From assembly GCF_000312445.1 (NCBI RefSeq), contig NZ_HE997182.1, forward strand, positions 656,841 to 720,840: a stretch of 64,000 nt of DNA. The letters run 5' to 3'. The notes under the pieces are model-generated. The model had not been told where the DNA came from. It saw nothing but the letters and a program-made list of their open reading frames with translations, and did no database searches. This stretch comes from Phocaeicola abscessus CCUG 55929. GTDB lineage: Bacteria > Bacteroidota > Bacteroidia > Bacteroidales > Bacteroidaceae. Both the position numbers and the translations under genes were made by a program. Below are positions 1 to 64,000 of this stretch, in pieces (position 1 is the first letter of the stretch; the number at the start of each line of letters is the position of its first letter).

Positions 1-20
1 TTTTATCTGTCGGTAAGTTA

Positions 21-1376
21 TCATGTAGAAAAATTTCCTTCGGTTGTGCGATCGTTTTCGACCGGGGCATCCGCATTTTCTGTCGGAGCGTTTTTAGTTT
101 CGTTTCCTTCCGGTTGATTGGCCATATTAATCGCTATGTTCAATAAATTCTTAGCTTTTTCCTGCTCGATGTTTTGTGCTGCCAGCGCCGCTTCTTCGGC
201 TTCCTGCCTCTCGTTTATTTCACGGCTCACGGAGAGTATCATACCGATATATGCGCAATTGATCAGAGTCGATGTCCCGCCTTTGCTGATGAGCGGCAGC
301 GGTTGTCCGGTCACGGGGAATAATCCTACGGCGACCATCATGTTCAACATCGCTTGGGAGACAAGCAATAAAGCGATTCCCATGATGAGAAAGGCGGAAA
401 AAGATTTTTCGCATTTTCGGGCGACTCTTCCGGCTCGGATCAGTAACCATATATACAGGATGACGACAAATCCTCCTCCCAATAATCCTAATTCTTCAAT
501 GATGATGGCGAAAATAAAATCGGAGAAGGCCTGCGAAAGGAAGTCCCGTTGAATGCTATTGCCCGGCATTTTCCCGACGATGTTGCTGGAGGCGATGGCG
601 ATGTTGGCATGGGCGATCTGGGCATCTTTGTCGATGTCGAATTTGGCAGCGGGGACGGCTCCTTTATCCTCGAAGAATCCTTTGATACGATTTTGCCATG
701 TCTCCACGCGGTGCATCATCGGCAGATCCCGATATTTCTGGGTAGGAGTGAGCATGATTATTCCGACGAAAAGAGTCAGAACGATGCTGATGCTCACAAT
801 AAGTTTCGCCAATTGTCTCCAAGGGACGCGCCCGAGGATCATCATCAAGAATACGACGCCGAACAGTAACGCCGCTGTAGAGGCGTTTTCCGGGGCGATC
901 AGCAACAACACTACTCCGGTACACCATATAATATACTTGAACGCTTTGGCGTTAGCCTTCTTCTCTTCTTGGAAACGGGAGAGGATGAATGCAGTGATAA
1001 TGATAACAGCCATCTTCGCTATTTCGGACGGTTGGAATTGAATCCCGAAAATATTCGTCCATCTGGCCGCTCCGTTGACACGACCGCCTGCCGCTCCCAT
1101 TATGGCGACGAATAGTAAAAGAGCGGCGGACAGAGGCAGTAGGAAAAACGGAGCGGCGCGAAACCATTTGGACGGTATCTTATGTACTAAGACCACGATG
1201 ACGAATCCTACCATCAGATAGGTGCTGTGTTGCCGGATAGGAGCCCAATGATCTCCGCTCTTATAGGTCAGTGTGCTGGCGGCACTAAAGACTTCGATGA
1301 TAGAGATCAGGCAAAGAAACAGAAAAATAATCCATATTACTTTGTCACCTTTGAATAAATCTTTAACTAATCCCAT
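21..1376 (-). CDS. ftsW: FtsW, septal lipid II polymerase (SEDS family)
   Basis: Polytopic inner-membrane protein of the SEDS family. It polymerises lipid II glycan strands at the septum together with the class B PBP encoded four genes upstream. About ten hydrophobic segments are visible. The family motif NGAARW lies near residue 101 and QPSEIAK near 115, and the C-terminal part carries GQPLPLISKGGTS. The ATG at 1376 begins MGLVKDLFKGDK, which resembles Bacteroides FtsW starts; a TTG at 1400 would add 8 residues. The last 50 residues are polar and Glu/Asn rich, probably a cytoplasmic tail. It lies 30 bp behind murD. The next dcw gene, expected to be murG, is outside the window. Confidence 0.93.
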   Translation of the reverse strand: MGLVKDLFKGDKVIWIIFLFLCLISIIEVFSAASTLTYKSGDHWAPIRQHSTYLMVGFVIVVLVHKIPSKWFRAAPFFLLPLSAALLLFVAIMGAAGGRVNGAARWTNIFGIQFQPSEIAKMAVIIITAFILSRFQEEKKANAKAFKYIIWCTGVVLLLIAPENASTAALLFGVVFLMMILGRVPWRQLAKLIVSISIVLTLFVGIIMLTPTQKYRDLPMMHRVETWQNRIKGFFEDKGAVPAAKFDIDKDAQIAHANIAIASSNIVGKMPGNSIQRDFLSQAFSDFIFAIIIEELGLLGGGFVVILYIWLLIRAGRVARKCEKSFSAFLIMGIALLLVSQAMLNMMVAVGLFPVTGQPLPLISKGGTSTLINCAYIGMILSVSREINERQEAEEAALAAQNIEQEKAKNLLNIAINMANQPEGNETKNAPTENADAPVENDRTTEGNFST

Positions 1377-1406
1377 TTTGACCGCATCTAATGTTATCAA
1401 TTTACG

Positions 1407-2741
1407 TTATAAGTTTCTGACGCACTCTTTAAACTGATCGCCTCGGTCTTCATAACTTTTGAACAGATCGAAGCTTGCGCAACACGGGCTCAATAAAACC
1501 GTTTCTCCTTTTTTAGCCATCTTATAAGCCATATCTACGGCATCTTTCATACTTTGCACATCGGCTACGGGCAATCCGAAAGGATCGAAAAATGCATGCA
1601 GTTTCTCATTGTGCAATCCCAAATAGATAAGCCCTACGCATTTTTTCTGAATCAGATCGGCAAGCTCGCGGTAATCGTTGCCTTTGTCTTTACCTCCTAA
1701 AATGAGGACGGTTTTCGTTTTCATGCTTTGAAGGGCATACCAACAGGAATTGACATTGGTCGCTTTCGAGTCGTTGATATAATCCACCCCTTTTACCCTG
1801 CAAACCTTTTCCAATCTGTGGGGGACGCCTTCGAAATCGCTTAACGCTTCGCGGATGCATTCCTTCCTTATCCCCGAGAGATTGGCAGAAATGCCGGCAG
1901 CCATTGAGTTATACATGTTGTGCGTACCGGTCAGGGCCATTTCTTCTTCTTCCATATTGAAGGCGATGGGTTCGGTAAAACAAACTTTGTCATTGTCAAT
2001 ATAAGCAACGGCCTCGTCTTTTTTCTTCTCGGAAAACGGATAACTCTGTCCGTGAATGCGATATTTGGGTAATTCCTCTTTAATGATCGGATCGTCCATC
2101 CAATAGATAAAAGCATCTTTATCCGTCTGATTCTGAATGATCCGGAATTTGGCATCGATATAATTTTGCATTTTATGATCGTACCGATCGAGGTGGTCGG
2201 GCGTAATGTTCATTAAGACGGCGATATTGGCATGAAACTTGTACATGTTGTCTAATTGGAAGCTACTCAACTCTATCACGTAATAGTCGTATTGAAATTC
2301 GGCCACCTGGTAAGCTAAGCTTTGGCCGATATTCCCTGCTAAGCCAACGTTTAGTCCCGCTTTCTTGAAGATATGATAAATGAGCGAAGTGGTCGTGGTC
2401 TTTCCATTACTGCCTGTCACGCAAATCATTTTCGCATTCGTATATCTTCCAGCAAATTCAATTTCCGAAATGATCGGGATTCCTTTTTCTTTCAGTTTCA
2501 GAATGAGCGGCGCATCATTGGGTATGCCCGGGCTTTTGATGACTTCGTCGGCATTCACAATGAGATCTTCGGTATGATGCCTTTCTTCCCATGGAATGTG
2601 GCGTTCGTTCAGCATCTGTTTGTATTTGTCTTTGATGCTTGAGGAATCGGAGACAAAGGTCTCGAACCCTTTCTTCTGCGCCAGGATAGCTGCCCCCGTA
2701 CCGCTTTCTCCTGCCCCTAAAATAGCAATTCTCTTTGCCAT
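1407..2741 (-). CDS. murD: UDP-N-acetylmuramoyl-L-alanine--D-glutamate ligase
   Basis: Cytoplasmic Mur ligase that adds D-glutamate to UDP-MurNAc-L-Ala. The 444 residues match the usual family length. The N-terminal Rossmann-like UDP-binding part starts with AILGAGESG. The ATP loop TGSNGKTT is at residues 109-116, followed by the SSFQLD motif of the central domain. The C-terminal ligase domain starts near HRLEKV with the family-typical INDSKATN. It sits 12 bp behind mraY in the dcw operon. In an organism without MurA, as suspected here, it would act on UDP-MurNAc made from salvaged MurNAc; that is inference. Confidence 0.95.
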   Translation of the reverse strand: MAKRIAILGAGESGTGAAILAQKKGFETFVSDSSSIKDKYKQMLNERHIPWEERHHTEDLIVNADEVIKSPGIPNDAPLILKLKEKGIPIISEIEFAGRYTNAKMICVTGSNGKTTTTSLIYHIFKKAGLNVGLAGNIGQSLAYQVAEFQYDYYVIELSSFQLDNMYKFHANIAVLMNITPDHLDRYDHKMQNYIDAKFRIIQNQTDKDAFIYWMDDPIIKEELPKYRIHGQSYPFSEKKKDEAVAYIDNDKVCFTEPIAFNMEEEEMALTGTHNMYNSMAAGISANLSGIRKECIREALSDFEGVPHRLEKVCRVKGVDYINDSKATNVNSCWYALQSMKTKTVLILGGKDKGNDYRELADLIQKKCVGLIYLGLHNEKLHAFFDPFGLPVADVQSMKDAVDMAYKMAKKGETVLLSPCCASFDLFKSYEDRGDQFKECVRNL

Positions 2742-2753
2742 AATATCGTAATG

Positions 2754-4022
2754 TTATCTAATCTTTAATGTGATAATGGTAATGGCTGCCAATAAAATGG
2801 ATATAATCCAGAAACGCACCGTAATTTTGGATTCATGAAATGCCGTATGCGGTTTCGTGAATAAATAAGTACAATTTGGGTCCAATTGAGCCCATGTCGT
2901 ACGGAAATGATCGTGAATAGGCGTTCGTTTGAACACTCTTTGCACGCGATTTCTCTTTTTCCCCTTTTTGAAATACCTTACCTGAAGGATCACGGATAAA
3001 TTTTCTATGAGGAATATCCCGCAGAGGAGGGGGATCAATAGTTCCTTATGGATAATAATGGCGAATACGGCGATAATACCTCCGATTGTCAAACTTCCCG
3101 TATCGCCCATAAAGATTTGGGCGGGAAAAGCGTTATACCAGAGAAAACCGATGAGTGCGCCTATAAATGCACAGATATAAATAACCAGTTCCTCGCTGCC
3201 AGGTATGTACATGATGTTTAAATATCCGGCATATTCGATATGGCTGGATACATAGGCGAGAATTCCCAAAGTTATTCCTATGATGGCGGAATTTCCCGCA
3301 GCCATACCGTCCATACCGTCGTTTAGATTGGCCCCGTTGGATACGGCGGTAACCACGAAGATGGTTACGAGTACGAAAAGAATCCATCCCGCCGTTTGTG
3401 CATGTTTGCCCATAAATCCGACGATATCGGCATAGTCCAGATTATTGTTTTTAAAGAAGGGGATGGTCGTTTTCGTAGATTTTTCATCTTGCGATTTATG
3501 CATGACGCTGATGATTTCTCCTCCTTTTTCAATTTCCACATTCTCCCGAATTACGACGTTGGGGCTTACATATAACGTCAGTCCTACGATCAGTCCTAAA
3601 CCGATTTGACCGATGATCTTGAATTTGCCATGCAACCCCTTTTTATCTTTCCGAAATACTTTTATATAATCGTCTAAAAAGCCTAACGTTCCTAACCAGA
3701 CGGTGGTGATTAACATCAGAATCATATAGATATTGTGCAATTTGCCCAAGAGCAAACAAGGTATAAGTATGGCTATGAGGAGGATGATGCCTCCCATAGT
3801 GGGAACTCCGACTTTTTCGATATTGAACGGATCGATGGAAGCATCGCGTTGAGTTTCCGATATTTGCTTGCTTCTTAATAATTTGATAAAGTATTCGCCA
3901 AAGATCGTCGAAATCATCAGCGATAAGATGACGGCCATCAACGCGCGGAACGATACGTACCCGAACATGCGCGCTCCGGGGAAATCGAATTGTTCTAAAT
4001 AATGGAATAAATAGTATAACAT
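2754..4022 (-). CDS. mraY: Phospho-MurNAc-pentapeptide transferase
   Basis: Integral membrane enzyme that makes lipid I from UDP-MurNAc-pentapeptide and undecaprenyl phosphate. Signature segments are VPTMGGI near residue 73, GFLDDY near 114, NLNDGMDGMA at 232-241 and MGDTGSL further on. At 422 residues it is longer than the roughly 360 of E. coli. The extra length includes a polar insertion at about residues 155-205, which I believe is usual in Bacteroidetes MraY. It lies between murE and murD with 12-bp gaps on both sides. Confidence 0.95.
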   Translation of the reverse strand: MLYYLFHYLEQFDFPGARMFGYVSFRALMAVILSLMISTIFGEYFIKLLRSKQISETQRDASIDPFNIEKVGVPTMGGIILLIAILIPCLLLGKLHNIYMILMLITTVWLGTLGFLDDYIKVFRKDKKGLHGKFKIIGQIGLGLIVGLTLYVSPNVVIRENVEIEKGGEIISVMHKSQDEKSTKTTIPFFKNNNLDYADIVGFMGKHAQTAGWILFVLVTIFVVTAVSNGANLNDGMDGMAAGNSAIIGITLGILAYVSSHIEYAGYLNIMYIPGSEELVIYICAFIGALIGFLWYNAFPAQIFMGDTGSLTIGGIIAVFAIIIHKELLIPLLCGIFLIENLSVILQVRYFKKGKKRNRVQRVFKRTPIHDHFRTTWAQLDPNCTYLFTKPHTAFHESKITVRFWIISILLAAITIITLKIR

Positions 4023-4034
4023 CTTTTCGCTTGG

Positions 4035-5489
4035 TTATTCGTTCGCAAATATTTCCTTTAATACTTCTTTGTCATCGAAGTGATGCTTTACCCCTGCAAT
4101 TTCCTGATAATTTTCGTGCCCTTTTCCTGCGACGAGGACCACGTCGCCGGATTGTGCCAGCATGCAGGCTGTTCGGATAGCTTCTTTCCTGTCGACGATG
4201 GAAATGACTTTGTGCATCTCTTTCGAAGTCAATCCCGCACGCATATCGTCGATGATTGCCTGCGGATCTTCCGATCTCGGGTTATCCGACGTGATAATCA
4301 CTTTATCGCTTTGCTTGACTGCTTCCTTCGCCATCATCGGGCGTTTGCCGTGATCTCTGTTCCCTCCGGCGCCTATCACGGTGATGACGTTGCCTTTTCC
4401 GTGCAACACGTCGCGAATGGTGGCGAGTACGTTCGTCAATGCATCCGGAGTATGTGCATAATCTACCAAAGCGATATAACCTTTTCGGGAATAGAGCGGT
4501 TCCATTCTTCCGGCCACGGGATGCAAGGTGCTTAATTGCAACAAGACCTCTTCAGTCTTTTTCCCCAAGATGCATGCAGTGCCGTATACGGCCAACAGAT
4601 TGGAGGCATTGAAACGTCCGATAAAGCGGACGTCGACTTCCGTGCGATTGAAATCTAGAAGCATCCCGTCGAAGCCTTCTTCCAGTACCTTTCCTTTAAA
4701 GTCGCCCATCCCTCTTACGCTGTATGTATACACTTTCGCCTTCGTATTCTGAACCATCACCATTCCGTTTTTATCGTCTTTATTGGTTAAAGCGAATGCG
4801 GTGGAGGGCAGTCCGTCGAAGAACGCTTTTTTCGCTTTCAGATAGTTCTCGAATGTTCGATGGTAGTCTAAGTGATCTCTGGTGATATTCGTAAAGATCC
4901 CTCCGGCAAATTTCAGCCCTCCGATACGCTTTTGTGCGATAGCGTGCGAGCTGACTTCCATAAATACATATTTGCATCCCTCCTCAGCCATTTTCTCCAA
5001 TAATCTGTTTAATGTCACAGGATCGGGGGTGGTATGGTCGGTAGGGACCGTTTGGCCGTCGATACAGTTGCATACGGTCGAAAGGAGCCCGACCTTATAA
5101 CCGAGCTGTCGGAACAAATTATATAACAATGTGGCGACGGTTGTCTTGCCGTTTGTTCCCGTCACGCCTACCAAATCGATCTTGCCGGTAGGATCCCCGT
5201 AGAACCGGGTGACTATCTCCCCTGCGATATCTTCCGTATCGGCTACTTGAATATACGTGATATCGTCGGTTTTATCGTCGGGTATCTCTTCGCAGACGAC
5301 GGCTGTAGCACCTTTTTCGATGGCCTTTCGGATGAAAGCGTGTCCGTCGGTTTGAGTGCCACGTATGGCGACGAAAACGTGACCTTCTTCGACAAGACGG
5401 GAGTCGATATTTATTCCTTTTACTTCCTTATCGATTGTCCCGACAATTTTTAATGCAGCAATGTCTCTGATGATCTCTTGAAGTTTCAT
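4035..5489 (-). CDS. murE: UDP-MurNAc-tripeptide ligase, diaminopimelate type
   Basis: Third cytoplasmic Mur ligase, adding the position-3 amino acid. The ATP loop GTNGKTT is at residues 111-117, and DYAHTPDAL marks the central/C-terminal boundary. The C-terminal domain contains [12 protein letters not shown] is the known signature for meso-diaminopimelate rather than lysine, so this cell wall should be of the DAP type. Length 484 is typical. It lies 12 bp behind the PBP gene. Confidence 0.95.
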
Positions 5490-5501
5490 TTATTATCCTG
5501 T

Positions 5502-7631
5502 TTATTGTTTCAATGTTAAATGAATAGTCTGTCCCGCACTCAAACGGGAACCGGGGACGAGGCTCTGTTGGCATACTTTGCCCATCCCTGTCATCTTTGT
5601 TCTCAATCCGGAGTATTCGAGCAGGTATACTGCGTCTTTGGCCCCCATTCCCAAAACGTTGGGGACAACCTTCTTTGCTATCGGCTCTGTTTGGAATGAA
5701 ACGGCCACAGAGTCGCGTTTGGATTTTCCCCAAACGATTTTCCCCGATTTTGCAAACTTCGCCGCATTCGACCGTATATGTATGCTGTTCAAAACATATC
5801 CCGTCTCCGTGATGTCTCCGTGCATGACGTCTGGCACCAGGACGGATGCGGAATCTCTGGCTTCTTCCATGTTCTGGGCGATATGCTTGGCGTAGATTCG
5901 TTCGGAAATCTCGTGGAAGACGGCTCCTGCCATCAAACCGCCGGAAGCGGGGAGTCCCGGCTTTTGGATGGCAACCATGCACGTGTATTTCGGATGGCGG
6001 GACGGGAAATAGCCGCAAAAGCTGACCATGTATTTTCGAACGCCGCGATAGCCCGCTTTTCCTTGGGAGATTTGGGCGGTACCCGTCTTGCCCGATACGA
6101 GGAACTGTTTGGAACCAGCTCTTTTCCCCGTACCGCCGGGGCCATTGACTTCCTGTTCCAACATGGATTGAATTTCTCGGATTGTCTGGGGGGAAGCAAT
6201 CGCTTCCTTGATCACTTCCGTCGGAATCTCTTTCATCGCCTCTCCGTCTTTGACGATCGCTTCCACGAACTTGGGTTTGACCATTACTCCGTCATTGGCG
6301 ATGGCGTTATAAAATGTCAGGGTGTTGATCGGCGGAAGTTGCGTCTCGTAACCGATAGACATCCATGCCAACGCGGTCTTCGACCAGTTGTTTTTGTTCG
6401 GCATACGTATCCTCGGCGTTCCCCAACCGGGGATGTCGAGGTTCAGCGGCGTTCCGATCCCCAACTGGTATAGGCCTTCTACGAATTGTTTCGGATGGTT
6501 GTAATAATGTTTGTCGATAAGCTTGGAAACGGCCACGTTCGAGGAAAACATCAGAGCTTGCGTAACGGTGATGACGCCGTATCCTCCGTGATGCCAATTA
6601 TGATCTTTCATCCAACTGCCGTGCATGTTATAAACGCCGTTACCCGTATCGATCGTTTCGTCGGGGGTAATTTTCTTATCTTCCAAGGCGACCATGAGCG
6701 AAGCTGTTTTAAAGGTAGAGCCGGGTTCCATCAAATCCGATACGGCGTTGTTTCGAAGTTCTCGATAATTACCGTCGCTGCATTTCGTCATGTTTACGAT
6801 CGCCTTGATATTTCCCGTTTTTACCTCCATGATCATCGCGACTCCGACGGTACCGTTGATCAGTTTCAATTCATCGATCAACGCTTTCTCTGCAATATCC
6901 TGCATGCCGACGTCAATTGTCGTGATGATATCGTACCCGTCGGTAGGAGGTATGTCGACTATATCCAGGTAATGGTTCATGACCTTTTGTCGATGAGTGA
7001 TGCCAGGAATGCCGCGCAGGATCGAATCGTAAGAGAGCTCCAACCCGTTTTTTGCTCCTAAACCGACATCCGAATACATGTCGCCGAGCGTTCTCATGGC
7101 TAACGAACCGAAAGGTTTTTTACGTTGGTTGAATACCTGTTCGTGGAAACCGCCCCGATTAGTATGCATATTGAAAACGGGCAGTTTTTTTGCTTCCTTA
7201 TACTGGATGTAAGAGATGCGATGGGGGTAGAGCAGGAAGTGTCTGGACTTTTTCTTGCGTCCTTCGGCGATCTGCTGTTTGAAAAAGGCTTTACTCTTGT
7301 CGGGGAAAATTCGATGAAGTCCTTTACAAATAGAATCCATGTACAGCACGAGCAAGGAATCTTTTATTTCCCCTCCGGCCTGGAAATCCATGTAGATGCG
7401 ATACTCCGGTAGACTGCTCGCCATCAGTTGTCCGTCTGAAGAAATGATATTGCCCCTCAATGCGGGAACTTTCACGTTTTCCTTGACGAACCGATCGGCG
7501 ACATCGTTCCAATATTGGCGTTCGGCAAACATGATGAACGCCGCCTTGATGAGGATGGCGACTCCTGTCAGGATCATACAGAGCACCACCAAGGAGTAAC
7601 GGGTCATGATGTTGTTTTTGCCTGGGATCAT
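5502..7631 (-). CDS. ftsI: Class B penicillin-binding protein with PASTA domain (FtsI/PBP3-like)
   Basis: Transpeptidase of septal peptidoglycan synthesis, the expected partner of FtsW. A single N-terminal membrane anchor spans about residues 12-33. A PBP dimer domain follows, then the transpeptidase domain with all three active-site motifs: STFK at 305-308, SSN at 363-365 and KTG at 515-517. The last roughly 55 residues, from VPNVLGMG, form a PASTA domain, which E. coli FtsI lacks but Bacteroidetes FtsI-like proteins often have. It is 2 bp from the ftsL-like gene. A start at Met9 is also possible. Confidence 0.93.
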   Translation of the reverse strand: MIPGKNNIMTRYSLVVLCMILTGVAILIKAAFIMFAERQYWNDVADRFVKENVKVPALRGNIISSDGQLMASSLPEYRIYMDFQAGGEIKDSLLVLYMDSICKGLHRIFPDKSKAFFKQQIAEGRKKKSRHFLLYPHRISYIQYKEAKKLPVFNMHTNRGGFHEQVFNQRKKPFGSLAMRTLGDMYSDVGLGAKNGLELSYDSILRGIPGITHRQKVMNHYLDIVDIPPTDGYDIITTIDVGMQDIAEKALIDELKLINGTVGVAMIMEVKTGNIKAIVNMTKCSDGNYRELRNNAVSDLMEPGSTFKTASLMVALEDKKITPDETIDTGNGVYNMHGSWMKDHNWHHGGYGVITVTQALMFSSNVAVSKLIDKHYYNHPKQFVEGLYQLGIGTPLNLDIPGWGTPRIRMPNKNNWSKTALAWMSIGYETQLPPINTLTFYNAIANDGVMVKPKFVEAIVKDGEAMKEIPTEVIKEAIASPQTIREIQSMLEQEVNGPGGTGKRAGSKQFLVSGKTGTAQISQGKAGYRGVRKYMVSFCGYFPSRHPKYTCMVAIQKPGLPASGGLMAGAVFHEISERIYAKHIAQNMEEARDSASVLVPDVMHGDITETGYVLNSIHIRSNAAKFAKSGKIVWGKSKRDSVAVSFQTEPIAKKVVPNVLGMGAKDAVYLLEYSGLRTKMTGMGKVCQQSLVPGSRLSAGQTIHLTLKQ

Positions 7632-7633
7632 CG

Positions 7634-8008
7634 CTATTTCTTTCTTAACAGATAGGGGCGGTTTGTAGCCGTTTGCAGATTACTTCCTTCGGTCGATACA
7701 TATTCCTCGATTCGGGATTGTCGACTTTTCTCCATCAGTTCCGAAGAGCGGGTCAACGCATCGTATTTGATATCGACCAGCTCTTTTTTCAACCGGTCGA
7801 TTTCAATCAAATCCTGTTGTGCGCTATACCGGTTGTCGATATACAGTACCGTCAGTACCATGATGAGGATAAGCAACTTCGCTTGCCGTTTCAGAAAGTC
7901 GTTGGCTAGGATATCTCCGCCTAAGATGCTTCTTAGCGACAGCCGTCTGGGAGGATCCTTGCGGATTCCTTCCTGCAGCCTGTGCTCGTCCTGTTCTTTG
8001 TCTTTCAT
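7634..8008 (-). CDS. FtsL-like small divisome membrane protein
   Basis: Small bitopic protein of 124 residues between rsmH and the PBP gene, exactly where ftsL sits in dcw clusters. A basic cytoplasmic N-terminus of about 40 residues is followed by one membrane segment (LLILIMVLTVLYI). The periplasmic stretch has heptad-like spacing (EIDRLKKELVDIKYDALTRS), fitting a short coiled coil. Sequence similarity to E. coli FtsL is not evident by eye, so the call rests on size, topology and position. Its start overlaps the rsmH stop by 4 bp, suggesting translational coupling. Confidence 0.8.
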   Translation of the reverse strand: MKDKEQDEHRLQEGIRKDPPRRLSLRSILGGDILANDFLKRQAKLLILIMVLTVLYIDNRYSAQQDLIEIDRLKKELVDIKYDALTRSSELMEKSRQSRIEEYVSTEGSNLQTATNRPYLLRKK

Positions 8009-8922
8009 TTTTTTTCCGCTATTCTGAGTTTAGCGCTTCGTGAGCGCGGGTTCTTTTCCATTTCCATTTCGTCGGGCGTTATCACCTTATGGTTGATTGC
8101 CCGGAACGGCGTCACTATGTTCCCGTAGAAATCCTGTTCATATCCGCCGTGAATATGGCCTGTTTTTATGATATTCTTGACCATTCTGTCTTCTAAGGAG
8201 TGATAGGTGACGACCACCAGTCGTCCTCCCGGTTTCAACACTTCTGTTGCGGTTTGGAGCATCTCCTTCAGCGCGTCCATTTCCTGGTTTACTTCGATGC
8301 GTAATGCCTGAAACACTTTGGCCAGTTCTTTCCTTTCTCTGTCTCGTCCGAACAGCGGTTTGATCAGGTGGAGGAGCTGGGGAATTGTCTCTATCGGGCG
8401 GGATGTTCTTTCTTTCACTAAGAGGGAAGCGATTTTCCGGCTGTTTTTCAGTTCTCCGTATAAGTAGAAAATATCCGCCAGCCGCGATTCTTCGTACCGA
8501 TTGATGACGTCGGCCGCCGTTTGGCCTGCTCTGGCGTTCATCCGCATGTCGAGGGGAGCATTCGAATGAAAGGAAAAACCTCTTTCGGCGGCGTCGAGAT
8601 GGTGCGACGAAACGCCCAAGTCGGCCAAGAGTCCGTCGAGCCCGTCGATTCCATAATAGCGGAGGAAGTTACGCAAGTACCTGAAATTGCTGCGTACGAA
8701 AGTGAAGCGGGCGTCATCTACGATGTTTTTCTCTGCGTCGGCGTCCTGATCGAAGCCGTATAGCCGCGACCGGGCGTCCATACGGTGCAAGATTTCCCGC
8801 GAATGGCCGCCTCCCCCGAAAGTGACGTCCACATATACTCCGCCGGGTCGGATATGCAACCCCTCGACAGTTTCGTTGAGCAAGACGGGGATGTGATATG
8901 TCGGTGAATCTGCCTGCTTCAT
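8005..8922 (-). CDS. rsmH: 16S rRNA (cytosine1402-N4)-methyltransferase
   Basis: SAM-dependent methyltransferase acting on C1402 of 16S rRNA in the decoding centre. The N-terminal HIPVLLNETVEGL and the SAM-binding stretch VDVTFGGGGHSREIL are family hallmarks. The C-terminal VVTYHSLEDRMVK and NPRSRSAKLR are also diagnostic. Length 305 is normal. It overlaps both neighbours by 4 bp (mraZ upstream, ftsL-like downstream). Confidence 0.96.
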   Translation of the reverse strand: MKQADSPTYHIPVLLNETVEGLHIRPGGVYVDVTFGGGGHSREILHRMDARSRLYGFDQDADAEKNIVDDARFTFVRSNFRYLRNFLRYYGIDGLDGLLADLGVSSHHLDAAERGFSFHSNAPLDMRMNARAGQTAADVINRYEESRLADIFYLYGELKNSRKIASLLVKERTSRPIETIPQLLHLIKPLFGRDRERKELAKVFQALRIEVNQEMDALKEMLQTATEVLKPGGRLVVVTYHSLEDRMVKNIIKTGHIHGGYEQDFYGNIVTPFRAINHKVITPDEMEMEKNPRSRSAKLRIAEKK

Positions 8923-9386
8923 GTCACCTCTTCTGTTTTCTCGTTGTCACCCATGATGCTTTCCAAGGCTTTTCCGAACTCTTCGGAACCTATAAATGGC
9001 TTGTCGGCGATGGTTTTCGCCCATATTTCGATGGTATCATCCATTCCGATGAACCGGACCTCCTGATTGATCTGGGCTAACTTCAGATAGCGTTTGGGGA
9101 TTAAAAACCGGCCGTTTCCGTCCAGGGTAATGATTTCGACATCCGAAACGAATTGCCTGAAAATCGTCTGATGCTGAGCATTCCATCGGTTCAGTCGGTT
9201 TCTCAACTCATTCAGCTGATCGTTCCATACTTTCTCGGGGTATAAGATAAGGCACTCCTGAAAAATATCTTTTCTCAAGATGAAGCAATCGCCCGTAGCC
9301 ATTTGGGTTTGTTTGCGAAAAACAGACGGAAGGAAAACCCGTCCCTTTGCGTCTAATCTCGCCTCCGAATTACCTAAGAATCGCAT
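8919..9386 (-). CDS. mraZ: MraZ, transcriptional regulator of the dcw cluster
   Basis: First gene of the division/cell-wall cluster. MraZ is an AbrB-like DNA-binding ring protein that represses its own operon in E. coli. The 155 residues contain two SpoVT/AbrB-type halves: LDAKGRVFLPSVFRK near the N-terminus and LDGNGRFLIPKRYLK in the second half. Directly upstream are two tandem TGGGG boxes with 10-bp periodicity, so autoregulation is likely here too. Confidence 0.94.
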   Translation of the reverse strand: MRFLGNSEARLDAKGRVFLPSVFRKQTQMATGDCFILRKDIFQECLILYPEKVWNDQLNELRNRLNRWNAQHQTIFRQFVSDVEIITLDGNGRFLIPKRYLKLAQINQEVRFIGMDDTIEIWAKTIADKPFIGSEEFGKALESIMGDNEKTEEVT

Positions 9387-9415
9387 CTGTCATACCTTAT
9401 TATAAATTCCGGTGG

Positions 9416-9449
9416 TAAAATTACACAATTCCCCACAATTCCCCACAAT
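9416..9449 (-). promoter_or_regulatory. MraZ operator with overlapping promoter of the dcw cluster
   Basis: On the minus strand the block reads TGGGG-AATTG-TGGGG-AATTG followed by a degenerate third copy TGTAA (9424-9449). This matches the known MraZ box form TGGGN repeated every 10 bp. A -7-like element TAATTTTA (9416-9423) touches the third copy, so a bound MraZ ring would cover the promoter. The mraZ ATG is 30 bp further on. Confidence 0.75.
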
Positions 9450-9810
9450 ATTTATCTGAAAAATTTTTCAAGGGCGAATTTGGAGGTGCAGAAAGTTTTT
9501 TGTCGGTGCGTTAAAATGCCCGATTTTTTTATTTTTTGATCGCCAATAGGTAGGATTCGTGCGCCAAAGCTTTCATGCAAACCGGTATGAACGGGACGCT
9601 GTTCTGTCCCGAATCGGAACACTTCAGCAGAGATTTTCGCCCGATGTTGTTTTGATATTTAGGCGGATATATCAATGTTGTATTGCACAAATGATGCGTA
9701 TTTGAGCAATCTGCAAATTTTCCCCTCCTCTTTTTCCGAGAAAACGGCGGATTTTTTTCAGGAGGAAAACTTTTTTCTTTTATAAATGACTGATATCCCA
9801 AAAAGTGAGT

Positions 9811-9818
9811 TAATTTTG
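9811..9818 (+). promoter_or_regulatory. Bacteroidetes -7 box for the glsA-like gene
   Basis: TAATTTTG fits the Bacteroidetes sigma-ABfr -7 consensus TAnnTTTG and lies 18 bp before the ATG at 9837. A clear -33 TTTG is not visible at the expected distance. Confidence 0.5.
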
Positions 9819-9836
9819 CGATAAATTCGTTTTAAA

Positions 9837-10658
9837 ATGGAAAGCAATTCTCTCTTTTTAATTGATATTGACAAAATAATAGCCGAAAAAATGGGGGCGA
9901 AAGCCAAATGCGTACCGCGCTTTGTCCGTTCCTATCTAAAACATATCGTTCACCAGGACGAACTTAACGCGTTTCTCAGGGAAAGTTCGGATAAGGAAGG
10001 AATCTCTTTCTTAAAGGCTTGCATGGAGTTTTTAGACGATAAAGTTGACGTGAAAGGAATGGAGAACTTACCCTCCAGCGAAGGGGTGTATACGTTTGTG
10101 AGCAATCATCCGTTGGGAGCGCTCGACGGCGTGGCTATCGGGTATATCATCGGCTCACATTACGCCGGAAAGATCAAATATTTGGTCAATGATATCCTGA
10201 TGAACCTGCGAGGTATGGCGTCTCTATGCATCCCGATCAATAAAACGGGCTCCCAATCTCGCGAGTTTCCTAAGATTGTGGAAGAAGCGTTCGCTTCGGA
10301 TAATCATATCATCATGTTTCCGGCAGGCGTCTGTTCTCGTCGGAAGCGAGGAAAGATCCGAGATTTGGCCTGGAAAAAAACGTTTATCAGCGAGAGCATA
10401 AAAAATCGTCGGGACATCGTCCCTATGCATTTCGAAGGGAGGAATTCCGATTTCTTTTATCGGTTTGCCAATCTGTGCAATGTCAAGTGGGTGAAATTCA
10501 ATCTCGCCATGATCTTTTTGCCCGACGAAATGATGAAAAACCGGCATAAAGAATTTACGCTGACCATCGGCAAACCCATTTCCTGGCAAACCTTCGATAA
10601 GCGCAAGTCGCTCACGGAGTGGGCTCAATATGTGAAAGAAATGGTTTATACGTTATAA
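9837..10658 (+). CDS. glsA: PlsC-like O-acyltransferase, probable glycine lipid synthase GlsA
   Basis: A 273-residue lysophospholipid-acyltransferase-type protein. The acyltransferase block is SNHPLGALDG near residue 89, the variant form of the H-x4-D motif found in OlsA/hemolysin-linked acyltransferases. The substrate-binding-like stretch IIMFPAGVCSRR is near 160. The GNAT/hemolysin-type acyltransferase gene follows after 12 bp. In Bacteroides thetaiotaomicron such a pair (glsB/glsA) makes N-acyl and then O-acyl glycine lipids. Assignment to that pathway is inference from the domain pair and the order Bacteroidales. An ornithine-lipid or phosphatidic-acid role is the alternative. Confidence 0.72.
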   Translation: MESNSLFLIDIDKIIAEKMGAKAKCVPRFVRSYLKHIVHQDELNAFLRESSDKEGISFLKACMEFLDDKVDVKGMENLPSSEGVYTFVSNHPLGALDGVAIGYIIGSHYAGKIKYLVNDILMNLRGMASLCIPINKTGSQSREFPKIVEEAFASDNHIIMFPAGVCSRRKRGKIRDLAWKKTFISESIKNRRDIVPMHFEGRNSDFFYRFANLCNVKWVKFNLAMIFLPDEMMKNRHKEFTLTIGKPISWQTFDKRKSLTEWAQYVKEMVYTL

Positions 10659-10670
10659 CGACAAAAGAGT

Positions 10671-11648
10671 ATGGTTATGGAAGAAATCATTGCGCCTGTC
10701 GATAAAGAACTGTTAAAAGCGGAGCTGACCGAAGAGAAACGGCTTCGCTTTACGAATAAGAGCCATAATGAAATTTATATCATGACGGCGCAAAATTCGC
10801 CTCATACGATGCGAGAAATCGGACGGTTGCGCGAGCTTGCATTCCGCGCCTCGGGAGGCGGGACGGGGAAGGCTGTCGATATCGACGAATACGACGTCAT
10901 GGAACATCCTTATAAACAGTTGATCGTATGGAATCCCGAAGCCGAAGAGATCTTGGGAGGCTACCGCTACCTGTTGGGCGATGATGTGACGTTCGACGAG
11001 ACGGGGAAACCCATTTTGGCCACGGCGCACATGTTCAATTTCTCCCGCCAATTTTTAAAGGAATACTTGCCTTATACCGTCGAGTTGGGACGCTCGTTCG
11101 TCACGTTGGAGTATCAGTCGACCCGTGCCGGATCGAAAGGGCTCTTCGCTTTGGATAATTTGTGGGACGGATTGGGCGCCCTTACCGTGATCAAACCGAA
11201 CATGAAATACTTCTTCGGGAAGATGACCATGTACCCGAGCTTTAATCGCAAAGGGCGTGACATGATTCTGCATTTCCTCAAAAAGCATTTCTACGACAAG
11301 GATGCGTTGGTTACGCCCATCGACCCCATTCTGCCTGAGACAGACGTTGAAGAGCTGGAACGTCTGTTCGGCAAGGACGACTTCAAGGCTAACTATCGGA
11401 TTTTAAATGCTGAGGTTCGCAAGTTAGGTTTCAACATCCCTCCTTTAGTAAATGCTTATATGAGTCTCTCGCCCACGATGCGCGTTTTTGGGACGGCCAT
11501 CAACCACGAATTCGGGGAGGTCGAGGAAACGGGCATTCTGATAGCCGTCGACGAGATATTGGAGGAGAAACGGGTTCGTCATATCGAATCGTATGTGCGG
11601 GAACATCCGGAGGCGTTGAAGCTACTGCCTTCTCCCAAGGAGGAATAG
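10671..11648 (+). CDS. glsB: GNAT/hemolysin-type N-acyltransferase, probable GlsB
   Basis: A 325-residue protein of the putative hemolysin/OlsB group, acyl-ACP-dependent N-acyltransferases with a GNAT-like fold. The typical segments are REIGRLRELAFRASGGGTGK, VWNPEAEEILGGYRYLLG and VELGRSFVTLEYQ. In the glycine-lipid model it transfers a 3-hydroxy fatty acid to the amine of glycine, and the preceding PlsC-like protein adds the second acyl chain. The next Met is at 10677, so the exact start is uncertain. Downstream the operon ends at a non-coding stretch with an IS remnant. Confidence 0.72.
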   Translation: MVMEEIIAPVDKELLKAELTEEKRLRFTNKSHNEIYIMTAQNSPHTMREIGRLRELAFRASGGGTGKAVDIDEYDVMEHPYKQLIVWNPEAEEILGGYRYLLGDDVTFDETGKPILATAHMFNFSRQFLKEYLPYTVELGRSFVTLEYQSTRAGSKGLFALDNLWDGLGALTVIKPNMKYFFGKMTMYPSFNRKGRDMILHFLKKHFYDKDALVTPIDPILPETDVEELERLFGKDDFKANYRILNAEVRKLGFNIPPLVNAYMSLSPTMRVFGTAINHEFGEVEETGILIAVDEILEEKRVRHIESYVREHPEALKLLPSPKEE

Positions 11649-11789
11649 CGGAGTCATCAGCATTTAATTCAATCGAGCAGCTTATATTCTCTATTTTATC
11701 ATCGGATGATGATAGAAGTAGGCAGGAGGCGAATTGTTTGTGCGTCGGATGCGCACGTATAAGAGTTCGTATCAGGGATTATACCGGCT

Positions 11790-12305
11790 CACTAGAAATT
11801 TAGTGGGGTTTCTTCTTGTTTTTTTAAAAGAGACGTATGGAGACATCCCCAGTGACTTGCCGTACGCTTGAGAACTTCTATCATATCAATAGCCACACCT
11901 TTGCTGTTTAAGTCACCTGAGAAATGGACAGACAAGCAGAAACAAAGGGCTGAGATACTCTTTAGAGAGTATCTTGATATCCAGAAAGCCTATGGACTCT
12001 CACATTCTCTAAGGATGATCTTTGCCAAGAATACAATCGAAGATGCTGCAAGGTTATCATTGGCTAAGTGGTATAACAAAGTTGAAGAAGCTGGTTTCCA
12101 TTCTTTTAATGTTATTGCTGTTACTTTCTATGAGCATTATGAAGAGATTCTAAACTTCTACAACAACAGAGCTACAAATGCGGCAGCTGAATCCTTTAAT
12201 GCTAAGATAAAACTCTTCAGAGCTAACCTAAGGGGAGTTGTTGACAAAAGCTTCTTCCTTTTTAGACTATCTAAATTTATGCTTACCCCCACTAAATTTC
12301 TAGTG
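11790..12305 (+). mobile_element. Internally deleted ISL3-type insertion sequence (ISAon1-like)
   Basis: A 516-bp element bounded by perfect 19-bp terminal inverted repeats: CACTAGAAATTTAGTGGGG at 11790-11808 and its reverse complement at 12287-12305. Between them is only the C-terminal part of a DDE transposase plus a short frame from 11836 reading METSPVTCRTLENFYHI, which resembles the small upstream ORF of ISAon1-like elements. The 3' end of that ORF and the start of the transposase gene are gone. No matching flanking duplication was found. It is probably non-autonomous, though it could be moved in trans by a complete copy. Confidence 0.75.
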
Positions 12306-12335
12306 GGCCCAAGAAACCGACGGTACGAAGCATAA
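11868..12335 (+). pseudogene. C-terminal fragment of an ISL3-family transposase
   Basis: A 155-codon frame matching the end of ISL3/ISAon1-type transposases: a WTDKQKQRAEILF segment, then SLRMIFAKN, then the conserved NRATNAAAESFNAKIK block, which carries the final acidic residue of the catalytic triad. The two upstream catalytic residues and the zinc-finger/HTH region are missing, so it cannot be active. The frame runs through the right terminal repeat and adds about ten non-IS codons before its stop at 12335. Confidence 0.78.
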
Positions 12336-12650
12336 AAGAGATGGAGATTTATTTTTCAATAGATCTCCATCCCCCAAACAACACAATCGCAAACATAAAT
12401 GTATCAATAAAACAATACATTATGGAAAGTTTACAAGCTTCCCAGCTTCTTACCCTCGACTGCAAAATTACGGATTAATTTTAAAAACGCAAATAAAAAA
12501 CTCAATTATTTAAATCATTCAAAAATGAAGATTTATCAGATGCCGCGACAGGCATTAGCCTTTCTTGCAACGGGCGGAATTCTGTGCACGAAGTTTTAAA
12601 GACATCAGGTCGTATCAGTCGAGCCATTTACTTTCTACTTCTTTAACGAA

Positions 12651-13985
12651 TTATACTGCGGGTAAACTGTTTCCGTTGATCTTCCGGTATAAATCGAGTG
12701 CATAGATATCGGTCATACCTGATAGGTAGTCCAATACCGCTTGAATCTTACCGTAAAGTGTCGGCGCATTGACCTCGTACTGGCTTGAAGCTCTCTTCAA
12801 GAGCAGGGAAGAGTAGGCTTTATCCGGCGAAAGAACAGCGTCGATCATCAGTTCGATGAGCGTATAGATGATCTTGTAACCGGCCAGCTCCACGTCAAGC
12901 ACGTAACTGGAGCGGTAAATTTTGGCGAATGCAGTAGCCGAGCATAGCTGATAGGCTTCTTTTAACGGGCTTCGCATGTGATCGATCAAGGATCCTTCGA
13001 ATGTGCCGCTTAATATCTCTTCTTCGTGCGCGATGAACACGCGTACGCATTCTTCGACCAGCAGGCCGATCGCTTTGGATCGGAGATACGCTATCCGTTC
13101 GTTCGTGTCCGTCACTAATTTATATGTTTCATGGATGCGGTTTTTACCCTTTTCATCGAAAAAATGGCTGAATAATTCACGAGTTTCATCGTGGGTGAGA
13201 AGCTTTAATTTGTGAGCGTCTTCGATGTCCATGATCTGATAGCAGATGTCATCGGCTGCTTCGACTAAATATACGAGAGGATGACGCATATATCTCACCG
13301 GCTCATTACCTTTGCTAATGTGCGGAATGCCTAAGGTATCCGCTATTTTCTCGTAGTCCGTTTTTTCAGTTAAAAAGAAACCAAATTTGGGCTTGTTCCC
13401 CGCCGACTGGGAAGAGAACGGATATTTGACAATGGAGGCCAAGGTAGCATAAGTCATGACGAAACCGCCTTGGCGTCTCCCCTCGAATTGATGAGTCAGG
13501 AGCCGGAAAGCATTGGCATTGCCGTCGAAATGAATGAAATCGTTCCATTCCGTCGAGGAAAGTTCTTTTTTCAATGCCAAGCCTTTTCCCTCCGAAAAGA
13601 AAGTCGAGATGGCTTTTTCTCCCGAGTGTCCGTAAGGGGGATTTCCCAAATCGTGCGCCAGACAGGCGGCGGAAACAATCGAGCCGATTTCGGTGAAATG
13701 CGTATTCGCCAATTCCGGACGTCTCTTTAATAAAACGTTGGAGACTTGGTTCCCTAACGAACGTCCTACGCAGGAAACCTCCAAACTGTGGGTCAATCGG
13801 TTATGGACGAAGATGCTTCCCGGCAAAGGGAATACCTGCGTTTTATTCTGTAACCGGCGGAAAGGGGCAGAAAAGATCAAACGGTCGTAGTCTCTTTGAA
13901 ATTCGGAACGGTCGTCTTTTCGGGCTTCATGCAAAGCTTCCATTCCGAAGCGCTTGTTTGATATCAATTGTTGCCAATCCATCAT
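12651..13985 (-). CDS. dgt: dGTP triphosphohydrolase
   Basis: HD-superfamily enzyme that cleaves dGTP to deoxyguanosine and triphosphate. The metal-binding histidines are visible in NRLTHSLEVS and in CLAHDLGNPPYGHSGE (the HD pair), with a later D in LVEAADDICYQIMD. Length 444 fits the short dGTPase class. It is divergent from dut, and both act on nucleotide pool quality. Two ATGs occur in tandem (13985 and 13982). A -7 box for it lies at 14012-14019. Confidence 0.93.
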   Translation of the reverse strand: MMDWQQLISNKRFGMEALHEARKDDRSEFQRDYDRLIFSAPFRRLQNKTQVFPLPGSIFVHNRLTHSLEVSCVGRSLGNQVSNVLLKRRPELANTHFTEIGSIVSAACLAHDLGNPPYGHSGEKAISTFFSEGKGLALKKELSSTEWNDFIHFDGNANAFRLLTHQFEGRRQGGFVMTYATLASIVKYPFSSQSAGNKPKFGFFLTEKTDYEKIADTLGIPHISKGNEPVRYMRHPLVYLVEAADDICYQIMDIEDAHKLKLLTHDETRELFSHFFDEKGKNRIHETYKLVTDTNERIAYLRSKAIGLLVEECVRVFIAHEEEILSGTFEGSLIDHMRSPLKEAYQLCSATAFAKIYRSSYVLDVELAGYKIIYTLIELMIDAVLSPDKAYSSLLLKRASSQYEVNAPTLYGKIQAVLDYLSGMTDIYALDLYRKINGNSLPAV

Positions 13986-14011
13986 TGCGATATTTTATTT
14001 CTTTTCAATTG

Positions 14012-14019
14012 CAAAAGTA
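14012..14019 (-). promoter_or_regulatory. -7 box for dgt
   Basis: Minus-strand TACTTTTG fits TAnnTTTG and lies 26 bp before the dgt ATG. It is separated by about 50 bp from the oppositely directed dut -7 box. Confidence 0.5.
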
Positions 14020-14072
14020 TAAAACTTCCGCTTAAAAATATGTAAATGTTTAGATAAATCCTTTGAAATGCG

Positions 14073-14080
14073 TAGATTTG
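14073..14080 (+). promoter_or_regulatory. -7 box for dut
   Basis: TAGATTTG fits TAnnTTTG. A near -33 element TTTA (14049-14052) lies 20 bp upstream. The dut ATG is at 14109. Confidence 0.5.
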
Positions 14081-14108
14081 CACGTGTTTACAATAAAAAG
14101 AATGAATT

Positions 14109-14543
14109 ATGAACGTTCAGATCATCAATAAATCAAAGCATCGGCTTCCAGCGTATGCCACAGCGCTCTCGGCAGGCATGGATCTTCGCGCCAACATCGA
14201 CGAACCGATCGTATTGAAACCTTTGGAACGTTGTTTAGTACCTACTGGGCTTTATATCGCTTTACCCGAAGGGTTCGAGGCCCAAATTCGTCCGCGCAGC
14301 GGATTGGCCATCAAGTCCGGAATAGGGCTGTTGAATGCGCCGGGTACAATCGATGCCGATTACCGGGGAGAGATCCGGGTCATTTTGATCAATCTGTCTA
14401 CCGAAATATTTACGGTGAACGATGGAGAACGGATAGCGCAAATGGTCATTGCCCGTCACGAACAGGCGCAATGGGAAGAAGTCGAAGTCTTGAACGAGAC
14501 CGAGCGCGGAGCAGGAGGTTTCGGTCATACGGGAAAAAACTAA
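14109..14543 (+). CDS. dut: dUTP diphosphatase
   Basis: Trimeric dUTPase that hydrolyses dUTP to dUMP, preventing uracil incorporation and feeding thymidylate synthesis. All five family motifs are present in order: [39 protein letters not shown] and the C-terminal [10 protein letters not shown]. Length 144 is typical. It starts a plus-strand group with a TPR lipoprotein, a DUF4292 lipoprotein and an EnvC-like protein, an order I recall from other Bacteroidales. Confidence 0.96.
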
Positions 14544-14552
14544 TCACGCACG

Positions 14553-16364
14553 ATGTCTTTACGAATGCATTCATATAAAACGCTGCTGTCGGTACTGCTA
14601 TTGTTCTCGGTCGTTTCCTGCGGAACGGGCAATCGGAAACTGACAGGAACGAAAAAAACAGTCGCCTTGCTTGAAGCCGACACCCTTCCTGCGAAATGGC
14701 AGCGTAAGTACGACTATTTTTTCATGGAAGCCGTCCGGCTGAAAGAAAAAGGCGACTATGCAGGGGCATACGATATGTATCGGTATTGTCTCTCTGTCAA
14801 TCCGAACGCTGCTGCGGCGTTTTATGAACTTTCGAAATGCTGCATGTATATGGGGCAGGAACGGGAGAGTGAGAATATGTTGAAAACAGCGGTAAAGCTG
14901 AACCCGAAAAACTTTTGGTACAATCAGACGCTGGCTGCGTATTATCAAAACAAAAAGGATTATCCGAAAGCCATCTTTGTGTACGAGGATATGACGCAGC
15001 AATTCCCCTCGAGGTTGGAACCTTTGATGGCGTTGAGCGTATTGTATTCGCAGACTAGACAATACCAGGAAGTTATTAATACGCTGAACAAATTGGAAGC
15101 CGTCGACGGGAAATCGGAACAAATCAGTATGGAAAAGTTCCGGATGTATATCGCGATGGGGGATTTGGATGAGGCCTTTAATGAGATGAAAACGCTGGCC
15201 GACGAATATCCGTATGATATGCGATACCTCACTCTTGTGGGCGATGTCTATTTGGAAAATGGAAAACCGGAGGAGGCGTTGGCTGTCTACCGGCAGGTCA
15301 TGGAAAAAGAACCGGAATATGCTCCCGTTCAGTTCTCTTTAGCTAATTTTTATCAACATCAGGGGGAGGACAGTCTGTATCAAGCTCAACTGCATAAGGT
15401 GCTGCTCAATGAGAATATTCCGAGTGATACCAAGGTGAATGTGATGCGTCAACTGATTCTTCGGGCCGAACAGACGGATCATGACAGTCTTAAGATCGTC
15501 TCCCTTTTCCGTGCGATACTGGAAGAGAAACAGGAAAATGCGGATATCGCCATGCTCGCCGCTCAGTATATGATCACGAAGAAAATGGATCAAGAAGCGG
15601 CCCCGGTGCTCCGCCAGGTCCTCAGGATCGATCCGGAAAACACGCCTGCCCGGTTGCAGCTGCTACAGTACGCGATTTCCAAGCAAGATATGGACAACAT
15701 CATAGCCATCTGCACATCTGCGCTGGAGTATACGCCGGAAGTACTTCAATTTTATTATTATCTTGGCATGGCTTATCATGAAAAGCGGGAGGCCGACGAA
15801 GCGTTGAATGTCTTTAGGAAAGGCGTTGCCCAAATCAACGATAAGACTGATAAGGCGCTTGCTTCCGATCTCTACGCCATCTTAGGAGATATGTATCACG
15901 AGAAGAGGATGGATCAGCTCGCTTATGCCGCCTACGATTCCGCATTAGTCTATAAAGCCGATAATATCGGGGCATTGAACAACTATGCCTATTACCTTTC
16001 ATTAGAACGCAAGAATTTGGATAAAGCGGAAGAGATGAGTTATAAAACCGTCCAGGCAGAACCCGCGAACAGCACTTATCTGGATACCTATGCCTGGATT
16101 CTTTTCGAGAAGGGGAAGTATGCGGAGGCGAAGATCTATATCGAACAGGCCATGCAGAACGGAGGCGATAAGAATTCGGTAGAAGTGGAACATTGCGGCG
16201 ACATCTATTGGATGAACGGCGAGAAGGAAAAGGCGTTGGAATATTGGAAGAAAGCGAAGGAACTCGCCGAGCAAAAACCGATTGAAGGAGAATCCGCCCG
16301 AGATAAATCGGAGATGGATGTTTTGAAAAAGAAGATTACGTATAAGAAATATTTTGTGAAATAA
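14553..16364 (+). CDS. TPR-repeat lipoprotein
   Basis: A 603-residue protein with a lipoprotein signal peptide: a hydrophobic stretch ending in SVVSCGTGN, with the acylated Cys near residue 24. The mature part is built almost wholly of tetratricopeptide repeats (for example DYAGAYDMYRYCLSVNPNAAAAFYELSK, about 12-14 units by eye). It is therefore a periplasmic or outer-membrane-anchored scaffold rather than an enzyme. It lies 9 bp behind dut and its stop overlaps the next start by 1 bp. Co-location with the DUF4292 lipoprotein and EnvC suggests a role in envelope assembly, but its partner is unknown. Confidence 0.85.
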   Translation: MSLRMHSYKTLLSVLLLFSVVSCGTGNRKLTGTKKTVALLEADTLPAKWQRKYDYFFMEAVRLKEKGDYAGAYDMYRYCLSVNPNAAAAFYELSKCCMYMGQERESENMLKTAVKLNPKNFWYNQTLAAYYQNKKDYPKAIFVYEDMTQQFPSRLEPLMALSVLYSQTRQYQEVINTLNKLEAVDGKSEQISMEKFRMYIAMGDLDEAFNEMKTLADEYPYDMRYLTLVGDVYLENGKPEEALAVYRQVMEKEPEYAPVQFSLANFYQHQGEDSLYQAQLHKVLLNENIPSDTKVNVMRQLILRAEQTDHDSLKIVSLFRAILEEKQENADIAMLAAQYMITKKMDQEAAPVLRQVLRIDPENTPARLQLLQYAISKQDMDNIIAICTSALEYTPEVLQFYYYLGMAYHEKREADEALNVFRKGVAQINDKTDKALASDLYAILGDMYHEKRMDQLAYAAYDSALVYKADNIGALNNYAYYLSLERKNLDKAEEMSYKTVQAEPANSTYLDTYAWILFEKGKYAEAKIYIEQAMQNGGDKNSVEVEHCGDIYWMNGEKEKALEYWKKAKELAEQKPIEGESARDKSEMDVLKKKITYKKYFVK

Positions 16365-17191
16365 TGAAGCGATTTGTTTATTATCTGATAGCTTGCACGA
16401 TGGGATGGGCGGCCGCTTCCTGTTCGTCGACAAAGCGAATGGCCGGTAAATCGACCATCGGAAACCTGGCAGCCGACGAATATGTCCGAGAGGTGATCGT
16501 CAGATCACCCGAATGGAAGGCCGTCACGGCTAAAATGCAATTGACGCTGACAAGGAGTGCGGAAGATATTCAGGTAAGCGGCTCTTTGAAAATGAAGCGC
16601 GACGAGGTCATCGTGCTCTCCATCTCGCCGGTTTTGGGAATCGAGGTCGCTCGGGTCGAAATAACTCCTCAGGACATCTTGGTCATCGATCGCATTCATA
16701 AGCGGTATGTCCGAGTTCCTTTCTCGGAGATAAGGGAAAAAATCCATGCAGACCTCGATTATCACGCTTTTCAATCGCTGTTTTTGAACGAAATCTTCTT
16801 GCCGGGAAAGAACAGGGTAACGACGAAAGATGTAAATGCTTTTACCGTTCGGCAAGATACGTCGAATGCCATCCTCGAGGTAAAGGATGCGACACATTTT
16901 CTCTATCGGTTTACGACGACGATAACGGAAGGTCTGTTAAAGCAAACGCATGTTGGAGTTGCAGATACTGAATATGGGATTAAATGGCAATACGGAAACT
17001 TCAGGGAACTGGACGGGAAACGTTTCCCAGCTACGATGTTCGTCGCTGTAGAAGGATCGAATAAGTCGATGACAGCCCTCTTCAACTTCTCTCGTCTCTC
17101 CACCAATGAGGATTGGGAGGGCAACACCCAGCTGTCCGACCGTTATGAAAGGATAGCACTTGACGAGTTGTTGAAAATGATCTTTAAATAA
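16364..17191 (+). CDS. DUF4292 family lipoprotein
   Basis: A 275-residue lipoprotein with the signal MKRFVYYLIACTMGWAAASC and acylated Cys20. The rest fits the DUF4292 pattern, a beta-rich fold related to LolA/LolB-type lipoprotein carriers: VTAKMQLTLTRS, VSGSLKMKRDEVIVLSISP, then PVLGIEVARVEITP and the LDYHAFQSLFLNEIF segment. It is coupled to both neighbours by 1-bp stop/start overlaps. A role in outer-membrane lipoprotein handling is plausible from fold only. Confidence 0.82.
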   Translation: MKRFVYYLIACTMGWAAASCSSTKRMAGKSTIGNLAADEYVREVIVRSPEWKAVTAKMQLTLTRSAEDIQVSGSLKMKRDEVIVLSISPVLGIEVARVEITPQDILVIDRIHKRYVRVPFSEIREKIHADLDYHAFQSLFLNEIFLPGKNRVTTKDVNAFTVRQDTSNAILEVKDATHFLYRFTTTITEGLLKQTHVGVADTEYGIKWQYGNFRELDGKRFPATMFVAVEGSNKSMTALFNFSRLSTNEDWEGNTQLSDRYERIALDELLKMIFK

Positions 17192-18507
17192 TGAAACGCA
17201 TCCTCCTATTCTGTCTGACTTGTCTGCCTCTCGCCTTTTCTCTGGCTCAAACGACGCCCAAGATCAAGGAATTGGAAAACCGGCGAAACGAACTCAGCCA
17301 ACAGATTGCAGAATCCGAAACCTTGCTGCGCTCTACGAAGAAGGATGTGAAAAGTCAGTTGGACAACCTGGCCCTTATCTCGGGGCAGATCGATGAACGT
17401 AGGAGGTATGTGGAGACTATCCAGCGGGACGTAACTTCGCTGAACGAAGAAATCGGCACGTTGCAAACCCAACTGACGGAACTGCAAAAGGAACTGAAGA
17501 AAAAAAAAGACAATTATGCCGCTTCGGTGCAGTATATGTATAAGAATCGATCCGTTCAGGAAAAGTTGATGTTTATTTTCTCGGCCAGGAATCTGAATCA
17601 GATGTACCGAAGGATGCGTTATGTGCGTCAGTATGCCGATTATCAACGGGTTCGGGGGAAAGAAATAGCGCGTAAACAGTCGCAGGTCGTTTCGAAGAAG
17701 GAAGAGTTGGAGGCGACGAAGAAGGCCAAAGAAACCTTGCTGCAGCAAGGGCGGGCGGAACGGATCAAATTGGAAATACAAGAGCGCGACCGGCAAACGC
17801 TGATCGCCAATCTGAAAAAGAAACAGCGAGGCATCCAGCAGGAGATCGACAAGAAAAAACGGACGGCGCAAAAACTGAACAGAGAGATCGATCGCTTGAT
17901 CGAAATGGAAGTGGAGAAGGCTCGGAAAAGAGCCGAAGAAGAGGCCCGCAGGAAGGTTGAAGCATCCGCAGTGCAAGGGAAAAGGACTGCGAACGTCCCG
18001 GAGGCAACTGAAAAGGACGTTCCGAACGTCGCGAAGTCTGCAACCAAAACGGCTCCCATCGAAAAGTATAATTTGAATACGGAGGACAGACGCTTATCCG
18101 GGAATTTCGAACGAAATCGAGGGATCTTGCCGGTGCCTATTACCGGACCCTATGTGATTGTCAGTCATTTCGGCATGTACAACGTCGACGGATTGAGGTC
18201 TGTGAAGTTGGATAATAAGGGAATCGACATCAAGGGGAAGCCGGGCGCTCAGGCACGAGCGATCTTTGACGGAGAAGTGTCGTACATCTTCAAATACAAC
18301 GGTTTGAATAACATACTGGTGCGGCACGGCGCCTACATTTCCGTGTATTGCAACCTCTCGAGCGTCAATGTGCAAAAAAACAGCAAAGTCAAGACGAGGG
18401 ACTTGCTCGGAGCCGTAGCTACGGATACGAACGGAAATACCGTGCTTCATTTCCAGCTCAGAAAAGAGACGGCGAAACTGAATCCGGAGAGCTGGTTGGG
18501 AAGATAA
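17191..18507 (+). CDS. EnvC-like murein hydrolase activator (degenerate LytM/M23)
   Basis: A 438-residue exported protein with a signal peptide ending near residue 19 (PLAFSLAQ). A long coiled coil covers about residues 25-250, and a C-terminal LytM domain about 310-438. The LytM zinc site is broken: the first His of H-x-G-x-D is Asn (NKGIDI, Asn342), and the H-x-H motif reads VLHF (Val418 instead of His). This is the EnvC pattern, where the domain activates an amidase rather than cleaving peptidoglycan itself. It is the last gene of the dut operon, followed by the 41-bp tandem repeat. Confidence 0.87.
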   Translation: MKRILLFCLTCLPLAFSLAQTTPKIKELENRRNELSQQIAESETLLRSTKKDVKSQLDNLALISGQIDERRRYVETIQRDVTSLNEEIGTLQTQLTELQKELKKKKDNYAASVQYMYKNRSVQEKLMFIFSARNLNQMYRRMRYVRQYADYQRVRGKEIARKQSQVVSKKEELEATKKAKETLLQQGRAERIKLEIQERDRQTLIANLKKKQRGIQQEIDKKKRTAQKLNREIDRLIEMEVEKARKRAEEEARRKVEASAVQGKRTANVPEATEKDVPNVAKSATKTAPIEKYNLNTEDRRLSGNFERNRGILPVPITGPYVIVSHFGMYNVDGLRSVKLDNKGIDIKGKPGAQARAIFDGEVSYIFKYNGLNNILVRHGAYISVYCNLSSVNVQKNSKVKTRDLLGAVATDTNGNTVLHFQLRKETAKLNPESWLGR

Positions 18508-18979
18508 AAAGTGTTACCTCGTAGTGCGTTCAAAAAGTTTGTCGGTTTCTGACAATGATGTATTTTAATATGGCGGTTGCCTCCTGTTCGTCTGGTTGAT
18601 ATCGATGTTACGGAGGTAAAGTAAGAGCGGAAAGCAAGAATGCAACTGTTCGGAGAGGGAAAAGACCGCTGAGCGGCTCGGCAGTGCCTAAAATGGATTT
18701 TATCTCCCGCTGAGCGGCTCGATAACGCCTAAAACGGATTTTAGTTTCCGCCGAGTGGCTCGATAACGTCTAAAACGGATTTTATCTCCCGCTGAGCGGC
18801 TCGGCAACGCCTAAAACGGATTTTATCTCCCGCTGAGCGGCTCGGCAGCGCCTAAAACGGATTTTAGCTCCCGCCGAGTGGCTCGGCAGCGCCTAAAACG
18901 GATTTTAGCTCTTGTCGAGTGGATTAGCGACGGCGGAAAAGGAGATGGCTTTCGAACGACGACCGCTTCAATCTTCCGA
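18508..18979. other. Convergent intergenic region with tandem repeat
   Basis: The gap between envC (plus) and the M20 peptidase gene (minus). The first 150 bp show nothing recognisable. The rest is the 41-bp repeat array described separately, plus about 50 bp of unique DNA next to the M20 stop. Confidence 0.6.
18666..18931 (+). repeat. 41-bp tandem repeat array, six copies plus a partial seventh
   Basis: Copies start at 18666, 18707, 18748, 18789, 18830 and 18871, with a degenerate one at 18912, so the period is exactly 41 bp. Each unit has two dyads: CCGCT-G-AGCGG (or the variant CCGCC-G-AGTGG) and CTAAAA-CGGA-TTTTAG. The variants are mixed along the array, so it has had time to diverge. 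There are no unique spacers, so it is not CRISPR. 41 is not a multiple of three and no long frame runs through it. Confidence 0.9.
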
Positions 18980-20047
18980 TCAAAGAACCAGGCCGTCCAA
19001 CAACCGGATGTACAAGTCGATGGCTTCTTCTATTTCGGAGAGTTCGACGTACTCGTCGGCCGTATGCGAGCGGGAAGATTGTCCCGGTCCCATTTTTAAG
19101 GAGGGGAAGGGGATCAGTGCCTGGTCGGAGAGAGCGGGCGAGCCAAAGGGTATCCTGCCCAAGGCGACGGCCCTTTGTACCAAGGGATGCCCGATATCGA
19201 TGCTCGAGGAGTTCAGGCGGAAAGAATGGGCGTTCACCTCGTTCTTTACGTGTGTGCAAATATCTTCGTATAATTCCTCGTTGGAATAACATTCGTTGCT
19301 TCGGACGTCCACCAACATCGTGCAGATATCGGGTACGACATTGTGTTGCGTACCTGCCTGGATGGCCGTGACGGTCATTTTCACCGGTCCCAGCAGCGCC
19401 GACTCCTTGGGGAAGCGGTAGCGGCGGAACCATTCCATGTCGTCCATCATCCGATAGATAGCGTTCACGCCTTCGTCGCGCGCCGCATGTCCGGCCTTTC
19501 CGCGGGCGATGACGTCCAATACCATCAATCCTTTCTCCGCGACGGCCGGTTGCATACCTGTGGGTTCGCCCACGAGGGCGATGTTGACGGGAGGCAATAG
19601 GGGCAATACGCTTTCGATACCGCCTTTGCCGGATATTTCCTCTTCGCAGGAGGCCAGGTAGATCAGGTTATAAGCCTGTTCTTTAGCGGTTAAATAACGA
19701 AACACGTGGAACAGGGAGACCAGACTGGCGCCGGCATCGTTGCTTCCCAGCCCGTAGAGCTTACCGTCTTCGAGTTTCGCGGTAAAGGGTTGTCTCCTCC
19801 ACCCTTGCACCGGTTTGACCGTATCGATGTGCGAGTTCAGCAGGATGGTCGGTTTGGCGGTGTCCGGCGCAGGGCCGATGCACCAGAGGTTGTTGCCCGA
19901 CCGGCTGGTCAGAATGCCCTGTTCTTCTATGTAATTCTGGAGAAAATCCGCGGTTTTTTCCTCTTCTTTGCTGATAGAAGGAATGCCGATTAAGGATTTT
20001 AACAAGTTCGTTGCTTCAAATGTTAAGTTCGTGATATCAGCCGTCAT
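18980..20047 (-). CDS. argE: M20-family ArgE-type deacylase (N-acetyl/N-succinyl-ornithine or -citrulline)
   Basis: A 355-residue zinc peptidase of the M20/ArgE/DapE group. Metal-site and catalytic segments are visible: NSHIDTVKP near residue 72, GLGSNDAGASL near 103, CEEEISGKGG near 138 and LVGEPT near 165. Bacteroides makes arginine through succinylated intermediates, so the substrate here may be N-succinylcitrulline or N-succinylornithine rather than the acetyl form. The gene is separate from the arg operon at 36-40 kb. DapE-type activity cannot be excluded by eye. Confidence 0.8.
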   Translation of the reverse strand: MTADITNLTFEATNLLKSLIGIPSISKEEEKTADFLQNYIEEQGILTSRSGNNLWCIGPAPDTAKPTILLNSHIDTVKPVQGWRRQPFTAKLEDGKLYGLGSNDAGASLVSLFHVFRYLTAKEQAYNLIYLASCEEEISGKGGIESVLPLLPPVNIALVGEPTGMQPAVAEKGLMVLDVIARGKAGHAARDEGVNAIYRMMDDMEWFRRYRFPKESALLGPVKMTVTAIQAGTQHNVVPDICTMLVDVRSNECYSNEELYEDICTHVKNEVNAHSFRLNSSSIDIGHPLVQRAVALGRIPFGSPALSDQALIPFPSLKMGPGQSSRSHTADEYVELSEIEEAIDLYIRLLDGLVL

Positions 20048-20070
20048 CTCTTTTCTTTTGCTCTACGGGA

Positions 20071-20078
20071 CAAAGATA
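20071..20078 (-). promoter_or_regulatory. -7 box for the ArgE-like gene
   Basis: Minus-strand TATCTTTG fits TAnnTTTG and lies 23 bp before the ATG at 20047. No clear -33 element. Confidence 0.45.
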
Positions 20079-20220
20079 CAGGTTTGTTTCGAATTTTGTC
20101 CTTTTTGCGCGAAATATAATAATTTCCGACAGGCTTACGGGTGTTCTTTCCGGGGATTTCTCTCCTTGTCGGTTTCGAAATTTGTGCGGTCTTTACGGTT
20201 CGTTTTCCAAATTAAAACGA

Positions 20221-20228
20221 TACCTTTG
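20221..20228 (+). promoter_or_regulatory. -7 box for the acyl-CoA ligase gene; decides its start
   Basis: TACCTTTG fits TAnnTTTG. It lies inside the 5' extension of the open frame that begins at 20182, so translation must start downstream, at the ATG at 20254. Confidence 0.55.
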
Positions 20229-20253
20229 CAGCGTATTACGTAAAAAACAGATC

Positions 20254-22059
20254 ATGAGTAGTTCTCTTATGTCGAACCTGATACAGAATCAGGCGAAGAA
20301 ATTCGGTAATCACGTAGCTCTTAAACATCGTAATTACGAGACCGGTACGTGGGATTCCGTCTCATGGAACAAATTTGCGGAGATCGTCGCTGCCGTTTCG
20401 AATTCGTTGATCGAATTAGGTGTGGGCGTTCAGGAGAACATCGGCGTCTTTTCTCAGAACATGCCGGAGAATCTTTATACGGATTACGGTGCTTACGGTG
20501 TCCGGGCGGTGACGATCCCTTTTTATGCCACCAATTCCGAAACGCAGATACACTATATATTGGATGAAGCGTCGGTTCGCTTTTTGTTTGTCGGAGAGCA
20601 GCTGCAATACGAGGTGGCATGTAAAGTGATGTCTTTAGGCACTTCGTTGAAAAAGATCATCATCTACGATAAGCGGGTCAGGAAGTTGCCGCAGGATCGG
20701 AATTCCATTTATTTCGACGAGTTTTTGCAATTGGGAGCGACTCGCCCACATCAGGCGGAAGTCGACAGGCGGACGGAGGAATCGAGCCCCGAGGATATCG
20801 CCAACATCCTTTATACGAGCGGTACGACCGGCGAGAGCAAGGGAGTCATGCTCAGGCATTCGTGTTACGAGGCGGCTTTGGAAGCTCATCACAAACGTTT
20901 CCCCGACCTGGGGCCGAAAGATGTGGTGATGAATTTCCTGCCTTATACTCATGTCTTTGAACGGGCGTGGACGTATTGGTGCATCTCCGAAGGTTGCACG
21001 ATGGCCGTCAATCTTCACCCCACTGATATTCAGCAATCCTTGCGCGAGGTTCATCCCACTTGCATGTGCAGCGTCCCCCGCTTCTGGGAGAAAGTGTATC
21101 ACGGCGTCAATGACTTGCTCAACGAAACGTCGGGCGTTAAGAAAGCGGTGATGCTGGATGCGATTCGCGTGGGGAAGGAATATAATATCCGCTATGTGCG
21201 TCGGGGAAAGTCGGCGCCGCTCTTCCTCCGCCTTCGGTACAGACTCTATGAGAAAATGGTGTACAGCCTGCTGCGAAAACGATTGGGGCTGGAGCGCGGA
21301 CGATTCTTCCCGACGGCCGGAGCCGCCATCCCTCCTGCAGTGCAGGAGTTCGTTCTCGGCGTAGGGATCAATATGATTGCAGGTTACGGGCTGACGGAAT
21401 CGTTGGCTACCGTTTCGTGCGAGACCGACTACGACCATGTGATAGGCAGCGTGGGCAGAGTGATGCCTCATGTGCAGGTAAAGATCGGAGAGAATAACGA
21501 GATTCTGCTGAAAGGAGCCAGCATTACGCATGGATATTATAAGAAAGAAGCATTGACCAAGGCTGCGTTTACCTCAGACGGATGGTTCCGGACGGGAGAT
21601 GCGGGCTATATCAAGGACGGTCACCTCTTCTTGACGGAGCGGCTGAAAGACTTGTTCAAAACGTCGAACGGCAAGTACATCGCTCCTCAAAGCATCGAAT
21701 CGAAACTGGTGGTGGACAGGTTTATCGATCAGATAACGATTATTGCGGATGGACGCAAGTTCGTCTCCGCCCTCATTGTTCCGAATTTCGAACTGATAGA
21801 GAAATATGCGAAAGACAAAGGCATTGCGTACGCTTCGATGGAAGATTTGGTGAAACAGGAGCGTATCCATCAGTTGTTTACCAGCCATATCGATACGTTG
21901 CAGCAGCAATTCGCCCACTACGAGCAGATAAAGAAATTTACACTCTTGCCTCATCCGTTTCGCATGGAGAAGGGCGAACTGACCCATACGATGAAGATCA
22001 AACGCAGCGTCGTCGAAGAGAATTATGCGGACGAAATCGCTGCCATGTATGCCGAATAA
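20254..22059 (+). CDS. Long-chain fatty acid--CoA ligase (AMP-binding)
   Basis: Activates fatty acids through an acyl-adenylate. The 601 residues contain the ATP loop YTSGTTGESKGV near residue 190, the adenylate motif YGLTES near 390, GWFRTGDAG near 445 and the C-terminal hinge with ERLKDLFKTSNGKYIAP. The long linker region between the ATP loop and YGLTES resembles the eukaryote-like FAA/ACSL group common in Bacteroidetes. The start follows from the promoter at 20221. prfB follows after 16 bp, so the two may share a transcript. Confidence 0.9.
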   Translation: MSSSLMSNLIQNQAKKFGNHVALKHRNYETGTWDSVSWNKFAEIVAAVSNSLIELGVGVQENIGVFSQNMPENLYTDYGAYGVRAVTIPFYATNSETQIHYILDEASVRFLFVGEQLQYEVACKVMSLGTSLKKIIIYDKRVRKLPQDRNSIYFDEFLQLGATRPHQAEVDRRTEESSPEDIANILYTSGTTGESKGVMLRHSCYEAALEAHHKRFPDLGPKDVVMNFLPYTHVFERAWTYWCISEGCTMAVNLHPTDIQQSLREVHPTCMCSVPRFWEKVYHGVNDLLNETSGVKKAVMLDAIRVGKEYNIRYVRRGKSAPLFLRLRYRLYEKMVYSLLRKRLGLERGRFFPTAGAAIPPAVQEFVLGVGINMIAGYGLTESLATVSCETDYDHVIGSVGRVMPHVQVKIGENNEILLKGASITHGYYKKEALTKAAFTSDGWFRTGDAGYIKDGHLFLTERLKDLFKTSNGKYIAPQSIESKLVVDRFIDQITIIADGRKFVSALIVPNFELIEKYAKDKGIAYASMEDLVKQERIHQLFTSHIDTLQQQFAHYEQIKKFTLLPHPFRMEKGELTHTMKIKRSVVEENYADEIAAMYAE

Positions 22060-22075
22060 ATAGTAAAGATGATAT

Positions 22076-23191
22076 ATGATAACAACGGATCAACTGAAAG
22101 ATGTAAGAGACCGGACGGCGGCGCTCAATAAGTATTTGGATATAGATCGGAAACTGATTCAGGTAGAGGAGGAACAACTGCGCACGCAGGCTCCCGGCTT
22201 TTGGGAAGATACCCAAAAAGCCGAAGCCCAGATGAGGAAAATAAAGGATTTGCAGAAATGGATCGATGGATACAAGGAGGTCGAGACCTTGAGCGGGGAA
22301 TTGGAAATAGCGATGGACTTTTATAAGGATGAACTGGTAACGGAAGCGGAGATAGATGCTGCCTATCGGAAAGCTATCGCTGCTATCGAGGCTTTGGAAT
22401 TGAAGAATATGCTTCGCCAGGAATCCGATCAGATGGATTGCATACTGAAAATCAATTCGGGCGCAGGAGGAACGGAAAGTCAGGATTGGGCCTCCATGCT
22501 GATGAGGATGTATATGCGTTATGCCGAAACGAACGGCTATAAGGTAACCATTGCCGATTTGCAGGAAGGCGACGAGGCCGGCATAAAGAGCGTGACGATG
22601 AACATCGAAGGAAGTTTCGCCTATGGATATTTGAAGGGCGAAAACGGCGTGCACCGCCTGGTCAGAGTTTCTCCCTACAACGCTCAGGGAAAGCGGATGA
22701 CTTCTTTCGCTTCCGTGTTTGCCGCTCCTTTGGTCGACGACAGTATCGAAGTGAACATCGATCCCGCAAGGATCAGTTGGGATACCTTTCGCAGCGGAGG
22801 TGCCGGCGGACAGAACGTCAACAAGGTGGAGTCCGGCGTTCGGTTGCGCTATCAGTATAAAGATCCGTATACCAGCGAAGAGGAGGAAATTCTGATCGAG
22901 AATACGGAAACTCGCGATCAGCCTCACAACCGTGAGAACGCCTTGCGCCACCTGCGTTCCATTCTGTATAACAAGGAACTGCAGCATCGGATGGAAGAGC
23001 AGGCGAAAGTGGAAGCCGGAAAGAAGAAAATCGAATGGGGATCGCAAATCCGAAGCTATGTATTCGATGACCGACGGGTCAAGGATCACCGTACGAACTA
23101 TCAAACCTCCGATGTGGGAGGTGTCATGGACGGCAAGATCGACGGTTTCATCAAGGCCTACCTCATGGAATTCTCCGGTACAGGAAATTAG
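22076..23191 (+). CDS. prfB: Peptide chain release factor 2, without programmed frameshift
   Basis: RF2 recognises UGA and UAA stop codons. The 371 residues include the codon-reading segment around RVSPYNAQGKRMTSF, where RF2 has SPF and here SPY, and the peptidyl-tRNA hydrolysis motif GGQ in RSGGAGGQNVNKVESG near residue 245. Many bacterial prfB genes carry an in-frame UGA near codon 25 that needs a +1 shift. Here the corresponding stretch NKYLDIDRK is read without interruption (TAT TTG GAT), so that autoregulatory site is absent. Confidence 0.95.
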   Translation: MITTDQLKDVRDRTAALNKYLDIDRKLIQVEEEQLRTQAPGFWEDTQKAEAQMRKIKDLQKWIDGYKEVETLSGELEIAMDFYKDELVTEAEIDAAYRKAIAAIEALELKNMLRQESDQMDCILKINSGAGGTESQDWASMLMRMYMRYAETNGYKVTIADLQEGDEAGIKSVTMNIEGSFAYGYLKGENGVHRLVRVSPYNAQGKRMTSFASVFAAPLVDDSIEVNIDPARISWDTFRSGGAGGQNVNKVESGVRLRYQYKDPYTSEEEEILIENTETRDQPHNRENALRHLRSILYNKELQHRMEEQAKVEAGKKKIEWGSQIRSYVFDDRRVKDHRTNYQTSDVGGVMDGKIDGFIKAYLMEFSGTGN

Positions 23192-23268
23192 ACGCGGAAT
23201 TATTTGGGATTTAATTTGAAACTGTCTATTTTTGAACAAAACAATGTTATATCTTAAAGAGTACTGCA

Positions 23269-23403
23269 ATGGGAAAAAACCATAGGAAAACAGCGAAAGA
23301 AAAGAGAGCGCGGGATAAAGCGAACAAGATCATAAAGGGCATTTGCATTGCCTTGATCGTTTTGGCTATCCTGTTGATGTTCGTATTCACTTATCGGATT
23401 TGA
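23269..23403 (+). CDS. Small basic single-pass membrane peptide, 44 residues
   Basis: Open frame from ATG 23269 to TGA 23401-23403. The first 25 residues are strongly basic (MGKNHRKTAKEKRARDKANK), followed by one hydrophobic segment (GICIALIVLAILLMFVFTY) to the C-terminus. This is a stable inside-positive topology. It fills the gap between prfB and the CYTH gene on the same strand, with 77 bp to prfB and 27 bp to the next gene. I do not recognise a family. The clean charge and hydrophobicity pattern argues that it is a real gene. Confidence 0.55.
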   Translation: MGKNHRKTAKEKRARDKANKIIKGICIALIVLAILLMFVFTYRI

Positions 23404-23430
23404 CGGACCGGGAAGCATAAACATACCGCC

Positions 23431-23919
23431 ATGTCTCAAGAGATTGAACGCAAATTCTTGGTCGTCAACGACAGCTATAAGACGATGGCTTATGCCAAGA
23501 CTCATATTACCCAGGGATATCTGACGAAGGGGAGGAGACGTTCCGTGCGAATCCGTATTCGTGACGACAAGGGGTATATCACCGTTAAAGGTCCTTCGAG
23601 TGCCGGCGGGATGAGCCGTTACGAATGGGAAAAAGAGATTCCTTTGCAGGAGGCGCGCGATTTAATGGCGCTCTGCGCCCCCGAATTGATCGATAAGTAT
23701 CGATATCTGGTCAAATGCGGACGACATGTTTTCGAAGTGGATGAATTTCACGGCGGAAACGAGGGGCTCATCATGGCCGAGGTGGAACTGAAGGCGGAGC
23801 ATGAACCTTATGTGAAGCCCTCTTTCATTGGAAAAGAAGTAACGGGCGACAGGAGATTTTACAATGCTTATCTGTCGACACACCCCTTTTCGGCTTGGGG
23901 AACGATGGAGAACGAATGA
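23431..23919 (+). CDS. CYTH domain protein (triphosphate tunnel metalloenzyme)
   Basis: A 162-residue protein that starts MSQEIERKFLV, the E-x-E-x-K signature of the CYTH/TTM fold, near residue 4. Further basic and acidic strand motifs follow (RRRSVRIRIRDDKGYITVKGP, YEWEKEIPL, YLVKCGRHVFEVDEFHG, EVELKAE), making up the eight-strand tunnel that binds triphosphate and divalent metal. Bacterial members of this size are often inorganic triphosphatases; a class IV adenylate cyclase role is less likely. Its stop is 1 bp from that of the convergent VanZ-like gene. Confidence 0.88.
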   Translation: MSQEIERKFLVVNDSYKTMAYAKTHITQGYLTKGRRRSVRIRIRDDKGYITVKGPSSAGGMSRYEWEKEIPLQEARDLMALCAPELIDKYRYLVKCGRHVFEVDEFHGGNEGLIMAEVELKAEHEPYVKPSFIGKEVTGDRRFYNAYLSTHPFSAWGTMENE

Positions 23920-23920
23920 G

Positions 23921-24313
23921 CTATTTCCTTTTCCGTTGCAAATACTTGCTCATAAAAGGTCTTAAGAAATAATAGCCGATGAAGGCGGCCGACAAAATCC
24001 CTATCGAGTTACATAACCAGTCCAGCCAATCTCCTCCCCGATAGGTCGTGCCGTATTCTTGTATCAGTTCTATGCCTCCGCTGAAAAGGATGGGTACGAG
24101 GATCGCACCGTTGATCAATTGTTTCTTATTCAATCGGGGGTGTCTCCGCAAATATTCGAACCATATTATCAGGCCTAATCCGCCGTACATGCAGATATGC
24201 GCTATTTTGTCCATGAACGGGGTTTCGGTCAATGTCGTTTGGGGGGGCTGGAATAACGACAGGTAAGAGATGATGGAGATTGTAATCAGTGAAAGAGGAT
24301 ATTTTCTGAACAT
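23921..24313 (-). CDS. VanZ-like membrane protein
   Basis: A 130-residue protein with four hydrophobic segments. It contains the VanZ-family pattern MDKIAHICMYGGLG near residue 35 and a GGIELIQEYGTTYRGGDWLDWLCNSIG block near 80. VanZ-domain proteins are known from teicoplanin resistance, but most, including those of Bacteroidetes, have no proven role. The start is set at the ATG at 24313 because a -7 box overlaps the farther start at 24337. Confidence 0.82.
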   Translation of the reverse strand: MFRKYPLSLITISIISYLSLFQPPQTTLTETPFMDKIAHICMYGGLGLIIWFEYLRRHPRLNKKQLINGAILVPILFSGGIELIQEYGTTYRGGDWLDWLCNSIGILSAAFIGYYFLRPFMSKYLQRKRK

Positions 24314-24334
24314 ATCGATGTTTTTAGTTTGTTG

Positions 24335-24342
24335 CAAAACTA
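24335..24342 (-). promoter_or_regulatory. -7 box for the VanZ-like gene; decides its start
   Basis: Minus-strand TAGTTTTG fits TAnnTTTG and overlaps the alternative start codon at 24337, leaving 24313 as the real start. Confidence 0.5.
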
Positions 24343-24589
24343 CGGATTCTTGTTTTACGAATCAAGCCTGCGACGTTTTTTATTGACGTAGCAGGAAAAT
24401 GAAAATCATCGTGAGCAACGTTATTTCGAGAGGTTTGAAACCTGTCCCGCCCGTTGTCGGAGTAAAAACAAGTGTTTTGATGCTATTGAGTGGCTCGACG
24501 GGAGTAAACATTCATTTTCATGGTTAGCGATCGACGGGCATCTGTTTCGAAATTCGTTAAATAAACAAGCCTTTTTGTATTTAATTTCA

Positions 24590-24597
24590 TACTTTTG
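24590..24597 (+). promoter_or_regulatory. -7 box for the sodium symporter gene
   Basis: TACTTTTG fits TAnnTTTG; the ATG is 45 bp downstream at 24643. No -33 TTTG at the usual spacing. Confidence 0.45.
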
Positions 24598-24642
24598 CAA
24601 TTCTAAAGTAATAAACTGAAAGAACAGTCGGCATTGAATAAC

Positions 24643-25998
24643 ATGGAGAGAGTTCATTTCGGAAGTAAGATCGGTGCGGTATTGGCTGCAGCCGGTTCCG
24701 CAGTAGGGCTGGGGAATATTTGGCGTTTCCCGTACGAGACAGGCGCTCATGGCGGGGCTGCATTTATCTTAATTTATCTGGTTTGTGTAGTTGCGCTCGG
24801 AATACCTGTGATGATCGCCGAGTTTTCCATTGGACGCCATGCCAAGGCGAGTACCGGAAGCTCTTTCAACGTCTTGGCTCCGGGGACACCGTGGAAGTGG
24901 GTCGGTTATTTAGGAGTACTCACAGGATTTTTAATTTTCGGTTATTATACCGTGGTTGCCGGTTGGACTTTAGAGTACGTCATCGAGGCGGGATGCAACG
25001 ACTTTGCGGGTAAAACGCCGGAGCAGTTCGTCGCTGCATTCCGGTCTTTCTCTGCGGATCCGGTTCGTCCGTTGGCCTGGCTGTTCGTCTTCATGCTCAT
25101 GACTCATTATGTGATAGTCAAGGGCGTTCAGAAAGGCATTGAGCGTTTCTCGAAGGTTTTAATGCCCGTATTGTTTATCCTATTGATCGTTTTGGCTGTT
25201 TGTGCCATGATGCTGCCAGGTAGTACTGTCGGGCTTCGATTCTTATTTCATCCGGATTTCGAGAAGATCGACGGAGCTGCCTTATTGTCCGCTATGGGAC
25301 AGACATTTTTCTCTTTAAGCCTCGGTATGGGGTGCCTTTCTACTTATGCCTCCTATTTTTCCAAAGAAACGAAGTTGTTGAAGACTGCCGTAGGCGTTGG
25401 TTTCATCGATACGTTGGTGGCTATCCTCGCTGGCATGATCATCTTTCCGGCGGCCATCTCCGTTGGCATTCGTCCTGATGCCGGGCCCTCTTTGATCTTT
25501 ATTACTTTGCCGAATGTTTTTCAACAGGCGTTTAGCGGTGCTCCTGTAGTCGCCTATTTTTTCTCTCTCCTCTTCTACGTATTGTTGGCTTTAGCTGCAT
25601 TGACTTCGACCATTTCCTTGCATGAGGTGTCTACGGCCTTTCTCTTCGAGCAATTCCATTTCACCCGCAGACGTGCTGCCTCGCTTGTTACCGGTTTCAG
25701 CCTTGTCATAGGGATGTTAGCCTCTCTGTCCTTGGGTGTTCTGAAAACATATACTTTGTTTGATAAAGGCGTTTTTGATATGCTGGATTATCTGACGGCC
25801 AAGATTATGCTTCCTTTTGGAGGGCTGCTCGTCTCTCTCTTTGTGGGCTGGTATTGGGATCGGAATATTTCTTACGATGAAGTAACGAATGGCGGAATAA
25901 TACGGAAAGGCGTTTTCAATGCCTATATGTTTGTCATTAAATACGTTGCTCCTTTAGGTATCATCTTTATTTTTGTCAATGGCTTAGGGCTGATTTGA
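24643..25998 (+). CDS. Neurotransmitter:sodium symporter family transporter
   Basis: LeuT/MhsT-type secondary transporter, predicted to import an amino acid or amine with sodium. TM1 carries the hallmark SAVGLGNIWRFPYE near residue 20, whose unwound part binds sodium and substrate. About eleven to twelve hydrophobic segments follow in 451 residues. A tryptophan-rich VGWYWDRN loop lies near the end. The substrate cannot be read from sequence. A TTG at 24634 would add three residues; the ATG is preferred. Confidence 0.92.
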   Translation: MERVHFGSKIGAVLAAAGSAVGLGNIWRFPYETGAHGGAAFILIYLVCVVALGIPVMIAEFSIGRHAKASTGSSFNVLAPGTPWKWVGYLGVLTGFLIFGYYTVVAGWTLEYVIEAGCNDFAGKTPEQFVAAFRSFSADPVRPLAWLFVFMLMTHYVIVKGVQKGIERFSKVLMPVLFILLIVLAVCAMMLPGSTVGLRFLFHPDFEKIDGAALLSAMGQTFFSLSLGMGCLSTYASYFSKETKLLKTAVGVGFIDTLVAILAGMIIFPAAISVGIRPDAGPSLIFITLPNVFQQAFSGAPVVAYFFSLLFYVLLALAALTSTISLHEVSTAFLFEQFHFTRRRAASLVTGFSLVIGMLASLSLGVLKTYTLFDKGVFDMLDYLTAKIMLPFGGLLVSLFVGWYWDRNISYDEVTNGGIIRKGVFNAYMFVIKYVAPLGIIFIFVNGLGLI

Positions 25999-26011
25999 TT
26001 CTGCTTTTATT

Positions 26012-26040
26012 TTTGTAAGCTGTAAAATTGTTTATATTTG
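26012..26040 (+). promoter_or_regulatory. Promoter of the ECF sigma factor gene; decides its start
   Basis: TTTG (26012-26015), 17 bp, then TATATTTG (26033-26040), close to the Bacteroidetes housekeeping consensus. The -7 box overlaps the upstream end of the open frame at 26028, so the first usable ATG is at 26061. Confidence 0.55.
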
Positions 26041-26060
26041 TATTGGAATTACCTGCGAAT

Positions 26061-26633
26061 ATGATTAAAGATCTTAAGTCTAACATGCTGTGGAAGACCG
26101 AAGCCGACTTCGATAGGATATATAACATCTATTATCCCAAATTAGTTCGTTTCGCCAATACATATTTGTTGAGTTTTTCCGATTCGGAGAATATTGTGCA
26201 GGATATATTCCTTCGGTTATGGGAAAACCGCGATCAAATCCCTTGTAGCGGTAATATCAATGCCTATTTGTTTACAGTGGTGAAGAATCGGTGTGTCGAT
26301 ACGCTTCGTACTGTCAAGAAAGAGCGATTTTGCAACCTGTCGGGCATAGAACAGCAAGAACTGAATTTGAAGTTATATGCTTTGGAAGCTTTTGATGAAA
26401 ACGGCTTTACTTTGTCCGAATTGGAACGGATTATTCAGGAAGCTATTCTTTCCTTGCCCGATCGTTGCCGTGAAATCTTCCTGTTAAGCCGGATGGAAGG
26501 ATTGACTTATAAAGAGATATCCGAACGGTTGGAAATATCGACAAACACGATAGAAGGACAAATGTCTGCCGCTTTACGTAAACTGCGGGTTGCTTTGAAG
26601 GATTACCTCCCCCTTTTCTTCCTTCTCTGTTAA
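26061..26633 (+). CDS. ECF-type RNA polymerase sigma-70 factor
   Basis: A 190-residue ECF sigma factor. Region 2 is the YNIYYPKLVRFANTYL to NIVQDIFLRLWENR stretch (about residues 18-65). Region 4 contains SLPDRCREIFLLSRMEGLTYKEISERLEISTNTIEG with its helix-turn-helix (about 130-175). It is followed by a FecR anti-sigma gene and a SusC with an STN domain, the standard trans-envelope signalling set. It should therefore drive the downstream carbohydrate-uptake genes when the transporter binds its glycan. Confidence 0.92.
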   Translation: MIKDLKSNMLWKTEADFDRIYNIYYPKLVRFANTYLLSFSDSENIVQDIFLRLWENRDQIPCSGNINAYLFTVVKNRCVDTLRTVKKERFCNLSGIEQQELNLKLYALEAFDENGFTLSELERIIQEAILSLPDRCREIFLLSRMEGLTYKEISERLEISTNTIEGQMSAALRKLRVALKDYLPLFFLLC

Positions 26634-26707
26634 ACAAGATTAAATTTCAAATTCCCTTGGGTGGTTCGAAAGGTGTTTTTTCGTCTTAAGATAAAACTCG
26701 AATTCGA

Positions 26708-27670
26708 ATGGATGAAGAACTATATAAATACTTTGAAGGTACTTTGGCAGAAGAGGAAAAGGATGCCCTTTTCCTAAAATTGAGAACAGATGATGCCTTG
26801 AAGAAAGAATTTGTCGCCCTGCAAAATGCTGTTGCCTTATCGAGTATGGCCGCACGGAGAGAGGACAATCGCTGGTCGGAGAAACGGTTGAAGGAATTGA
26901 AACGGACGGTTAACAAACGGAAGAATCGTCGACTTGTCTTTGAACTGTCCAAATATGCTGCGGTAGGATTGTTGGTTGTCGGCTCATGGCTATTGTCGCA
27001 ACACCAGACCGTGAATACCTATAAGAATCAATATACATGGGTTGAAGCGCCTAAAGGGCAGCGAGTCTCGATTACTTTGGCCGATAAAAGCACGGTGACT
27101 TTAAATCCGTCCTCACGCTTGAGGATTCCCTCTGTTTTCGATAAAGGTAAAAGGATTGTTCAATTGGAGGGGGAGGCTTATTTTAAGATTAGCAGAAACC
27201 CTGTTAAACCGTTCGTCGTGATGACGAAACGGTTTAATGTCCGGGTATTAGGAACCGAATTTAACGTCTTTGCCTATCCGGAAAGTGAAATCTTTGAAAC
27301 GGAGTTGGTGAAAGGCTCGGTCTATGTATATGATAAAGATAACGAATCCGAAGGAATTTATATGAAACCCAATGAAAAGGTTTCGATAGAGGATGGAAAA
27401 CTCCGTAAAATCTCTTCCGTTTATAAGCAGAAACAGTTGGATCAGACTGGTATCTATGACTTCAGCGATATGCCTTTTAAAGACTTGTTATCTCATTTAG
27501 GACTGTGGTATCAGGTGCGATTCCGAATCGACCGTCCGGAGATACTGAATCAAGTATACTATGGGAAGTTTCGGCAGGGCGATGACATAGAAACCATTAT
27601 GAAGGCGATCAGTAAAGCCGGGAAGTTTAAATATAAAATAAAAACAGACTATATGATAGAAATTTACTGA
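26708..27670 (+). CDS. FecR-family anti-sigma factor
   Basis: A 320-residue inner-membrane anti-sigma factor. The cytoplasmic N-terminus (about 1-75) should hold the ECF sigma. One membrane segment (YAAVGLLVVGSWLL) is near residue 82. The periplasmic FecR domain starts at EAPKGQRVSITLADKS near 115 and continues through VQLEGEAYFKIS and VRVLGTEFNVFAY. The C-terminal FDMPFKDLL-type segment and the YYGKFRQGDDIETIMKAI stretch resemble a DUF4974/secretin-like end that contacts the STN domain. It lies 74 bp behind the sigma gene. Confidence 0.92.
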   Translation: MDEELYKYFEGTLAEEEKDALFLKLRTDDALKKEFVALQNAVALSSMAARREDNRWSEKRLKELKRTVNKRKNRRLVFELSKYAAVGLLVVGSWLLSQHQTVNTYKNQYTWVEAPKGQRVSITLADKSTVTLNPSSRLRIPSVFDKGKRIVQLEGEAYFKISRNPVKPFVVMTKRFNVRVLGTEFNVFAYPESEIFETELVKGSVYVYDKDNESEGIYMKPNEKVSIEDGKLRKISSVYKQKQLDQTGIYDFSDMPFKDLLSHLGLWYQVRFRIDRPEILNQVYYGKFRQGDDIETIMKAISKAGKFKYKIKTDYMIEIY

Positions 27671-27747
27671 TAATATGAACCCTTAAATCGGATGGCTTAT
27701 GAAGAAAAAAACTTAGACACACGTTTATTATTAGTATAGAACCAAAA

Positions 27748-27770
27748 GGAGAGTACTGGGAATACTCTCC
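27748..27770 (+). promoter_or_regulatory. Perfect 8-bp hairpin in the leader of the susC-like gene
   Basis: GGAGAGTA, a 7-nt loop, then TACTCTCC, between fecR and susC, 70 bp before the susC ATG. No T-run follows, so it is not a classic terminator. It could be a 5'-leader structure protecting or controlling the susC mRNA. Confidence 0.4.
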
Positions 27771-27839
27771 TCAAAAGGATCCTTACTAATGCTATGAGAT
27801 TACGCAACAATTAGTATTCACCTTTTATTTTGCAAATGT

Positions 27840-30800
27840 ATGAAGAAAATACTGTGTATCATGAAAATAACACTGTTTTTTTGTTCCTTCTTTGTATTCC
27901 AATTGAAAGCAGGAACCATTTTTTCTCAGAATACGACTGTTAACCTTAGATCGAACACCTTGACAGTTGGTAAACTGATTTCCGAAATAGAGAGGCAGAC
28001 CGATTATTTGTTTATCTATAAGAAGAACGATGTCGATACTGCTCAGAAAATTACTGTCTCCGCTGGTAGTAAATCCGTATCGGATATCTTGGCAAGCGCT
28101 TTTGGCCAAAGTAATATTGGCTATAAGTTCTCTCATAACTACATCTCCTTATATACAAAGAGTACAGATGAAGTGGGTTCGGTTCAACAATCCACGAAGA
28201 AAACGATAACCGGTAAAATTACAGACTCCAAAGATGAGCCTGTCATCGGTGTCAACATCCTCGAAAAAGGTACCGCGAACGGCACTATTACTGATACGGA
28301 CGGAAACTTCTCGTTGAACGTATCCGACAATGCTGTATTAATCGTTTCTTATATCGGTTATACCACCGTCGAAATCAAACTCGGCAATCAACGAACGCTC
28401 AATCTCGTCTTAAAAGAAGATACCGAAACTCTGGACGAGGTAGTGGTGATCGGATACGGGACGGTTAAGAAATCTGATTTAACGGGTTCGGTATCTTCTG
28501 TGAAAAGTAATGTGATAATGGATCTTCCTACCAATAATATATCGCAGGCTTTGCAGGGTAGGGTACCAGGGGTACAGATACAACAGAATTCTGGTGCTCC
28601 CGGCGCCAATATGCAGATACGCATCAGAGGTACTAATTCTATTTCCGGCAATAACGAACCATTATGGATCATAAATGGCTTTCCCGGCGATCAGAGTATG
28701 ATAAACTCTTCGGATATAGAAAGCGTTGAAGTTTTAAAAGATGCTTCGGCAACCGCTATTTACGGTTCTCGTGGAGCGAACGGCGTTATTATCGTGACAA
28801 CCAAACAAGCGAAAGAAGGAAGAGTTAGTATAGATTATGAAGGCAGCTATAGCGTGCAGACCGTTAGAAAGAAAATGGAGTTGATGGATGCTACCGAATA
28901 TGCCAATTTCTATAATCTCTTTTGGGAAAATACCAAAGGTGAAAAATATTTTTCACCAAACGATATCGCAAGTTTTGGAAGGGGAACGGACTGGCAGGAT
29001 TTAATTTTTCGTTCTGCTCCCGTACAAAATTATTCATTGACGGTTAATGGAGGAAATGAAAAGACTCAGTTTTCTGTGGGAACCAGTTTCTATGATCAGG
29101 AAGGAATTATTAAAAACAATGATTACCAAAGGATTGTATTAAGGGCAAACATTAACCACGAAATAAATAAAAAATTCTCCATATCGTATAATTCAATATT
29201 GAGTAGAACGGTACAATCGCTGACGGATGAAGAAAATATATTATTATCGGCTCTTTCGGCAACCCCTACAGTTGGTCCCTATATGGAAGACGGGCAATAC
29301 CGTTTATTGAATGGTATCTATCCGTTCAGCCCGGATAATCTGATTAATCCGATCGCCTATTTCAATGAGATTTCCAAAAAGCAAGTCGGTAATAAAGTAA
29401 TGGCAAATATCGCATTGACGTATAAACCTATTGATGATTTGTCGATAAAAATATCCGGAAACGTGTCGAATACGGATACCCGCCTGGATAACTATATAGG
29501 AGTGGAATACCCCAATTCATCCGGGGCGGCAGGGGTCTCGACTAACAACAGTTTGACAATAAATAGCGATAACATCGTGACTTATCACAAAACGATCGAT
29601 AAAGATCATTCGATTACTGCAACAGGTGCTTTTACTTATGAAAAGTATACCCGTAAATCGTTGGGTGCATCTGGTGCCGGTTTTTTAAGCGATGCGGCGA
29701 GTTCGTATGATCTGGGATCTGCGACTATAATACATACTCCGTCTTCTTCTTATACAGACTGGACTTTATTATCTTGGCTGGGACGTTTCAATTATTCTTA
29801 TAAGGGAAAATATTTGGCAACGGCAAGTTTTAGAACCGACGGTTCTTCCCGCTATAGCAAAGGGAATAAATGGGGCTATTTCCCTTCCGGAGCATTGGCT
29901 TGGCGTTTTTCGGAGGAAGACTTTATGAAAACTCTTTCTTTTATTTCTAACGGAAAGTTAAGAATTGGATACGGCCAAACGGGTAGTACGGCTATTAATC
30001 CGTATTATACACTGGATATGTTATTTTCCGGGAAAGTGAGTTTTGATGATGCTTTATATACTTATTATGCTCCGGGAACCCGCTTGCCGAGTGATTTGAA
30101 ATGGGAAACTACCTCACAAACAGATATCGGATTAGATATTGGCTTTTTCGGCAATCGCTTGCGTTTGACCGCCGATTATTATCTGAAGAATACACGTGAT
30201 TTGCTGAATACCGTTCAGTTACCGGCTTCATTGGGATATACGACAACGGTTAAAAATATTGGAAAAATAAGAAACAGAGGTTTTGAATTCCAGATGGATG
30301 CCGATATTTTGAACAAAGACTTTAAGTGGAGTGCATCGGCAAATATATCTTTTAACCGTAATAAAGTTGTCAAACTCTATGAAGGGCAAGATGTACAGGG
30401 TACGACATATAACTTGATCGTAGCTAATGATTATGTAAATTTGCTTCGTGAAGGTCTGCCTATGAGTATTTTCTATGGGTATCAGACGGATGGCTTCGAT
30501 GAAAAAGGACATTTTGTGTATAAAGATAATCATAAAGATGGTAGTATCTCGGAAGATGATAAAACGATCATCGGCGATCCGAATCCTGATTTTATTTATG
30601 GGTTGACCTCTACCATGTCTTGGAAGAATTTCGAATTAAGTTTCTTTATCCAAGGATCACAGGGAAATGATATTTATGGTTTTAGTATGATTACTCAGAA
30701 TTATAAAACTTATCTGGGATATAATGCATTGAAAGAGGTCTTTTATAATCACTGGGCTCCCGATCATACGAAGGCCAAGTATCCGGCTGTAGATAATGTG

Positions 30801-31085
30801 ATATCGACTAAAATGGCAGATAATTTTATTTATAATGGTTCGTATCTCCGTTTAAAAAATATCAAATTAGCTTATAATCTACCGACCAATAAATTGGGAA
30901 TAAACTGGCTGAAATGGGGGCAGGTCTATATTAGCGGCCAAAATCTGTTGACCATCACAAAATATCCATGGTGGGATCCGGAAGTGAACTCGAAAGGCGG
31001 AGGGGCTTCCCTGAATCAGGGCATAGATTATTATTCATATCCTACGGCAAAAGGATTTACTGTTGGTGTTAAGTTATCATTTTAA
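27840..31085 (+). CDS. SusC/RagA-type TonB-dependent receptor with STN domain
   Basis: A 1081-residue outer-membrane glycan importer. After the signal peptide (ending near FQLKAGTIFSQ) comes an STN domain (about residues 38-100, VGKLISEIERQTDYLFIYKK), a carboxypeptidase-regulatory-like domain (about 115-200, ITGKITDSKDEPVIGVNIL), the TonB box/plug region from DEVVVIGYGTVKKSDLTGSV, and a 22-strand barrel. The STN domain is the sensor that signals to FecR and sigma upstream. The SusD partner follows after 12 bp. The transported glycan is unknown. Confidence 0.95.
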   Translation: MKKILCIMKITLFFCSFFVFQLKAGTIFSQNTTVNLRSNTLTVGKLISEIERQTDYLFIYKKNDVDTAQKITVSAGSKSVSDILASAFGQSNIGYKFSHNYISLYTKSTDEVGSVQQSTKKTITGKITDSKDEPVIGVNILEKGTANGTITDTDGNFSLNVSDNAVLIVSYIGYTTVEIKLGNQRTLNLVLKEDTETLDEVVVIGYGTVKKSDLTGSVSSVKSNVIMDLPTNNISQALQGRVPGVQIQQNSGAPGANMQIRIRGTNSISGNNEPLWIINGFPGDQSMINSSDIESVEVLKDASATAIYGSRGANGVIIVTTKQAKEGRVSIDYEGSYSVQTVRKKMELMDATEYANFYNLFWENTKGEKYFSPNDIASFGRGTDWQDLIFRSAPVQNYSLTVNGGNEKTQFSVGTSFYDQEGIIKNNDYQRIVLRANINHEINKKFSISYNSILSRTVQSLTDEENILLSALSATPTVGPYMEDGQYRLLNGIYPFSPDNLINPIAYFNEISKKQVGNKVMANIALTYKPIDDLSIKISGNVSNTDTRLDNYIGVEYPNSSGAAGVSTNNSLTINSDNIVTYHKTIDKDHSITATGAFTYEKYTRKSLGASGAGFLSDAASSYDLGSATIIHTPSSSYTDWTLLSWLGRFNYSYKGKYLATASFRTDGSSRYSKGNKWGYFPSGALAWRFSEEDFMKTLSFISNGKLRIGYGQTGSTAINPYYTLDMLFSGKVSFDDALYTYYAPGTRLPSDLKWETTSQTDIGLDIGFFGNRLRLTADYYLKNTRDLLNTVQLPASLGYTTTVKNIGKIRNRGFEFQMDADILNKDFKWSASANISFNRNKVVKLYEGQDVQGTTYNLIVANDYVNLLREGLPMSIFYGYQTDGFDEKGHFVYKDNHKDGSISEDDKTIIGDPNPDFIYGLTSTMSWKNFELSFFIQGSQGNDIYGFSMITQNYKTYLGYNALKEVFYNHWAPDHTKAKYPAVDNVISTKMADNFIYNGSYLRLKNIKLAYNLPTNKLGINWLKWGQVYISGQNLLTITKYPWWDPEVNSKGGGASLNQGIDYYSYPTAKGFTVGVKLSF

Positions 31086-31097
31086 ATATTTAATACG

Positions 31098-32525
31098 ATG
31101 AAAAATTTGATCTATACGATAATCGTTTTAACATTTTTCTCCGGATGCAATGATATGCTGGAGGAAAATCCCAAAGCAATTGCTAGTAAAACGTTTTATA
31201 ATACAGCAGAAGAAATAGCTGCAGCTTTAAATGGAGTATATGAACCGATACACGGCAGTAAATTCACTTCTTATTTTACCTTGCTGGAAGCATGTCCGGA
31301 TAATGTTTACGGAAAGGGTAGTTTGGCAACTATCAGCAAGTATAAGGGTTTCAGCACTGCCAATATTACCAATATGGGGCATGTGTGGACTGCACTTTAT
31401 TTATCGATCCGAAATGCGAATGTAGTTATCAAAAACACACCTGCTGGAACTAGAATATCGGAAGAAAAGAAAGCACAATTTGTGGGGGAGGCTAAATTTT
31501 TGAGGGCTTTCGATTATTTTGCATTGGTACGTTTATGGGCAGGAGTACCTCTTCGTACGGAAAAAACGATGGATGTTATCAATCTTCCCAGAGCATCGGT
31601 TGAAGATGTTTATAAGCTTATCCTTAGTGATTTGGAATATGCGGAAGAGCATTTACCGGATAATCCTCGCTTATTGGGTACTCCTTCTAAATGGACGGCA
31701 AAAACATTGTTGGCTGACGTGTATCTGACATTAAAGAAGTGGGAGAATGCTCGGGATAAGGCAAAAGAGGTCATTGATTCGGGTAAATATTCTTTGGTAC
31801 AGGTTTCAGAACCGGATGATTTTGAAAAAATATATGGTGCCGATATCCTGACTACGACTGAAGAGATTTTCTATTTTAAGTATACAGATCAGAAGGGGTG
31901 GGATTTGATGAGCTTTTTCCATATAAACGGAGATGGTTATAAGCCTTATGGTAATAACTGGTATTCTTTCTATTCGACAACGGATAATTATTTTTATAAA
32001 AATTGGGATGATAACGATCTGAGAAAACAGCATAATTTCTATCCTTGGAATATCGGCTTAGGAGCTAATACGATGCTTTTTAAGAAATATATCGATCCCA
32101 ACGGTACGACCAGTGCTTCGAATGACTGGCCAATTTATCGTTATCCGGAAGTGCTGTTGATTTATGCAGAAGCTGCCAATTGGGCGAACGGCGGACCTAC
32201 GACAGAAGCAATGGAGTATGTAAATAAGGTACATCGCCGTGGGTATGGTTATAATTCGGAAATCGAATCTCCAGTGGATTTCAAATTATCGGATTACAAT
32301 GTTAATTCATTTTTTGAACTTGTACTTCGGGAGAGAGGATATGAAATGATTCTGGAATGTAAAAGATGGCTGGATCTGTTGCGGACTAATAAAGCTGTGG
32401 AAACGATAAAAATGTCAGAAGGGATAGACTTGGATACGTCTATGCTTCTTTGGGCTATTCCAGTTATAGAAACGAACTATAATAAGGCTATTGATCCGGT
32501 GAAGGATCAGAATCCGGGTTATTGA
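31098..32525 (+). CDS. SusD/RagB-type outer-membrane glycan-binding lipoprotein
   Basis: A 475-residue lipoprotein. The signal ends in LTFFSGCND, with the acylated Cys near residue 17. SusD features are the N-terminal NPKAIASKTFYNTAEEIAAALNGVYEP, the helical TPR-like segment AKFLRAFDYFALVRLWAGVPL, and the C-terminal FELVLRERGYEMILECKRWLDLLRT plus the final LLWAIPVIETNYNK. It forms the lid on the SusC barrel. The ligand cannot be predicted. Confidence 0.95.
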   Translation: MKNLIYTIIVLTFFSGCNDMLEENPKAIASKTFYNTAEEIAAALNGVYEPIHGSKFTSYFTLLEACPDNVYGKGSLATISKYKGFSTANITNMGHVWTALYLSIRNANVVIKNTPAGTRISEEKKAQFVGEAKFLRAFDYFALVRLWAGVPLRTEKTMDVINLPRASVEDVYKLILSDLEYAEEHLPDNPRLLGTPSKWTAKTLLADVYLTLKKWENARDKAKEVIDSGKYSLVQVSEPDDFEKIYGADILTTTEEIFYFKYTDQKGWDLMSFFHINGDGYKPYGNNWYSFYSTTDNYFYKNWDDNDLRKQHNFYPWNIGLGANTMLFKKYIDPNGTTSASNDWPIYRYPEVLLIYAEAANWANGGPTTEAMEYVNKVHRRGYGYNSEIESPVDFKLSDYNVNSFFELVLRERGYEMILECKRWLDLLRTNKAVETIKMSEGIDLDTSMLLWAIPVIETNYNKAIDPVKDQNPGY

Positions 32526-32532
32526 CATGGTT

Positions 32533-32584
32533 AAGGTATGCTGAATTCCTTTTCTGTCGTTTATGTAAGAGTTTAGCATACCTT
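32533..32584 (+). promoter_or_regulatory. 13-bp inverted repeat after susD
   Basis: AAGGTATGCTGAA (32533-32545) pairs with TTTAGCATACCTT (32572-32584), with one G-U pair and a 26-nt loop. The right arm overlaps the -7 box of the next gene, so it may act as a susD terminator, an operator, or both. Confidence 0.4.
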
Positions 32585-32586
32585 TG
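32579..32586 (+). promoter_or_regulatory. -7 box for the third gene of the carbohydrate locus
   Basis: TACCTTTG fits TAnnTTTG, 17 bp before the ATG at 32604, so this gene may be transcribed separately from susCD. Confidence 0.4.
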
Positions 32587-32603
32587 ATTATAAAAGAAAT
32601 AGA

Positions 32604-33876
32604 ATGAGAATCTCGTCTTTATTTGTTTTTTGCTTATTATCGATAGTAGTAAAAGGAGAAAAGAAACCTGATTATTCTGCTATTGAAGAAGCATGGACAG
32701 CATCATGGGAGCGGTTTTATGATACTGGTACACATCTTTTTTATGACTACATAAGTAGTTATGAAAAAGGAAAAGAACTGTCTCATTTACCGACCCGGCA
32801 GGAGGTTAACCGGCAATACCCAAATCCGTGCGGGTATGGAACAGGCATGGAAGATTGTGTGATTCTGACAGGAATTATGTTGGAGACACTTGTTGATATA
32901 TATGGACAAACAAAAGAAGTAGGCTTGAAAGAACGTGCATCCCAATTATTGGACGGGCTGAAACGTTGTTCTTTGATACCTGGCTTTACTGGTTTCGTTG
33001 CTCGAGGTATTTGTCGGGAAGATGGTAAAAGTTTTTATTATAATTCTTCGAGGGACCAATATACCCATTGTGTACATGGATTATGGAAGTATTATGATAG
33101 TCCGTTAGCCGATGAGGAGGAGAAACAGGCTGTTCGTTTCATTCTGATAGGTATTGCCGAAAGAATGTATAAGAATGTTGTACCGGAGAATAATTACGAT
33201 TTTTTGCGAGCTGATGGGAAACAATGTCCCTTAGGTATTTGTAGGATGTGGAACGTTGCGCCCCATGAAGCTGCGCGTTTACCGATGTTTTATGCTGCAG
33301 CATGGCATGTTACTCAAAACAGAAAATATTATAATTTGTATAGAAGTTATATAAATGAAGCTGTTGAACAATCGGAGAGGATAGGGAATAACTATTCTGC
33401 TTATGTATATCTTCAAATGATGTATTCATTTGAATTGTTGTTAGACTTGGAAACGGAATCTTCGTTGCAGCTTCGATTGCAGAAGCTTATCGAGCGGGTA
33501 GGAGAATTAGCGTTTGAACGTTCTATTTATTATCTGGAAGAAATAAGAAAAATGGATAAGACCAAATTGACTATGCTGGGACCTAATTGGAGATTTGTAA
33601 AAGAATGGCATACGCAAAATGGATACAGGATCCCTCTCTGGGGGGGAATATCGGAACATCTGGCATGTTGTGAGAGAAGCGGGAGAATCCGCATTGGTCG
33701 TTTTTATGGCAAATGATCCTATATTGTCAAATGAAGAAGAAAAAATTTTACGTGATATCATGTTGACTATGGATTATTCTCATTTATCCGGTTGCGGAAT
33801 TATATTCCATGTTGCAACGTATTGGAAGGCCCGTAAATATTGGAATCAAAGCGGTAGAATTCTAAGTCCTTTTTAA
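32604..33876 (+). pseudogene. Predicted secreted glycan-active protein, frameshifted at a G7 run
   Basis: The first frame runs from ATG 32604 to a stop at 33716. The natural continuation is in the next frame to TAA 33876. The switch falls at a run of seven G (33640-33646): with six G the protein reads on as PLWGGEYRNIWHVVREAGES and reaches 423 residues. The first frame has a short hydrophobic N-terminus (SLFVFCLLSIVV) and many aromatic, helix-rich segments (YPNPCGYGTGMEDC, QYTHCVHGLWKYYDS, MWNVAPHEAARLPMFYAAAWH), compatible with an alpha/alpha-barrel glycosidase-like fold. No family is recognised with certainty. The break could be a true mutation, slipped-strand phase variation, or a sequencing error. 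Confidence 0.7.
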
Positions 33877-34299
33877 AACGGTCTTATCTGTGATGCCAAG
33901 CTTTTCAGAGAGGAGCAACGAGTAGACTCACATAAGTATCGGCATGATGCCTCTATTCAGGTAGTAGAACACGAAGGTGAGCTTGTTAAGAGGTTGATCG
34001 GTTATCGACTGATGGCTATAGAAAGTGGATAGGAAACCGAATATAATTAAATAGCCAAACTAAGTCAACTCATACAAGGAATAAAATATAAAAGTAATTA
34101 ATATAGATCGAAGGACTTCAATATTAGGCTAAAATCAACGGACAACCGTACGAAAATTAAACTTCTTTACCTCCAAGTGAGAGTTTTACAAATATTATGT
34201 GTAATATTGCACTTGCTAGTTAACTCTTTAAACCGAATAACCAATACAAAGAGATGGATTCGTTCTCTGGTTCATCTCTTTATTATAAAATTATTTTAT
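33877..34299. other. Intergenic region with a possible gene remnant and a leader hairpin
   Basis: Immediately after the TAA at 33874-33876 the same frame stays open for another 51 codons to TAG 34030-34032. It reads protein-like text (LICDAKLFREEQRVDSHKYR and on to KRLIGYRLMAIESG) without a good start, perhaps the tail of a lost gene; I do not recognise it. From 34033 to 34247 the DNA is AT-rich with nothing clear. A 9-bp stem follows at 34248-34281. Confidence 0.4.
34248..34281 (+). promoter_or_regulatory. 9-bp hairpin just upstream of the WbsX-like gene
   Basis: AAAGAGATG (34248-34256) and CATCTCTTT (34273-34281) enclose a 16-nt loop, followed by an AT-rich stretch. The WbsX-like ATG is 18 bp further on. 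It could be an attenuator or a terminator for transcription coming from the left. Confidence 0.4.
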
Positions 34300-35493
34300 A
34301 TGAAAAAAAGCGTTTATTTTATCGTAACAGCATGTATCTTCTTGCTGAGTTGTTCTCCAAAGTCTACGTCGAAAGAGTCTGACATGAAGTCGTCTTCCGA
34401 CTACATTGTCGCTGCTTATATATGGCCTTCTTGCCATAACGATCCGATGGGAGAAGAAGTATTATGGCCGGAGAAAACAGGAGAATGGGAAATAATAAAG
34501 AAAGGCAATCCGCGCTTTGAGGGGCATTACCAACCTAAAGTTCCCTTATGGGGCTACGAATTGGATGACGATCCTAAGGTCATGGAGAAATGGATAAATG
34601 CTGCCATAGACAATGGTATCAATACCTTCATTTTTGATTGGTACTGGTTTAATAATGGACCTTTTTTAGAAGGATGTTTGAATGACGGTTTCCTAAAAGC
34701 GCCGAATAACAAAAAGATGAATTTCTATGTTATGTGGGCCGATCATGACGTGGCACGCAATTATTGGAATGTGCACCGTTATAAAGACGACAATTCACGT
34801 TTGTGGAACGGAAATATCGATTGGCCTAATTGGAAGATTATTGTCAAACGCATCATCGGTCAGTATTTTAGTCAATCGAATTATTTGAAATTCGATGGTA
34901 AACCTATTTTTTCTATCTATAGCATCGAAAATCTGATTAAAACATTCGGTTCTGTAGAAGAGACTAAAAAAGGATTGGATTATTTTTCTAAAGAGGCGAA
35001 AACTGCGGGCTTCCCCGGCGTTCATTTTCAGGTCATCGCTTCTGGAGAACCCAGAGAGGAATTGGCGGATCAAATAAGCACGTTGGGCATTAACAGTGTG
35101 ACGCAGTACAATTGGGGATCTCCTATCCGCGAAGACTATGTCCAATGGGGAGAGGAAGCATGGGAGCGTATCGGCAAATGGGACAAGCTGTTGAATGTCC
35201 CATTCTTTCCGAACGCATCCATCAGTTACGATGACTCTCCACGTTTCCCGGATAAAGGCCCTCATGACCTCGTCCATTTCAACAAGACACCGACCAGCTT
35301 TGCCGCTTATTTGCAACGGGCGAAAACGTATTGCGACACCCATCCCGATCAACCCAAGTTGATTACGATTTATGCGATGAATGAATGGGTGGAAGGTGCT
35401 TATCTATTGCCCGATATGGAGTATGGCTATGATTATCTAAATGCAGTACGCGATGTCATGTTAGAAGGCAAATATGAACGCTATACGAAATGA
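34300..35493 (+). CDS. WbsX/GH99-like lipoprotein (predicted glycan hydrolase)
   Basis: A 397-residue lipoprotein. The start is the ATG at 34300, giving MKKSVYFIVTACIFLLSC with Cys at 18; the open frame extends further upstream but without a signal. The mature part matches the WbsX/GH99-like pattern: IVAAYIWPSCHND near residue 45, HYQPKVPLWGYELDDDP near 90, a FIFDWYWFNNGPFLEG block near 120, then FYVMWADHD and the late TIYAMNEWVEGAY. GH99-type enzymes act on mannose-linked glycans, but the substrate here is not readable. As a surface lipoprotein beside susCD, it probably trims the glycan before import. Confidence 0.8.
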   Translation: MKKSVYFIVTACIFLLSCSPKSTSKESDMKSSSDYIVAAYIWPSCHNDPMGEEVLWPEKTGEWEIIKKGNPRFEGHYQPKVPLWGYELDDDPKVMEKWINAAIDNGINTFIFDWYWFNNGPFLEGCLNDGFLKAPNNKKMNFYVMWADHDVARNYWNVHRYKDDNSRLWNGNIDWPNWKIIVKRIIGQYFSQSNYLKFDGKPIFSIYSIENLIKTFGSVEETKKGLDYFSKEAKTAGFPGVHFQVIASGEPREELADQISTLGINSVTQYNWGSPIREDYVQWGEEAWERIGKWDKLLNVPFFPNASISYDDSPRFPDKGPHDLVHFNKTPTSFAAYLQRAKTYCDTHPDQPKLITIYAMNEWVEGAYLLPDMEYGYDYLNAVRDVMLEGKYERYTK

Positions 35494-35722
35494 AGGCGGG
35501 TCTGAAATAACATTCATATGTCAATGGATAACACATCAAACTATATATGATGATGAAAAACTTTGTGAGGAAGATTACTTGAACCATTGATTTAAAGGCG
35601 GCGGACACTTACCAAATGAAGGGGGAGGAAAAAGATATGTCGTGTGTCGTTTGGAAGGTAGAAACCGATCCCTGTTTCGGCTGCCAAACCTTATTTTCGA
35701 AGAGGAATGCTTAAAGAAGCAA

Positions 35723-35764
35723 AGAGGGATTGTGTCAAAACGAATGTTTTGGCGTAATCTCTCT
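35723..35764. repeat. Long imperfect hairpin, 19-bp arms
   Basis: The left arm 35723-35741 (AGAGGGATTGTGTCAAAAC) pairs with the right arm 35746-35764 across a 4-nt GAAT loop, with a few wobble pairs and one mismatch. The motif TTTGACACA recurs at 35961-35969, outside the hairpin. It could be a bidirectional terminator for the convergent genes or an inverted-repeat element. Confidence 0.5.
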
Positions 35765-35916
35765 TCTCTCAAGAACTGCTCACTTGGTTCAAAGCGGAAG
35801 TCTAATTGCTTTTAAAGCTATCGTCCTTTGTGGGGGAGCTGTTACAGAGCGTCAGGCGGTCGGGAAATGATTTATTCTTCCGCCGCAGAGCGTCCGAAGG
35901 GCCGGGAATAATGTTT

Positions 35917-35950
35917 GCCGGCGTCTAAATTTGTTTTTGGGTCTCGGCGA
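35917..35950 (+). repeat. 34-bp dispersed intergenic repeat, copy A
   Basis: Begins GCCGG, has TCTAAATT near the centre and ends TCGGCGA. It matches copy B at 40655-40688 in 28 of 34 positions. The centre has a CTAAA...TTT(A/G)G dyad like that in the 41-bp units at 18.7 kb. Confidence 0.6.
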
Positions 35951-36020
35951 AGGAGAAACATTTTGACACACCTTCAATTTTATTTTCGGAATATCCCTTT
36001 TAGACGTTATGACAGGCATA

Positions 36021-36037
36021 AGCTCTCGTTGAGAGCT
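36021..36037 (+). terminator. Candidate rho-independent terminator
   Basis: AGCTCTC-GTT-GAGAGCT followed by CTTTTCCTTTCTT on the plus strand. The T-rich tail is on the plus side, so it would stop transcription arriving from the carbohydrate locus before it enters argD antisense. Confidence 0.4.
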
Positions 36038-36057
36038 CTTTTCCTTTCTTGCAGAAA

Positions 36058-37194
36058 CTAAAGTAGTCGTTGAAATCTATCAATAAATACTTGCGCTTCT
36101 TCTAGCGACAAACAAAGCGGAGGCAATAAACGAATGACATTCGTCCCACTGGCCCCTGTGAAGACATGCTGCTCAAATAGCAAACGTTTACGCAGTTCTT
36201 TTATAGGTTTATTGAATTCGATACCTATCATTAGTCCGCACCCACGGACTTCTTTAATCTCTTCAGGGTGAGTAACCTGAATATTCTGCAATTCTTTCAA
36301 TAAGTATGTTCCGACGGTCTCCGCATTCTCCACTAAATGTTCTTTTGTTATCACATCCAACACGGCAATAGCAGCCGCACAAGCTAAATGGTTCCCTCCG
36401 AAAGTAGTACCTAATTGCCCATACGTCGGCCAAAACTTCGAACTGATCAAAACGCCGCTCATCGGAAAACCATTTCCTATACCTTTCGCCACCGTGATTA
36501 TATCGGGCCGAATCCCTGCATGTTGGTGAGCGAAGAATTTACCCGTGCGGCCATAGCCCGACTGTATTTCGTCCAGAATCAAGACGGCATCCGCATCGGA
36601 GCATACCTTACTCAATTCTTGCAAGAACCGGGCATCCGGAACGCGAATTCCCCCTACACCCTGAATACCTTCTATTATCACAGCGCATACATCTCCTTTT
36701 GCCAGCTCTGTTTTAAATGCATCAATGTCGTTCAGAGGCAGGAAGGTAACGTGCCCATTGCTGTTCACAGGGGCCGAAATCGCCGGATTATCGGTCACTT
36801 CAACGGCTAAAGAAGTGCGTCCGTGAAAGGCATTGTTTACGGAGAGGATGCGTTTTCTTCCATTATAAAACGAAGCTAATTTCAGAGCATTCTCATTCGC
36901 TTCCGCCCCGCTGTTGATCAGGAAAAGCTGATAATCGTCGTAGCCGGAAATCCGACCCAATCGGTCCGCTACTTCCTGCTGCAGCTGATTGACGACGGAA
37001 TTGGAATAAAAACCTAACCGGGCGACTTGCCGACTGATCATCTCCACATAATGAGGATGTGCGTGACCGATAGCTATGACAGCATGCCCGCCGTACAAAT
37101 CCAAGTACTCATTGCCTTGATCGTCCCAGACACGGCAACCTTTACCTTTGACTACGTGGATGCCAAACAATGGATATACCTCAAACAGTTTCAT
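36058..37194 (-). CDS. argD: Acetylornithine/succinylornithine aminotransferase
   Basis: PLP-dependent class III aminotransferase, converting N-acyl-glutamate semialdehyde to N-acyl-ornithine. The PLP-binding region reads LILDEIQSGYGRTGKFFAHQ near residue 205, with the Schiff-base lysine in DIITVAKGIGNG. NSGAEANENALKLA near 95 is the phosphate-binding block. Length 378 is normal. It is the last gene of the arg operon, 12 bp behind argC. In Bacteroides this pathway runs with N-succinyl intermediates. Confidence 0.94.
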   Translation of the reverse strand: MKLFEVYPLFGIHVVKGKGCRVWDDQGNEYLDLYGGHAVIAIGHAHPHYVEMISRQVARLGFYSNSVVNQLQQEVADRLGRISGYDDYQLFLINSGAEANENALKLASFYNGRKRILSVNNAFHGRTSLAVEVTDNPAISAPVNSNGHVTFLPLNDIDAFKTELAKGDVCAVIIEGIQGVGGIRVPDARFLQELSKVCSDADAVLILDEIQSGYGRTGKFFAHQHAGIRPDIITVAKGIGNGFPMSGVLISSKFWPTYGQLGTTFGGNHLACAAAIAVLDVITKEHLVENAETVGTYLLKELQNIQVTHPEEIKEVRGCGLMIGIEFNKPIKELRKRLLFEQHVFTGASGTNVIRLLPPLCLSLEEAQVFIDRFQRLL

Positions 37195-37206
37195 CTTACA
37201 ACTACA

Positions 37207-38178
37207 TTAAAAGGCCGAGGGTTTGAGTTTTAACCCTATCGTTTCCTCCAGATTAAACATCAGGTTCATGTTGTGGACCGCCGTACCGCTGGCGCCCTTC
37301 AACAAGTTATCGATGCACGAAACGATCAACAACTTATCCGTCCCGTGCCTTTCCAAATGAATCAAGCATTTATTGGTATTGACGACCTGCTTTAAATCGA
37401 TATTCTCCTTCACCAGGAACACGAAAGAGTCCTCTGCATAATAATCTTCATACAACTTGTATAAATCTTCTTCGCTCATGGTATTTTTTACGATAAGCGT
37501 TGCAAAGATACCGCGAGGAAAATCGCCGCGATAAGGAATGAATGCTATTTCGGAACGAAAACTGTGCTGCAATTGGCAAAGAGATTGTTCGATTTCTGGC
37601 ACATGCTGATGTCGAAAGGGTTTATAAATGCTTAGATTATTGTTCCGCCAGCTGAAATGACTCGTCGCTCCCGGCTTCACGCCTGCTCCCGTACTTCCGG
37701 TGATCGCATTCACGATCACCTCGTCGTTCAACAACAGATGCTTCGCCAAAGGTAGCAACCCCAACAGAATACAGGTGGCAAAACAACCGGGATTAGCCAC
37801 GTATCGACTGTGGCAAATCGTCCGCCGGTTCAATTCTGGCAAGCCATAGATAAAATCATTTCTTTCCGTTTTCAAGCGATAATCCATGCTCAGGTCGATA
37901 ACCTTCAGATTCTCCGGGAGCTGATGGTTTTCCATAAACTTTCGCGTATCTCCGTGAGCCGTACAAAAGAAAACGACATCTGCCTCCTGCAAAGGCAGTT
38001 CATCCGTAAAAATCAAATCCGTTTCTCCATAAAGTCCCTCATGAACGGAGGTTATCCGATCGCCTGCATGGCTGGTACTATGGATAAACTTCATTTCCAC
38101 ATCGGGATGATTGAGCAACAACCGAATCAATTCCCCTGCTGTATAGCCCGCTCCACCTATTATTCCGACTCTGATCAT
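37207..38178 (-). CDS. argC: N-acyl-gamma-glutamyl-phosphate reductase
   Basis: NADPH-dependent reductase of arginine synthesis. It starts with a Rossmann nucleotide-binding loop (VGIIGGAGYTAGELIRLL). The catalytic cysteine is in ANPGCFATCILLGL near residue 130, and the STGAGVKPG and HQHVPEIEQ stretches are typical of type 1 ArgC. Length 323. It lies 23 bp behind argG. Confidence 0.95.
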   Translation of the reverse strand: MIRVGIIGGAGYTAGELIRLLLNHPDVEMKFIHSTSHAGDRITSVHEGLYGETDLIFTDELPLQEADVVFFCTAHGDTRKFMENHQLPENLKVIDLSMDYRLKTERNDFIYGLPELNRRTICHSRYVANPGCFATCILLGLLPLAKHLLLNDEVIVNAITGSTGAGVKPGATSHFSWRNNNLSIYKPFRHQHVPEIEQSLCQLQHSFRSEIAFIPYRGDFPRGIFATLIVKNTMSEEDLYKLYEDYYAEDSFVFLVKENIDLKQVVNTNKCLIHLERHGTDKLLIVSCIDNLLKGASGTAVHNMNLMFNLEETIGLKLKPSAF

Positions 38179-38201
38179 TACAATTAGTTTAAATTCAGAC
38201 G

Positions 38202-39413
38202 TTAACGTTCCTCGTCAGGATGAATGCCGTAATAAACTCTCAGGGGGGTACTCGACACTTTAATAAAGCCTTTGGCTTCTTCGGCTGTCCAACCCCGCTG
38301 CATCTCGCCGTACTCGCCTAATTTGCTCTTCAGCAAATCGTCCGGAGAATCGACTCCTACGGTTTCAAAACCGTAAGGACGCAGCTTCAGTATTACAGTT
38401 CCATTGACATGTCGTTGACTACTTAGAAACATCGCCTCCATATCCGGCATAACCGGTTCCAAGTATTGACTTTCGTGCAAGAACATGCCGTACCAGTTTC
38501 CTAGCTGATCTTTCCAATATTGCTGCCATTTACTCAACGTATGTTTCTCAAGCAGGCGGTGAGCTTCTATAATCAGTTTAGGCGCTGCGGCTTCAAAGCC
38601 TACGCGTCCTTTAATACCAACGATGGTGTCGCCCACGTTGCAATCGCGTCCGATAGCATAAGCAGCTCCGATTTCCTCAATCTTTTGAATCGCGCTGATC
38701 TTGTCGTCGAACCATTCGTCGTTTACGGCAACGATTTCTCCTTTTTCAAACCGAATCTTCAATTCAGATTCTTCTCGACGAACGACATGTTTCAAATAAG
38801 CTTCTTCAGGAAGGCCTTTCGTCGGATCGAGGATCTCTCCGCCACAGATGCTCGTACCCCAGATTCCCACGTTGTATGAGTATTTCAACTTGGTAAAATC
38901 GGCGTAAAAGCCGTGTGCGTTCAGATAGTCCATTTCTTCCCGGCGGGTCAAGGTTTTGTCGCGAGTCAAGGTAATGATCTCTACGCCAGGAGCCATTACC
39001 AGAAAAGTCATGTCGAATCGAATCTGATCGTTTCCAGCACCGGTAGATCCGTGTGCGATGGCATCGGCCCCTATTTGGTTGGCATAGCGGGCGATAGCCA
39101 TCGCCTGAAAGATACGTTCGGACGAAACGGATATTGGGTAGCAGTTGTTTCTCATCACATTGCCGAAGATCATATATTTCAGGCTCTTGGCATAATACTC
39201 CTGCGTCACGTCCAGCGTCACATATCGGGTTGCTCCCAACTTATAGGCGTTCTCTTCGTTCTTTCTCAATTGTTCTTCACTGAATCCACCCGTATTGGCA
39301 GAGGCGGCGTAGACTTCGCAATTCATTTCTTTGGTTAGATACATCACCGTATACGATGTATCTAAGCCTCCGCTATAAGCGACTACTACTTTTTTCTTAC
39401 TTTTCTTTTCCAC
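38202..39413 (-). CDS. argG: Argininosuccinate synthase
   Basis: Ligates citrulline and aspartate using ATP. The N-terminal PP-loop VVAYSGGLDTSYTV is at about residues 10-23, and HGSTGAGNDQIRFD near 120 contributes to the substrate site. Length 403. It lies 12 bp behind the GNAT gene. If carbamoylation in this organism yields N-succinylcitrulline, as in Bacteroides fragilis, the ArgE-like enzyme at 19 kb would free citrulline for this step. Confidence 0.95.
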   Translation of the reverse strand: MEKKSKKKVVVAYSGGLDTSYTVMYLTKEMNCEVYAASANTGGFSEEQLRKNEENAYKLGATRYVTLDVTQEYYAKSLKYMIFGNVMRNNCYPISVSSERIFQAMAIARYANQIGADAIAHGSTGAGNDQIRFDMTFLVMAPGVEIITLTRDKTLTRREEMDYLNAHGFYADFTKLKYSYNVGIWGTSICGGEILDPTKGLPEEAYLKHVVRREESELKIRFEKGEIVAVNDEWFDDKISAIQKIEEIGAAYAIGRDCNVGDTIVGIKGRVGFEAAAPKLIIEAHRLLEKHTLSKWQQYWKDQLGNWYGMFLHESQYLEPVMPDMEAMFLSSQRHVNGTVILKLRPYGFETVGVDSPDDLLKSKLGEYGEMQRGWTAEEAKGFIKVSSTPLRVYYGIHPDEER

Positions 39414-39425
39414 TATCGGTTTTTA

Positions 39426-39986
39426 TTAAATTTCTTCCTCACCTTTATGCAATTCCGGATCGTACAACATGGCGGTACAGATACAGAATTTACGATTCTT
39501 TTCTTTCAAGATAGGATAATTGATACACCCTTCGCAACCTTTCCAAAAGGCTTCGTCGTCAGTCAGTTCATTGAATGTGACGGGGAGGTATCCCAATTGC
39601 GTATTCATTTTCATTACCGCTGCGCCGCTCGTCAAGCTGAAGATCTTTGCTTTAGGCCAACGCATACGCGCCAATCGGAATGAAGCTGCCTTGATTCGGC
39701 GGGCGAGCCCTATTCCCTGATAGGTAGGATGCACAATCAGCCCGGAAGTGGCTACGTATTGCTTATTGCCCCACGATTCAATATATGTAAACCCTGCGAA
39801 CTGGGCTCCATGAAGGGCGATGATCGCCTTGCCTTCTTTCATCTTCGTGGCGACGTATTCGTGTGTACGTTCGGCGATGCCGGTTCCGCGGACTTTAGCG
39901 GCTTCACGGATTGTATCCAAAATGATATCAACATAAATTTCGTGAGAGGAATCTGCTATCATCACGTCAATATCTTTCAACTCCAT
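39426..39986 (-). CDS. GNAT acyltransferase in the arg operon (ArgA-like candidate) with Cys cluster
   Basis: A 186-residue GNAT-fold protein. The acetyl-CoA-binding motif A is TSGLIVHPTYQGIGLARRIK near residue 85. It lies between argR and argG with 25- and 12-bp gaps, so it is the likely first enzyme, acylating glutamate with acetyl- or succinyl-CoA. The C-terminal tail has four cysteines, C-x2-C-x13-C-x-C (residues about 151, 154, 168, 170), which could bind zinc or an Fe-S cluster. That is unusual for GNAT enzymes. Function is inferred from position. Confidence 0.75.
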   Translation of the reverse strand: MELKDIDVMIADSSHEIYVDIILDTIREAAKVRGTGIAERTHEYVATKMKEGKAIIALHGAQFAGFTYIESWGNKQYVATSGLIVHPTYQGIGLARRIKAASFRLARMRWPKAKIFSLTSGAAVMKMNTQLGYLPVTFNELTDDEAFWKGCEGCINYPILKEKNRKFCICTAMLYDPELHKGEEEI

Positions 39987-40011
39987 TTTCTCGTTTAGTT
40001 TAAACGATCTG

Positions 40012-40488
40012 TCAGTGTATGTTGGGAATCAATACGGAAAGTATACGTTTGATCTGGGTATCGGTACAATTTTCGCGGACTACCAGCAAGATGGTATCGT
40101 CGCCGGCAACTGTTCCTAATATTTCTTCAAAGCCGAAATTATCGATATCGTAAGCCAGACTCCCTGCGTAACCCGGACGCGTTTTGATGACCGCTACCCT
40201 GGTCGAAAAATCGATGGAGATAAACCCGCTGTGGGCCAACATTTCGTTGACTGAATGTTGCTGCGTATTCCGGCGATACATCGTATCGTTGGGTAAGACA
40301 TACACGTAATTGCCGTTCGAACTTGCCGCCTTGGCGACTTTCAATTGTTTCAAGTCACGCGAAAGCGTAGCCTGTGTCAACCGGAACCCTTCTTTTTTCA
40401 GTTCGCTTAACAATTCTTCCTGACTCCCTAATTCTTTGCTGGATACAATCACTTTGATCGTCTCCAACCTGCGATTCTTATTCTTCAT
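40012..40488 (-). CDS. argR: Arginine repressor
   Basis: A 158-residue winged-helix repressor. The N-terminal domain contains ELGSQEELLSELKKEGFRLTQATLSRDLKQLKV (about residues 15-50), the typical ArgR recognition region. The C-terminal hexamerisation and arginine-binding domain is seen in GYAGSLAYDIDN and EILGTVAGDDTILLVVRE. The ATG at 40488 is chosen because a -7 box and an ARG-box-like operator lie in the longer frame up to 40548. It heads the arg operon and probably represses it when arginine is plentiful. Confidence 0.93.
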   Translation of the reverse strand: MKNKNRRLETIKVIVSSKELGSQEELLSELKKEGFRLTQATLSRDLKQLKVAKAASSNGNYVYVLPNDTMYRRNTQQHSVNEMLAHSGFISIDFSTRVAVIKTRPGYAGSLAYDIDNFGFEEILGTVAGDDTILLVVRENCTDTQIKRILSVLIPNIH

Positions 40489-40514
40489 AAATACATAAAT
40501 ATTCTGGTTCGGAG

Positions 40515-40547
40515 CAAAAATACAAGATATTCCCGAATAATCATTCA
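40515..40547 (-). promoter_or_regulatory. argR promoter with ARG-box-like operator
   Basis: On the minus strand TGAATGATTATTCG (40534-40547) matches the ArgR operator core TGAAT-n4-ATTCA with one change. It lies in the -33 area of a -7 box TATTTTTG (40515-40522), 27 bp before the argR ATG. Confidence 0.65.
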
Positions 40548-40654
40548 ATCCTCTGCATTTTTTTTCGATTTGTTATAATTATAAATTTATAGCCCTCTTC
40601 GAACGGCTAAAAATTGAACGAATCGTGGGGGATTTCGGTCGAATCGTGCAATAT

Positions 40655-40688
40655 GCCGGTTTCTAAATTCATTTTTAGGTTTCGGCGA
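40655..40688 (+). repeat. 34-bp dispersed intergenic repeat, copy B
   Basis: GCCGG at the left, TCTAAATT and TTTTT in the middle, TCGGCGA at the right. 28 of 34 positions are identical to copy A at 35917-35950. The centre contains CTAAA-TTCATT-TTTAG, a clean dyad. Confidence 0.6.
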
Positions 40689-40801
40689 ATATTATTTTCA
40701 AACTTCGGAACATCTCAAGACAGAAAAATAAATAATTTCAATACAATCGTTTAAGTTTTTCAATCCCTTGACTCCTACAGGGGACGACAGTCTTGAAAAA
40801 A

Positions 40802-42142
40802 TCAGAACAGAAATCTCATCACATCATTGAAATTCGCCCATATCAATAAAGCGAATAAAAGAACCATCCCTGTGATCTGGGCATATTCCATGAACTTGTC
40901 GCTCGGTTTGCGCCGAGCGATAATCTCGTACAGCAGGAAGAACACATGCCCACCGTCTAACGCGGGTATAGGCAAAATATTCATAAAGGCGAGGATGATG
41001 GACAGGAAGGCCGTCATCGACCAGAATTTATGCCAATCCCATTTTTTGGGGAAGATGCTTCCTATCGTTCCGAAACCGCCCAGACTCTTGGCGCCCTCTT
41101 TGGTGAATACATATTTCATATCGTTGACATAGCCCTTCAAGGTGTTTACTCCCAGCTGAATGCCGGCGGGAAAAGAAGCGAAGAAATCGTATTTTAAGAT
41201 CGTCGTTTTATAATTCAGCATTTGTCCCATCGTTCCGACCATGAATAGCGTATCTGTCTGCAGACTGACGGTATCCAATCTTTCCGCCCGATCGAAGACG
41301 ACTTTCAAGGTGGCCGTTTTCTCTTTTCTGACGATTGCATCGTTCTTAAGATCATCCATCACCTCCAGGAAAGCGTTCCACGAGTTCACAGGCTTGTCGT
41401 TGACCGCTAAGATTTTATCCCCTTTGCGAATTCCGGCTTTGGCAAAAGATCCGCCAGGCAAGACAGAATCGATCACGTTAGGGATTAGGACGTCTACGAA
41501 TACCGGATTCTCTTTCGCCATATCCAATAAGCTTATCTCCGGCATGAAGATCTCCTTTTCCCGCCCGTTTCTCTTCACTATAACGACACGGGCCTCTGCG
41601 ATGGCGCGAAGCATATCTACGCCATAGCGTTGGATCGGTTTATCGTCCGCCTTCAACAGAATGTCGCCATCTCGGAAACCGATTCGTTGAGCCGTTTTGT
41701 TGAACTTCATACCATAGGTCATATCTTGCAACGCGACGTAAGAGTCGCCCCAATGCAACAGAATCATGGAGTAAATAAACAGGGCCAACAGGAAATTCAT
41801 GACCACTCCGGCGATCATGATGATTAACCGCTGCCAAGCCGGTTTCGTACGGAACTCCCACGGTTGAGGTGGCTTTTTCATTTGGTCGGTATCCATTGAT
41901 TCGTCGATCATGCCGGCAATCTTTACATATCCGCCTAAAGGCAGCCAACCGATCCCGTATTCCGTTTTGCTTTTTTTCGGTTTCCATCGAAACAGGGTGA
42001 ACCAGGGATCGAAAAAGATGTAGAACTTTTCTACACGCACCTTAAACAGTTTGGCTGCCGCAAAGTGCCCCCCTTCATGAATAACGACCAGCAGCGAAAA
42101 GCTGACGATCAACTGAAGAGCACGAATCAAAAATGTTTCCAT
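40802..42142 (-). CDS. rseP: Site-2 intramembrane metalloprotease RseP
   Basis: A 446-residue membrane protease with zinc motif HEGGH at residues 22-26 and the C-terminal partner motif NILPIPALDGGH. Two PDZ-like segments lie between, one around RIGFRDGDILLKAD and one around KAGIRKGDKILAVND. In E. coli it cleaves the anti-sigma factor RseA. In Bacteroidetes it may also process FecR-type anti-sigma factors or remnant signal peptides. It lies 20 bp behind dxr. Confidence 0.94.
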   Translation of the reverse strand: METFLIRALQLIVSFSLLVVIHEGGHFAAAKLFKVRVEKFYIFFDPWFTLFRWKPKKSKTEYGIGWLPLGGYVKIAGMIDESMDTDQMKKPPQPWEFRTKPAWQRLIIMIAGVVMNFLLALFIYSMILLHWGDSYVALQDMTYGMKFNKTAQRIGFRDGDILLKADDKPIQRYGVDMLRAIAEARVVIVKRNGREKEIFMPEISLLDMAKENPVFVDVLIPNVIDSVLPGGSFAKAGIRKGDKILAVNDKPVNSWNAFLEVMDDLKNDAIVRKEKTATLKVVFDRAERLDTVSLQTDTLFMVGTMGQMLNYKTTILKYDFFASFPAGIQLGVNTLKGYVNDMKYVFTKEGAKSLGGFGTIGSIFPKKWDWHKFWSMTAFLSIILAFMNILPIPALDGGHVFFLLYEIIARRKPSDKFMEYAQITGMVLLFALLIWANFNDVMRFLF

Positions 42143-42162
42143 TGACTATTATCTGTTTTTAA

Positions 42163-43308
42163 TTATTTACATAAACTTCGAGCAACCTGACGGGCTTCTG
42201 CATCTGTTGCTACATAATCTTCATACATTGGTGATTTCATATACCGCACCTTTTCCATCGTCTCCGCGATGACGTCGCTCATGTGAAGAAAGGAGATCCG
42301 ATCGTGCAGGAAAGCCTCTACTGCTACTTCGTCGGCCGCATTGACGATGCAAGGCATATTTCCTCCCTGCCGAATTGCGTCGTATGCTAGGGCCAGGTTA
42401 CGGAACTTCTTTATATCCGGCTTCTCAAAGGTGAGCTCTTTCACTTTGGACAGATCGATTCGCTCGAAGGATGAAGGCAAACGTTCGGGATAGGAGAAAG
42501 CTAGCTGGATGGGAAGCCGCATATCCGGTACGCCCAACTGCGCCTTGACGGCCCCGTCGACAAACTGAACAGCTGAGTGGACAATAGATTGGGGATGAAC
42601 CAACACTTCTATCTGGTTGGGCCGTATCCCGAACAGCCATTTGGCTTCAATGATCTCGAAACCTTTATTCATCATCGAGGAGGAATCGATCGTGATTTTG
42701 GCTCCCATCTTCCAGTTCGGATGCCTTAGGGCTTGCTCTTTCGTCACTGCAGCCAATTCCTCCATCGAATAAGTACGAAACGGACCGCCGGAAGCTGTCA
42801 ATAAGATCTTCTCTATAGGATTTCCGTACTCCAGACATTGGAATATCGCTGAATGTTCCGAATCGACCGGCAAAATCGGAGTGCGGTATTCCTCTGCCAA
42901 GGACGTGATCAGTTCACCGGCCACAACCAGGGTCTCTTTGTTTGCTAATGCAATCGTTTTACCTGCTTTGATGGCTTCTATTGTGGGCTTCAGACCTGCA
43001 TAACCTACCACGGCGACAAGCACGATATCGACGGACTGAGCGGCGACAATCTGACAAACGGCCTCCGCTCCGGCGTAGACCTTCACCGGGATGTCAGCAA
43101 CCAGCTCTTTCAGCTGGTCGTATTTCTTCTCGTTGGCGATGACGATCGAATCGGGTAAGAATGCATGCGCTTGCTCGGCCAAAAGTTCCACCCGGTTATT
43201 CGCTGTTAACGCGTAGACTTCGAACGATTTCGGATTCGCTTCGATCACTTGAAGCGCCTGCGTCCCGATCGATCCCGTAGATCCTAATATCGCAATCTGC
43301 TTTTTCAT
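42163..43308 (-). CDS. dxr: 1-deoxy-D-xylulose-5-phosphate reductoisomerase
   Basis: Second enzyme of the non-mevalonate isoprenoid pathway. The NADPH loop GSTGSIGTQALQVI is at the N-terminus. LANKETLVVAGELI and PVDSEHSAIFQCL near residue 150 supply substrate and metal ligands (D and E), and SSMMNKGFEIIEAKWLFG near 220 completes the site. Length 381. ispF of the same pathway lies at 49.3 kb. It is 1 bp from the M23 peptidase gene. Confidence 0.96.
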   Translation of the reverse strand: MKKQIAILGSTGSIGTQALQVIEANPKSFEVYALTANNRVELLAEQAHAFLPDSIVIANEKKYDQLKELVADIPVKVYAGAEAVCQIVAAQSVDIVLVAVVGYAGLKPTIEAIKAGKTIALANKETLVVAGELITSLAEEYRTPILPVDSEHSAIFQCLEYGNPIEKILLTASGGPFRTYSMEELAAVTKEQALRHPNWKMGAKITIDSSSMMNKGFEIIEAKWLFGIRPNQIEVLVHPQSIVHSAVQFVDGAVKAQLGVPDMRLPIQLAFSYPERLPSSFERIDLSKVKELTFEKPDIKKFRNLALAYDAIRQGGNMPCIVNAADEVAVEAFLHDRISFLHMSDVIAETMEKVRYMKSPMYEDYVATDAEARQVARSLCK

Positions 43309-43309
43309 A

Positions 43310-44176
43310 TTAAAACGGAATATAATTCGTAGGATCTATGGCACGACCTTTATACCATAATTCGAAATGTAAATGAGGGCCTGTGCTCCATTTGCCGGTG
43401 CTACCGACCAATGCAATCGCTTCACCCGCCTTTGCCGTTTCGCCTTCCTGCTTCAACAACGATTCGCAGTGTTTATACACGGAGATGAATCCCTGATAGT
43501 GTTGCAATTCGATAACGTAACCGGTCTCAATCGTATAAGCAGCGGATATCACCGTGCCGTCTATCGTCGCCATGACACTTTCGTGCGGATTTGCCGCAAT
43601 ATCTACGCCGTAATGCCGGTGGGCTCTATCGAATCGGGAAGAGATGATGCCGTTTACAGGTCGGCAAAAGATCGTGCCGGAAATTTCGGCAGAGGGGAGG
43701 GGCGCCGTCAGGTTGTAACGCTCGGTCTCTTCGTACTGTTTCTGGAATTGCTCTTCCCGGCGGCTTCTTTCTAGCAAAGAATCAGACCGTATGGCCGTCA
43801 AGGAATCGATAGACCATCGGGTGGAATCCGTCTTTATCTCTCCGCGCAGTATATCTCGAATATTCATTATATACAATCGCTGCCTATCCAATTGCCTTTG
43901 CAAAGAATCGGCTCTCAGGACATTATCCACCACTTGCGCTCTGACCTCACTGTTCATATAGCCGGGAAGATAATTCCGCAAGGGGGTGAAAGTAACGATG
44001 ACCGCAGCTATAGAAAAGATAACGAAGACGATCAGCAGCAACCACGACAAGCCATTCAGCTTGGACACGTAAATATCGACCACTTCCTCCAAGGTATGCT
44101 CGTTGGTAACGGTCAATCGATACTTAAACTTGATGTTGTGCCAAAAGGCTCTTTTTCTTTTCTTTTTATCAGCCAT
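43310..44176 (-). CDS. M23 peptidoglycan endopeptidase, membrane anchored
   Basis: A 288-residue protein with a basic cytoplasmic N-terminus, one membrane segment (about residues 45-63), a helical linker and a C-terminal LytM/M23 domain. The zinc site is intact: His188 and Asp192 in HYGVDIA, and His268/His270 in TGPHLHFEL. It should therefore be an active D,D- or L,D-endopeptidase, unlike the EnvC-like protein at 17-18.5 kb. It lies between rimM and dxr. Confidence 0.91.
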   Translation of the reverse strand: MADKKKRKRAFWHNIKFKYRLTVTNEHTLEEVVDIYVSKLNGLSWLLLIVFVIFSIAAVIVTFTPLRNYLPGYMNSEVRAQVVDNVLRADSLQRQLDRQRLYIMNIRDILRGEIKTDSTRWSIDSLTAIRSDSLLERSRREEQFQKQYEETERYNLTAPLPSAEISGTIFCRPVNGIISSRFDRAHRHYGVDIAANPHESVMATIDGTVISAAYTIETGYVIELQHYQGFISVYKHCESLLKQEGETAKAGEAIALVGSTGKWSTGPHLHFELWYKGRAIDPTNYIPF

Positions 44177-44182
44177 TTTTCG

Positions 44183-44701
44183 TCACTCTAACAAACCTTC
44201 GGGTATTTGAACGGTAAGCCATCGTTTCTTTTGGTCGATCTTCAAAATAAATTTCTCGTGCGCCGGCAACAGTATTTCCTTCCGGTCTTTCTCGATCTTG
44301 AATAAAACGTTTATCGTCGTATCGTCTACTCCTGTCACCTTCCCCAAATCTCCGTGCGTGATGTCTTTCACTCGAAATCCGGTGAAGTGGTTCCACGACA
44401 CAATCTCCGGAGATGCCTTTTCGTCTATAAATTTCTTGGGGAAAAAGACCTCCGCATTGGTAAACAGCCGAGCTTTTTCTTCCGAATCGACATCTTCCAA
44501 TTTTATCAGTGCCGTCGTATCGGAACGGAAACGATACGCTTTGATAAAGAAAGGGACGAGGATTCCGTCCATCGAGCAAACGAGATAACCGCCTTCTACC
44601 TTATCGAAGATCGCATCGGTAAAAGTGAACAACAATTCTCCTTTTATTCCATGAGGTCGATGGAATTTGCCGATTTTATATACCTCCTCTTCCTTGATCA
44701 T
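44183..44701 (-). CDS. rimM: Ribosome maturation factor RimM
   Basis: A 172-residue 30S assembly factor. The N-terminal RimM domain begins with [18 protein letters not shown] and is followed by the PRC-barrel domain starting near [17 protein letters not shown] and ending IPEGLL. It lies 6 bp before the M23 gene. On its other side the DUF4290 gene is only 31 bp away. In other Bacteroidales, as I recall the order, murA sits in that gap. Confidence 0.92.
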
Positions 44702-44732
44702 TTATGCTGAAGAATACCCGACAACCTCAATT

Positions 44733-45359
44733 TTAAAACTTTCGGCGTTGTCCGCTGTTCTGTTTTCGTTGATTGTTCGATTTCCGCTGATTGTTCGGTT
44801 TTCGTGGCGTAGTGTCTTTAGAATCGTTCAGTTCCAAATCTTCCGTCGTCAAATGGATTGTTCCGCTGGAGAAGTCCTGCAAATCGTTCAATATTTTCTG
44901 ATCGTCCACGTTTTCCTTATTCCACAGGAGGTAACTGCGTTTCATGTAGTTTGCAATCAATCTGATAAGTTGATTTTTCTCATCCCCTTCAGGAAAAGCG
45001 ACGGCGCGTTTGATCATCATCTCCACGATATAGCCATAATATCGATAACGGATATTTATCTGATGATAAGGGATTGATTCCGGTTTCGGATTGAGATTTT
45101 CTTTCTTGATCATCTCGAAAGGATAGTCTATATCGAGCTTAAAATCGGACATGATGGCTAAATGATCCCACAATTTATGTTTGAAATCTTCCGAATCGCG
45201 TAAACGGGGAAACATGCTTCCCATCACATTAACGATGGTATTAGCGCATTGCTGGCGCTCTGCACGGTCTTTAAGAGTCTGGCAAAAGTCCACCATATTT
45301 TGTACGCTTCTTCCGTATTGCGGAAGGGGTAATTTTCGCTGTTGGGTGTTATATTCCAT
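44733..45359 (-). CDS. DUF4290 family protein
   Basis: A 208-residue protein of a family confined, as far as I know, to Bacteroidetes. It begins with MEYNTQQRKLPLPQYGRSVQNMVD, the conserved part of DUF4290, and is helical throughout. The last 35 residues are basic and Asn/Gln rich (RKPNNQRKSNNQRKQNSGQ), likely disordered and perhaps RNA-binding. The function is unknown. It lies between tsaB and rimM and could be tied to translation by context. Confidence 0.85.
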   Translation of the reverse strand: MEYNTQQRKLPLPQYGRSVQNMVDFCQTLKDRAERQQCANTIVNVMGSMFPRLRDSEDFKHKLWDHLAIMSDFKLDIDYPFEMIKKENLNPKPESIPYHQINIRYRYYGYIVEMMIKRAVAFPEGDEKNQLIRLIANYMKRSYLLWNKENVDDQKILNDLQDFSSGTIHLTTEDLELNDSKDTTPRKPNNQRKSNNQRKQNSGQRRKF

Positions 45360-45362
45360 AAA

Positions 45363-46052
45363 CTATATTAATTTTTTGGGTTGAGTTGCAACGAATTCTT
45401 TCAGGTAAAACGGTTCGAAGTAAGCCACATCTTCATAGTAACGGTTCACGTTGGCTTTCTCTGCCAGCGGGAACATCCACTTTGCTTCCGGTACCACATT
45501 CTCTAAGAAATGCGCATGGGGATGAATAATTTGGGTACGGCATTTGGCTGCACCATTCCCGAAAAAATAAACAGGATGATCCACGAGGAAATCCCGATAG
45601 GATTTTTCGTTCACGATATCGGCGGCTATCTCTCGTTTTGTATTCAACGCTCTGTCGTATACTGCGGCATAAACTTCCATGCGGCGAGCATCGATCATCG
45701 GACAAAGCAAGGCCTCTTCCGGCAAGTCATCGTTCAGTAATACGGGTACCGATAATATCTGCAACGACGGAATGGCTATCAACGGCAAACTACGGCCGAA
45801 GCAGATTCCTTTTGCCATGGATACCCCTATTCGCAGTCCTGTATAGGAGCCCGGTCCACTACTTACAGCGACTGCATCCAATGGGATCGCATGACTGTCG
45901 GAAAAAGATAATGCTTCGTCCACAAAAGTGCCTAATTGGACAGCATGCGACGGACCGTTTAAATCTGCTTTGGAAAAAATGACTGCACCGTCCTGACTTA
46001 AAGCGATGGAACACGCTTCCGTAGAGGTTTCTATATTCAGAATACAAGACAT
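45363..46052 (-). CDS. tsaB: tRNA t6A synthesis protein TsaB
   Basis: ASKHA-fold partner of TsaD in N6-threonylcarbamoyladenosine formation on tRNAs reading ANN codons. It begins with ILNIETSTEACSIALSQDG. The conserved SSGPGSYTGLRIGVSMAKG is near residue 65. It lacks the full metal site of TsaD, as expected for TsaB. Length 229. It is divergent from yicC, each with its own -7 box. Confidence 0.93.
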   Translation of the reverse strand: MSCILNIETSTEACSIALSQDGAVIFSKADLNGPSHAVQLGTFVDEALSFSDSHAIPLDAVAVSSGPGSYTGLRIGVSMAKGICFGRSLPLIAIPSLQILSVPVLLNDDLPEEALLCPMIDARRMEVYAAVYDRALNTKREIAADIVNEKSYRDFLVDHPVYFFGNGAAKCRTQIIHPHAHFLENVVPEAKWMFPLAEKANVNRYYEDVAYFEPFYLKEFVATQPKKLI

Positions 46053-46080
46053 ATCGATTCTCCATTCAACTTATAATTTG

Positions 46081-46088
46081 CAAATATA
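46081..46088 (-). promoter_or_regulatory. -7 box for tsaB
   Basis: Minus-strand TATATTTG fits TAnnTTTG, 28 bp before the tsaB ATG. Confidence 0.5.
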
Positions 46089-46122
46089 CACTTTTATTTA
46101 TACTCCAATTCTTTAAAATCAT

Positions 46123-46130
46123 TACTTTTG
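46123..46130 (+). promoter_or_regulatory. -7 box for yicC
   Basis: TACTTTTG fits TAnnTTTG, 19 bp before the yicC ATG at 46150. Confidence 0.5.
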
Positions 46131-46149
46131 TCAAAAATACACATAAGTT

Positions 46150-47022
46150 ATGATACAATCCATGACAGGATATGGCAAATCTTCTGCCATATTCGGGGGC
46201 AAGAAAATCATAGTAGAAATCAAATCACTCAATAGTAAAGCGATGGATCTGTCTACGCACATCGCTCCCGACTATCGGGAAAAGGAGATGGACATTCGTG
46301 CTTTGATCACCCAAAAGTTGGAAAGAGGAAAAGTGGATTTCAACCTTTGGATAGAAAAAGAGAACGAGCAAGCGGCCACCCCCATCAACGTTTCGTTAGT
46401 GGAGAATTACTATCGACAAATTAAAGCATTATCCACCCAACTGGATATCCCGGAACCGACCGACTGGTTCAACTTGTTGTTTCGTATGCCCGACGTATTG
46501 ACGAAAGTAGAAACCCAGGAATTGGAGGAAGAAGAATGGGAAACAGCATGGCGGGTTGTGGAGGAGGCCGTAAACCATTTGGTAATCTTTCGCACGCAAG
46601 AAGGAGCAGCACTGGAAAAGAAATTCATGGAAAAGATCGACAATATCGAACGGTTACTGCAATCCATCGAATCCTACGAGGCGGAGCGGGTGGCAAAAAT
46701 TCGCGAACGTATCATCGAATCGTTGAAGACCTTGCCGGTCGATTATGATAAAAATCGCCTGGAACAGGAACTGATTTATTATATCGAAAAGTTAGATATC
46801 AGTGAAGAGAAACAACGCTTGGAAAACCATTTGCAATATTTCCGTGAGACGATGAAAAACGGACATGGACAAGGGAAGAAATTAGGATTCATCGCCCAGG
46901 AAATGGGACGCGAAATCAATACTACCGGAAGTAAATCCAATTTGGCGGAAATGCAGAACATCGTGGTCCAAATGAAAGACGAATTGGAACAAATCAAAGA
47001 ACAAGTACTGAACGTAATGTAA
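46150..47022 (+). CDS. yicC: YicC-family endoribonuclease
   Basis: A 290-residue protein of the YicC family, endoribonucleases involved in sRNA/mRNA decay in E. coli. The N-terminus IQSMTGYGKSSA and EIKSLNSKAMDLSTHIAP are diagnostic. The DUF1732-type C-terminus has GKKLGFIAQEMGREINTTGSKSN. It is next to gmk (5 bp), a pairing seen in many bacteria. Confidence 0.93.
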   Translation: MIQSMTGYGKSSAIFGGKKIIVEIKSLNSKAMDLSTHIAPDYREKEMDIRALITQKLERGKVDFNLWIEKENEQAATPINVSLVENYYRQIKALSTQLDIPEPTDWFNLLFRMPDVLTKVETQELEEEEWETAWRVVEEAVNHLVIFRTQEGAALEKKFMEKIDNIERLLQSIESYEAERVAKIRERIIESLKTLPVDYDKNRLEQELIYYIEKLDISEEKQRLENHLQYFRETMKNGHGQGKKLGFIAQEMGREINTTGSKSNLAEMQNIVVQMKDELEQIKEQVLNVM

Positions 47023-47027
47023 ATGAT

Positions 47028-47594
47028 ATGGGCAAAGGAAAAATAATCATCTTCTCCGCACCGAGCGGATCAGGAAAGTCGACGATCATTGACTATCTGC
47101 TGACTCAGAACTTGCACCTCGCCTTTTCTATCTCGGCAACCGACCGCGCGCCTCGCGGAAAGGAAAAAAATGGTGTGGAGTATTATTTTCTTTCGCCGGA
47201 AGAATTTAAGCGACGCATCAAAAGAAATGAATTTTTAGAATACGAAGAAGTCTATCCCAATCGTTTTTACGGCACCTTGAAAGCACCTGTGGAAAAGCAA
47301 TTAAGCGAAGGCTTCAACGTAATCTTTGACGTGGATGTGAAAGGCGGATGCAGCATAAAAAAATATTATGGAGAGAACGCATTAGCCATCTTCGTTCAAC
47401 CGCCGAGCGTCGAGGAGTTGCGCAAACGGTTGGTAAACCGCGCGACGGATAAGCCGGACGTGATCGAGGATCGCCTCGCCAGAGCTCGGTTCGAACTGTC
47501 TTTCGCCGAGAAGTTTGATAAAATCATCGTGAACAATGAGTTGGAGGAGGCGAAAACCGAAGCATTAAAGCTGGTCAAAGCATTCCTTCGATAG
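47028..47594 (+). CDS. gmk: Guanylate kinase
   Basis: Phosphorylates GMP to GDP. The P-loop FSAPSGSGKSTII is at about residues 9-21. The GMP-binding segment is seen in SISATDRAPRGKEKNGVEYYFLS and GTLKAPVEKQL, and the lid region around RLVNRATDKPDVIEDRL. Length 188 is standard. It lies 61 bp before nadD. Confidence 0.96.
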   Translation: MGKGKIIIFSAPSGSGKSTIIDYLLTQNLHLAFSISATDRAPRGKEKNGVEYYFLSPEEFKRRIKRNEFLEYEEVYPNRFYGTLKAPVEKQLSEGFNVIFDVDVKGGCSIKKYYGENALAIFVQPPSVEELRKRLVNRATDKPDVIEDRLARARFELSFAEKFDKIIVNNELEEAKTEALKLVKAFLR

Positions 47595-47655
47595 AAAGAA
47601 AAATGGATAAGGCAACGTTTCTATGCATCGTAAGTCGGATCTATAATGACAAAGA

Positions 47656-48267
47656 ATGGAAAAAGAGAGAAAAAGTACGCTGCAGCAGGCAAGAATTAGA
47701 ACAGGTATCTTTAGCGGCTCGTTCAACCCTATTCACATCGGACATTTAGCTTTGGCTAATTACTTATGCGAATACGATATTTTGGATGAGGTATGGTTTC
47801 TCGTCACTCCGCATAATCCGCTGAAAAAAGAATCAGAGCTTTGGGATGATAATTTTCGGTTAGAATTAGTCAAACTTGCAATCGACGACTATCCGAAGTT
47901 CCGCGTCTCCGATTATGAGTTCCATCTTCCCGATCCTTCCTATACGATTACCACGCTGGACGCTTTGCAGCAAGAATATCCCGACAGGACTTTCGCGTTG
48001 ATCATCGGATCGGATAACTGGAAAATATTCTCTCGATGGCATCAACCGGAACAAATTCTCAGCCGGCATCACCTCTTGATCTATCCGCGTTTGGGCTTCG
48101 ATATTGACGAGAGTGCTTTACCCCGCCAAGTAAGGTTTGTGAAAGCGCCGATCTTCGAGATGAGTTCGACGATCATTCGTGAAGCCATCGAAACCGGGAA
48201 GGATGTGCGTTACTTTCTACACCCGGCTGTATATAAAAAGATTAAGAAGATGTTTCATGATGAATGA
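47656..48267 (+). CDS. nadD: Nicotinate-nucleotide adenylyltransferase
   Basis: NAD synthesis enzyme, making deamido-NAD from nicotinate mononucleotide. The nucleotidyltransferase motif [14 protein letters not shown] is near residue 22, and the C-terminal SSTIIREAI completes the active site. At 203 residues the N-terminal 17 residues before TGIFSGS are longer than usual, so an internal start cannot be excluded, though no other ATG is near. Its stop overlaps the next gene by 11 bp. Confidence 0.93.
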
Positions 48268-49150
48268 CGTTGAGATAAACTCTATGAGGGCATGGGTACT
48301 GGCTGCCCGTCCGAAAACATTGACCGGTGCTGGTGTTCCAATCATGATCGGTTGTAGTTTGGCATACGGGGTAAACAGGTTTCAGTTGATTCCCGCCGTC
48401 GTCTGCTTCCTGTTCGCTTTCATCATGCAAATTGATGCCAACTTCATTAATGATTATTATGACTTCAAGAAGGGGATTGACCGGGACGACCGACTTGGGC
48501 CAGAAAGGGCCTGTGCGCAGGGCTGGATCAGTTTGCAGGCGATGTGGAAGGGTATCGTCGTCGTTTCTGTTACAGCTTGCCTCGTCGGTTCTTTTGTCCT
48601 CTTTTATGCAGGGTGGGAATTGATTCCCATCGGCCTCGTCTGCATCTTGTTCGCCTTTCTGTATACTGGTGGTCCTTATCCATTAGCTTATCATGGTTGG
48701 GGAGATGTGCTGGTGCTCCTCTTCTTTGGTTTCGTCCCCGTAGGAGGTACCTTTTATGTCATGGTTCACGATTGGACATGGGACGTCACCGTCGCTTCCA
48801 CCGCTTGCGGCTTAGCGGTCAACACATTGCTGATGGTCAATAACTATCGAGATCGCGAGCAAGATAAAAAGAGTGGAAAGAAAACCGTTGTCGTCCGTTG
48901 GGGCGAAAAGGCGGGGCGACAGCTCTATTTGCTGCTCGGCATCGCAGCTACCGAATTGTGCCTGCTCTTCGTCTTCAGCGGCCATCTTGGGGCGGCCGTT
49001 CTTCCACAATTTTATTTGCCGATACACTTCTTGACATGGGAAGAGATGGTTCGAATCCGAGAAGGAAAAGTGTTAAACATCATTCTCGGAAAAACTTCAC
49101 GCAATATACTTCTGTTCGGATTGCTCCTCAGTTTGGGATTAATCTTATAG
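48257..49150 (+). CDS. menA: UbiA-family prenyltransferase, probably MenA
   Basis: A 297-residue polytopic prenyltransferase, probably attaching the polyprenyl tail to dihydroxynaphthoate in menaquinone synthesis. The first aspartate motif is [18 protein letters not shown] near residue 68 and the second is [17 protein letters not shown] near 195. About eight hydrophobic segments are visible. The start is the ATG at 48257 (or 48260) within the end of nadD; the open frame extends upstream into nadD coding sequence. Other UbiA substrates are possible. Confidence 0.86.
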
Positions 49151-49195
49151 CGCAACCGTGCGAGCTCCTTATCAGATACGCGATATGACAGCCCG

Positions 49196-49248
49196 AATGT
49201 CCATTACTAACATTTGAGAGGTTTTTCAGCCTACCAAATGTCCATTAC
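49196..49248 (+). repeat. 12-bp direct repeat pair with 41-bp spacing
   Basis: AATGTCCATTAC occurs at 49196-49207 and again at 49237-49248, 41 bp apart, in the gap between the convergent menA and ispF genes. Meaning unknown. Confidence 0.5.
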
Positions 49249-49316
49249 GCCGGAGTTTATCATTAATGCTGCATCGGTTTTTTGCTCACCGAATATCGGG
49301 TATGAAGTATAGAAAC

Positions 49317-49796
49317 TCAGTTTTTTTCGATCAATACCGTTGCATAAGCGGCAATCCCCTCCTCCCTACCGACAAAACCTAGGCCTTCAGAAGTGGTAGC
49401 CTTAATGGAAACGTCATTTTGATCGACGTGCATTAAACGGGCTAGGACTGCTTGCATTTTGGGGATATGCGGATTCAGCTTCGGGCGTTGCGCACAGATC
49501 GTCGCATCGATATTTCCTACCCGATAGCCTTTTGCGGCTATCAGTTCGACCGTTTGGGAAAGTAGAATTTTGCTGTCGATGCCTTTTAACACTTCTTCCG
49601 TATCGGGAAAATGTTGACCGATATCCCGCATATTGGCTGCTCCAAGCAATGCATCGCAAATGGCATGAATCAACACGTCGGCATCCGAATGACCGAGCAA
49701 CCCCATGGAATGTTCCAGCTCGATACCTCCTAACCATAACTCCCGATCAGGAACCAACCGGTGTACATCATAGCCGAATCCTACACGTATCTTCAT
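49317..49796 (-). CDS. ispF: 2-C-methyl-D-erythritol 2,4-cyclodiphosphate synthase
   Basis: Isoprenoid pathway enzyme forming the cyclic diphosphate. The zinc ligands are in FGYDVHRLVP at residues 7-16 and in GLLGHSDADVLIHAICDALLGA near 33-54, with the ATTSEGLGFVGREEGI block at the end. Length 159 is standard. Its start overlaps the stop of the FAH-family gene by 4 bp. Confidence 0.96.
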   Translation of the reverse strand: MKIRVGFGYDVHRLVPDRELWLGGIELEHSMGLLGHSDADVLIHAICDALLGAANMRDIGQHFPDTEEVLKGIDSKILLSQTVELIAAKGYRVGNIDATICAQRPKLNPHIPKMQAVLARLMHVDQNDVSIKATTSEGLGFVGREEGIAAYATVLIEKN

Positions 49797-50410
49797 CGTA
49801 CATAAAAATTTAATACTTTTTTATCTCCCAAGAAACCTTCCAGATGTTGCCCGATATGCACCGGCCCGACACCTGCAGGGGTACCGGTGTAAAGCAGATC
49901 ACCCATCTTCAGGGTGAAGAAGTGGCTGATATACGAAATGATCCGATTTACGCCGAAGATCATGTCGGACGTATTGCCCTCTTGGACCGTCTTCCCATCG
50001 ATATCAAGGCGGAATGATTGTTGCCGTATGTCTCTCAGTTGTTCTACGGAGACAAAATCGCCAATAACTGCCGCTCCGTCGAAACCTTTCGATATTTCCC
50101 AAGGGTTGCCTGCCTCCGCCAGCTTTTGTTGCAAGTCTCTCGCCGTCAAATCAATACCGACTGTCGCCGCATCGTAATACCGGGAAGCGAAGCGTTCGGG
50201 GATACATTTGCCCAATCGATTGATTCGAACGACTAATTCCGTTTCGTATTCTATTCGTTCGGAAAAATTGGGAAGGAAGAAAGGGTTACTGTCTTTCAGG
50301 AGCGCTGAATCCGGTTTGAGGAAGATAACTGGCTCGGTCGGCAAGGGTTTATCTGGATGCAATTCCCGGCAATGGGCCGCATAGTTCATCCCCACAGCAA
50401 ATATCTTCAT
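49793..50410 (-). CDS. Fumarylacetoacetate hydrolase family protein
   Basis: A 205-residue FAH-fold enzyme. It begins MKIFAVGMNYAAHCRELH, has a metal-binding EYETELVVRI segment near residue 75, and GDLLYTGTPAGVGPV near 172, all family hallmarks. Known members hydrolyse or decarboxylate acylpyruvates and 2-oxo acids (for example oxaloacetate tautomers). The actual substrate is unknown. It overlaps rex by 4 bp and ispF by 4 bp, a tight minus-strand group. Confidence 0.87.
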   Translation of the reverse strand: MKIFAVGMNYAAHCRELHPDKPLPTEPVIFLKPDSALLKDSNPFFLPNFSERIEYETELVVRINRLGKCIPERFASRYYDAATVGIDLTARDLQQKLAEAGNPWEISKGFDGAAVIGDFVSVEQLRDIRQQSFRLDIDGKTVQEGNTSDMIFGVNRIISYISHFFTLKMGDLLYTGTPAGVGPVHIGQHLEGFLGDKKVLNFYVR

Positions 50411-51063
50411 AATAGCTTCTGATTATCGTTTAAACGGTTAAACATCAAGGCTAAATGAGCGTAGATGGAAGTGTTTTGCACTACGATTCCTTCGGGGACG
50501 TGGATCCGGAAAGGGGTGAAATTCCAGATGGCTCGGATGCCGGAAGCAACCATGCGGTCGGTCACCTTTTGCGCCGAAGTGATAGGGACAGTCAGTATAC
50601 CGATGCGGACATTCGTCTGCTTCATTAATGCTTCTAATCGGTTGACATGGTAAACAGGAACACTCCCGATTACCTTGCCGATGATGGCAGCATTTATATC
50701 GAATGCGCCGACAATTTTCAGCCCGTAGTGATTTAAACCGGAGTCTTGAAGCAAAGCTCCTCCTAAGCTACCGACCCCGAACAGATAGGCTTGGTGGCTG
50801 CTTGTGAAGCCGAGAAAACGCTCCAAGGCATCGATCAGTGCTCCGACGTCGTAACCGACCCTCGTCCGTCCTGAGATGTTTACATACGATAAATCCTTCG
50901 CTATCTGGGCAGCATCGATATTGGTCAGTTTAGAGATTTGCGTAGATGAAACATATTTCTCGCCTTCCCCCTTCATCAGCTTTACGGAGGAAAGGTACCA
51001 AGGGAGGCGTCGAAGTGTAGGTTCGGGAACTTTATCGATCGGTTTACGCAAAATCATACTCAT
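50407..51063 (-). CDS. rex: Redox-sensing transcriptional repressor Rex
   Basis: A 218-residue NADH/NAD-responsive repressor. The N-terminal winged helix has PTLRRLPWYLSSVKLMKGEGEKYVSS (about residues 15-40). The Rossmann domain begins with AYLFGVGSLGGALLQ near 93, and the final swapped helix is at the C-terminus. It usually controls fermentative and respiratory genes in anaerobes. A -7 box is found at 51083-51090. Confidence 0.94.
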   Translation of the reverse strand: MSMILRKPIDKVPEPTLRRLPWYLSSVKLMKGEGEKYVSSTQISKLTNIDAAQIAKDLSYVNISGRTRVGYDVGALIDALERFLGFTSSHQAYLFGVGSLGGALLQDSGLNHYGLKIVGAFDINAAIIGKVIGSVPVYHVNRLEALMKQTNVRIGILTVPITSAQKVTDRMVASGIRAIWNFTPFRIHVPEGIVVQNTSIYAHLALMFNRLNDNQKLL

Positions 51064-51082
51064 CTCTTTTCGATTACGAATA

Positions 51083-51090
51083 CAAATTTA
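51083..51090 (-). promoter_or_regulatory. -7 box for rex
   Basis: Minus-strand TAAATTTG fits TAnnTTTG, 19 bp before the rex ATG. Confidence 0.5.
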
Positions 51091-51153
51091 GCATTTTTAT
51101 TTGTACTGCTTTCAGGAAAGAGATGAATTTATTCGCCGAAGGTCTGTTTTAGA

Positions 51154-51190
51154 AAAGAAAGAGACTCGACCATGTCATGTCTCTCTCTTT
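51154..51190 (-). terminator. Rho-independent terminator after tsf
   Basis: On the minus strand a 12-bp stem with one G-U pair (arms 51179-51190 and 51154-51165, loop 13 nt) is followed by a T-rich tail. It lies 20 bp past the tsf stop and should end the ribosomal transcript before rex. Confidence 0.6.
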
Positions 51191-51209
51191 GTAGATATCG
51201 ACAGTTTCG

Positions 51210-52202
51210 TTATTCGGCACGAAGCGTAAAACGTTTGAAGTCTGCGATTTTCAGCTCAGCATCCGACTTCGCCATCAATTGTCCGATAGTCATTGTCGGA
51301 TCCATGATATCTTCTTGTTCGACCAGACAAACTTCTTTGTAGAATTTCGCCATCCGCCCTTTGGCGATATTCTCGATCATTTGTTGGGACAGGTTAGCCG
51401 CTTTCTGCTCCGCCGTCTCCTTTTTGATCCGACGAATCTCGTCAGCTTGGGCTTCGGTAATTTCTTTCTTGCTGATGCCTTCTGCCAAGTGTTCTTCGTT
51501 CTCGGCAATATAGAGGTTGAATCCAGCCTTTTTCAGGGCGTTCTGAACGGCTTTTTCAATTTGTTCTTCTTTCGTTTTTTCCAGGGCGACTTTCCATTCG
51601 TTGTCTTTCACTTCCTGTGGAACGCTGGCCTGATCGATCGCAATCGGGTTCATGGCGGCGATTTGCATCGCAATTTCGTGGGCGAGGGCCTCATCAGCCA
51701 ATTTGTTAAATGCGACCATCGTTCCCAAAATGTTCTTGCCTTGGTGATTATAGATAGCGACGGTTGTACCCTCGACCGTCAGATAAGCGCCCAATTCCAT
51801 TTTTTCGCCAGTGATGCCGCTGCGGGCGATGATGGCGTCCTGAGCGGTTTCCTTTCCCAAAGAAAGCGTCTTGACTTCCTCTAAAGTTTTGCACTTGGCC
51901 GCGACAGCAGCGTCTAAGATTTGTTGAGTTAAAGCTACGAAATCGACATTAGTCGCCACGAAGTCGGTTTCGCATTTCAGTGCGATCAGTGCAGCGAAAT
52001 TGCCTGTCGACTTGACCAGAACGCAACCGTTCGAAGCGTCGCGGTCGGAGCGTTTAGCCGCTACAGCCTGTCCTTTTTGGCGCAAGATTTCAATTGCTTT
52101 CTCCATATCGTTATTAGATTGTTCCAATGCATTTTTACAATCCATCATGCCTGCTCCGGTCAATTTCCGGAGCTTCGTAATATCAGCTATAGTTACAGCC
52201 AT
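51210..52202 (-). CDS. tsf: Translation elongation factor Ts
   Basis: Nucleotide exchange factor for EF-Tu. The N-terminal domain ITKLRKLTGAGMMDCKNALEQ and the core motif FAALIALKCETDFVATN near residue 70 are diagnostic. At 330 residues it is longer than E. coli EF-Ts (283), with an inserted lysine/glutamate-rich helical region after residue 200. It follows rpsB after 131 bp, and a terminator lies behind it. Confidence 0.96.
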   Translation of the reverse strand: MAVTIADITKLRKLTGAGMMDCKNALEQSNNDMEKAIEILRQKGQAVAAKRSDRDASNGCVLVKSTGNFAALIALKCETDFVATNVDFVALTQQILDAAVAAKCKTLEEVKTLSLGKETAQDAIIARSGITGEKMELGAYLTVEGTTVAIYNHQGKNILGTMVAFNKLADEALAHEIAMQIAAMNPIAIDQASVPQEVKDNEWKVALEKTKEEQIEKAVQNALKKAGFNLYIAENEEHLAEGISKKEITEAQADEIRRIKKETAEQKAANLSQQMIENIAKGRMAKFYKEVCLVEQEDIMDPTMTIGQLMAKSDAELKIADFKRFTLRAE

Positions 52203-52240
52203 AATATCATTTTTTTATCGGTTAATATTCCATTTACGTA

Positions 52241-52323
52241 AATTGAGAGTTGAAAGTGCAGAATACAAACTTTGCAGCACGGATGTCCGTAGCCTTTTGG
52301 ATTCTTACTCTCAACTCTCAATT
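52241..52323. repeat. Inverted repeat of about 23 bp between rpsB and tsf
   Basis: The left arm 52241-52264 and right arm 52301-52323 share a perfect 13-bp core (AATTGAGAGTTGA against TCAACTCTCAATT) and near-matching inner parts ending in AGAAT/ATTCT. The 36-bp centre has a small CGGATGTCCG dyad. It lies inside the rpsB-tsf gap, so it is transcribed as a large hairpin. It could be a miniature mobile element or a processing site. Confidence 0.6.
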
Positions 52324-52333
52324 CCTTATCACG

Positions 52334-53173
52334 TTAGGCTTCTTCGTCCTTATTTTTCATGAAAGCGGCAGCTTTAGATGCGTTGATCGCATCTTCTTCC
52401 GCCTTTCCTAAACGGGCCTTTGTCGTTTTCTTCCTGTTGACTTTCGGAGCGTTTTCTTCGCCGGTCTCTTGGTCTAACTTCTCGGCTTTCCGCTCTTCCA
52501 AACCTTCTGCTACGGCACCGCAAACGACGTCCAAGATAGCCTCTATCGAATCCGTCGCATCGTCGTTTGCAGGAATGACGAAATCGATATTATTAGGGTT
52601 CGAGTTCGTATCGACAATCCCGAACACCGGAATAGCGAGCCGATTAGCCTCGCGAACAGCTATATTCTCTTTCAATACGTCGACGATAAATAAGGCGGCA
52701 GGCAGGCGAGTCAAATCTGCAATAGAGCCTAAATTCTTCTCTAACTTAGCTCGCTGACGCGAGATTTGCAACATTTCGCGTTTGGATAAGTTCGCAAAAG
52801 TGCCGTCATTGGTCAGCTTATCGATTGTGGTCATCTTTTTTACTGCCTTGCGAATCGTCGGGAAGTTTGTCAACATACCGCCCGGCCAGCGTTCGATCAC
52901 ATAAGGCATGTTCACAGAAGTAGCTTTCTCAGCTACAATCTGCTTGGCTTGTTTCTTAGTAGCGACAAACAGGATTTTCTTTCCTGATTTTGCAATTTGT
53001 TTCATTGCTTCAGCAGCTTCTTCCACCTTGGCTACTGTTTTGTTAAGGTCAATGATATGAATACCATTGCGCTCCATAAAGATGTAAGGAGCCATTGCAG
53101 GGTTCCATTTTCTTCGTAAGTGCCCAAAGTGGCAACCCGCCTGCAATAATGTATCAAAATTTGTTCTGGACAT
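52334..53173 (-). CDS. rpsB: 30S ribosomal protein S2
   Basis: A 279-residue S2 protein. It starts with FDTLLQAGCHFGHLRRKWNPAM. GIHIIDLNKTVAKVEEAAEAM and VIERWPGGMLTNFPTI follow as in all S2 proteins. The C-terminal 45 residues are a charged, lysine-rich extension after the IEAILDVVCGAVAEGL segment. It is third in the group rplM-rpsI-rpsB-tsf, with 124 bp to rpsI. Confidence 0.97.
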   Translation of the reverse strand: MSRTNFDTLLQAGCHFGHLRRKWNPAMAPYIFMERNGIHIIDLNKTVAKVEEAAEAMKQIAKSGKKILFVATKKQAKQIVAEKATSVNMPYVIERWPGGMLTNFPTIRKAVKKMTTIDKLTNDGTFANLSKREMLQISRQRAKLEKNLGSIADLTRLPAALFIVDVLKENIAVREANRLAIPVFGIVDTNSNPNNIDFVIPANDDATDSIEAILDVVCGAVAEGLEERKAEKLDQETGEENAPKVNRKKTTKARLGKAEEDAINASKAAAFMKNKDEEA

Positions 53174-53297
53174 TTTATTTTTCTTTAAATCGTTTACTTT
53201 CTTTTTTGTTTCTTTCTAACCAGCCATCGGGTAGTCTGTCCGATTAAAGAATCCCGACGGTTTAGATACTAAACGCAATCTTCTATTCCACCGACGG

Positions 53298-53684
53298 TTA
53301 ACGTTTGCTGAATTGGAATCTCTTGCGTGCTTTCGGGCGTCCTGGTTTTTTACGTTCCACTTTGCGTGAGTCACGTGTGACGAATCCTGCAGCACGCAGC
53401 ACAGGTTTGTCTTCCGCATTGATCTTCACCAGCGCGCGGGCGATGGCCAATCGTAACGCTTGCGACTGACCGGTGAATCCGCCTCCTTGAAGATTAGCCT
53501 TGATATCGTATTTTTCAGCTACTTCCAATTTTTTCAGGGGTTGTTTAACTACATATTGCAGAATCGAAGATGGAAAGTACTGTGCAAGGTCTCTCTTGTT
53601 GATAGTAATCTTTCCTGTACCCTCTGTTACAAAAATACGTGCTACCGCACTTTTCCGTCTACCTAACGCATTTACTACTTCCAT
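53298..53684 (-). CDS. rpsI: 30S ribosomal protein S9
   Basis: 128-residue S9. It begins with NALGRRKSAVARIFVTEGTG, contains GGGFTGQSQALRLAIARAL, and ends in the conserved basic tail RKVERKKPGRPKARKRFQFSKR, whose last arginine reaches the P-site tRNA. It follows rplM after 6 bp, the near-universal L13-S9 pair. Confidence 0.97.
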   Translation of the reverse strand: MEVVNALGRRKSAVARIFVTEGTGKITINKRDLAQYFPSSILQYVVKQPLKKLEVAEKYDIKANLQGGGFTGQSQALRLAIARALVKINAEDKPVLRAAGFVTRDSRKVERKKPGRPKARKRFQFSKR

Positions 53685-53690
53685 GCTTTT

Positions 53691-54152
53691 TTATTTAAGT
53701 GAATTAATGTCGATCGATTGGGGATTCTGAGCCATTTGCTTGTGCTCGCTTCCTGCGTAGATATACAAATTTCGAATCAATTTGTTACCTAGCCGATTTT
53801 TGGGAAGCATACCCTTTACTACTCTTTTTACTAACTCCTCTGCTCCATTGGGCTTAGCCATAATGCTTGCGGGAGTCGATTCGCGTTGACCGCCAGGATA
53901 ACCTGTGTAACGCAAGTAAACTCTTCCGGTCCACTTGTTTCCAGTTAATTTTACTTTGTCTGCGTTAATGACAATCACATTGTCGCCGCAGTCCACATGA
54001 GGGGTGAAATCCGGTTTGTACTTCCCTCGCAGCAGTTTCGCAACTTTTGAACCGAATCGGCCTAAAACCTGATCGGTCGCATCCACAATCACCCATTCTT
54101 TATGAGCTGTCTGTTTATTTGCGGAAATAGTCTTGTAACTTAAAGTATCCAC
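53691..54152 (-). CDS. rplM: 50S ribosomal protein L13
   Basis: 153-residue L13. The conserved HKEWVIVDATDQVLGRFGSKVAKLLRGK, DCGDNVIVINADKVKLTGNKW and VKGMLPKNRLGNKLIRNLYIYAGSEH are all present. It is the first gene of the ribosomal transcript, with a near-perfect promoter about 125 bp upstream. Confidence 0.97.
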   Translation of the reverse strand: MDTLSYKTISANKQTAHKEWVIVDATDQVLGRFGSKVAKLLRGKYKPDFTPHVDCGDNVIVINADKVKLTGNKWTGRVYLRYTGYPGGQRESTPASIMAKPNGAEELVKRVVKGMLPKNRLGNKLIRNLYIYAGSEHKQMAQNPQSIDINSLK

Positions 54153-54277
54153 TCTAAAATCCTTTTTAATGTTAACTACTAAAAAACAATTATATCCCGA
54201 CCTCTATAATTATCCTCGGACAGGATTAATCATAGCGCCCAGATTTTACTTTTAATCTTTTGATAATAATCGGCTTG

Positions 54278-54308
54278 CAAAGGTATGGCTTTTCTTTTAA
54301 CTGACAAA
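54278..54308 (-). promoter_or_regulatory. Near-consensus promoter of rplM-rpsI-rpsB-tsf
   Basis: On the minus strand TTTG (54305-54308), exactly 19 bp, then TACCTTTG (54278-54285): the textbook Bacteroidetes -33/-7 pair. It leaves a leader of roughly 120 nt before rplM, room for autoregulation by a ribosomal protein. Confidence 0.7.
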
Positions 54309-54363
54309 CAAAATCAGCTTTTTTTTGACGTTTTACATTTTTACCTTTTTCGGGGAATCGTTT

Positions 54364-54594
54364 TCAACGGAACCAACTGCCTTCGACCAAATCGCTTTGC
54401 GGACATGTAATGCCGCTATTTTCTCTTTCTTTCAACACATCCGATGCAGCGATATGGATAATCTTGCCATTCGGATGCCCGTAACATAATTTACCTTCAC
54501 GGCGTGCAGTTTCTTCTATCAACTGTTGTTCCGCTATTTCCAAACCGTAGCGCAATCTGTTACTGAATTCTTGATATTCCTCTCTAGTTGACAT
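54364..54594 (-). CDS. Small protein paired with a zeta-like kinase
   Basis: A 76-residue protein starting MSTREEYQEFSNRLRYGLEIAEQQLIEETARREG, a charged helix, then a GKIIHIAASDVLKER segment and a short Cys-containing end. Its start overlaps the 3' end of the kinase gene by 11 bp, so the two are translationally coupled. I do not recognise a family. It could be the antidote or a helper of the kinase, though classical epsilon antitoxins precede their toxins and look different. Confidence 0.6.
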   Translation of the reverse strand: MSTREEYQEFSNRLRYGLEIAEQQLIEETARREGKLCYGHPNGKIIHIAASDVLKERENSGITCPQSDLVEGSWFR

Positions 54595-55159
54595 ATTTCT
54601 TTATTTGGTTAAATAAGTCCTGATCATAAATCCTAATTTCGTTTCCTTTACGGAAAGCATCGGCAACAATCACGCGAGGTGTGTTGCTATTGTCGGCAAG
54701 CATCCAATAGTCGACGCACGACATGTAAATCTTGAATAAATTATTCAATCCCGCCTTATAACGACGGCGTACAATTAAGGGCGGTATATCATGTCCGCCA
54801 TTGGATACCCGCTGTTTTACCCTTTCAATAGCAAGTTCCGGAGAGTTGAGCCAGAAATAGATCAAATTCACCGTATATCCCTTTTCTTGTGCTTGACGGA
54901 TTAAACTTAAATAGGAACGGGTAGAAAGCGTCGTCTCTACGGAGAAGCTCACTCCAGAGAGCAATAATTCATCGATGCGATGTAACATCAGACGCCCTGC
55001 TTGAATCGCTACGCTCGACGGATTGAACGGAGATAGCCCTTTGGCGATTTCATCGGCATTAACGAATTCGCGACACTCCAATATATCCGGCAGAACTGAA
55101 TAAGACGCCGTAGTCTTTCCCGCTCCATTACAACCTGCAATTATATATAGCGTAGCCAT
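54584..55159 (-). CDS. Zeta-toxin-like P-loop kinase
   Basis: A 191-residue P-loop protein of the zeta-toxin/AAA_33 group. The Walker A GCNGAGKTT lies at residues 9-17, with an NADEIAKGLSPFNPSSVAIQAGRLML segment near 34 and SFSVETTLSTRSYLSLIRQA near 72, as in chromosomal zeta-like proteins. True zeta toxins phosphorylate UDP-GlcNAc and block peptidoglycan precursor synthesis. Chromosomal homologues often have no proven toxicity. It forms a two-gene unit with the small protein downstream. Confidence 0.78.
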   Translation of the reverse strand: MATLYIIAGCNGAGKTTASYSVLPDILECREFVNADEIAKGLSPFNPSSVAIQAGRLMLHRIDELLLSGVSFSVETTLSTRSYLSLIRQAQEKGYTVNLIYFWLNSPELAIERVKQRVSNGGHDIPPLIVRRRYKAGLNNLFKIYMSCVDYWMLADNSNTPRVIVADAFRKGNEIRIYDQDLFNQIKKYVN

Positions 55160-55357
55160 CTAACTTTTTCTTCGAGAAATGTAGGCTACAAATTAAACGA
55201 TTCTTCTATTTCCATGCAAATTAGTAATGTATAAAAGTGTTAAAAACGGCACACTTTTTTCGTCTGTGTGCAAGCTTGTTCTTGCCGATACTTCATTGTC
55301 GATAAAAATAATTGGTGGAACTTTCTTTTGGTAAATGCTTTCGGAACGCCGATTCTT

Positions 55358-55924
55358 TTAAATCATCTGTAAGAAATACCGGTGTACGGAAGCATCCGTG
55401 TCCAATTCTGGATGGAAAGCCGTAACCAGCTGATTCTCCTGTCGGGCAGCCACGATATGTCCCTCGACGATCGAGAGGAGGTCGACATTCGGTCTTGCTT
55501 CACTGATGTACGGGGCTCGGATGAAGGTCATCGGGATATTCTCGCCTATGTTTTTCATTGCTGCGAAAGTATGAAAACTGCCCAGTTGCCGTCCATAAGC
55601 ATTTCGCCTGACCGTGATGTCCATGGTACCCAGTCGTCTTGCCGGTTCGTTTTCCACCTGTTTGGCCAGAAGTATCAATCCGGCGCATGTTCCGAAAGTG
55701 GGAAGCCCTTTTTGGATGGCCTCTTGAATAGGATGGAACAAATGGAGATCGTACAGTAATTTAAGCATCACGGTACTTTCTCCTCCTGGGAGGATCAATC
55801 CGTCCTTGGGCTGATGCCAATCGGCCAATCGACGTATTTCAACTACTTCCGCACCGAGTTCTCGCAACCGTTGTTCATGTTCTATAAAAGCTCCTTGCAG
55901 CGCTAATACAGCAATCTTCTTCAT
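55358..55924 (-). CDS. pdxT: PLP synthase glutaminase subunit PdxT
   Basis: Class I glutamine amidotransferase giving ammonia to PdxS for de novo vitamin B6 synthesis. The oxyanion stretch GLILPGGESTVM is near residue 42, the catalytic cysteine in FGTCAGLILLA near 79, and the His/Glu pair in TAFHPELD near 170. Length 188 is typical. It lies 14 bp behind pdxS. Its motif VAARQENQLV before the His strand is normal for the family. Confidence 0.95.
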   Translation of the reverse strand: MKKIAVLALQGAFIEHEQRLRELGAEVVEIRRLADWHQPKDGLILPGGESTVMLKLLYDLHLFHPIQEAIQKGLPTFGTCAGLILLAKQVENEPARRLGTMDITVRRNAYGRQLGSFHTFAAMKNIGENIPMTFIRAPYISEARPNVDLLSIVEGHIVAARQENQLVTAFHPELDTDASVHRYFLQMI

Positions 55925-55938
55925 AAACCAAATACTTT

Positions 55939-56814
55939 TTACTTCCCTCGTTCGGCCATGAGCAGATTGATCTCCTGTTCATTGATTCCGACCATGGCTT
56001 CGCCCAGATCTTCGGAAAGTTCGGCAAGTTTGTCTGGATCATTATAATTGGTTACTGCTTGTACGACGGCTGCCGCTCGTTTAGCCGGATTGCCGGACTT
56101 AAAGATGCCGGACCCTACGAATACGCCTTCCGCACCGAGTTGCATCATCAATGCTGCGTCGGCAGGTGTAGCGACCCCGCCTGCGGCGAAATTGACTACT
56201 GGCAATTTGCCATAGTTATGCACATAGCGCACCAACTCGTAAGGAGCTTGCAATTGTTTGGCAGCTTCGTAGAGTTCGTTTTCGTTCAAGGACGTGAGGC
56301 GATGGATTTCGCTTTGGATCAGTCGCATGTGACGAACTGCCTGGATGATATCGCCCGTTCCCGGTTCACCTTTCGTGCGGATCATCGTGGCTCCTTCGGC
56401 AATTCGTCGAAGTGCTTCGCCTAAATTTTTAGCGCCGCAAACAAAAGGCACGTCGAATTTGGTCTTATCGATGTGATAAATATCATCGGCCGGTGATAAG
56501 ACTTCGCTTTCATCAATGTAATCGATTTGGATGGCTTGCAGTATCTGCGCTTCGGCAAAATGTCCGATACGACATTTGGCCATCACGGGGATAGAAACAG
56601 CTTGCTGGATGCTTTTGATCATTCTCGGGTCGCTCATTCTGGACACGCCGCCCGCCGCCCGAATATCCGCTGGTATACGTTCCAGAGCCATTACTGCACA
56701 AGCCCCGGCATCCTGGGCGATCTTCGCCTGTTCCGGTGTAGTTACGTCCATGATCACTCCGCCTTTCAGCATCTGAGCCAAATTACGGTTCAATGTTTGT
56801 CTGTCTTCTTTCAT
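55939..56814 (-). CDS. pdxS: PLP synthase lyase subunit PdxS
   Basis: A 291-residue barrel enzyme building PLP from ribose 5-phosphate, glyceraldehyde 3-phosphate and ammonia. Diagnostic segments are [35 protein letters not shown], the lysine in [18 protein letters not shown] (residue about 80) and [30 protein letters not shown]. It lies 78 bp behind the ThiD-AraC gene on the same strand, so the three probably belong to one B6 group. Confidence 0.96.
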
Positions 56815-56892
56815 AATCGTTTTTTTAGGGCAAAAGCGCTTATCTTCATACTCGAAAAGTTTTAAATCGGATGCTGTCTTTTGCTTTTGGAA

Positions 56893-57981
56893 TTATACAT
56901 TATTTCTATATTCACTCGGTGTTACGTTTTTTAATTTCTTGAAGAACTTCGTAAAATGGGCTTGCGAACGGAAGCCCAAGTCGTAAGAGATCTCCTGCAC
57001 TGTCTTATTGCTGCCGCTCAACATCGCTTCCGCCTGTTTCAACAAGTACTCGTCGATCAGTATTTTCGGCGTCTTTCCCGCCAAGCGTTTGGCTACCTGC
57101 GCCAAGTAACGGGTGGTAACATTCAACCGATCGGCATAATAACGGACGTCATTGCTGCTTTGATAATGCGAAGCGATCAAGCCGATGAATTCGTTATACA
57201 GTTCGCTTCCTCTGCCTTCTAAACGGCCGGAAAAGGTTGTTTGCTGACGGATATAACTTTTCGCGTTTTCGATTGCTTCGGGGATAGAGAGCTTCTGACT
57301 CAGATAGGTAGCGATGGCCGAAGAAAGCGTACCTCCTATGCCATGGACATTTTCCGCAGCGGCGGGCGAGAAGAGGTATCTTGGCTTCTGTTCCCCGGCG
57401 ATCAATAAGAGATCCGTCGTCATCTCCGCCGAAGTCATTCCTTCTTGCAGCAATACGGCTTTGCTTCCTCGGTGCAGCAATTCGGCGGCGGCGGATGTCA
57501 TCTCGTCGATGGTTTCTATTTTCCTGTTCAGAAAATACGAAGCCGCTTGACGGCTAATCACCACCAAGGTACAGTGCTTCAAGAAATGCGATTGGATACG
57601 TTCGATCACGTCGGTCGACATGAGCAATTCGTTACGGCTCGAAACGACGATCGGATCATAAACCACGCACGGAGGTCTATATTTGGTTAAGGCGAGCGTG
57701 ATTGCATCCACCACCTCGACGCTTCGAGCCATTCCTATCTTCACGGCCGCGGGTTGAATGTCGTCGATGATCGCCTCGATTTGCCCAGCGACAATCGCGG
57801 AGGGCAGGTCGAAGAAATCCTGAATGCCCAACGTATTCTGTACGGTGATGGAAGTGATAGCGGAAACCGCATACCCTCCCAACGCCGTAATGATCTTGAT
57901 ATCCGCTTGAATGCCCGATTCTCCCGTGCTATCCGAACCGGTAACGGTAAGGACCGGAAGCGGTTTATTTTTCGTCTCCAT
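56893..57981 (-). CDS. ThiD/PdxK-like domain fused to an AraC DNA-binding domain
   Basis: A 362-residue two-domain protein. Residues 10-260 are a ThiD-type ribokinase fold (TVTGSDSTGESGIQADIKI, AVKIGMA, VVYDPIVVSS). Residues 265-362 are an AraC helix-turn-helix pair (VRYYADRLNVTTRYLAQVAKR, then VQEISYDLGFRSQAHFTKFFKK). The anion-hole motif, GTGC in ThiD and GTGD in PdxK, reads GIGG (214-217), so the catalytic residue is glycine. It may therefore bind a pyrimidine or B6 vitamer as a sensor and control pdxS/pdxT directly downstream; this is inference. The start is the ATG at 57981; the frame extends further upstream without family sequence. Confidence 0.85.
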   Translation of the reverse strand: METKNKPLPVLTVTGSDSTGESGIQADIKIITALGGYAVSAITSITVQNTLGIQDFFDLPSAIVAGQIEAIIDDIQPAAVKIGMARSVEVVDAITLALTKYRPPCVVYDPIVVSSRNELLMSTDVIERIQSHFLKHCTLVVISRQAASYFLNRKIETIDEMTSAAAELLHRGSKAVLLQEGMTSAEMTTDLLLIAGEQKPRYLFSPAAAENVHGIGGTLSSAIATYLSQKLSIPEAIENAKSYIRQQTTFSGRLEGRGSELYNEFIGLIASHYQSSNDVRYYADRLNVTTRYLAQVAKRLAGKTPKILIDEYLLKQAEAMLSGSNKTVQEISYDLGFRSQAHFTKFFKKLKNVTPSEYRNNV

Positions 57982-58170
57982 CGATCTGTTCCATTGCGGA
58001 GACAAAGGAAGTTGAAAAAAAGGAAATAAAAAAACGAAGTTCTGGTTTTGACAAATAATATACCTAAAAATATAAAGAAACGGTCGGCACATGTCTTTTA
58101 CTCGTTTGGATACGTCCCCTAATGTAGCTGGATACGTCCCGAATCCCGCCGGCGAGGTTGTTTATCCCGT

Positions 58171-58194
58171 CGGATAGGTTATATAACCTATCCG
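58171..58194. repeat. Perfect 24-bp palindrome
   Basis: CGGATAGGTTAT followed directly by its reverse complement ATAACCTATCCG. The half-site GGTTAT and flanking GGATACGTCC words recur in the neighbouring 43-bp units. It could be a strong cruciform or a dimeric protein operator. Confidence 0.85.
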
Positions 58195-58233
58195 GATACG
58201 TCCGGAACGTCAAATTTGAGGTTGTCTAACCTC

Positions 58234-58430
58234 AACGGACAGGTTATCCAACGTATCCGGCGAGGTTCGGAACGTCAACGGACAGGTTATCCAACGTATT
58301 CGGCGGGATCCGGGACGTCAACGGACAGGTTATCCAACGTATTCGGCGGGATCCGGGACGTCAACGGACAGGTTATCCAACGTATCCGGCGGGATCCGGG
58401 ACGTCAACGGACAGGTCACTAACCTCAATG
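58234..58430 (+). repeat. 43-bp tandem repeat array, four copies plus a partial fifth
   Basis: Copies start at 58234, 58277, 58320, 58363 and 58406 (partial), period exactly 43 bp. Each begins AACGGACAGGTTATCCAACG and contains GGGATCCGGGACGTC near its end; the first copy differs most. There are no unique spacers, and 43 is not a multiple of three, so it is neither CRISPR nor a coding repeat. Degenerate related words reach left to about 58105. Confidence 0.9.
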
Positions 58431-58517
58431 AGGGGATAGAAGACGTAGCCTGATCTGTAAAAATCCATCTTATGCGCAAATCTTTCAAAAGTCTGCGCTA
58501 TCCTAAAAATATATTTG

Positions 58518-58525
58518 TATCTTTG
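58518..58525 (+). promoter_or_regulatory. -7 box for the PAP2 gene; decides its start
   Basis: TATCTTTG fits TAnnTTTG and overlaps the upstream end of the open frame (58515), so the start is the ATG at 58548. Confidence 0.55.
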
Positions 58526-58547
58526 CGCGCTCATCAATATAGAGGCT

Positions 58548-59213
58548 ATGATAGAATATCTGCAGCATATGGATTCCGATCTGTTATTATGGTTAAACGG
58601 TTTCCACAACTCTTTTTTCGATTCGCTGATGTGGCTTATTTCTTATAAATACGTATGGATTCCGATGTACGCGGTGTTGCTGTATGTGTTATTCAAGAAG
58701 TACGGCATTCACGTGGTGTTGTTTGTGTTGATAGCTATGTTTCTGCTGAATTTCGCCGTTTCCGATTATGTCTGCGGAAGCGTATTGCGCCATGCGGTGA
58801 TGAGACCTCGTCCGACCAACGTCGAGAGTCCGATTTGGCAGCTTGTTCATACGGTGAATGATTATCGCGGAGGCCATTACGGCTTTCCTTCGTGTCATGC
58901 TGCCAATTCTTTTTCCCTGGCCACGCTGATGTCGCTGCAATTGCGAAAAATTCGGATTATCATCTTCATTTTTACCTGGGCGATCTTCCATTCCTACAGT
59001 CGCATTTACTTAGGCGTTCATTATCCCGGGGATATCGTTGCGGGGGCATTGATAGGCGTATTGATCGCTTTTGCGATTTACTATGCATTCAACTATGTGG
59101 CGCATATAAAATACGATCGGTCGACCGACTATATCAATATGATCCCCTATGCTGGATTGTCTACATTAGCGACTCTCATTCTGTTCACATATATTAAGAG
59201 GCAATGGTTTTAG
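58548..59213 (+). CDS. PAP2-family membrane phosphatase
   Basis: A 221-residue membrane protein with about six hydrophobic segments. The three PAP2 motifs are present: LRHAVMRPRPTN near residue 88, FPSCHAANSFS near 113 (PSCH where the consensus is PSGH) and SRIYLGVHYPGD near 155. Such enzymes dephosphorylate undecaprenyl pyrophosphate, phosphatidylglycerophosphate or lipid A in the periplasm. The substrate is not decidable by eye. The catalytic His of the second motif is kept. Confidence 0.9.
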   Translation: MIEYLQHMDSDLLLWLNGFHNSFFDSLMWLISYKYVWIPMYAVLLYVLFKKYGIHVVLFVLIAMFLLNFAVSDYVCGSVLRHAVMRPRPTNVESPIWQLVHTVNDYRGGHYGFPSCHAANSFSLATLMSLQLRKIRIIIFIFTWAIFHSYSRIYLGVHYPGDIVAGALIGVLIAFAIYYAFNYVAHIKYDRSTDYINMIPYAGLSTLATLILFTYIKRQWF

Positions 59214-59264
59214 AGGCCTTGTATGGGGCATGAGGAGGAGAGTCTACCAGCCTATAGAAAAGGT

Positions 59265-59756
59265 TTATCTGACCAAATCTTTCGGGTAGGTGGTCGGCAT
59301 GTTTACTCTTTTCCATGTTTCATAACACCAAGTGTTGATTTCGTTCCCCTGGCGATCGTTCTTAATGAAATATTTGAGCACCATCAGTTCGGCGTCATCT
59401 TTCAGCGTAAAATAAAGAATATTGTCTGCACCCGTAAGCTGAGGCAAATCCAAACTCTTTTCGACATGTTCCACGTAGATGGAATCGGAACTTATTTCGT
59501 AAGTGCCGGAACCGATAATAATGGCGCCTCGATTGGGAATGACGGTCATATTGACGAATTTTCCATTGTCCGACAATACTTTGAAAGAATTGCTGGGTTT
59601 CAACTCGCCGATCATATCCGGACTGGCCGATACGTAGAAACACATCTGCCAAATACCTTTTAGGTTCGACTCCTGAGCCTGTCGTTGTCCCCTCACGCTT
59701 GTCGCTCCCGCCCATAGGGAGATTCCCATTAAAAGAACGCGAAAATACTGTTTCAT
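59265..59756 (-). CDS. DUF4488-like exported protein
   Basis: A 163-residue exported protein with a signal peptide ending near AGATSVRGQ (residue about 23). The mature part begins SNLKGIWQMCFYVSASPD and runs as a lipocalin-like beta pattern (FKVLSDNGKFVNMTVIPNRGAIIIGSGTYEISSDSIYVEHVEK), which matches my memory of DUF4488. A KYFIKNDRQGNEINTWCYETWKRV end follows. Function unknown. It is convergent with the PAP2 gene. Confidence 0.72.
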   Translation of the reverse strand: MKQYFRVLLMGISLWAGATSVRGQRQAQESNLKGIWQMCFYVSASPDMIGELKPSNSFKVLSDNGKFVNMTVIPNRGAIIIGSGTYEISSDSIYVEHVEKSLDLPQLTGADNILYFTLKDDAELMVLKYFIKNDRQGNEINTWCYETWKRVNMPTTYPKDLVR

Positions 59757-59914
59757 AGCGGTATGTATTAGTTAACAAATTGGTTTGAGAAAGTCTGCCT
59801 ACAAATATATCAATTATTTCCGAATGTCAAAGAACGATGCTGACAATTATTTTTACATATGTCCGAATTGAGATAATCGCATGACGAACCCTTTTCATAG
59901 GGTATGGAAATCGA

Positions 59915-61318
59915 TTAGAAATCGGCGTTGTGCGGTGTTCTGGGGAAGGGGATGACATCGCGTATATTGGCCATTCCCGTAACGAAAAGAATCAAGCGCT
60001 CGAACCCGAGGCCGAAGCCGCCATGCGGGCAGGTGCCGTATTTACGCGTATCCAAATACCACCACATATCTTTCATCGGGATGTGCCGACGTGCTATTTC
60101 CGCTTTCAATTTCTCGAGGTTTTCCTCCCGGACGGAGCCTCCGATAATCTCTCCGATTTGCGGGAATAAGACATCGGTTCCCTGAACGGTTTTATCATCC
60201 TCGTTCACCTTCATATAGAAGGCTTTGATTTCTTTTGGATAGTCGGTCATTATCACTGGCCGTTTGAAGTAAAGTTCGACCAGATAGCGTTCGTGTTCGC
60301 TGGCCAAATCCATTCCCCACGAAATGGGGAATTCGAACCGATGTCCCTGCCTTGCCGCTTCTTCCAAGATCTTAATGCCCTCCGTATAGGACAGACGTAC
60401 GAAGGGATCTTTCAATATGCCCTGGAGGCGTTCGATCAGGGTCTTGTCGATCATCTTATTCAGAAATTTCAGATCTTCGTTACAATGTTCCAAAGCCCAG
60501 CGCACACAAAACTTAATGAAATCTTCCTCCAGGTCCATCAGGGCCGGCAGGTCGACGAACGCGACCTCCGGTTCTATCATCCAGAATTCGGCCAGGTGCC
60601 GGGGCGTGTTGCTGTTCTCCGCCCGGAACGTAGGACCGAATGTATAGATAGCTCCCAAAGCCGTGGCTCCGAGTTCGCCTTCCAACTGTCCACTTACCGT
60701 CAGAGAAGTCATTTTGCCGAAGAAATCGTCGTCGTACTTAATCTTTCCGTGCTCATCTTTCTTCAAATCGTACAGATTCTGAGTCGTGATCTGAAACATT
60801 TCTCCCGCTCCTTCGCAATCGCTTGCCGTAATGATAGGAGTGTGGAAGTAAAAGAATCCGTGTTCGTGAAAGTAGGTATGAATAGCCATGGACAGGTGGT
60901 GTCGAATACGCATCACGGCACCGAAAGTATTGGTACGCAGACGGAGATGAGCGTATTGACGCATATATTCGAAACTTTGTCCTTTTTTCTGCATAGGGTA
61001 ATCGTTTCCGCACAGTCCATAGATTTCAATACTTTCTGCCTGTATTTCGGAACGTTGTTCAGAGCCTTCGCTCTCCACCAATTTCCCCTTCACGCCGATA
61101 CAGGCTCCTGTCGTTAACTGTTTCAGCTGCTCTGCATCGAACCGAAGCGGGTCGATCACAAGCTGTACATTGTGGATGGTGGAACCGTCATTCAATGCGA
61201 TAAAATCGACCGCTTTACTACTCCGATGCGTACGAATCCATCCTTGCACATGAACAATTGCGCCGAAATCCGTACGTTTCAGAATATCGACCACCTTTGT
61301 TCTACAAATTTTTTCCAT
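59915..61318 (-). CDS. asnS: Asparaginyl-tRNA synthetase
   Basis: Class IIb aminoacyl-tRNA synthetase, 467 residues. An N-terminal OB-fold anticodon domain ([25 protein letters not shown]) is followed by the catalytic domain: motif 2 in [25 protein letters not shown] near residue 225 and motif 3 in [21 protein letters not shown] at the end. [19 protein letters not shown] is in the insertion. It follows the pseudouridine synthase gene by 50 bp. Confidence 0.96.
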
Positions 61319-61368
61319 TGTTCATTCTCCTCAATCAAATCTTTTAGCCTCTTACAGCTTTCATCTCT

Positions 61369-62799
61369 TTATTCAAAAGCCCCCATGCGGAGTATATTGA
61401 CTTCTTTCTCCGTGAGGAAACGCCAATCGCCGCGACGCAGTCCTTTCTTCGTCAAACCTGTGAAATAAACCCGATCCAACTTGTACACTTTGTATCCTAT
61501 AGCTTCGAAGAGACGTCGTACGATACGGTTGCGTCCCGAATGTATTTCGATTCCTACCTGCGTTTTATCCGTTTCCGAGACGTAGCTTACAGCATCGGCA
61601 TGGATCTCGCCGTCATCCAAGATGATTCCCGAGAGGATCCGATCCATGTCTTCCTGAACGAGGGGTTTGTCAAGATAAACGTGATATATTTTCTTTTTCA
61701 GGAATTTCGGATGAGTCAGCTTGGAAGCCAGGTCGCCATCGTTCGTCAGAAGCAGTACCCCCGTCGTGTTGCGATCGAGGCGGCCGACCGGATAAATACG
61801 TTCGGCACACGCATTTTTTACCAGGTCTTTTACCGTCTTGCGTTCTTGCGGATCGTCCGACGTGGTGATATAGCCTCTGGGTTTGTTTAGCAAAATGTAG
61901 ACCTTGCGCTCTAATTTGACCGATTCGCCGTGAAACTTCACGTCGTCGGAACGGATGATCTTTGTTCCCAATTCGGTAACGACCTGTCCGTTTACGGAAA
62001 CTGCGCCAGCCGTGATAAACTCGTCAGCTTCTCGGCGCGAGCAAATTCCTGCATTGGCTAAGTATTTGTTCAGACGAATCGGCTCGTTCGGGTCGATCCA
62101 TACTTCCTTGTATTCGATTTGTTTCTTTTTATTGTACTTCGCGTTCGGATTATAATCGGCCGTGCGCGGACGATATGGGCGATTATCTTGTTGGAAGCGA
62201 GGGCGGTACCGATTCTGACTGTTTCCATTTTGAATGCGAGGACGACGCATGCGCACCGCAGGCATGTCTCCCTCGTCGGTATGGCGTGGAGTGTACGGAC
62301 GTTGTAAACGTTCGTCATCGTTATTATAGTTATTGTAATTGGGATGCGGTCGATACGGGCGCGACTCCCCTTCCTCGCGACGATAGTTCGGGTAATAGCT
62401 GTTGGGGCGAGGCCTGTAGAGGCGTTGCGGACTGTTGTAGGCATTGTCGTCGCGACGATAGTCCGGACTGTAATTGTTCATGCGCGGCCGGTACGGGCGT
62501 GGCTGGCCGTTGTCCATATCGTCTCCGTTGTTCGGGTTGAAACGGGGATTGTGTGGGCGGTTATTGTAATACCGACGGTATCCCGACTGTCCCTCCGCAT
62601 GATATGTGTGATACGGTCGATTGTTACCTTCTCTGTTGTAATTCGGATGATAACTGTTTGCGATTCGTGTTCGATAAGGACGTTGTTCGTCCTGCGGCTG
62701 ATATCCTCCTTCCCGGTCTACTTGCCGGTTCTCTTCGTCGACATACTGATTCTCTTCATTGACAGCCTCGTTCGGTCTGTTTTCATTTTCTGTACTCAT
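61369..62799 (-). CDS. RluB/RsuA-type rRNA pseudouridine synthase with long disordered N-terminus
   Basis: 476 residues. The first 230 or so are low complexity, rich in Arg, Pro, Tyr and Asn, with repeated RPYRPR-type words and DYRRD/NYRRE turns. An S4 RNA-binding domain follows (IRLNKYLANAGICSRREADE, from about 241), then the synthase domain with catalytic Asp342 in GRLDRNTTGVLLLTNDGD. Target is probably 23S rRNA (U2605 region) as for RluB. The N-terminus may bind RNA or form condensates; that is speculation. It lies 51 bp behind purB. Confidence 0.9.
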   Translation of the reverse strand: MSTENENRPNEAVNEENQYVDEENRQVDREGGYQPQDEQRPYRTRIANSYHPNYNREGNNRPYHTYHAEGQSGYRRYYNNRPHNPRFNPNNGDDMDNGQPRPYRPRMNNYSPDYRRDDNAYNSPQRLYRPRPNSYYPNYRREEGESRPYRPHPNYNNYNNDDERLQRPYTPRHTDEGDMPAVRMRRPRIQNGNSQNRYRPRFQQDNRPYRPRTADYNPNAKYNKKKQIEYKEVWIDPNEPIRLNKYLANAGICSRREADEFITAGAVSVNGQVVTELGTKIIRSDDVKFHGESVKLERKVYILLNKPRGYITTSDDPQERKTVKDLVKNACAERIYPVGRLDRNTTGVLLLTNDGDLASKLTHPKFLKKKIYHVYLDKPLVQEDMDRILSGIILDDGEIHADAVSYVSETDKTQVGIEIHSGRNRIVRRLFEAIGYKVYKLDRVYFTGLTKKGLRRGDWRFLTEKEVNILRMGAFE

Positions 62800-62850
62800 A
62801 GCTTTTTTATTAATAATGAATAATGCCCTCTCGGGCTTTGTTTTTATAAA

Positions 62851-64000
62851 TTAAATTCCCGTATAGGTATGTGGCGTGATGGCACGCAATTCGTTCTTTA
62901 CCTTTTCGCTTACGTTTAATGAGTGGATAAAATTTCGAATCGATTTTTCCGTAATGTCTTCGTTTGTTCGGGTAAGTGCCTTCAACGCTTCGTAAGGATG
63001 CGGATAGGCTTCCCGACGCAAGACGGTCTGAATGGCTTCGGCTACTACGCTCCAAGAATGATCTAGATCTTCGCGGATTTTCTCTTCGTTCAGCAATACT
63101 TTATGCAATCCTTTCAGTGTGCTTCGGATGGCAATCACGGTATGCCCTATGGGTACGCCGATGTTGCGTAAGACCGTGGAATCGGTCAAGTCGCGCTGCA
63201 AACGCGAAAGGGGTAATTTCAGCGAGAGATGGTTTAATATGGCGTTGGCCATGCCTAAATTGCCTTCCGCATTTTCGTAATCGATCGGATTCACTTTATG
63301 AGGCATCGCACTCGATCCGACCTCGCCCGCCTTGATCTGCTGTTTGAAATAGTCCATCGATATATACATCCAGAAGTCGCGATTCAGGTCGATCATCACC
63401 GTGTTGATCCGTTTCATCGCGTCGAAGATCGCCCCGAGGCTGTCGTAATTCGAAATCTGGGTGGTGTATGCCTCTCGTTCCAGCCCTAATCGCTCGGAGA
63501 CGAAGCTGTTGCCGAACGCTTTCCAGTCGATCTCAGGATAGGCCGCATGATGGGCGTTGAAGTTTCCTGTAGCTCCTCCGAATTTGGCCGTGAGCGGACA
63601 GGCTTTCAGCGCAGCCAATTGTCGACTCAAGCGGTATGCGAAGACTTTTATCTCCTTGCCCAGACGGGTTGGAGAAGCCGGCTGCCCATGTGTTCTGGCC
63701 AACATCGGAACGGCTTTCCAACGCTCCGCATACTCGTCCAGCAAGGCAATCAATTCTTCCAGCAGAGGATAGTAGACCTCCTGCAACGACTCCTTCAACG
63801 ATAAGGGCACAGCAGTATTGTTAATGTCTTGAGACGTCAAACCGAAATGGACGAATTCCTTATACCGTTCCCACCCGTCGCGCTTATCAAATTGTTCCTT
63901 GATAAAATATTCGATCGCTTTCACGTCGTGGTTCGTCGTGCGCTCGATCTCTTTGACACGCCGAGCATCTGTCTCCGAGAAATGTTCGTAAATGGCGCGT
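62851..64000 (-). CDS. purB: Adenylosuccinate lyase, 5' end outside the window
   Basis: Fumarase/aspartase-family lyase acting twice in purine synthesis. The frame is open to the right edge, with in-frame residues EIERTTNHDVKAIEYFIKEQ, so the N-terminus lies outside. Visible motifs are VHFGLTSQDINNTA, ARTHGQPASPTRLGKE and the signature loop GSSAMPHKVNPIDYENAEG near the middle. About 383 residues are inside; the full protein is normally about 450. It is the first visible gene of a minus-strand group with rlu and asnS. Confidence 0.95.
   Translation of the reverse strand, partial: RAIYEHFSETDARRVKEIERTTNHDVKAIEYFIKEQFDKRDGWERYKEFVHFGLTSQDINNTAVPLSLKESLQEVYYPLLEELIALLDEYAERWKAVPMLARTHGQPASPTRLGKEIKVFAYRLSRQLAALKACPLTAKFGGATGNFNAHHAAYPEIDWKAFGNSFVSERLGLEREAYTTQISNYDSLGAIFDAMKRINTVMIDLNRDFWMYISMDYFKQQIKAGEVGSSAMPHKVNPIDYENAEGNLGMANAILNHLSLKLPLSRLQRDLTDSTVLRNIGVPIGHTVIAIRSTLKGLHKVLLNEEKIREDLDHSWSVVAEAIQTVLRREAYPHPYEALKALTRTNEDITEKSIRNFIHSLNVSEKVKNELRAITPHTYTGI

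Follow-up and report, generated by a model that had tools for sequence, protein, structure and literature searches.

Phocaeicola abscessus CCUG 55929 encodes a protein that joins a ThiD-like kinase domain to an AraC-type DNA-binding domain, and its gene is followed by pdxS and pdxT, which code for the two subunits of PLP synthase. We consider this protein, with a probability of about 0.8, to be a pseudokinase-derived, one-component regulator of vitamin B6 synthesis that probably activates its own pdxST operon; we infer its ligand, its sign and its binding to DNA from sequence and genomic context. Under the proposed mechanism, a ThiD-type domain would have lost its catalytic Cys, its NxxE motif and its ATP-side motifs and would have acquired an AraC DNA-binding domain by fusion. 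The sensor would be this ThiD-family vitamin kinase domain, with its substrate-side half kept and its chemistry lost, and the fusion protein would bind next to the -33 region, on its upstream side or in contact with it, at its target promoters, i.e., that of its own gene (in an operon with pdxST), that of pdxS, or a shared divergent region. With the vitamer pocket empty the activator would be on, and with PLP or pyridoxal bound it would be off.

The window, by which we mean the whole stretch of 64,000 nucleotides that was analysed, belongs to an assembly of 2.54 Mb in 14 contigs that is 85% complete. The genes, domains and protein motifs on which the argument draws are as follows.

55358..55924, minus strand: pdxT, PLP synthase glutaminase subunit (213.4 bits to TIGR03800, cut-off passed)
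55939..56814, minus strand: pdxS, PLP synthase lyase subunit (512.5 bits to NF003215, cut-off passed)
56893..57981, minus strand: gene of the putative ThiD-like pseudokinase/AraC fusion, 362 aa
56902..57138, minus strand: AraC-type DNA-binding domain HTH_18, residues 282-360 (Pfam, 75.6 bits, cut-off 33.6)
57241..57933, minus strand: ThiD-like Phos_pyr_kin domain, residues 17-247 (Pfam, 194.2 bits, cut-off 27)
57331..57342, minus strand: degenerate anion hole GIGG, residues 214-217, with Gly217 at the Cys position of ThiD
57544..57555, minus strand: lost NxxE motif, here SRQA, residues 143-146 (intact in 0 of 43 fusions)
57901..57939, minus strand: retained substrate-side loop GSDSTGESGIQAD, residues 15-27 (from residue conservation in 43 fusions)

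The preliminary description of this DNA had given the open frame of the fusion gene as 56893-57981 on the minus strand, which is correct, and had placed pdxS and pdxT downstream on the fusion's own strand, which is borne out by the NCBIfam scores of the two genes. The gaps are 78 bp between the fusion gene and pdxS and 14 bp between pdxS and pdxT. The ORF caller also offers a longer frame for the fusion, reaching 58092, and we take the ATG at 57981 to be the better start because the longer version would span the predicted operator and -7 box that are described below. A gene for a Zeta-toxin-family kinase (PF06414, 45.7 bits) comes after pdxT, some 200 bp further downstream and likewise on the minus strand (54584-55159).

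A ThiD-like fold with an altered active site

The Pfam scores of the two domains (194.2 and 75.6 bits) support the earlier assignment of a ribokinase-type ThiD fold joined to an AraC helix-turn-helix, and a further model, HTH_AraC, is also above its cut-off in this protein (39.9 bits). Neither a GntR-type HTH nor an aminotransferase domain was detected in the Pfam scan at E 0.001, a domain make-up that agrees with the view, already put forward, that the architecture is unlike that of MocR/PdxR. TIGR00097, the ThiD model, gives the window protein 194.6 bits, which is below the curated cut-off of 204.95, and gives 118.1, 171.7 and 137.0 bits to the fusions L069, L224 and L219, respectively. In the AlphaFold2 model of the window protein (mean pLDDT 91.6, pTM 0.77) the kinase fold is a confident prediction, and the placement of the kinase-like and AraC domains relative to each other is not certain. 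The top structural matches of the model are ThiD-type kinases (8g1h, Z 36.0; 1jxi, Z 33.3); also among its matches is 4ywr (Z 29.9), a ThiD-type protein of A. baumannii whose entry title reads in part 'in non-covalent complex with pyridoxal ph...'. A shortened relative, the L069 protein, gave an AlphaFold2 model with pLDDT 89.1 and pTM 0.66, the best Foldseek match of which is 4jjp (E 1.4e-13).

We have gathered 43 fusion proteins of this kind, including that of the window, which together form a family of the Bacteroidales whose carriers include bacteria of the gut and the rumen. They were drawn from 151 genomes of the same taxonomic family, from GTDB representatives and from a 393-genome sample of the order; first-look candidates were scored per genome, up to 14 for the family and up to 5 for the order and the phylum, and a fusion could thereby be missed. 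The scan of GTDB representatives confirmed at least 586 relatives, the best 80 of which consist of 11 fusions and 69 unfused proteins. L065 and L223 are probably one locus counted twice among the 43, because their contigs are equally long and their upstream DNA is identical, and some of the others are close relatives. Xylanibacter ruminicola D31d (L069) is one of the named carriers, as are MAGs of Prevotella, Bacteroidaceae, Candidatus Liminaster and Candidatus Colimorpha. When spread beyond the Bacteroidales was sought among 395 genomes of the phylum, with up to 5 first-look candidates scored per genome, only the window's own genome passed E 1e-75. Plasmid records yielded 34 matches, none across more than 80% of the query, and among the five listed three are annotated as thiD and two are without annotation. 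In a tree of the kinase part (a quick search, with a midpoint root for drawing and with the domain excised by a simple rule, so that some rows are uneven), one branch with an SH-aLRT of 99 parts 39 fusions from 33 unfused ThiD proteins.

At the nearly invariant positions of ThiD, the substrate-side half is largely kept in the fusions and the ATP/catalytic side is mostly lost. As had been noted from the window protein, which reads HGIGG, the Cys/Asp of the anion hole is gone, and neither residue is found there in any of the 43 fusions. Position 217 is occupied by Asn in 28, by Gly in 14 and by Ser in one, as compared to Cys in 31 of 31 unfused ThiD proteins (multiple alignment) and in all of 93 unfused-kinase loci (pairwise alignment). 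Gly217, whose conservation the preliminary description had wanted to see checked, is thus not conserved across the fusions, Asn being the commoner residue; fusions with an intact GTGC were also looked for, and none occurs among the rows examined. The N and E of NxxE are each present in 31 of 31 unfused ThiD proteins in the multiple alignment, the Lys of KGGH is missing in 43 of 43 fusions, and of the 58 residues of segment 151-208 at most 13 are kept in 26 of the 43 and at most half in 29.

On the substrate side, G15, S16, D17, G23 and D27 of the loop are conserved in all 43 fusions, Q25 and A26 in 42 and G20 in 41, and T43, Q48, Q67, K81, G83, H213 and G214 are likewise kept in all 43. The kept residues presumably include the HMP contacts of Salmonella ThiD (Gln44, Val42, Met80). 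Some substrate-side positions have changed relative to ThiD: A14 is replaced by T or N and V53 by I in 43 of 43, A22 by S in 33, and D109 is kept in 18. Because the substrate-side positions stay while the ATP and catalytic ones go, we read these sequences as pointing to a selection that holds the ligand pocket of the fusions and discards the chemistry, and the proteins are predicted to be without kinase activity.

It is very unlikely that the fusion still works as an HMP-P or pyridoxal kinase in addition to being a regulator, with an unusual active site and perhaps supplying this activity to its own genome. The window member does keep the full-length fold and H213-G214, and its gene is the only PF08543 gene detected in the 85% complete assembly. 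Against such a kinase, the Cys/Asp at 217, NxxE and the Lys of KGGH are each lost in all 43 fusions, most of segment 151-208 is lost in 26, and 18 of the 21 other fusion-bearing genomes of the family hold, besides the fusion, an unfused kinase-like match that covers most of the domain (of the remaining three, G049 has a broken kinase piece, and G122 and G136 have none among the matches listed). A search for ThiC in the window's genome, at 85% completeness, did not find it, so that there may be no HMP route for a kinase to serve. Searches of the same genome for other ribokinase-fold vitamin kinases gave one match to PF01256 and five to PF00294. Viewed in its own right, a genome of 85% completeness in which neither ThiC nor a further PF08543 gene is seen suggests a possible thiamine auxotrophy and the lack of a ThiD/PdxK-type kinase.

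Linkage to pdxST and the probable ligand

The fusion gene adjoins pdxST in 38 of the 43 cases, 32 of them in the same orientation and 6 in a divergent one; the idea that pdxS and pdxT are always its neighbours is sound for these 38, and such neighbours were not seen in the other five. Among the 151 genomes of the family, pdxS is present in 26 and the fusion in 22, and these 22 have both, there being no genome with a fusion and without pdxS. PdxJ, which represents the alternative route, is found in 115 of the 151 and in none of the 26 with pdxS; PdxS and PdxJ never coincide, and 10 genomes have neither. PdxJ was searched for in the window's genome and not found (85% complete). In the sample of the order, pdxS is above cut-off in 19 genomes and the fusion occurs in 10 (11 copies), with an overlap of 8. 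No fusion was found in 4 of the 26 pdxS genomes of the family (G013 and G140, of the window's genus, G025 and G051) or in 11 of the 19 in the order sample, and the pathway therefore does not require the regulator. A fusion was sought around 14 fusion-free pdxS genes and none was seen (flanks of 1.5 kb for 10 of them), and pdxS was seen near none of 93 unfused-kinase loci (flanks of up to 1.5 kb for 24 and up to 5 kb for 69, some loci being in both sets).

In a PdxS tree that took in 13 of the 14 fusion-free loci (L215 was left out), the 34 fusion-linked rows form one group (support 95) with a single fusion-free member inside it, L210 (longer stretch L251), a locus at which the regulator may have been lost. 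Two more distant pdxST loci from the window's genus, L229 and L230, with PdxS about 80% identical, have neither the fusion nor a comparable site; there is a PEP carboxykinase gene in the vicinity.

Two of the five fusions not seen at pdxST adjoin nadB (L219:4167-5165 and L220:4019-4966, in genomes G449 and G511). PdxS was not found in either genome (94% and 98% complete), and the regulator was perhaps kept or re-targeted there following the loss of pdxST. The other three make up one branch of the fusions, in which the anion-hole motif is HGxCN. L225 (4273-5187) is a second copy in G168 that lies off pdxST and has a beta-galactosidase-like gene and an integrase-like fragment as neighbours; at L063 (4986-5912) pdxST is absent from the 10.9-kb stretch, and the fusion precedes a TonB-dependent receptor gene by about 1.4 kb; at L066 (4986-5930) a contig end cuts the locus.

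That the fusion protein regulates pdxST, by way of a predicted binding to DNA, appears very probable to us. We regard it as probable, with somewhat less confidence, that its ligand is a B6 vitamer, and PLP or pyridoxal is the most likely one. Feedback by PLP is the simplest signal because PdxST makes PLP directly, and the genomic context favours a pyridoxal- or PLP-type ligand over HMP. A pdxST regulator that answers to something other than B6, such as HMP, another pyrimidine or a central metabolite, or that has no ligand, is unlikely. It would fit with the retention of residues from ThiD, an enzyme that acts on HMP(-P), and the replacement of A14 by T/N and of A22 by S (33 of 43) could signal any new specificity; the fact that 38 of 43 fusions adjoin pdxST, the ThiC not found in the window's genome (85% complete) and the pyridoxal compound with which ThiD-type 4ywr was solved, according to its partial title, all argue against it.

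A predicted operator next to the -33 region

Two further features of the window come into play here.

58032..58055, minus strand: predicted operator TTTGTCAAAACCAGAACTTCGTTT, 24 bp (motif search with shuffled controls)
58002..58010, minus strand: predicted -7 box TTCCTTTGT (consensus TAnnTTTG)

A conserved element is visible by eye in the DNA upstream of the fusions. When 30 de-replicated pdxST-linked loci were subjected to a motif search without a prior model, a 24-bp motif emerged, reading about TTTGTCAAAATGGGAACTTTATTT on the gene strand, with a log-likelihood of 248.6 versus 94.3-113.9 for 15 first-order Markov controls run with an equal number of seeds. Its best score is 9.1-21.7 in 29 of the 30 loci and 2.8 in L064, and the site of L061 is weak. 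Upstream of 13 fusion-free pdxS genes (L215 left out) there is no comparable site, all scores being 6.5 or lower. For the fusions not seen at pdxST, the motif scores 16.0 and 16.1 at L219/L220 and 14.4 at L066, and no operator-like site was found upstream of L225 and L063 (5.2 and -0.4). A matrix from 19 other loci gives the window site 17.8, a score reached by 0 of 100 shuffles; it is no clean hold-out, since the motif run from which its 19 sites were taken was a joint one in which the test loci took part. On the 10 long-form loci, which belong to the other group, the same matrix is matched by at most 3 of 100 shuffles in six and fails in four, and in two of the 10 another site scores best. 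The preliminary description had drawn attention to the DNA upstream of 56814; the binding site that we predict, at 58032-58055, precedes the regulator gene itself and is not merely upstream of 56814. In several relatives there is a second, inverted arm, e.g., AAATGATGTT...AACATCATTT in L034; the left arm of this inverted repeat is not visible in the window's site.

The promoter consensus given in PMC7366714 consists of a -7 box, TAnnTTTG, with TTTG near -33. In 36 of 38 loci the end of a -7-like box falls 30-33 nt beyond the motif (40 nt in L061, no box in L064), as scored with a regular expression written after inspection of the sequences and with near copies among the 38, and because of this spacing the operator-like motif would end at about the -33 region.

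The loci show three arrangements, i.e., all genes on the same strand with the site upstream of the fusion, all on the same strand with the site in the gap between the fusion and pdxS, and divergent genes, and in each of them the site stays in front of the genes. In five loci (L041, L042, L048, L061 and L075) the gap between the fusion and pdxS holds the best site. This constancy, together with the 13 fusion-free pdxS genes that have no comparable site, makes it highly improbable that the AraC gene is only a hitchhiker with pdxST in a mobile cassette, with no regulatory link, a reading to which the patchy occurrence of pdxS, present in 26 of the family's 151 genomes, and the integrase-like fragment next to L225 would lend themselves.

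Within the window's own genome, the sole perfect match to the site pattern is the window site. A wider regulon was considered and set aside: the pattern has 18 matches at up to two mismatches versus 17 for a control pattern, and there is thus no evidence for further targets in this genome. Control by a riboswitch or an attenuator in the intergenic DNA was likewise discarded: no Rfam match reaches the gathering score in 55200-58600, and the 78-nt gap hardly folds better than its shuffled versions (z -0.76, with 42 of 200 equally good). The stretch from the fusion promoter to a divergent PAP2-type gene at 58515 contains tandem arrays, one at 58232-58416 with a 43-nt unit (4.3 copies, 95% matches) and a looser 65-nt array that overlaps it, both within 58171-58416.

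Since the predicted site adjoins the -33 element, we interpret the fusion protein as an activator and not a repressor. The more particular scheme, in which the protein is active with an empty pocket and inactive with PLP or pyridoxal bound, has in our estimation a somewhat better than even chance. The opposite sign, i.e., a repressor of pdxST, or of itself alone, with the vitamer as co-repressor, is rather unlikely. A site that touches the -33 region could also block polymerase, and the strong site upstream of the fusion at L219 and L220, where pdxS was not found, indicates that autoregulation may exist in its own right; on the other hand, the site is positioned immediately before the -33 region, where AraC-type activators usually bind, and leaves the -7 box uncovered. 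The apo forms of the PdxR regulators of other bacteria, which have another fold, activate pdxST, with PLP as the anti-activator, according to PMC5320631, and this also speaks against repression.

Relation to known systems and a possible origin

In comparison with ThiD/HMP-P kinase (TIGR00097, PF08543), the fusion shares the fold (Z 29.9-36.0), and D27, Q48 and K81 are kept in the fusions, but it is below the TIGR00097 cut-off, has no catalytic Cys, NxxE or KGGH Lys, carries an added AraC domain and sits at pdxST. With the AraC/XylS activators it has in common a C-terminal HTH_18 and a predicted site beside an upstream promoter element; the effector domain of that group is usually a cupin, among others, whereas that of the fusion is a vitamin-kinase relative. 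Enzyme-derived one-component regulators as such are already known, in that NrtR (Nudix), BirA and archaeal ThiR (ThiN domain) combine a biosynthetic or salvage enzyme domain with an HTH as a sensor of a vitamin or cofactor. The fusion differs from these in its enzyme and vitamin, and one fusion lineage appears to have shed the ATP-side part. PdxR (MocR type, GntR wHTH plus aminotransferase-like domain) is also a regulator beside pdxST that reuses a PLP-handling enzyme fold, and is unlike the fusion in its DNA-binding family and its enzyme ancestor; its sites lie, as given in PMC5320631, in the region shared with pdxST.

In the open-access full-text literature we found neither a description of a ThiD-derived pseudokinase on an AraC domain that controls pdxST nor a regulator of PdxST in Bacteroidales. 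The term 'arac' is absent from the main text of PMC5320631, PMC6593275, PMC9997740 and PMC6522883; PMC9997740 leaves regulators out, by its own statement, and PMC5320631 covers MocR types. If the proposed regulator is real, the regulator of Bacteroidales PdxST would have been named together with its site and its probable signal, the family would offer a testable series from a full-length pseudokinase to a half-kinase sensor, and a genetically encoded B6 sensor might be derived from it. Because the fusions match the models for HMP-P kinase and for the AraC family, predictions of thiamine and B6 pathways in which they are taken for ThiD or PdxK would then be wrong, including for the window's own genome.

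We lean moderately toward a stepwise origin, in which the catalytic residue would have been lost first and, later and in one lineage, the ATP-side segment would have been removed, leaving a half-kinase receptor for PLP or pyridoxal that drives pdxST through the AraC domain. On this view an enzyme-derived B6 regulator would have arisen a second time, independently of MocR/PdxR, and those Bacteroidales that have PdxST and not PdxJ would carry a regulator-plus-pathway cassette. The full-length window protein branches beside 28 others, in the group to which the shortened forms belong, and because the support values are 85 and 91, this branching order is likely, though not certain.
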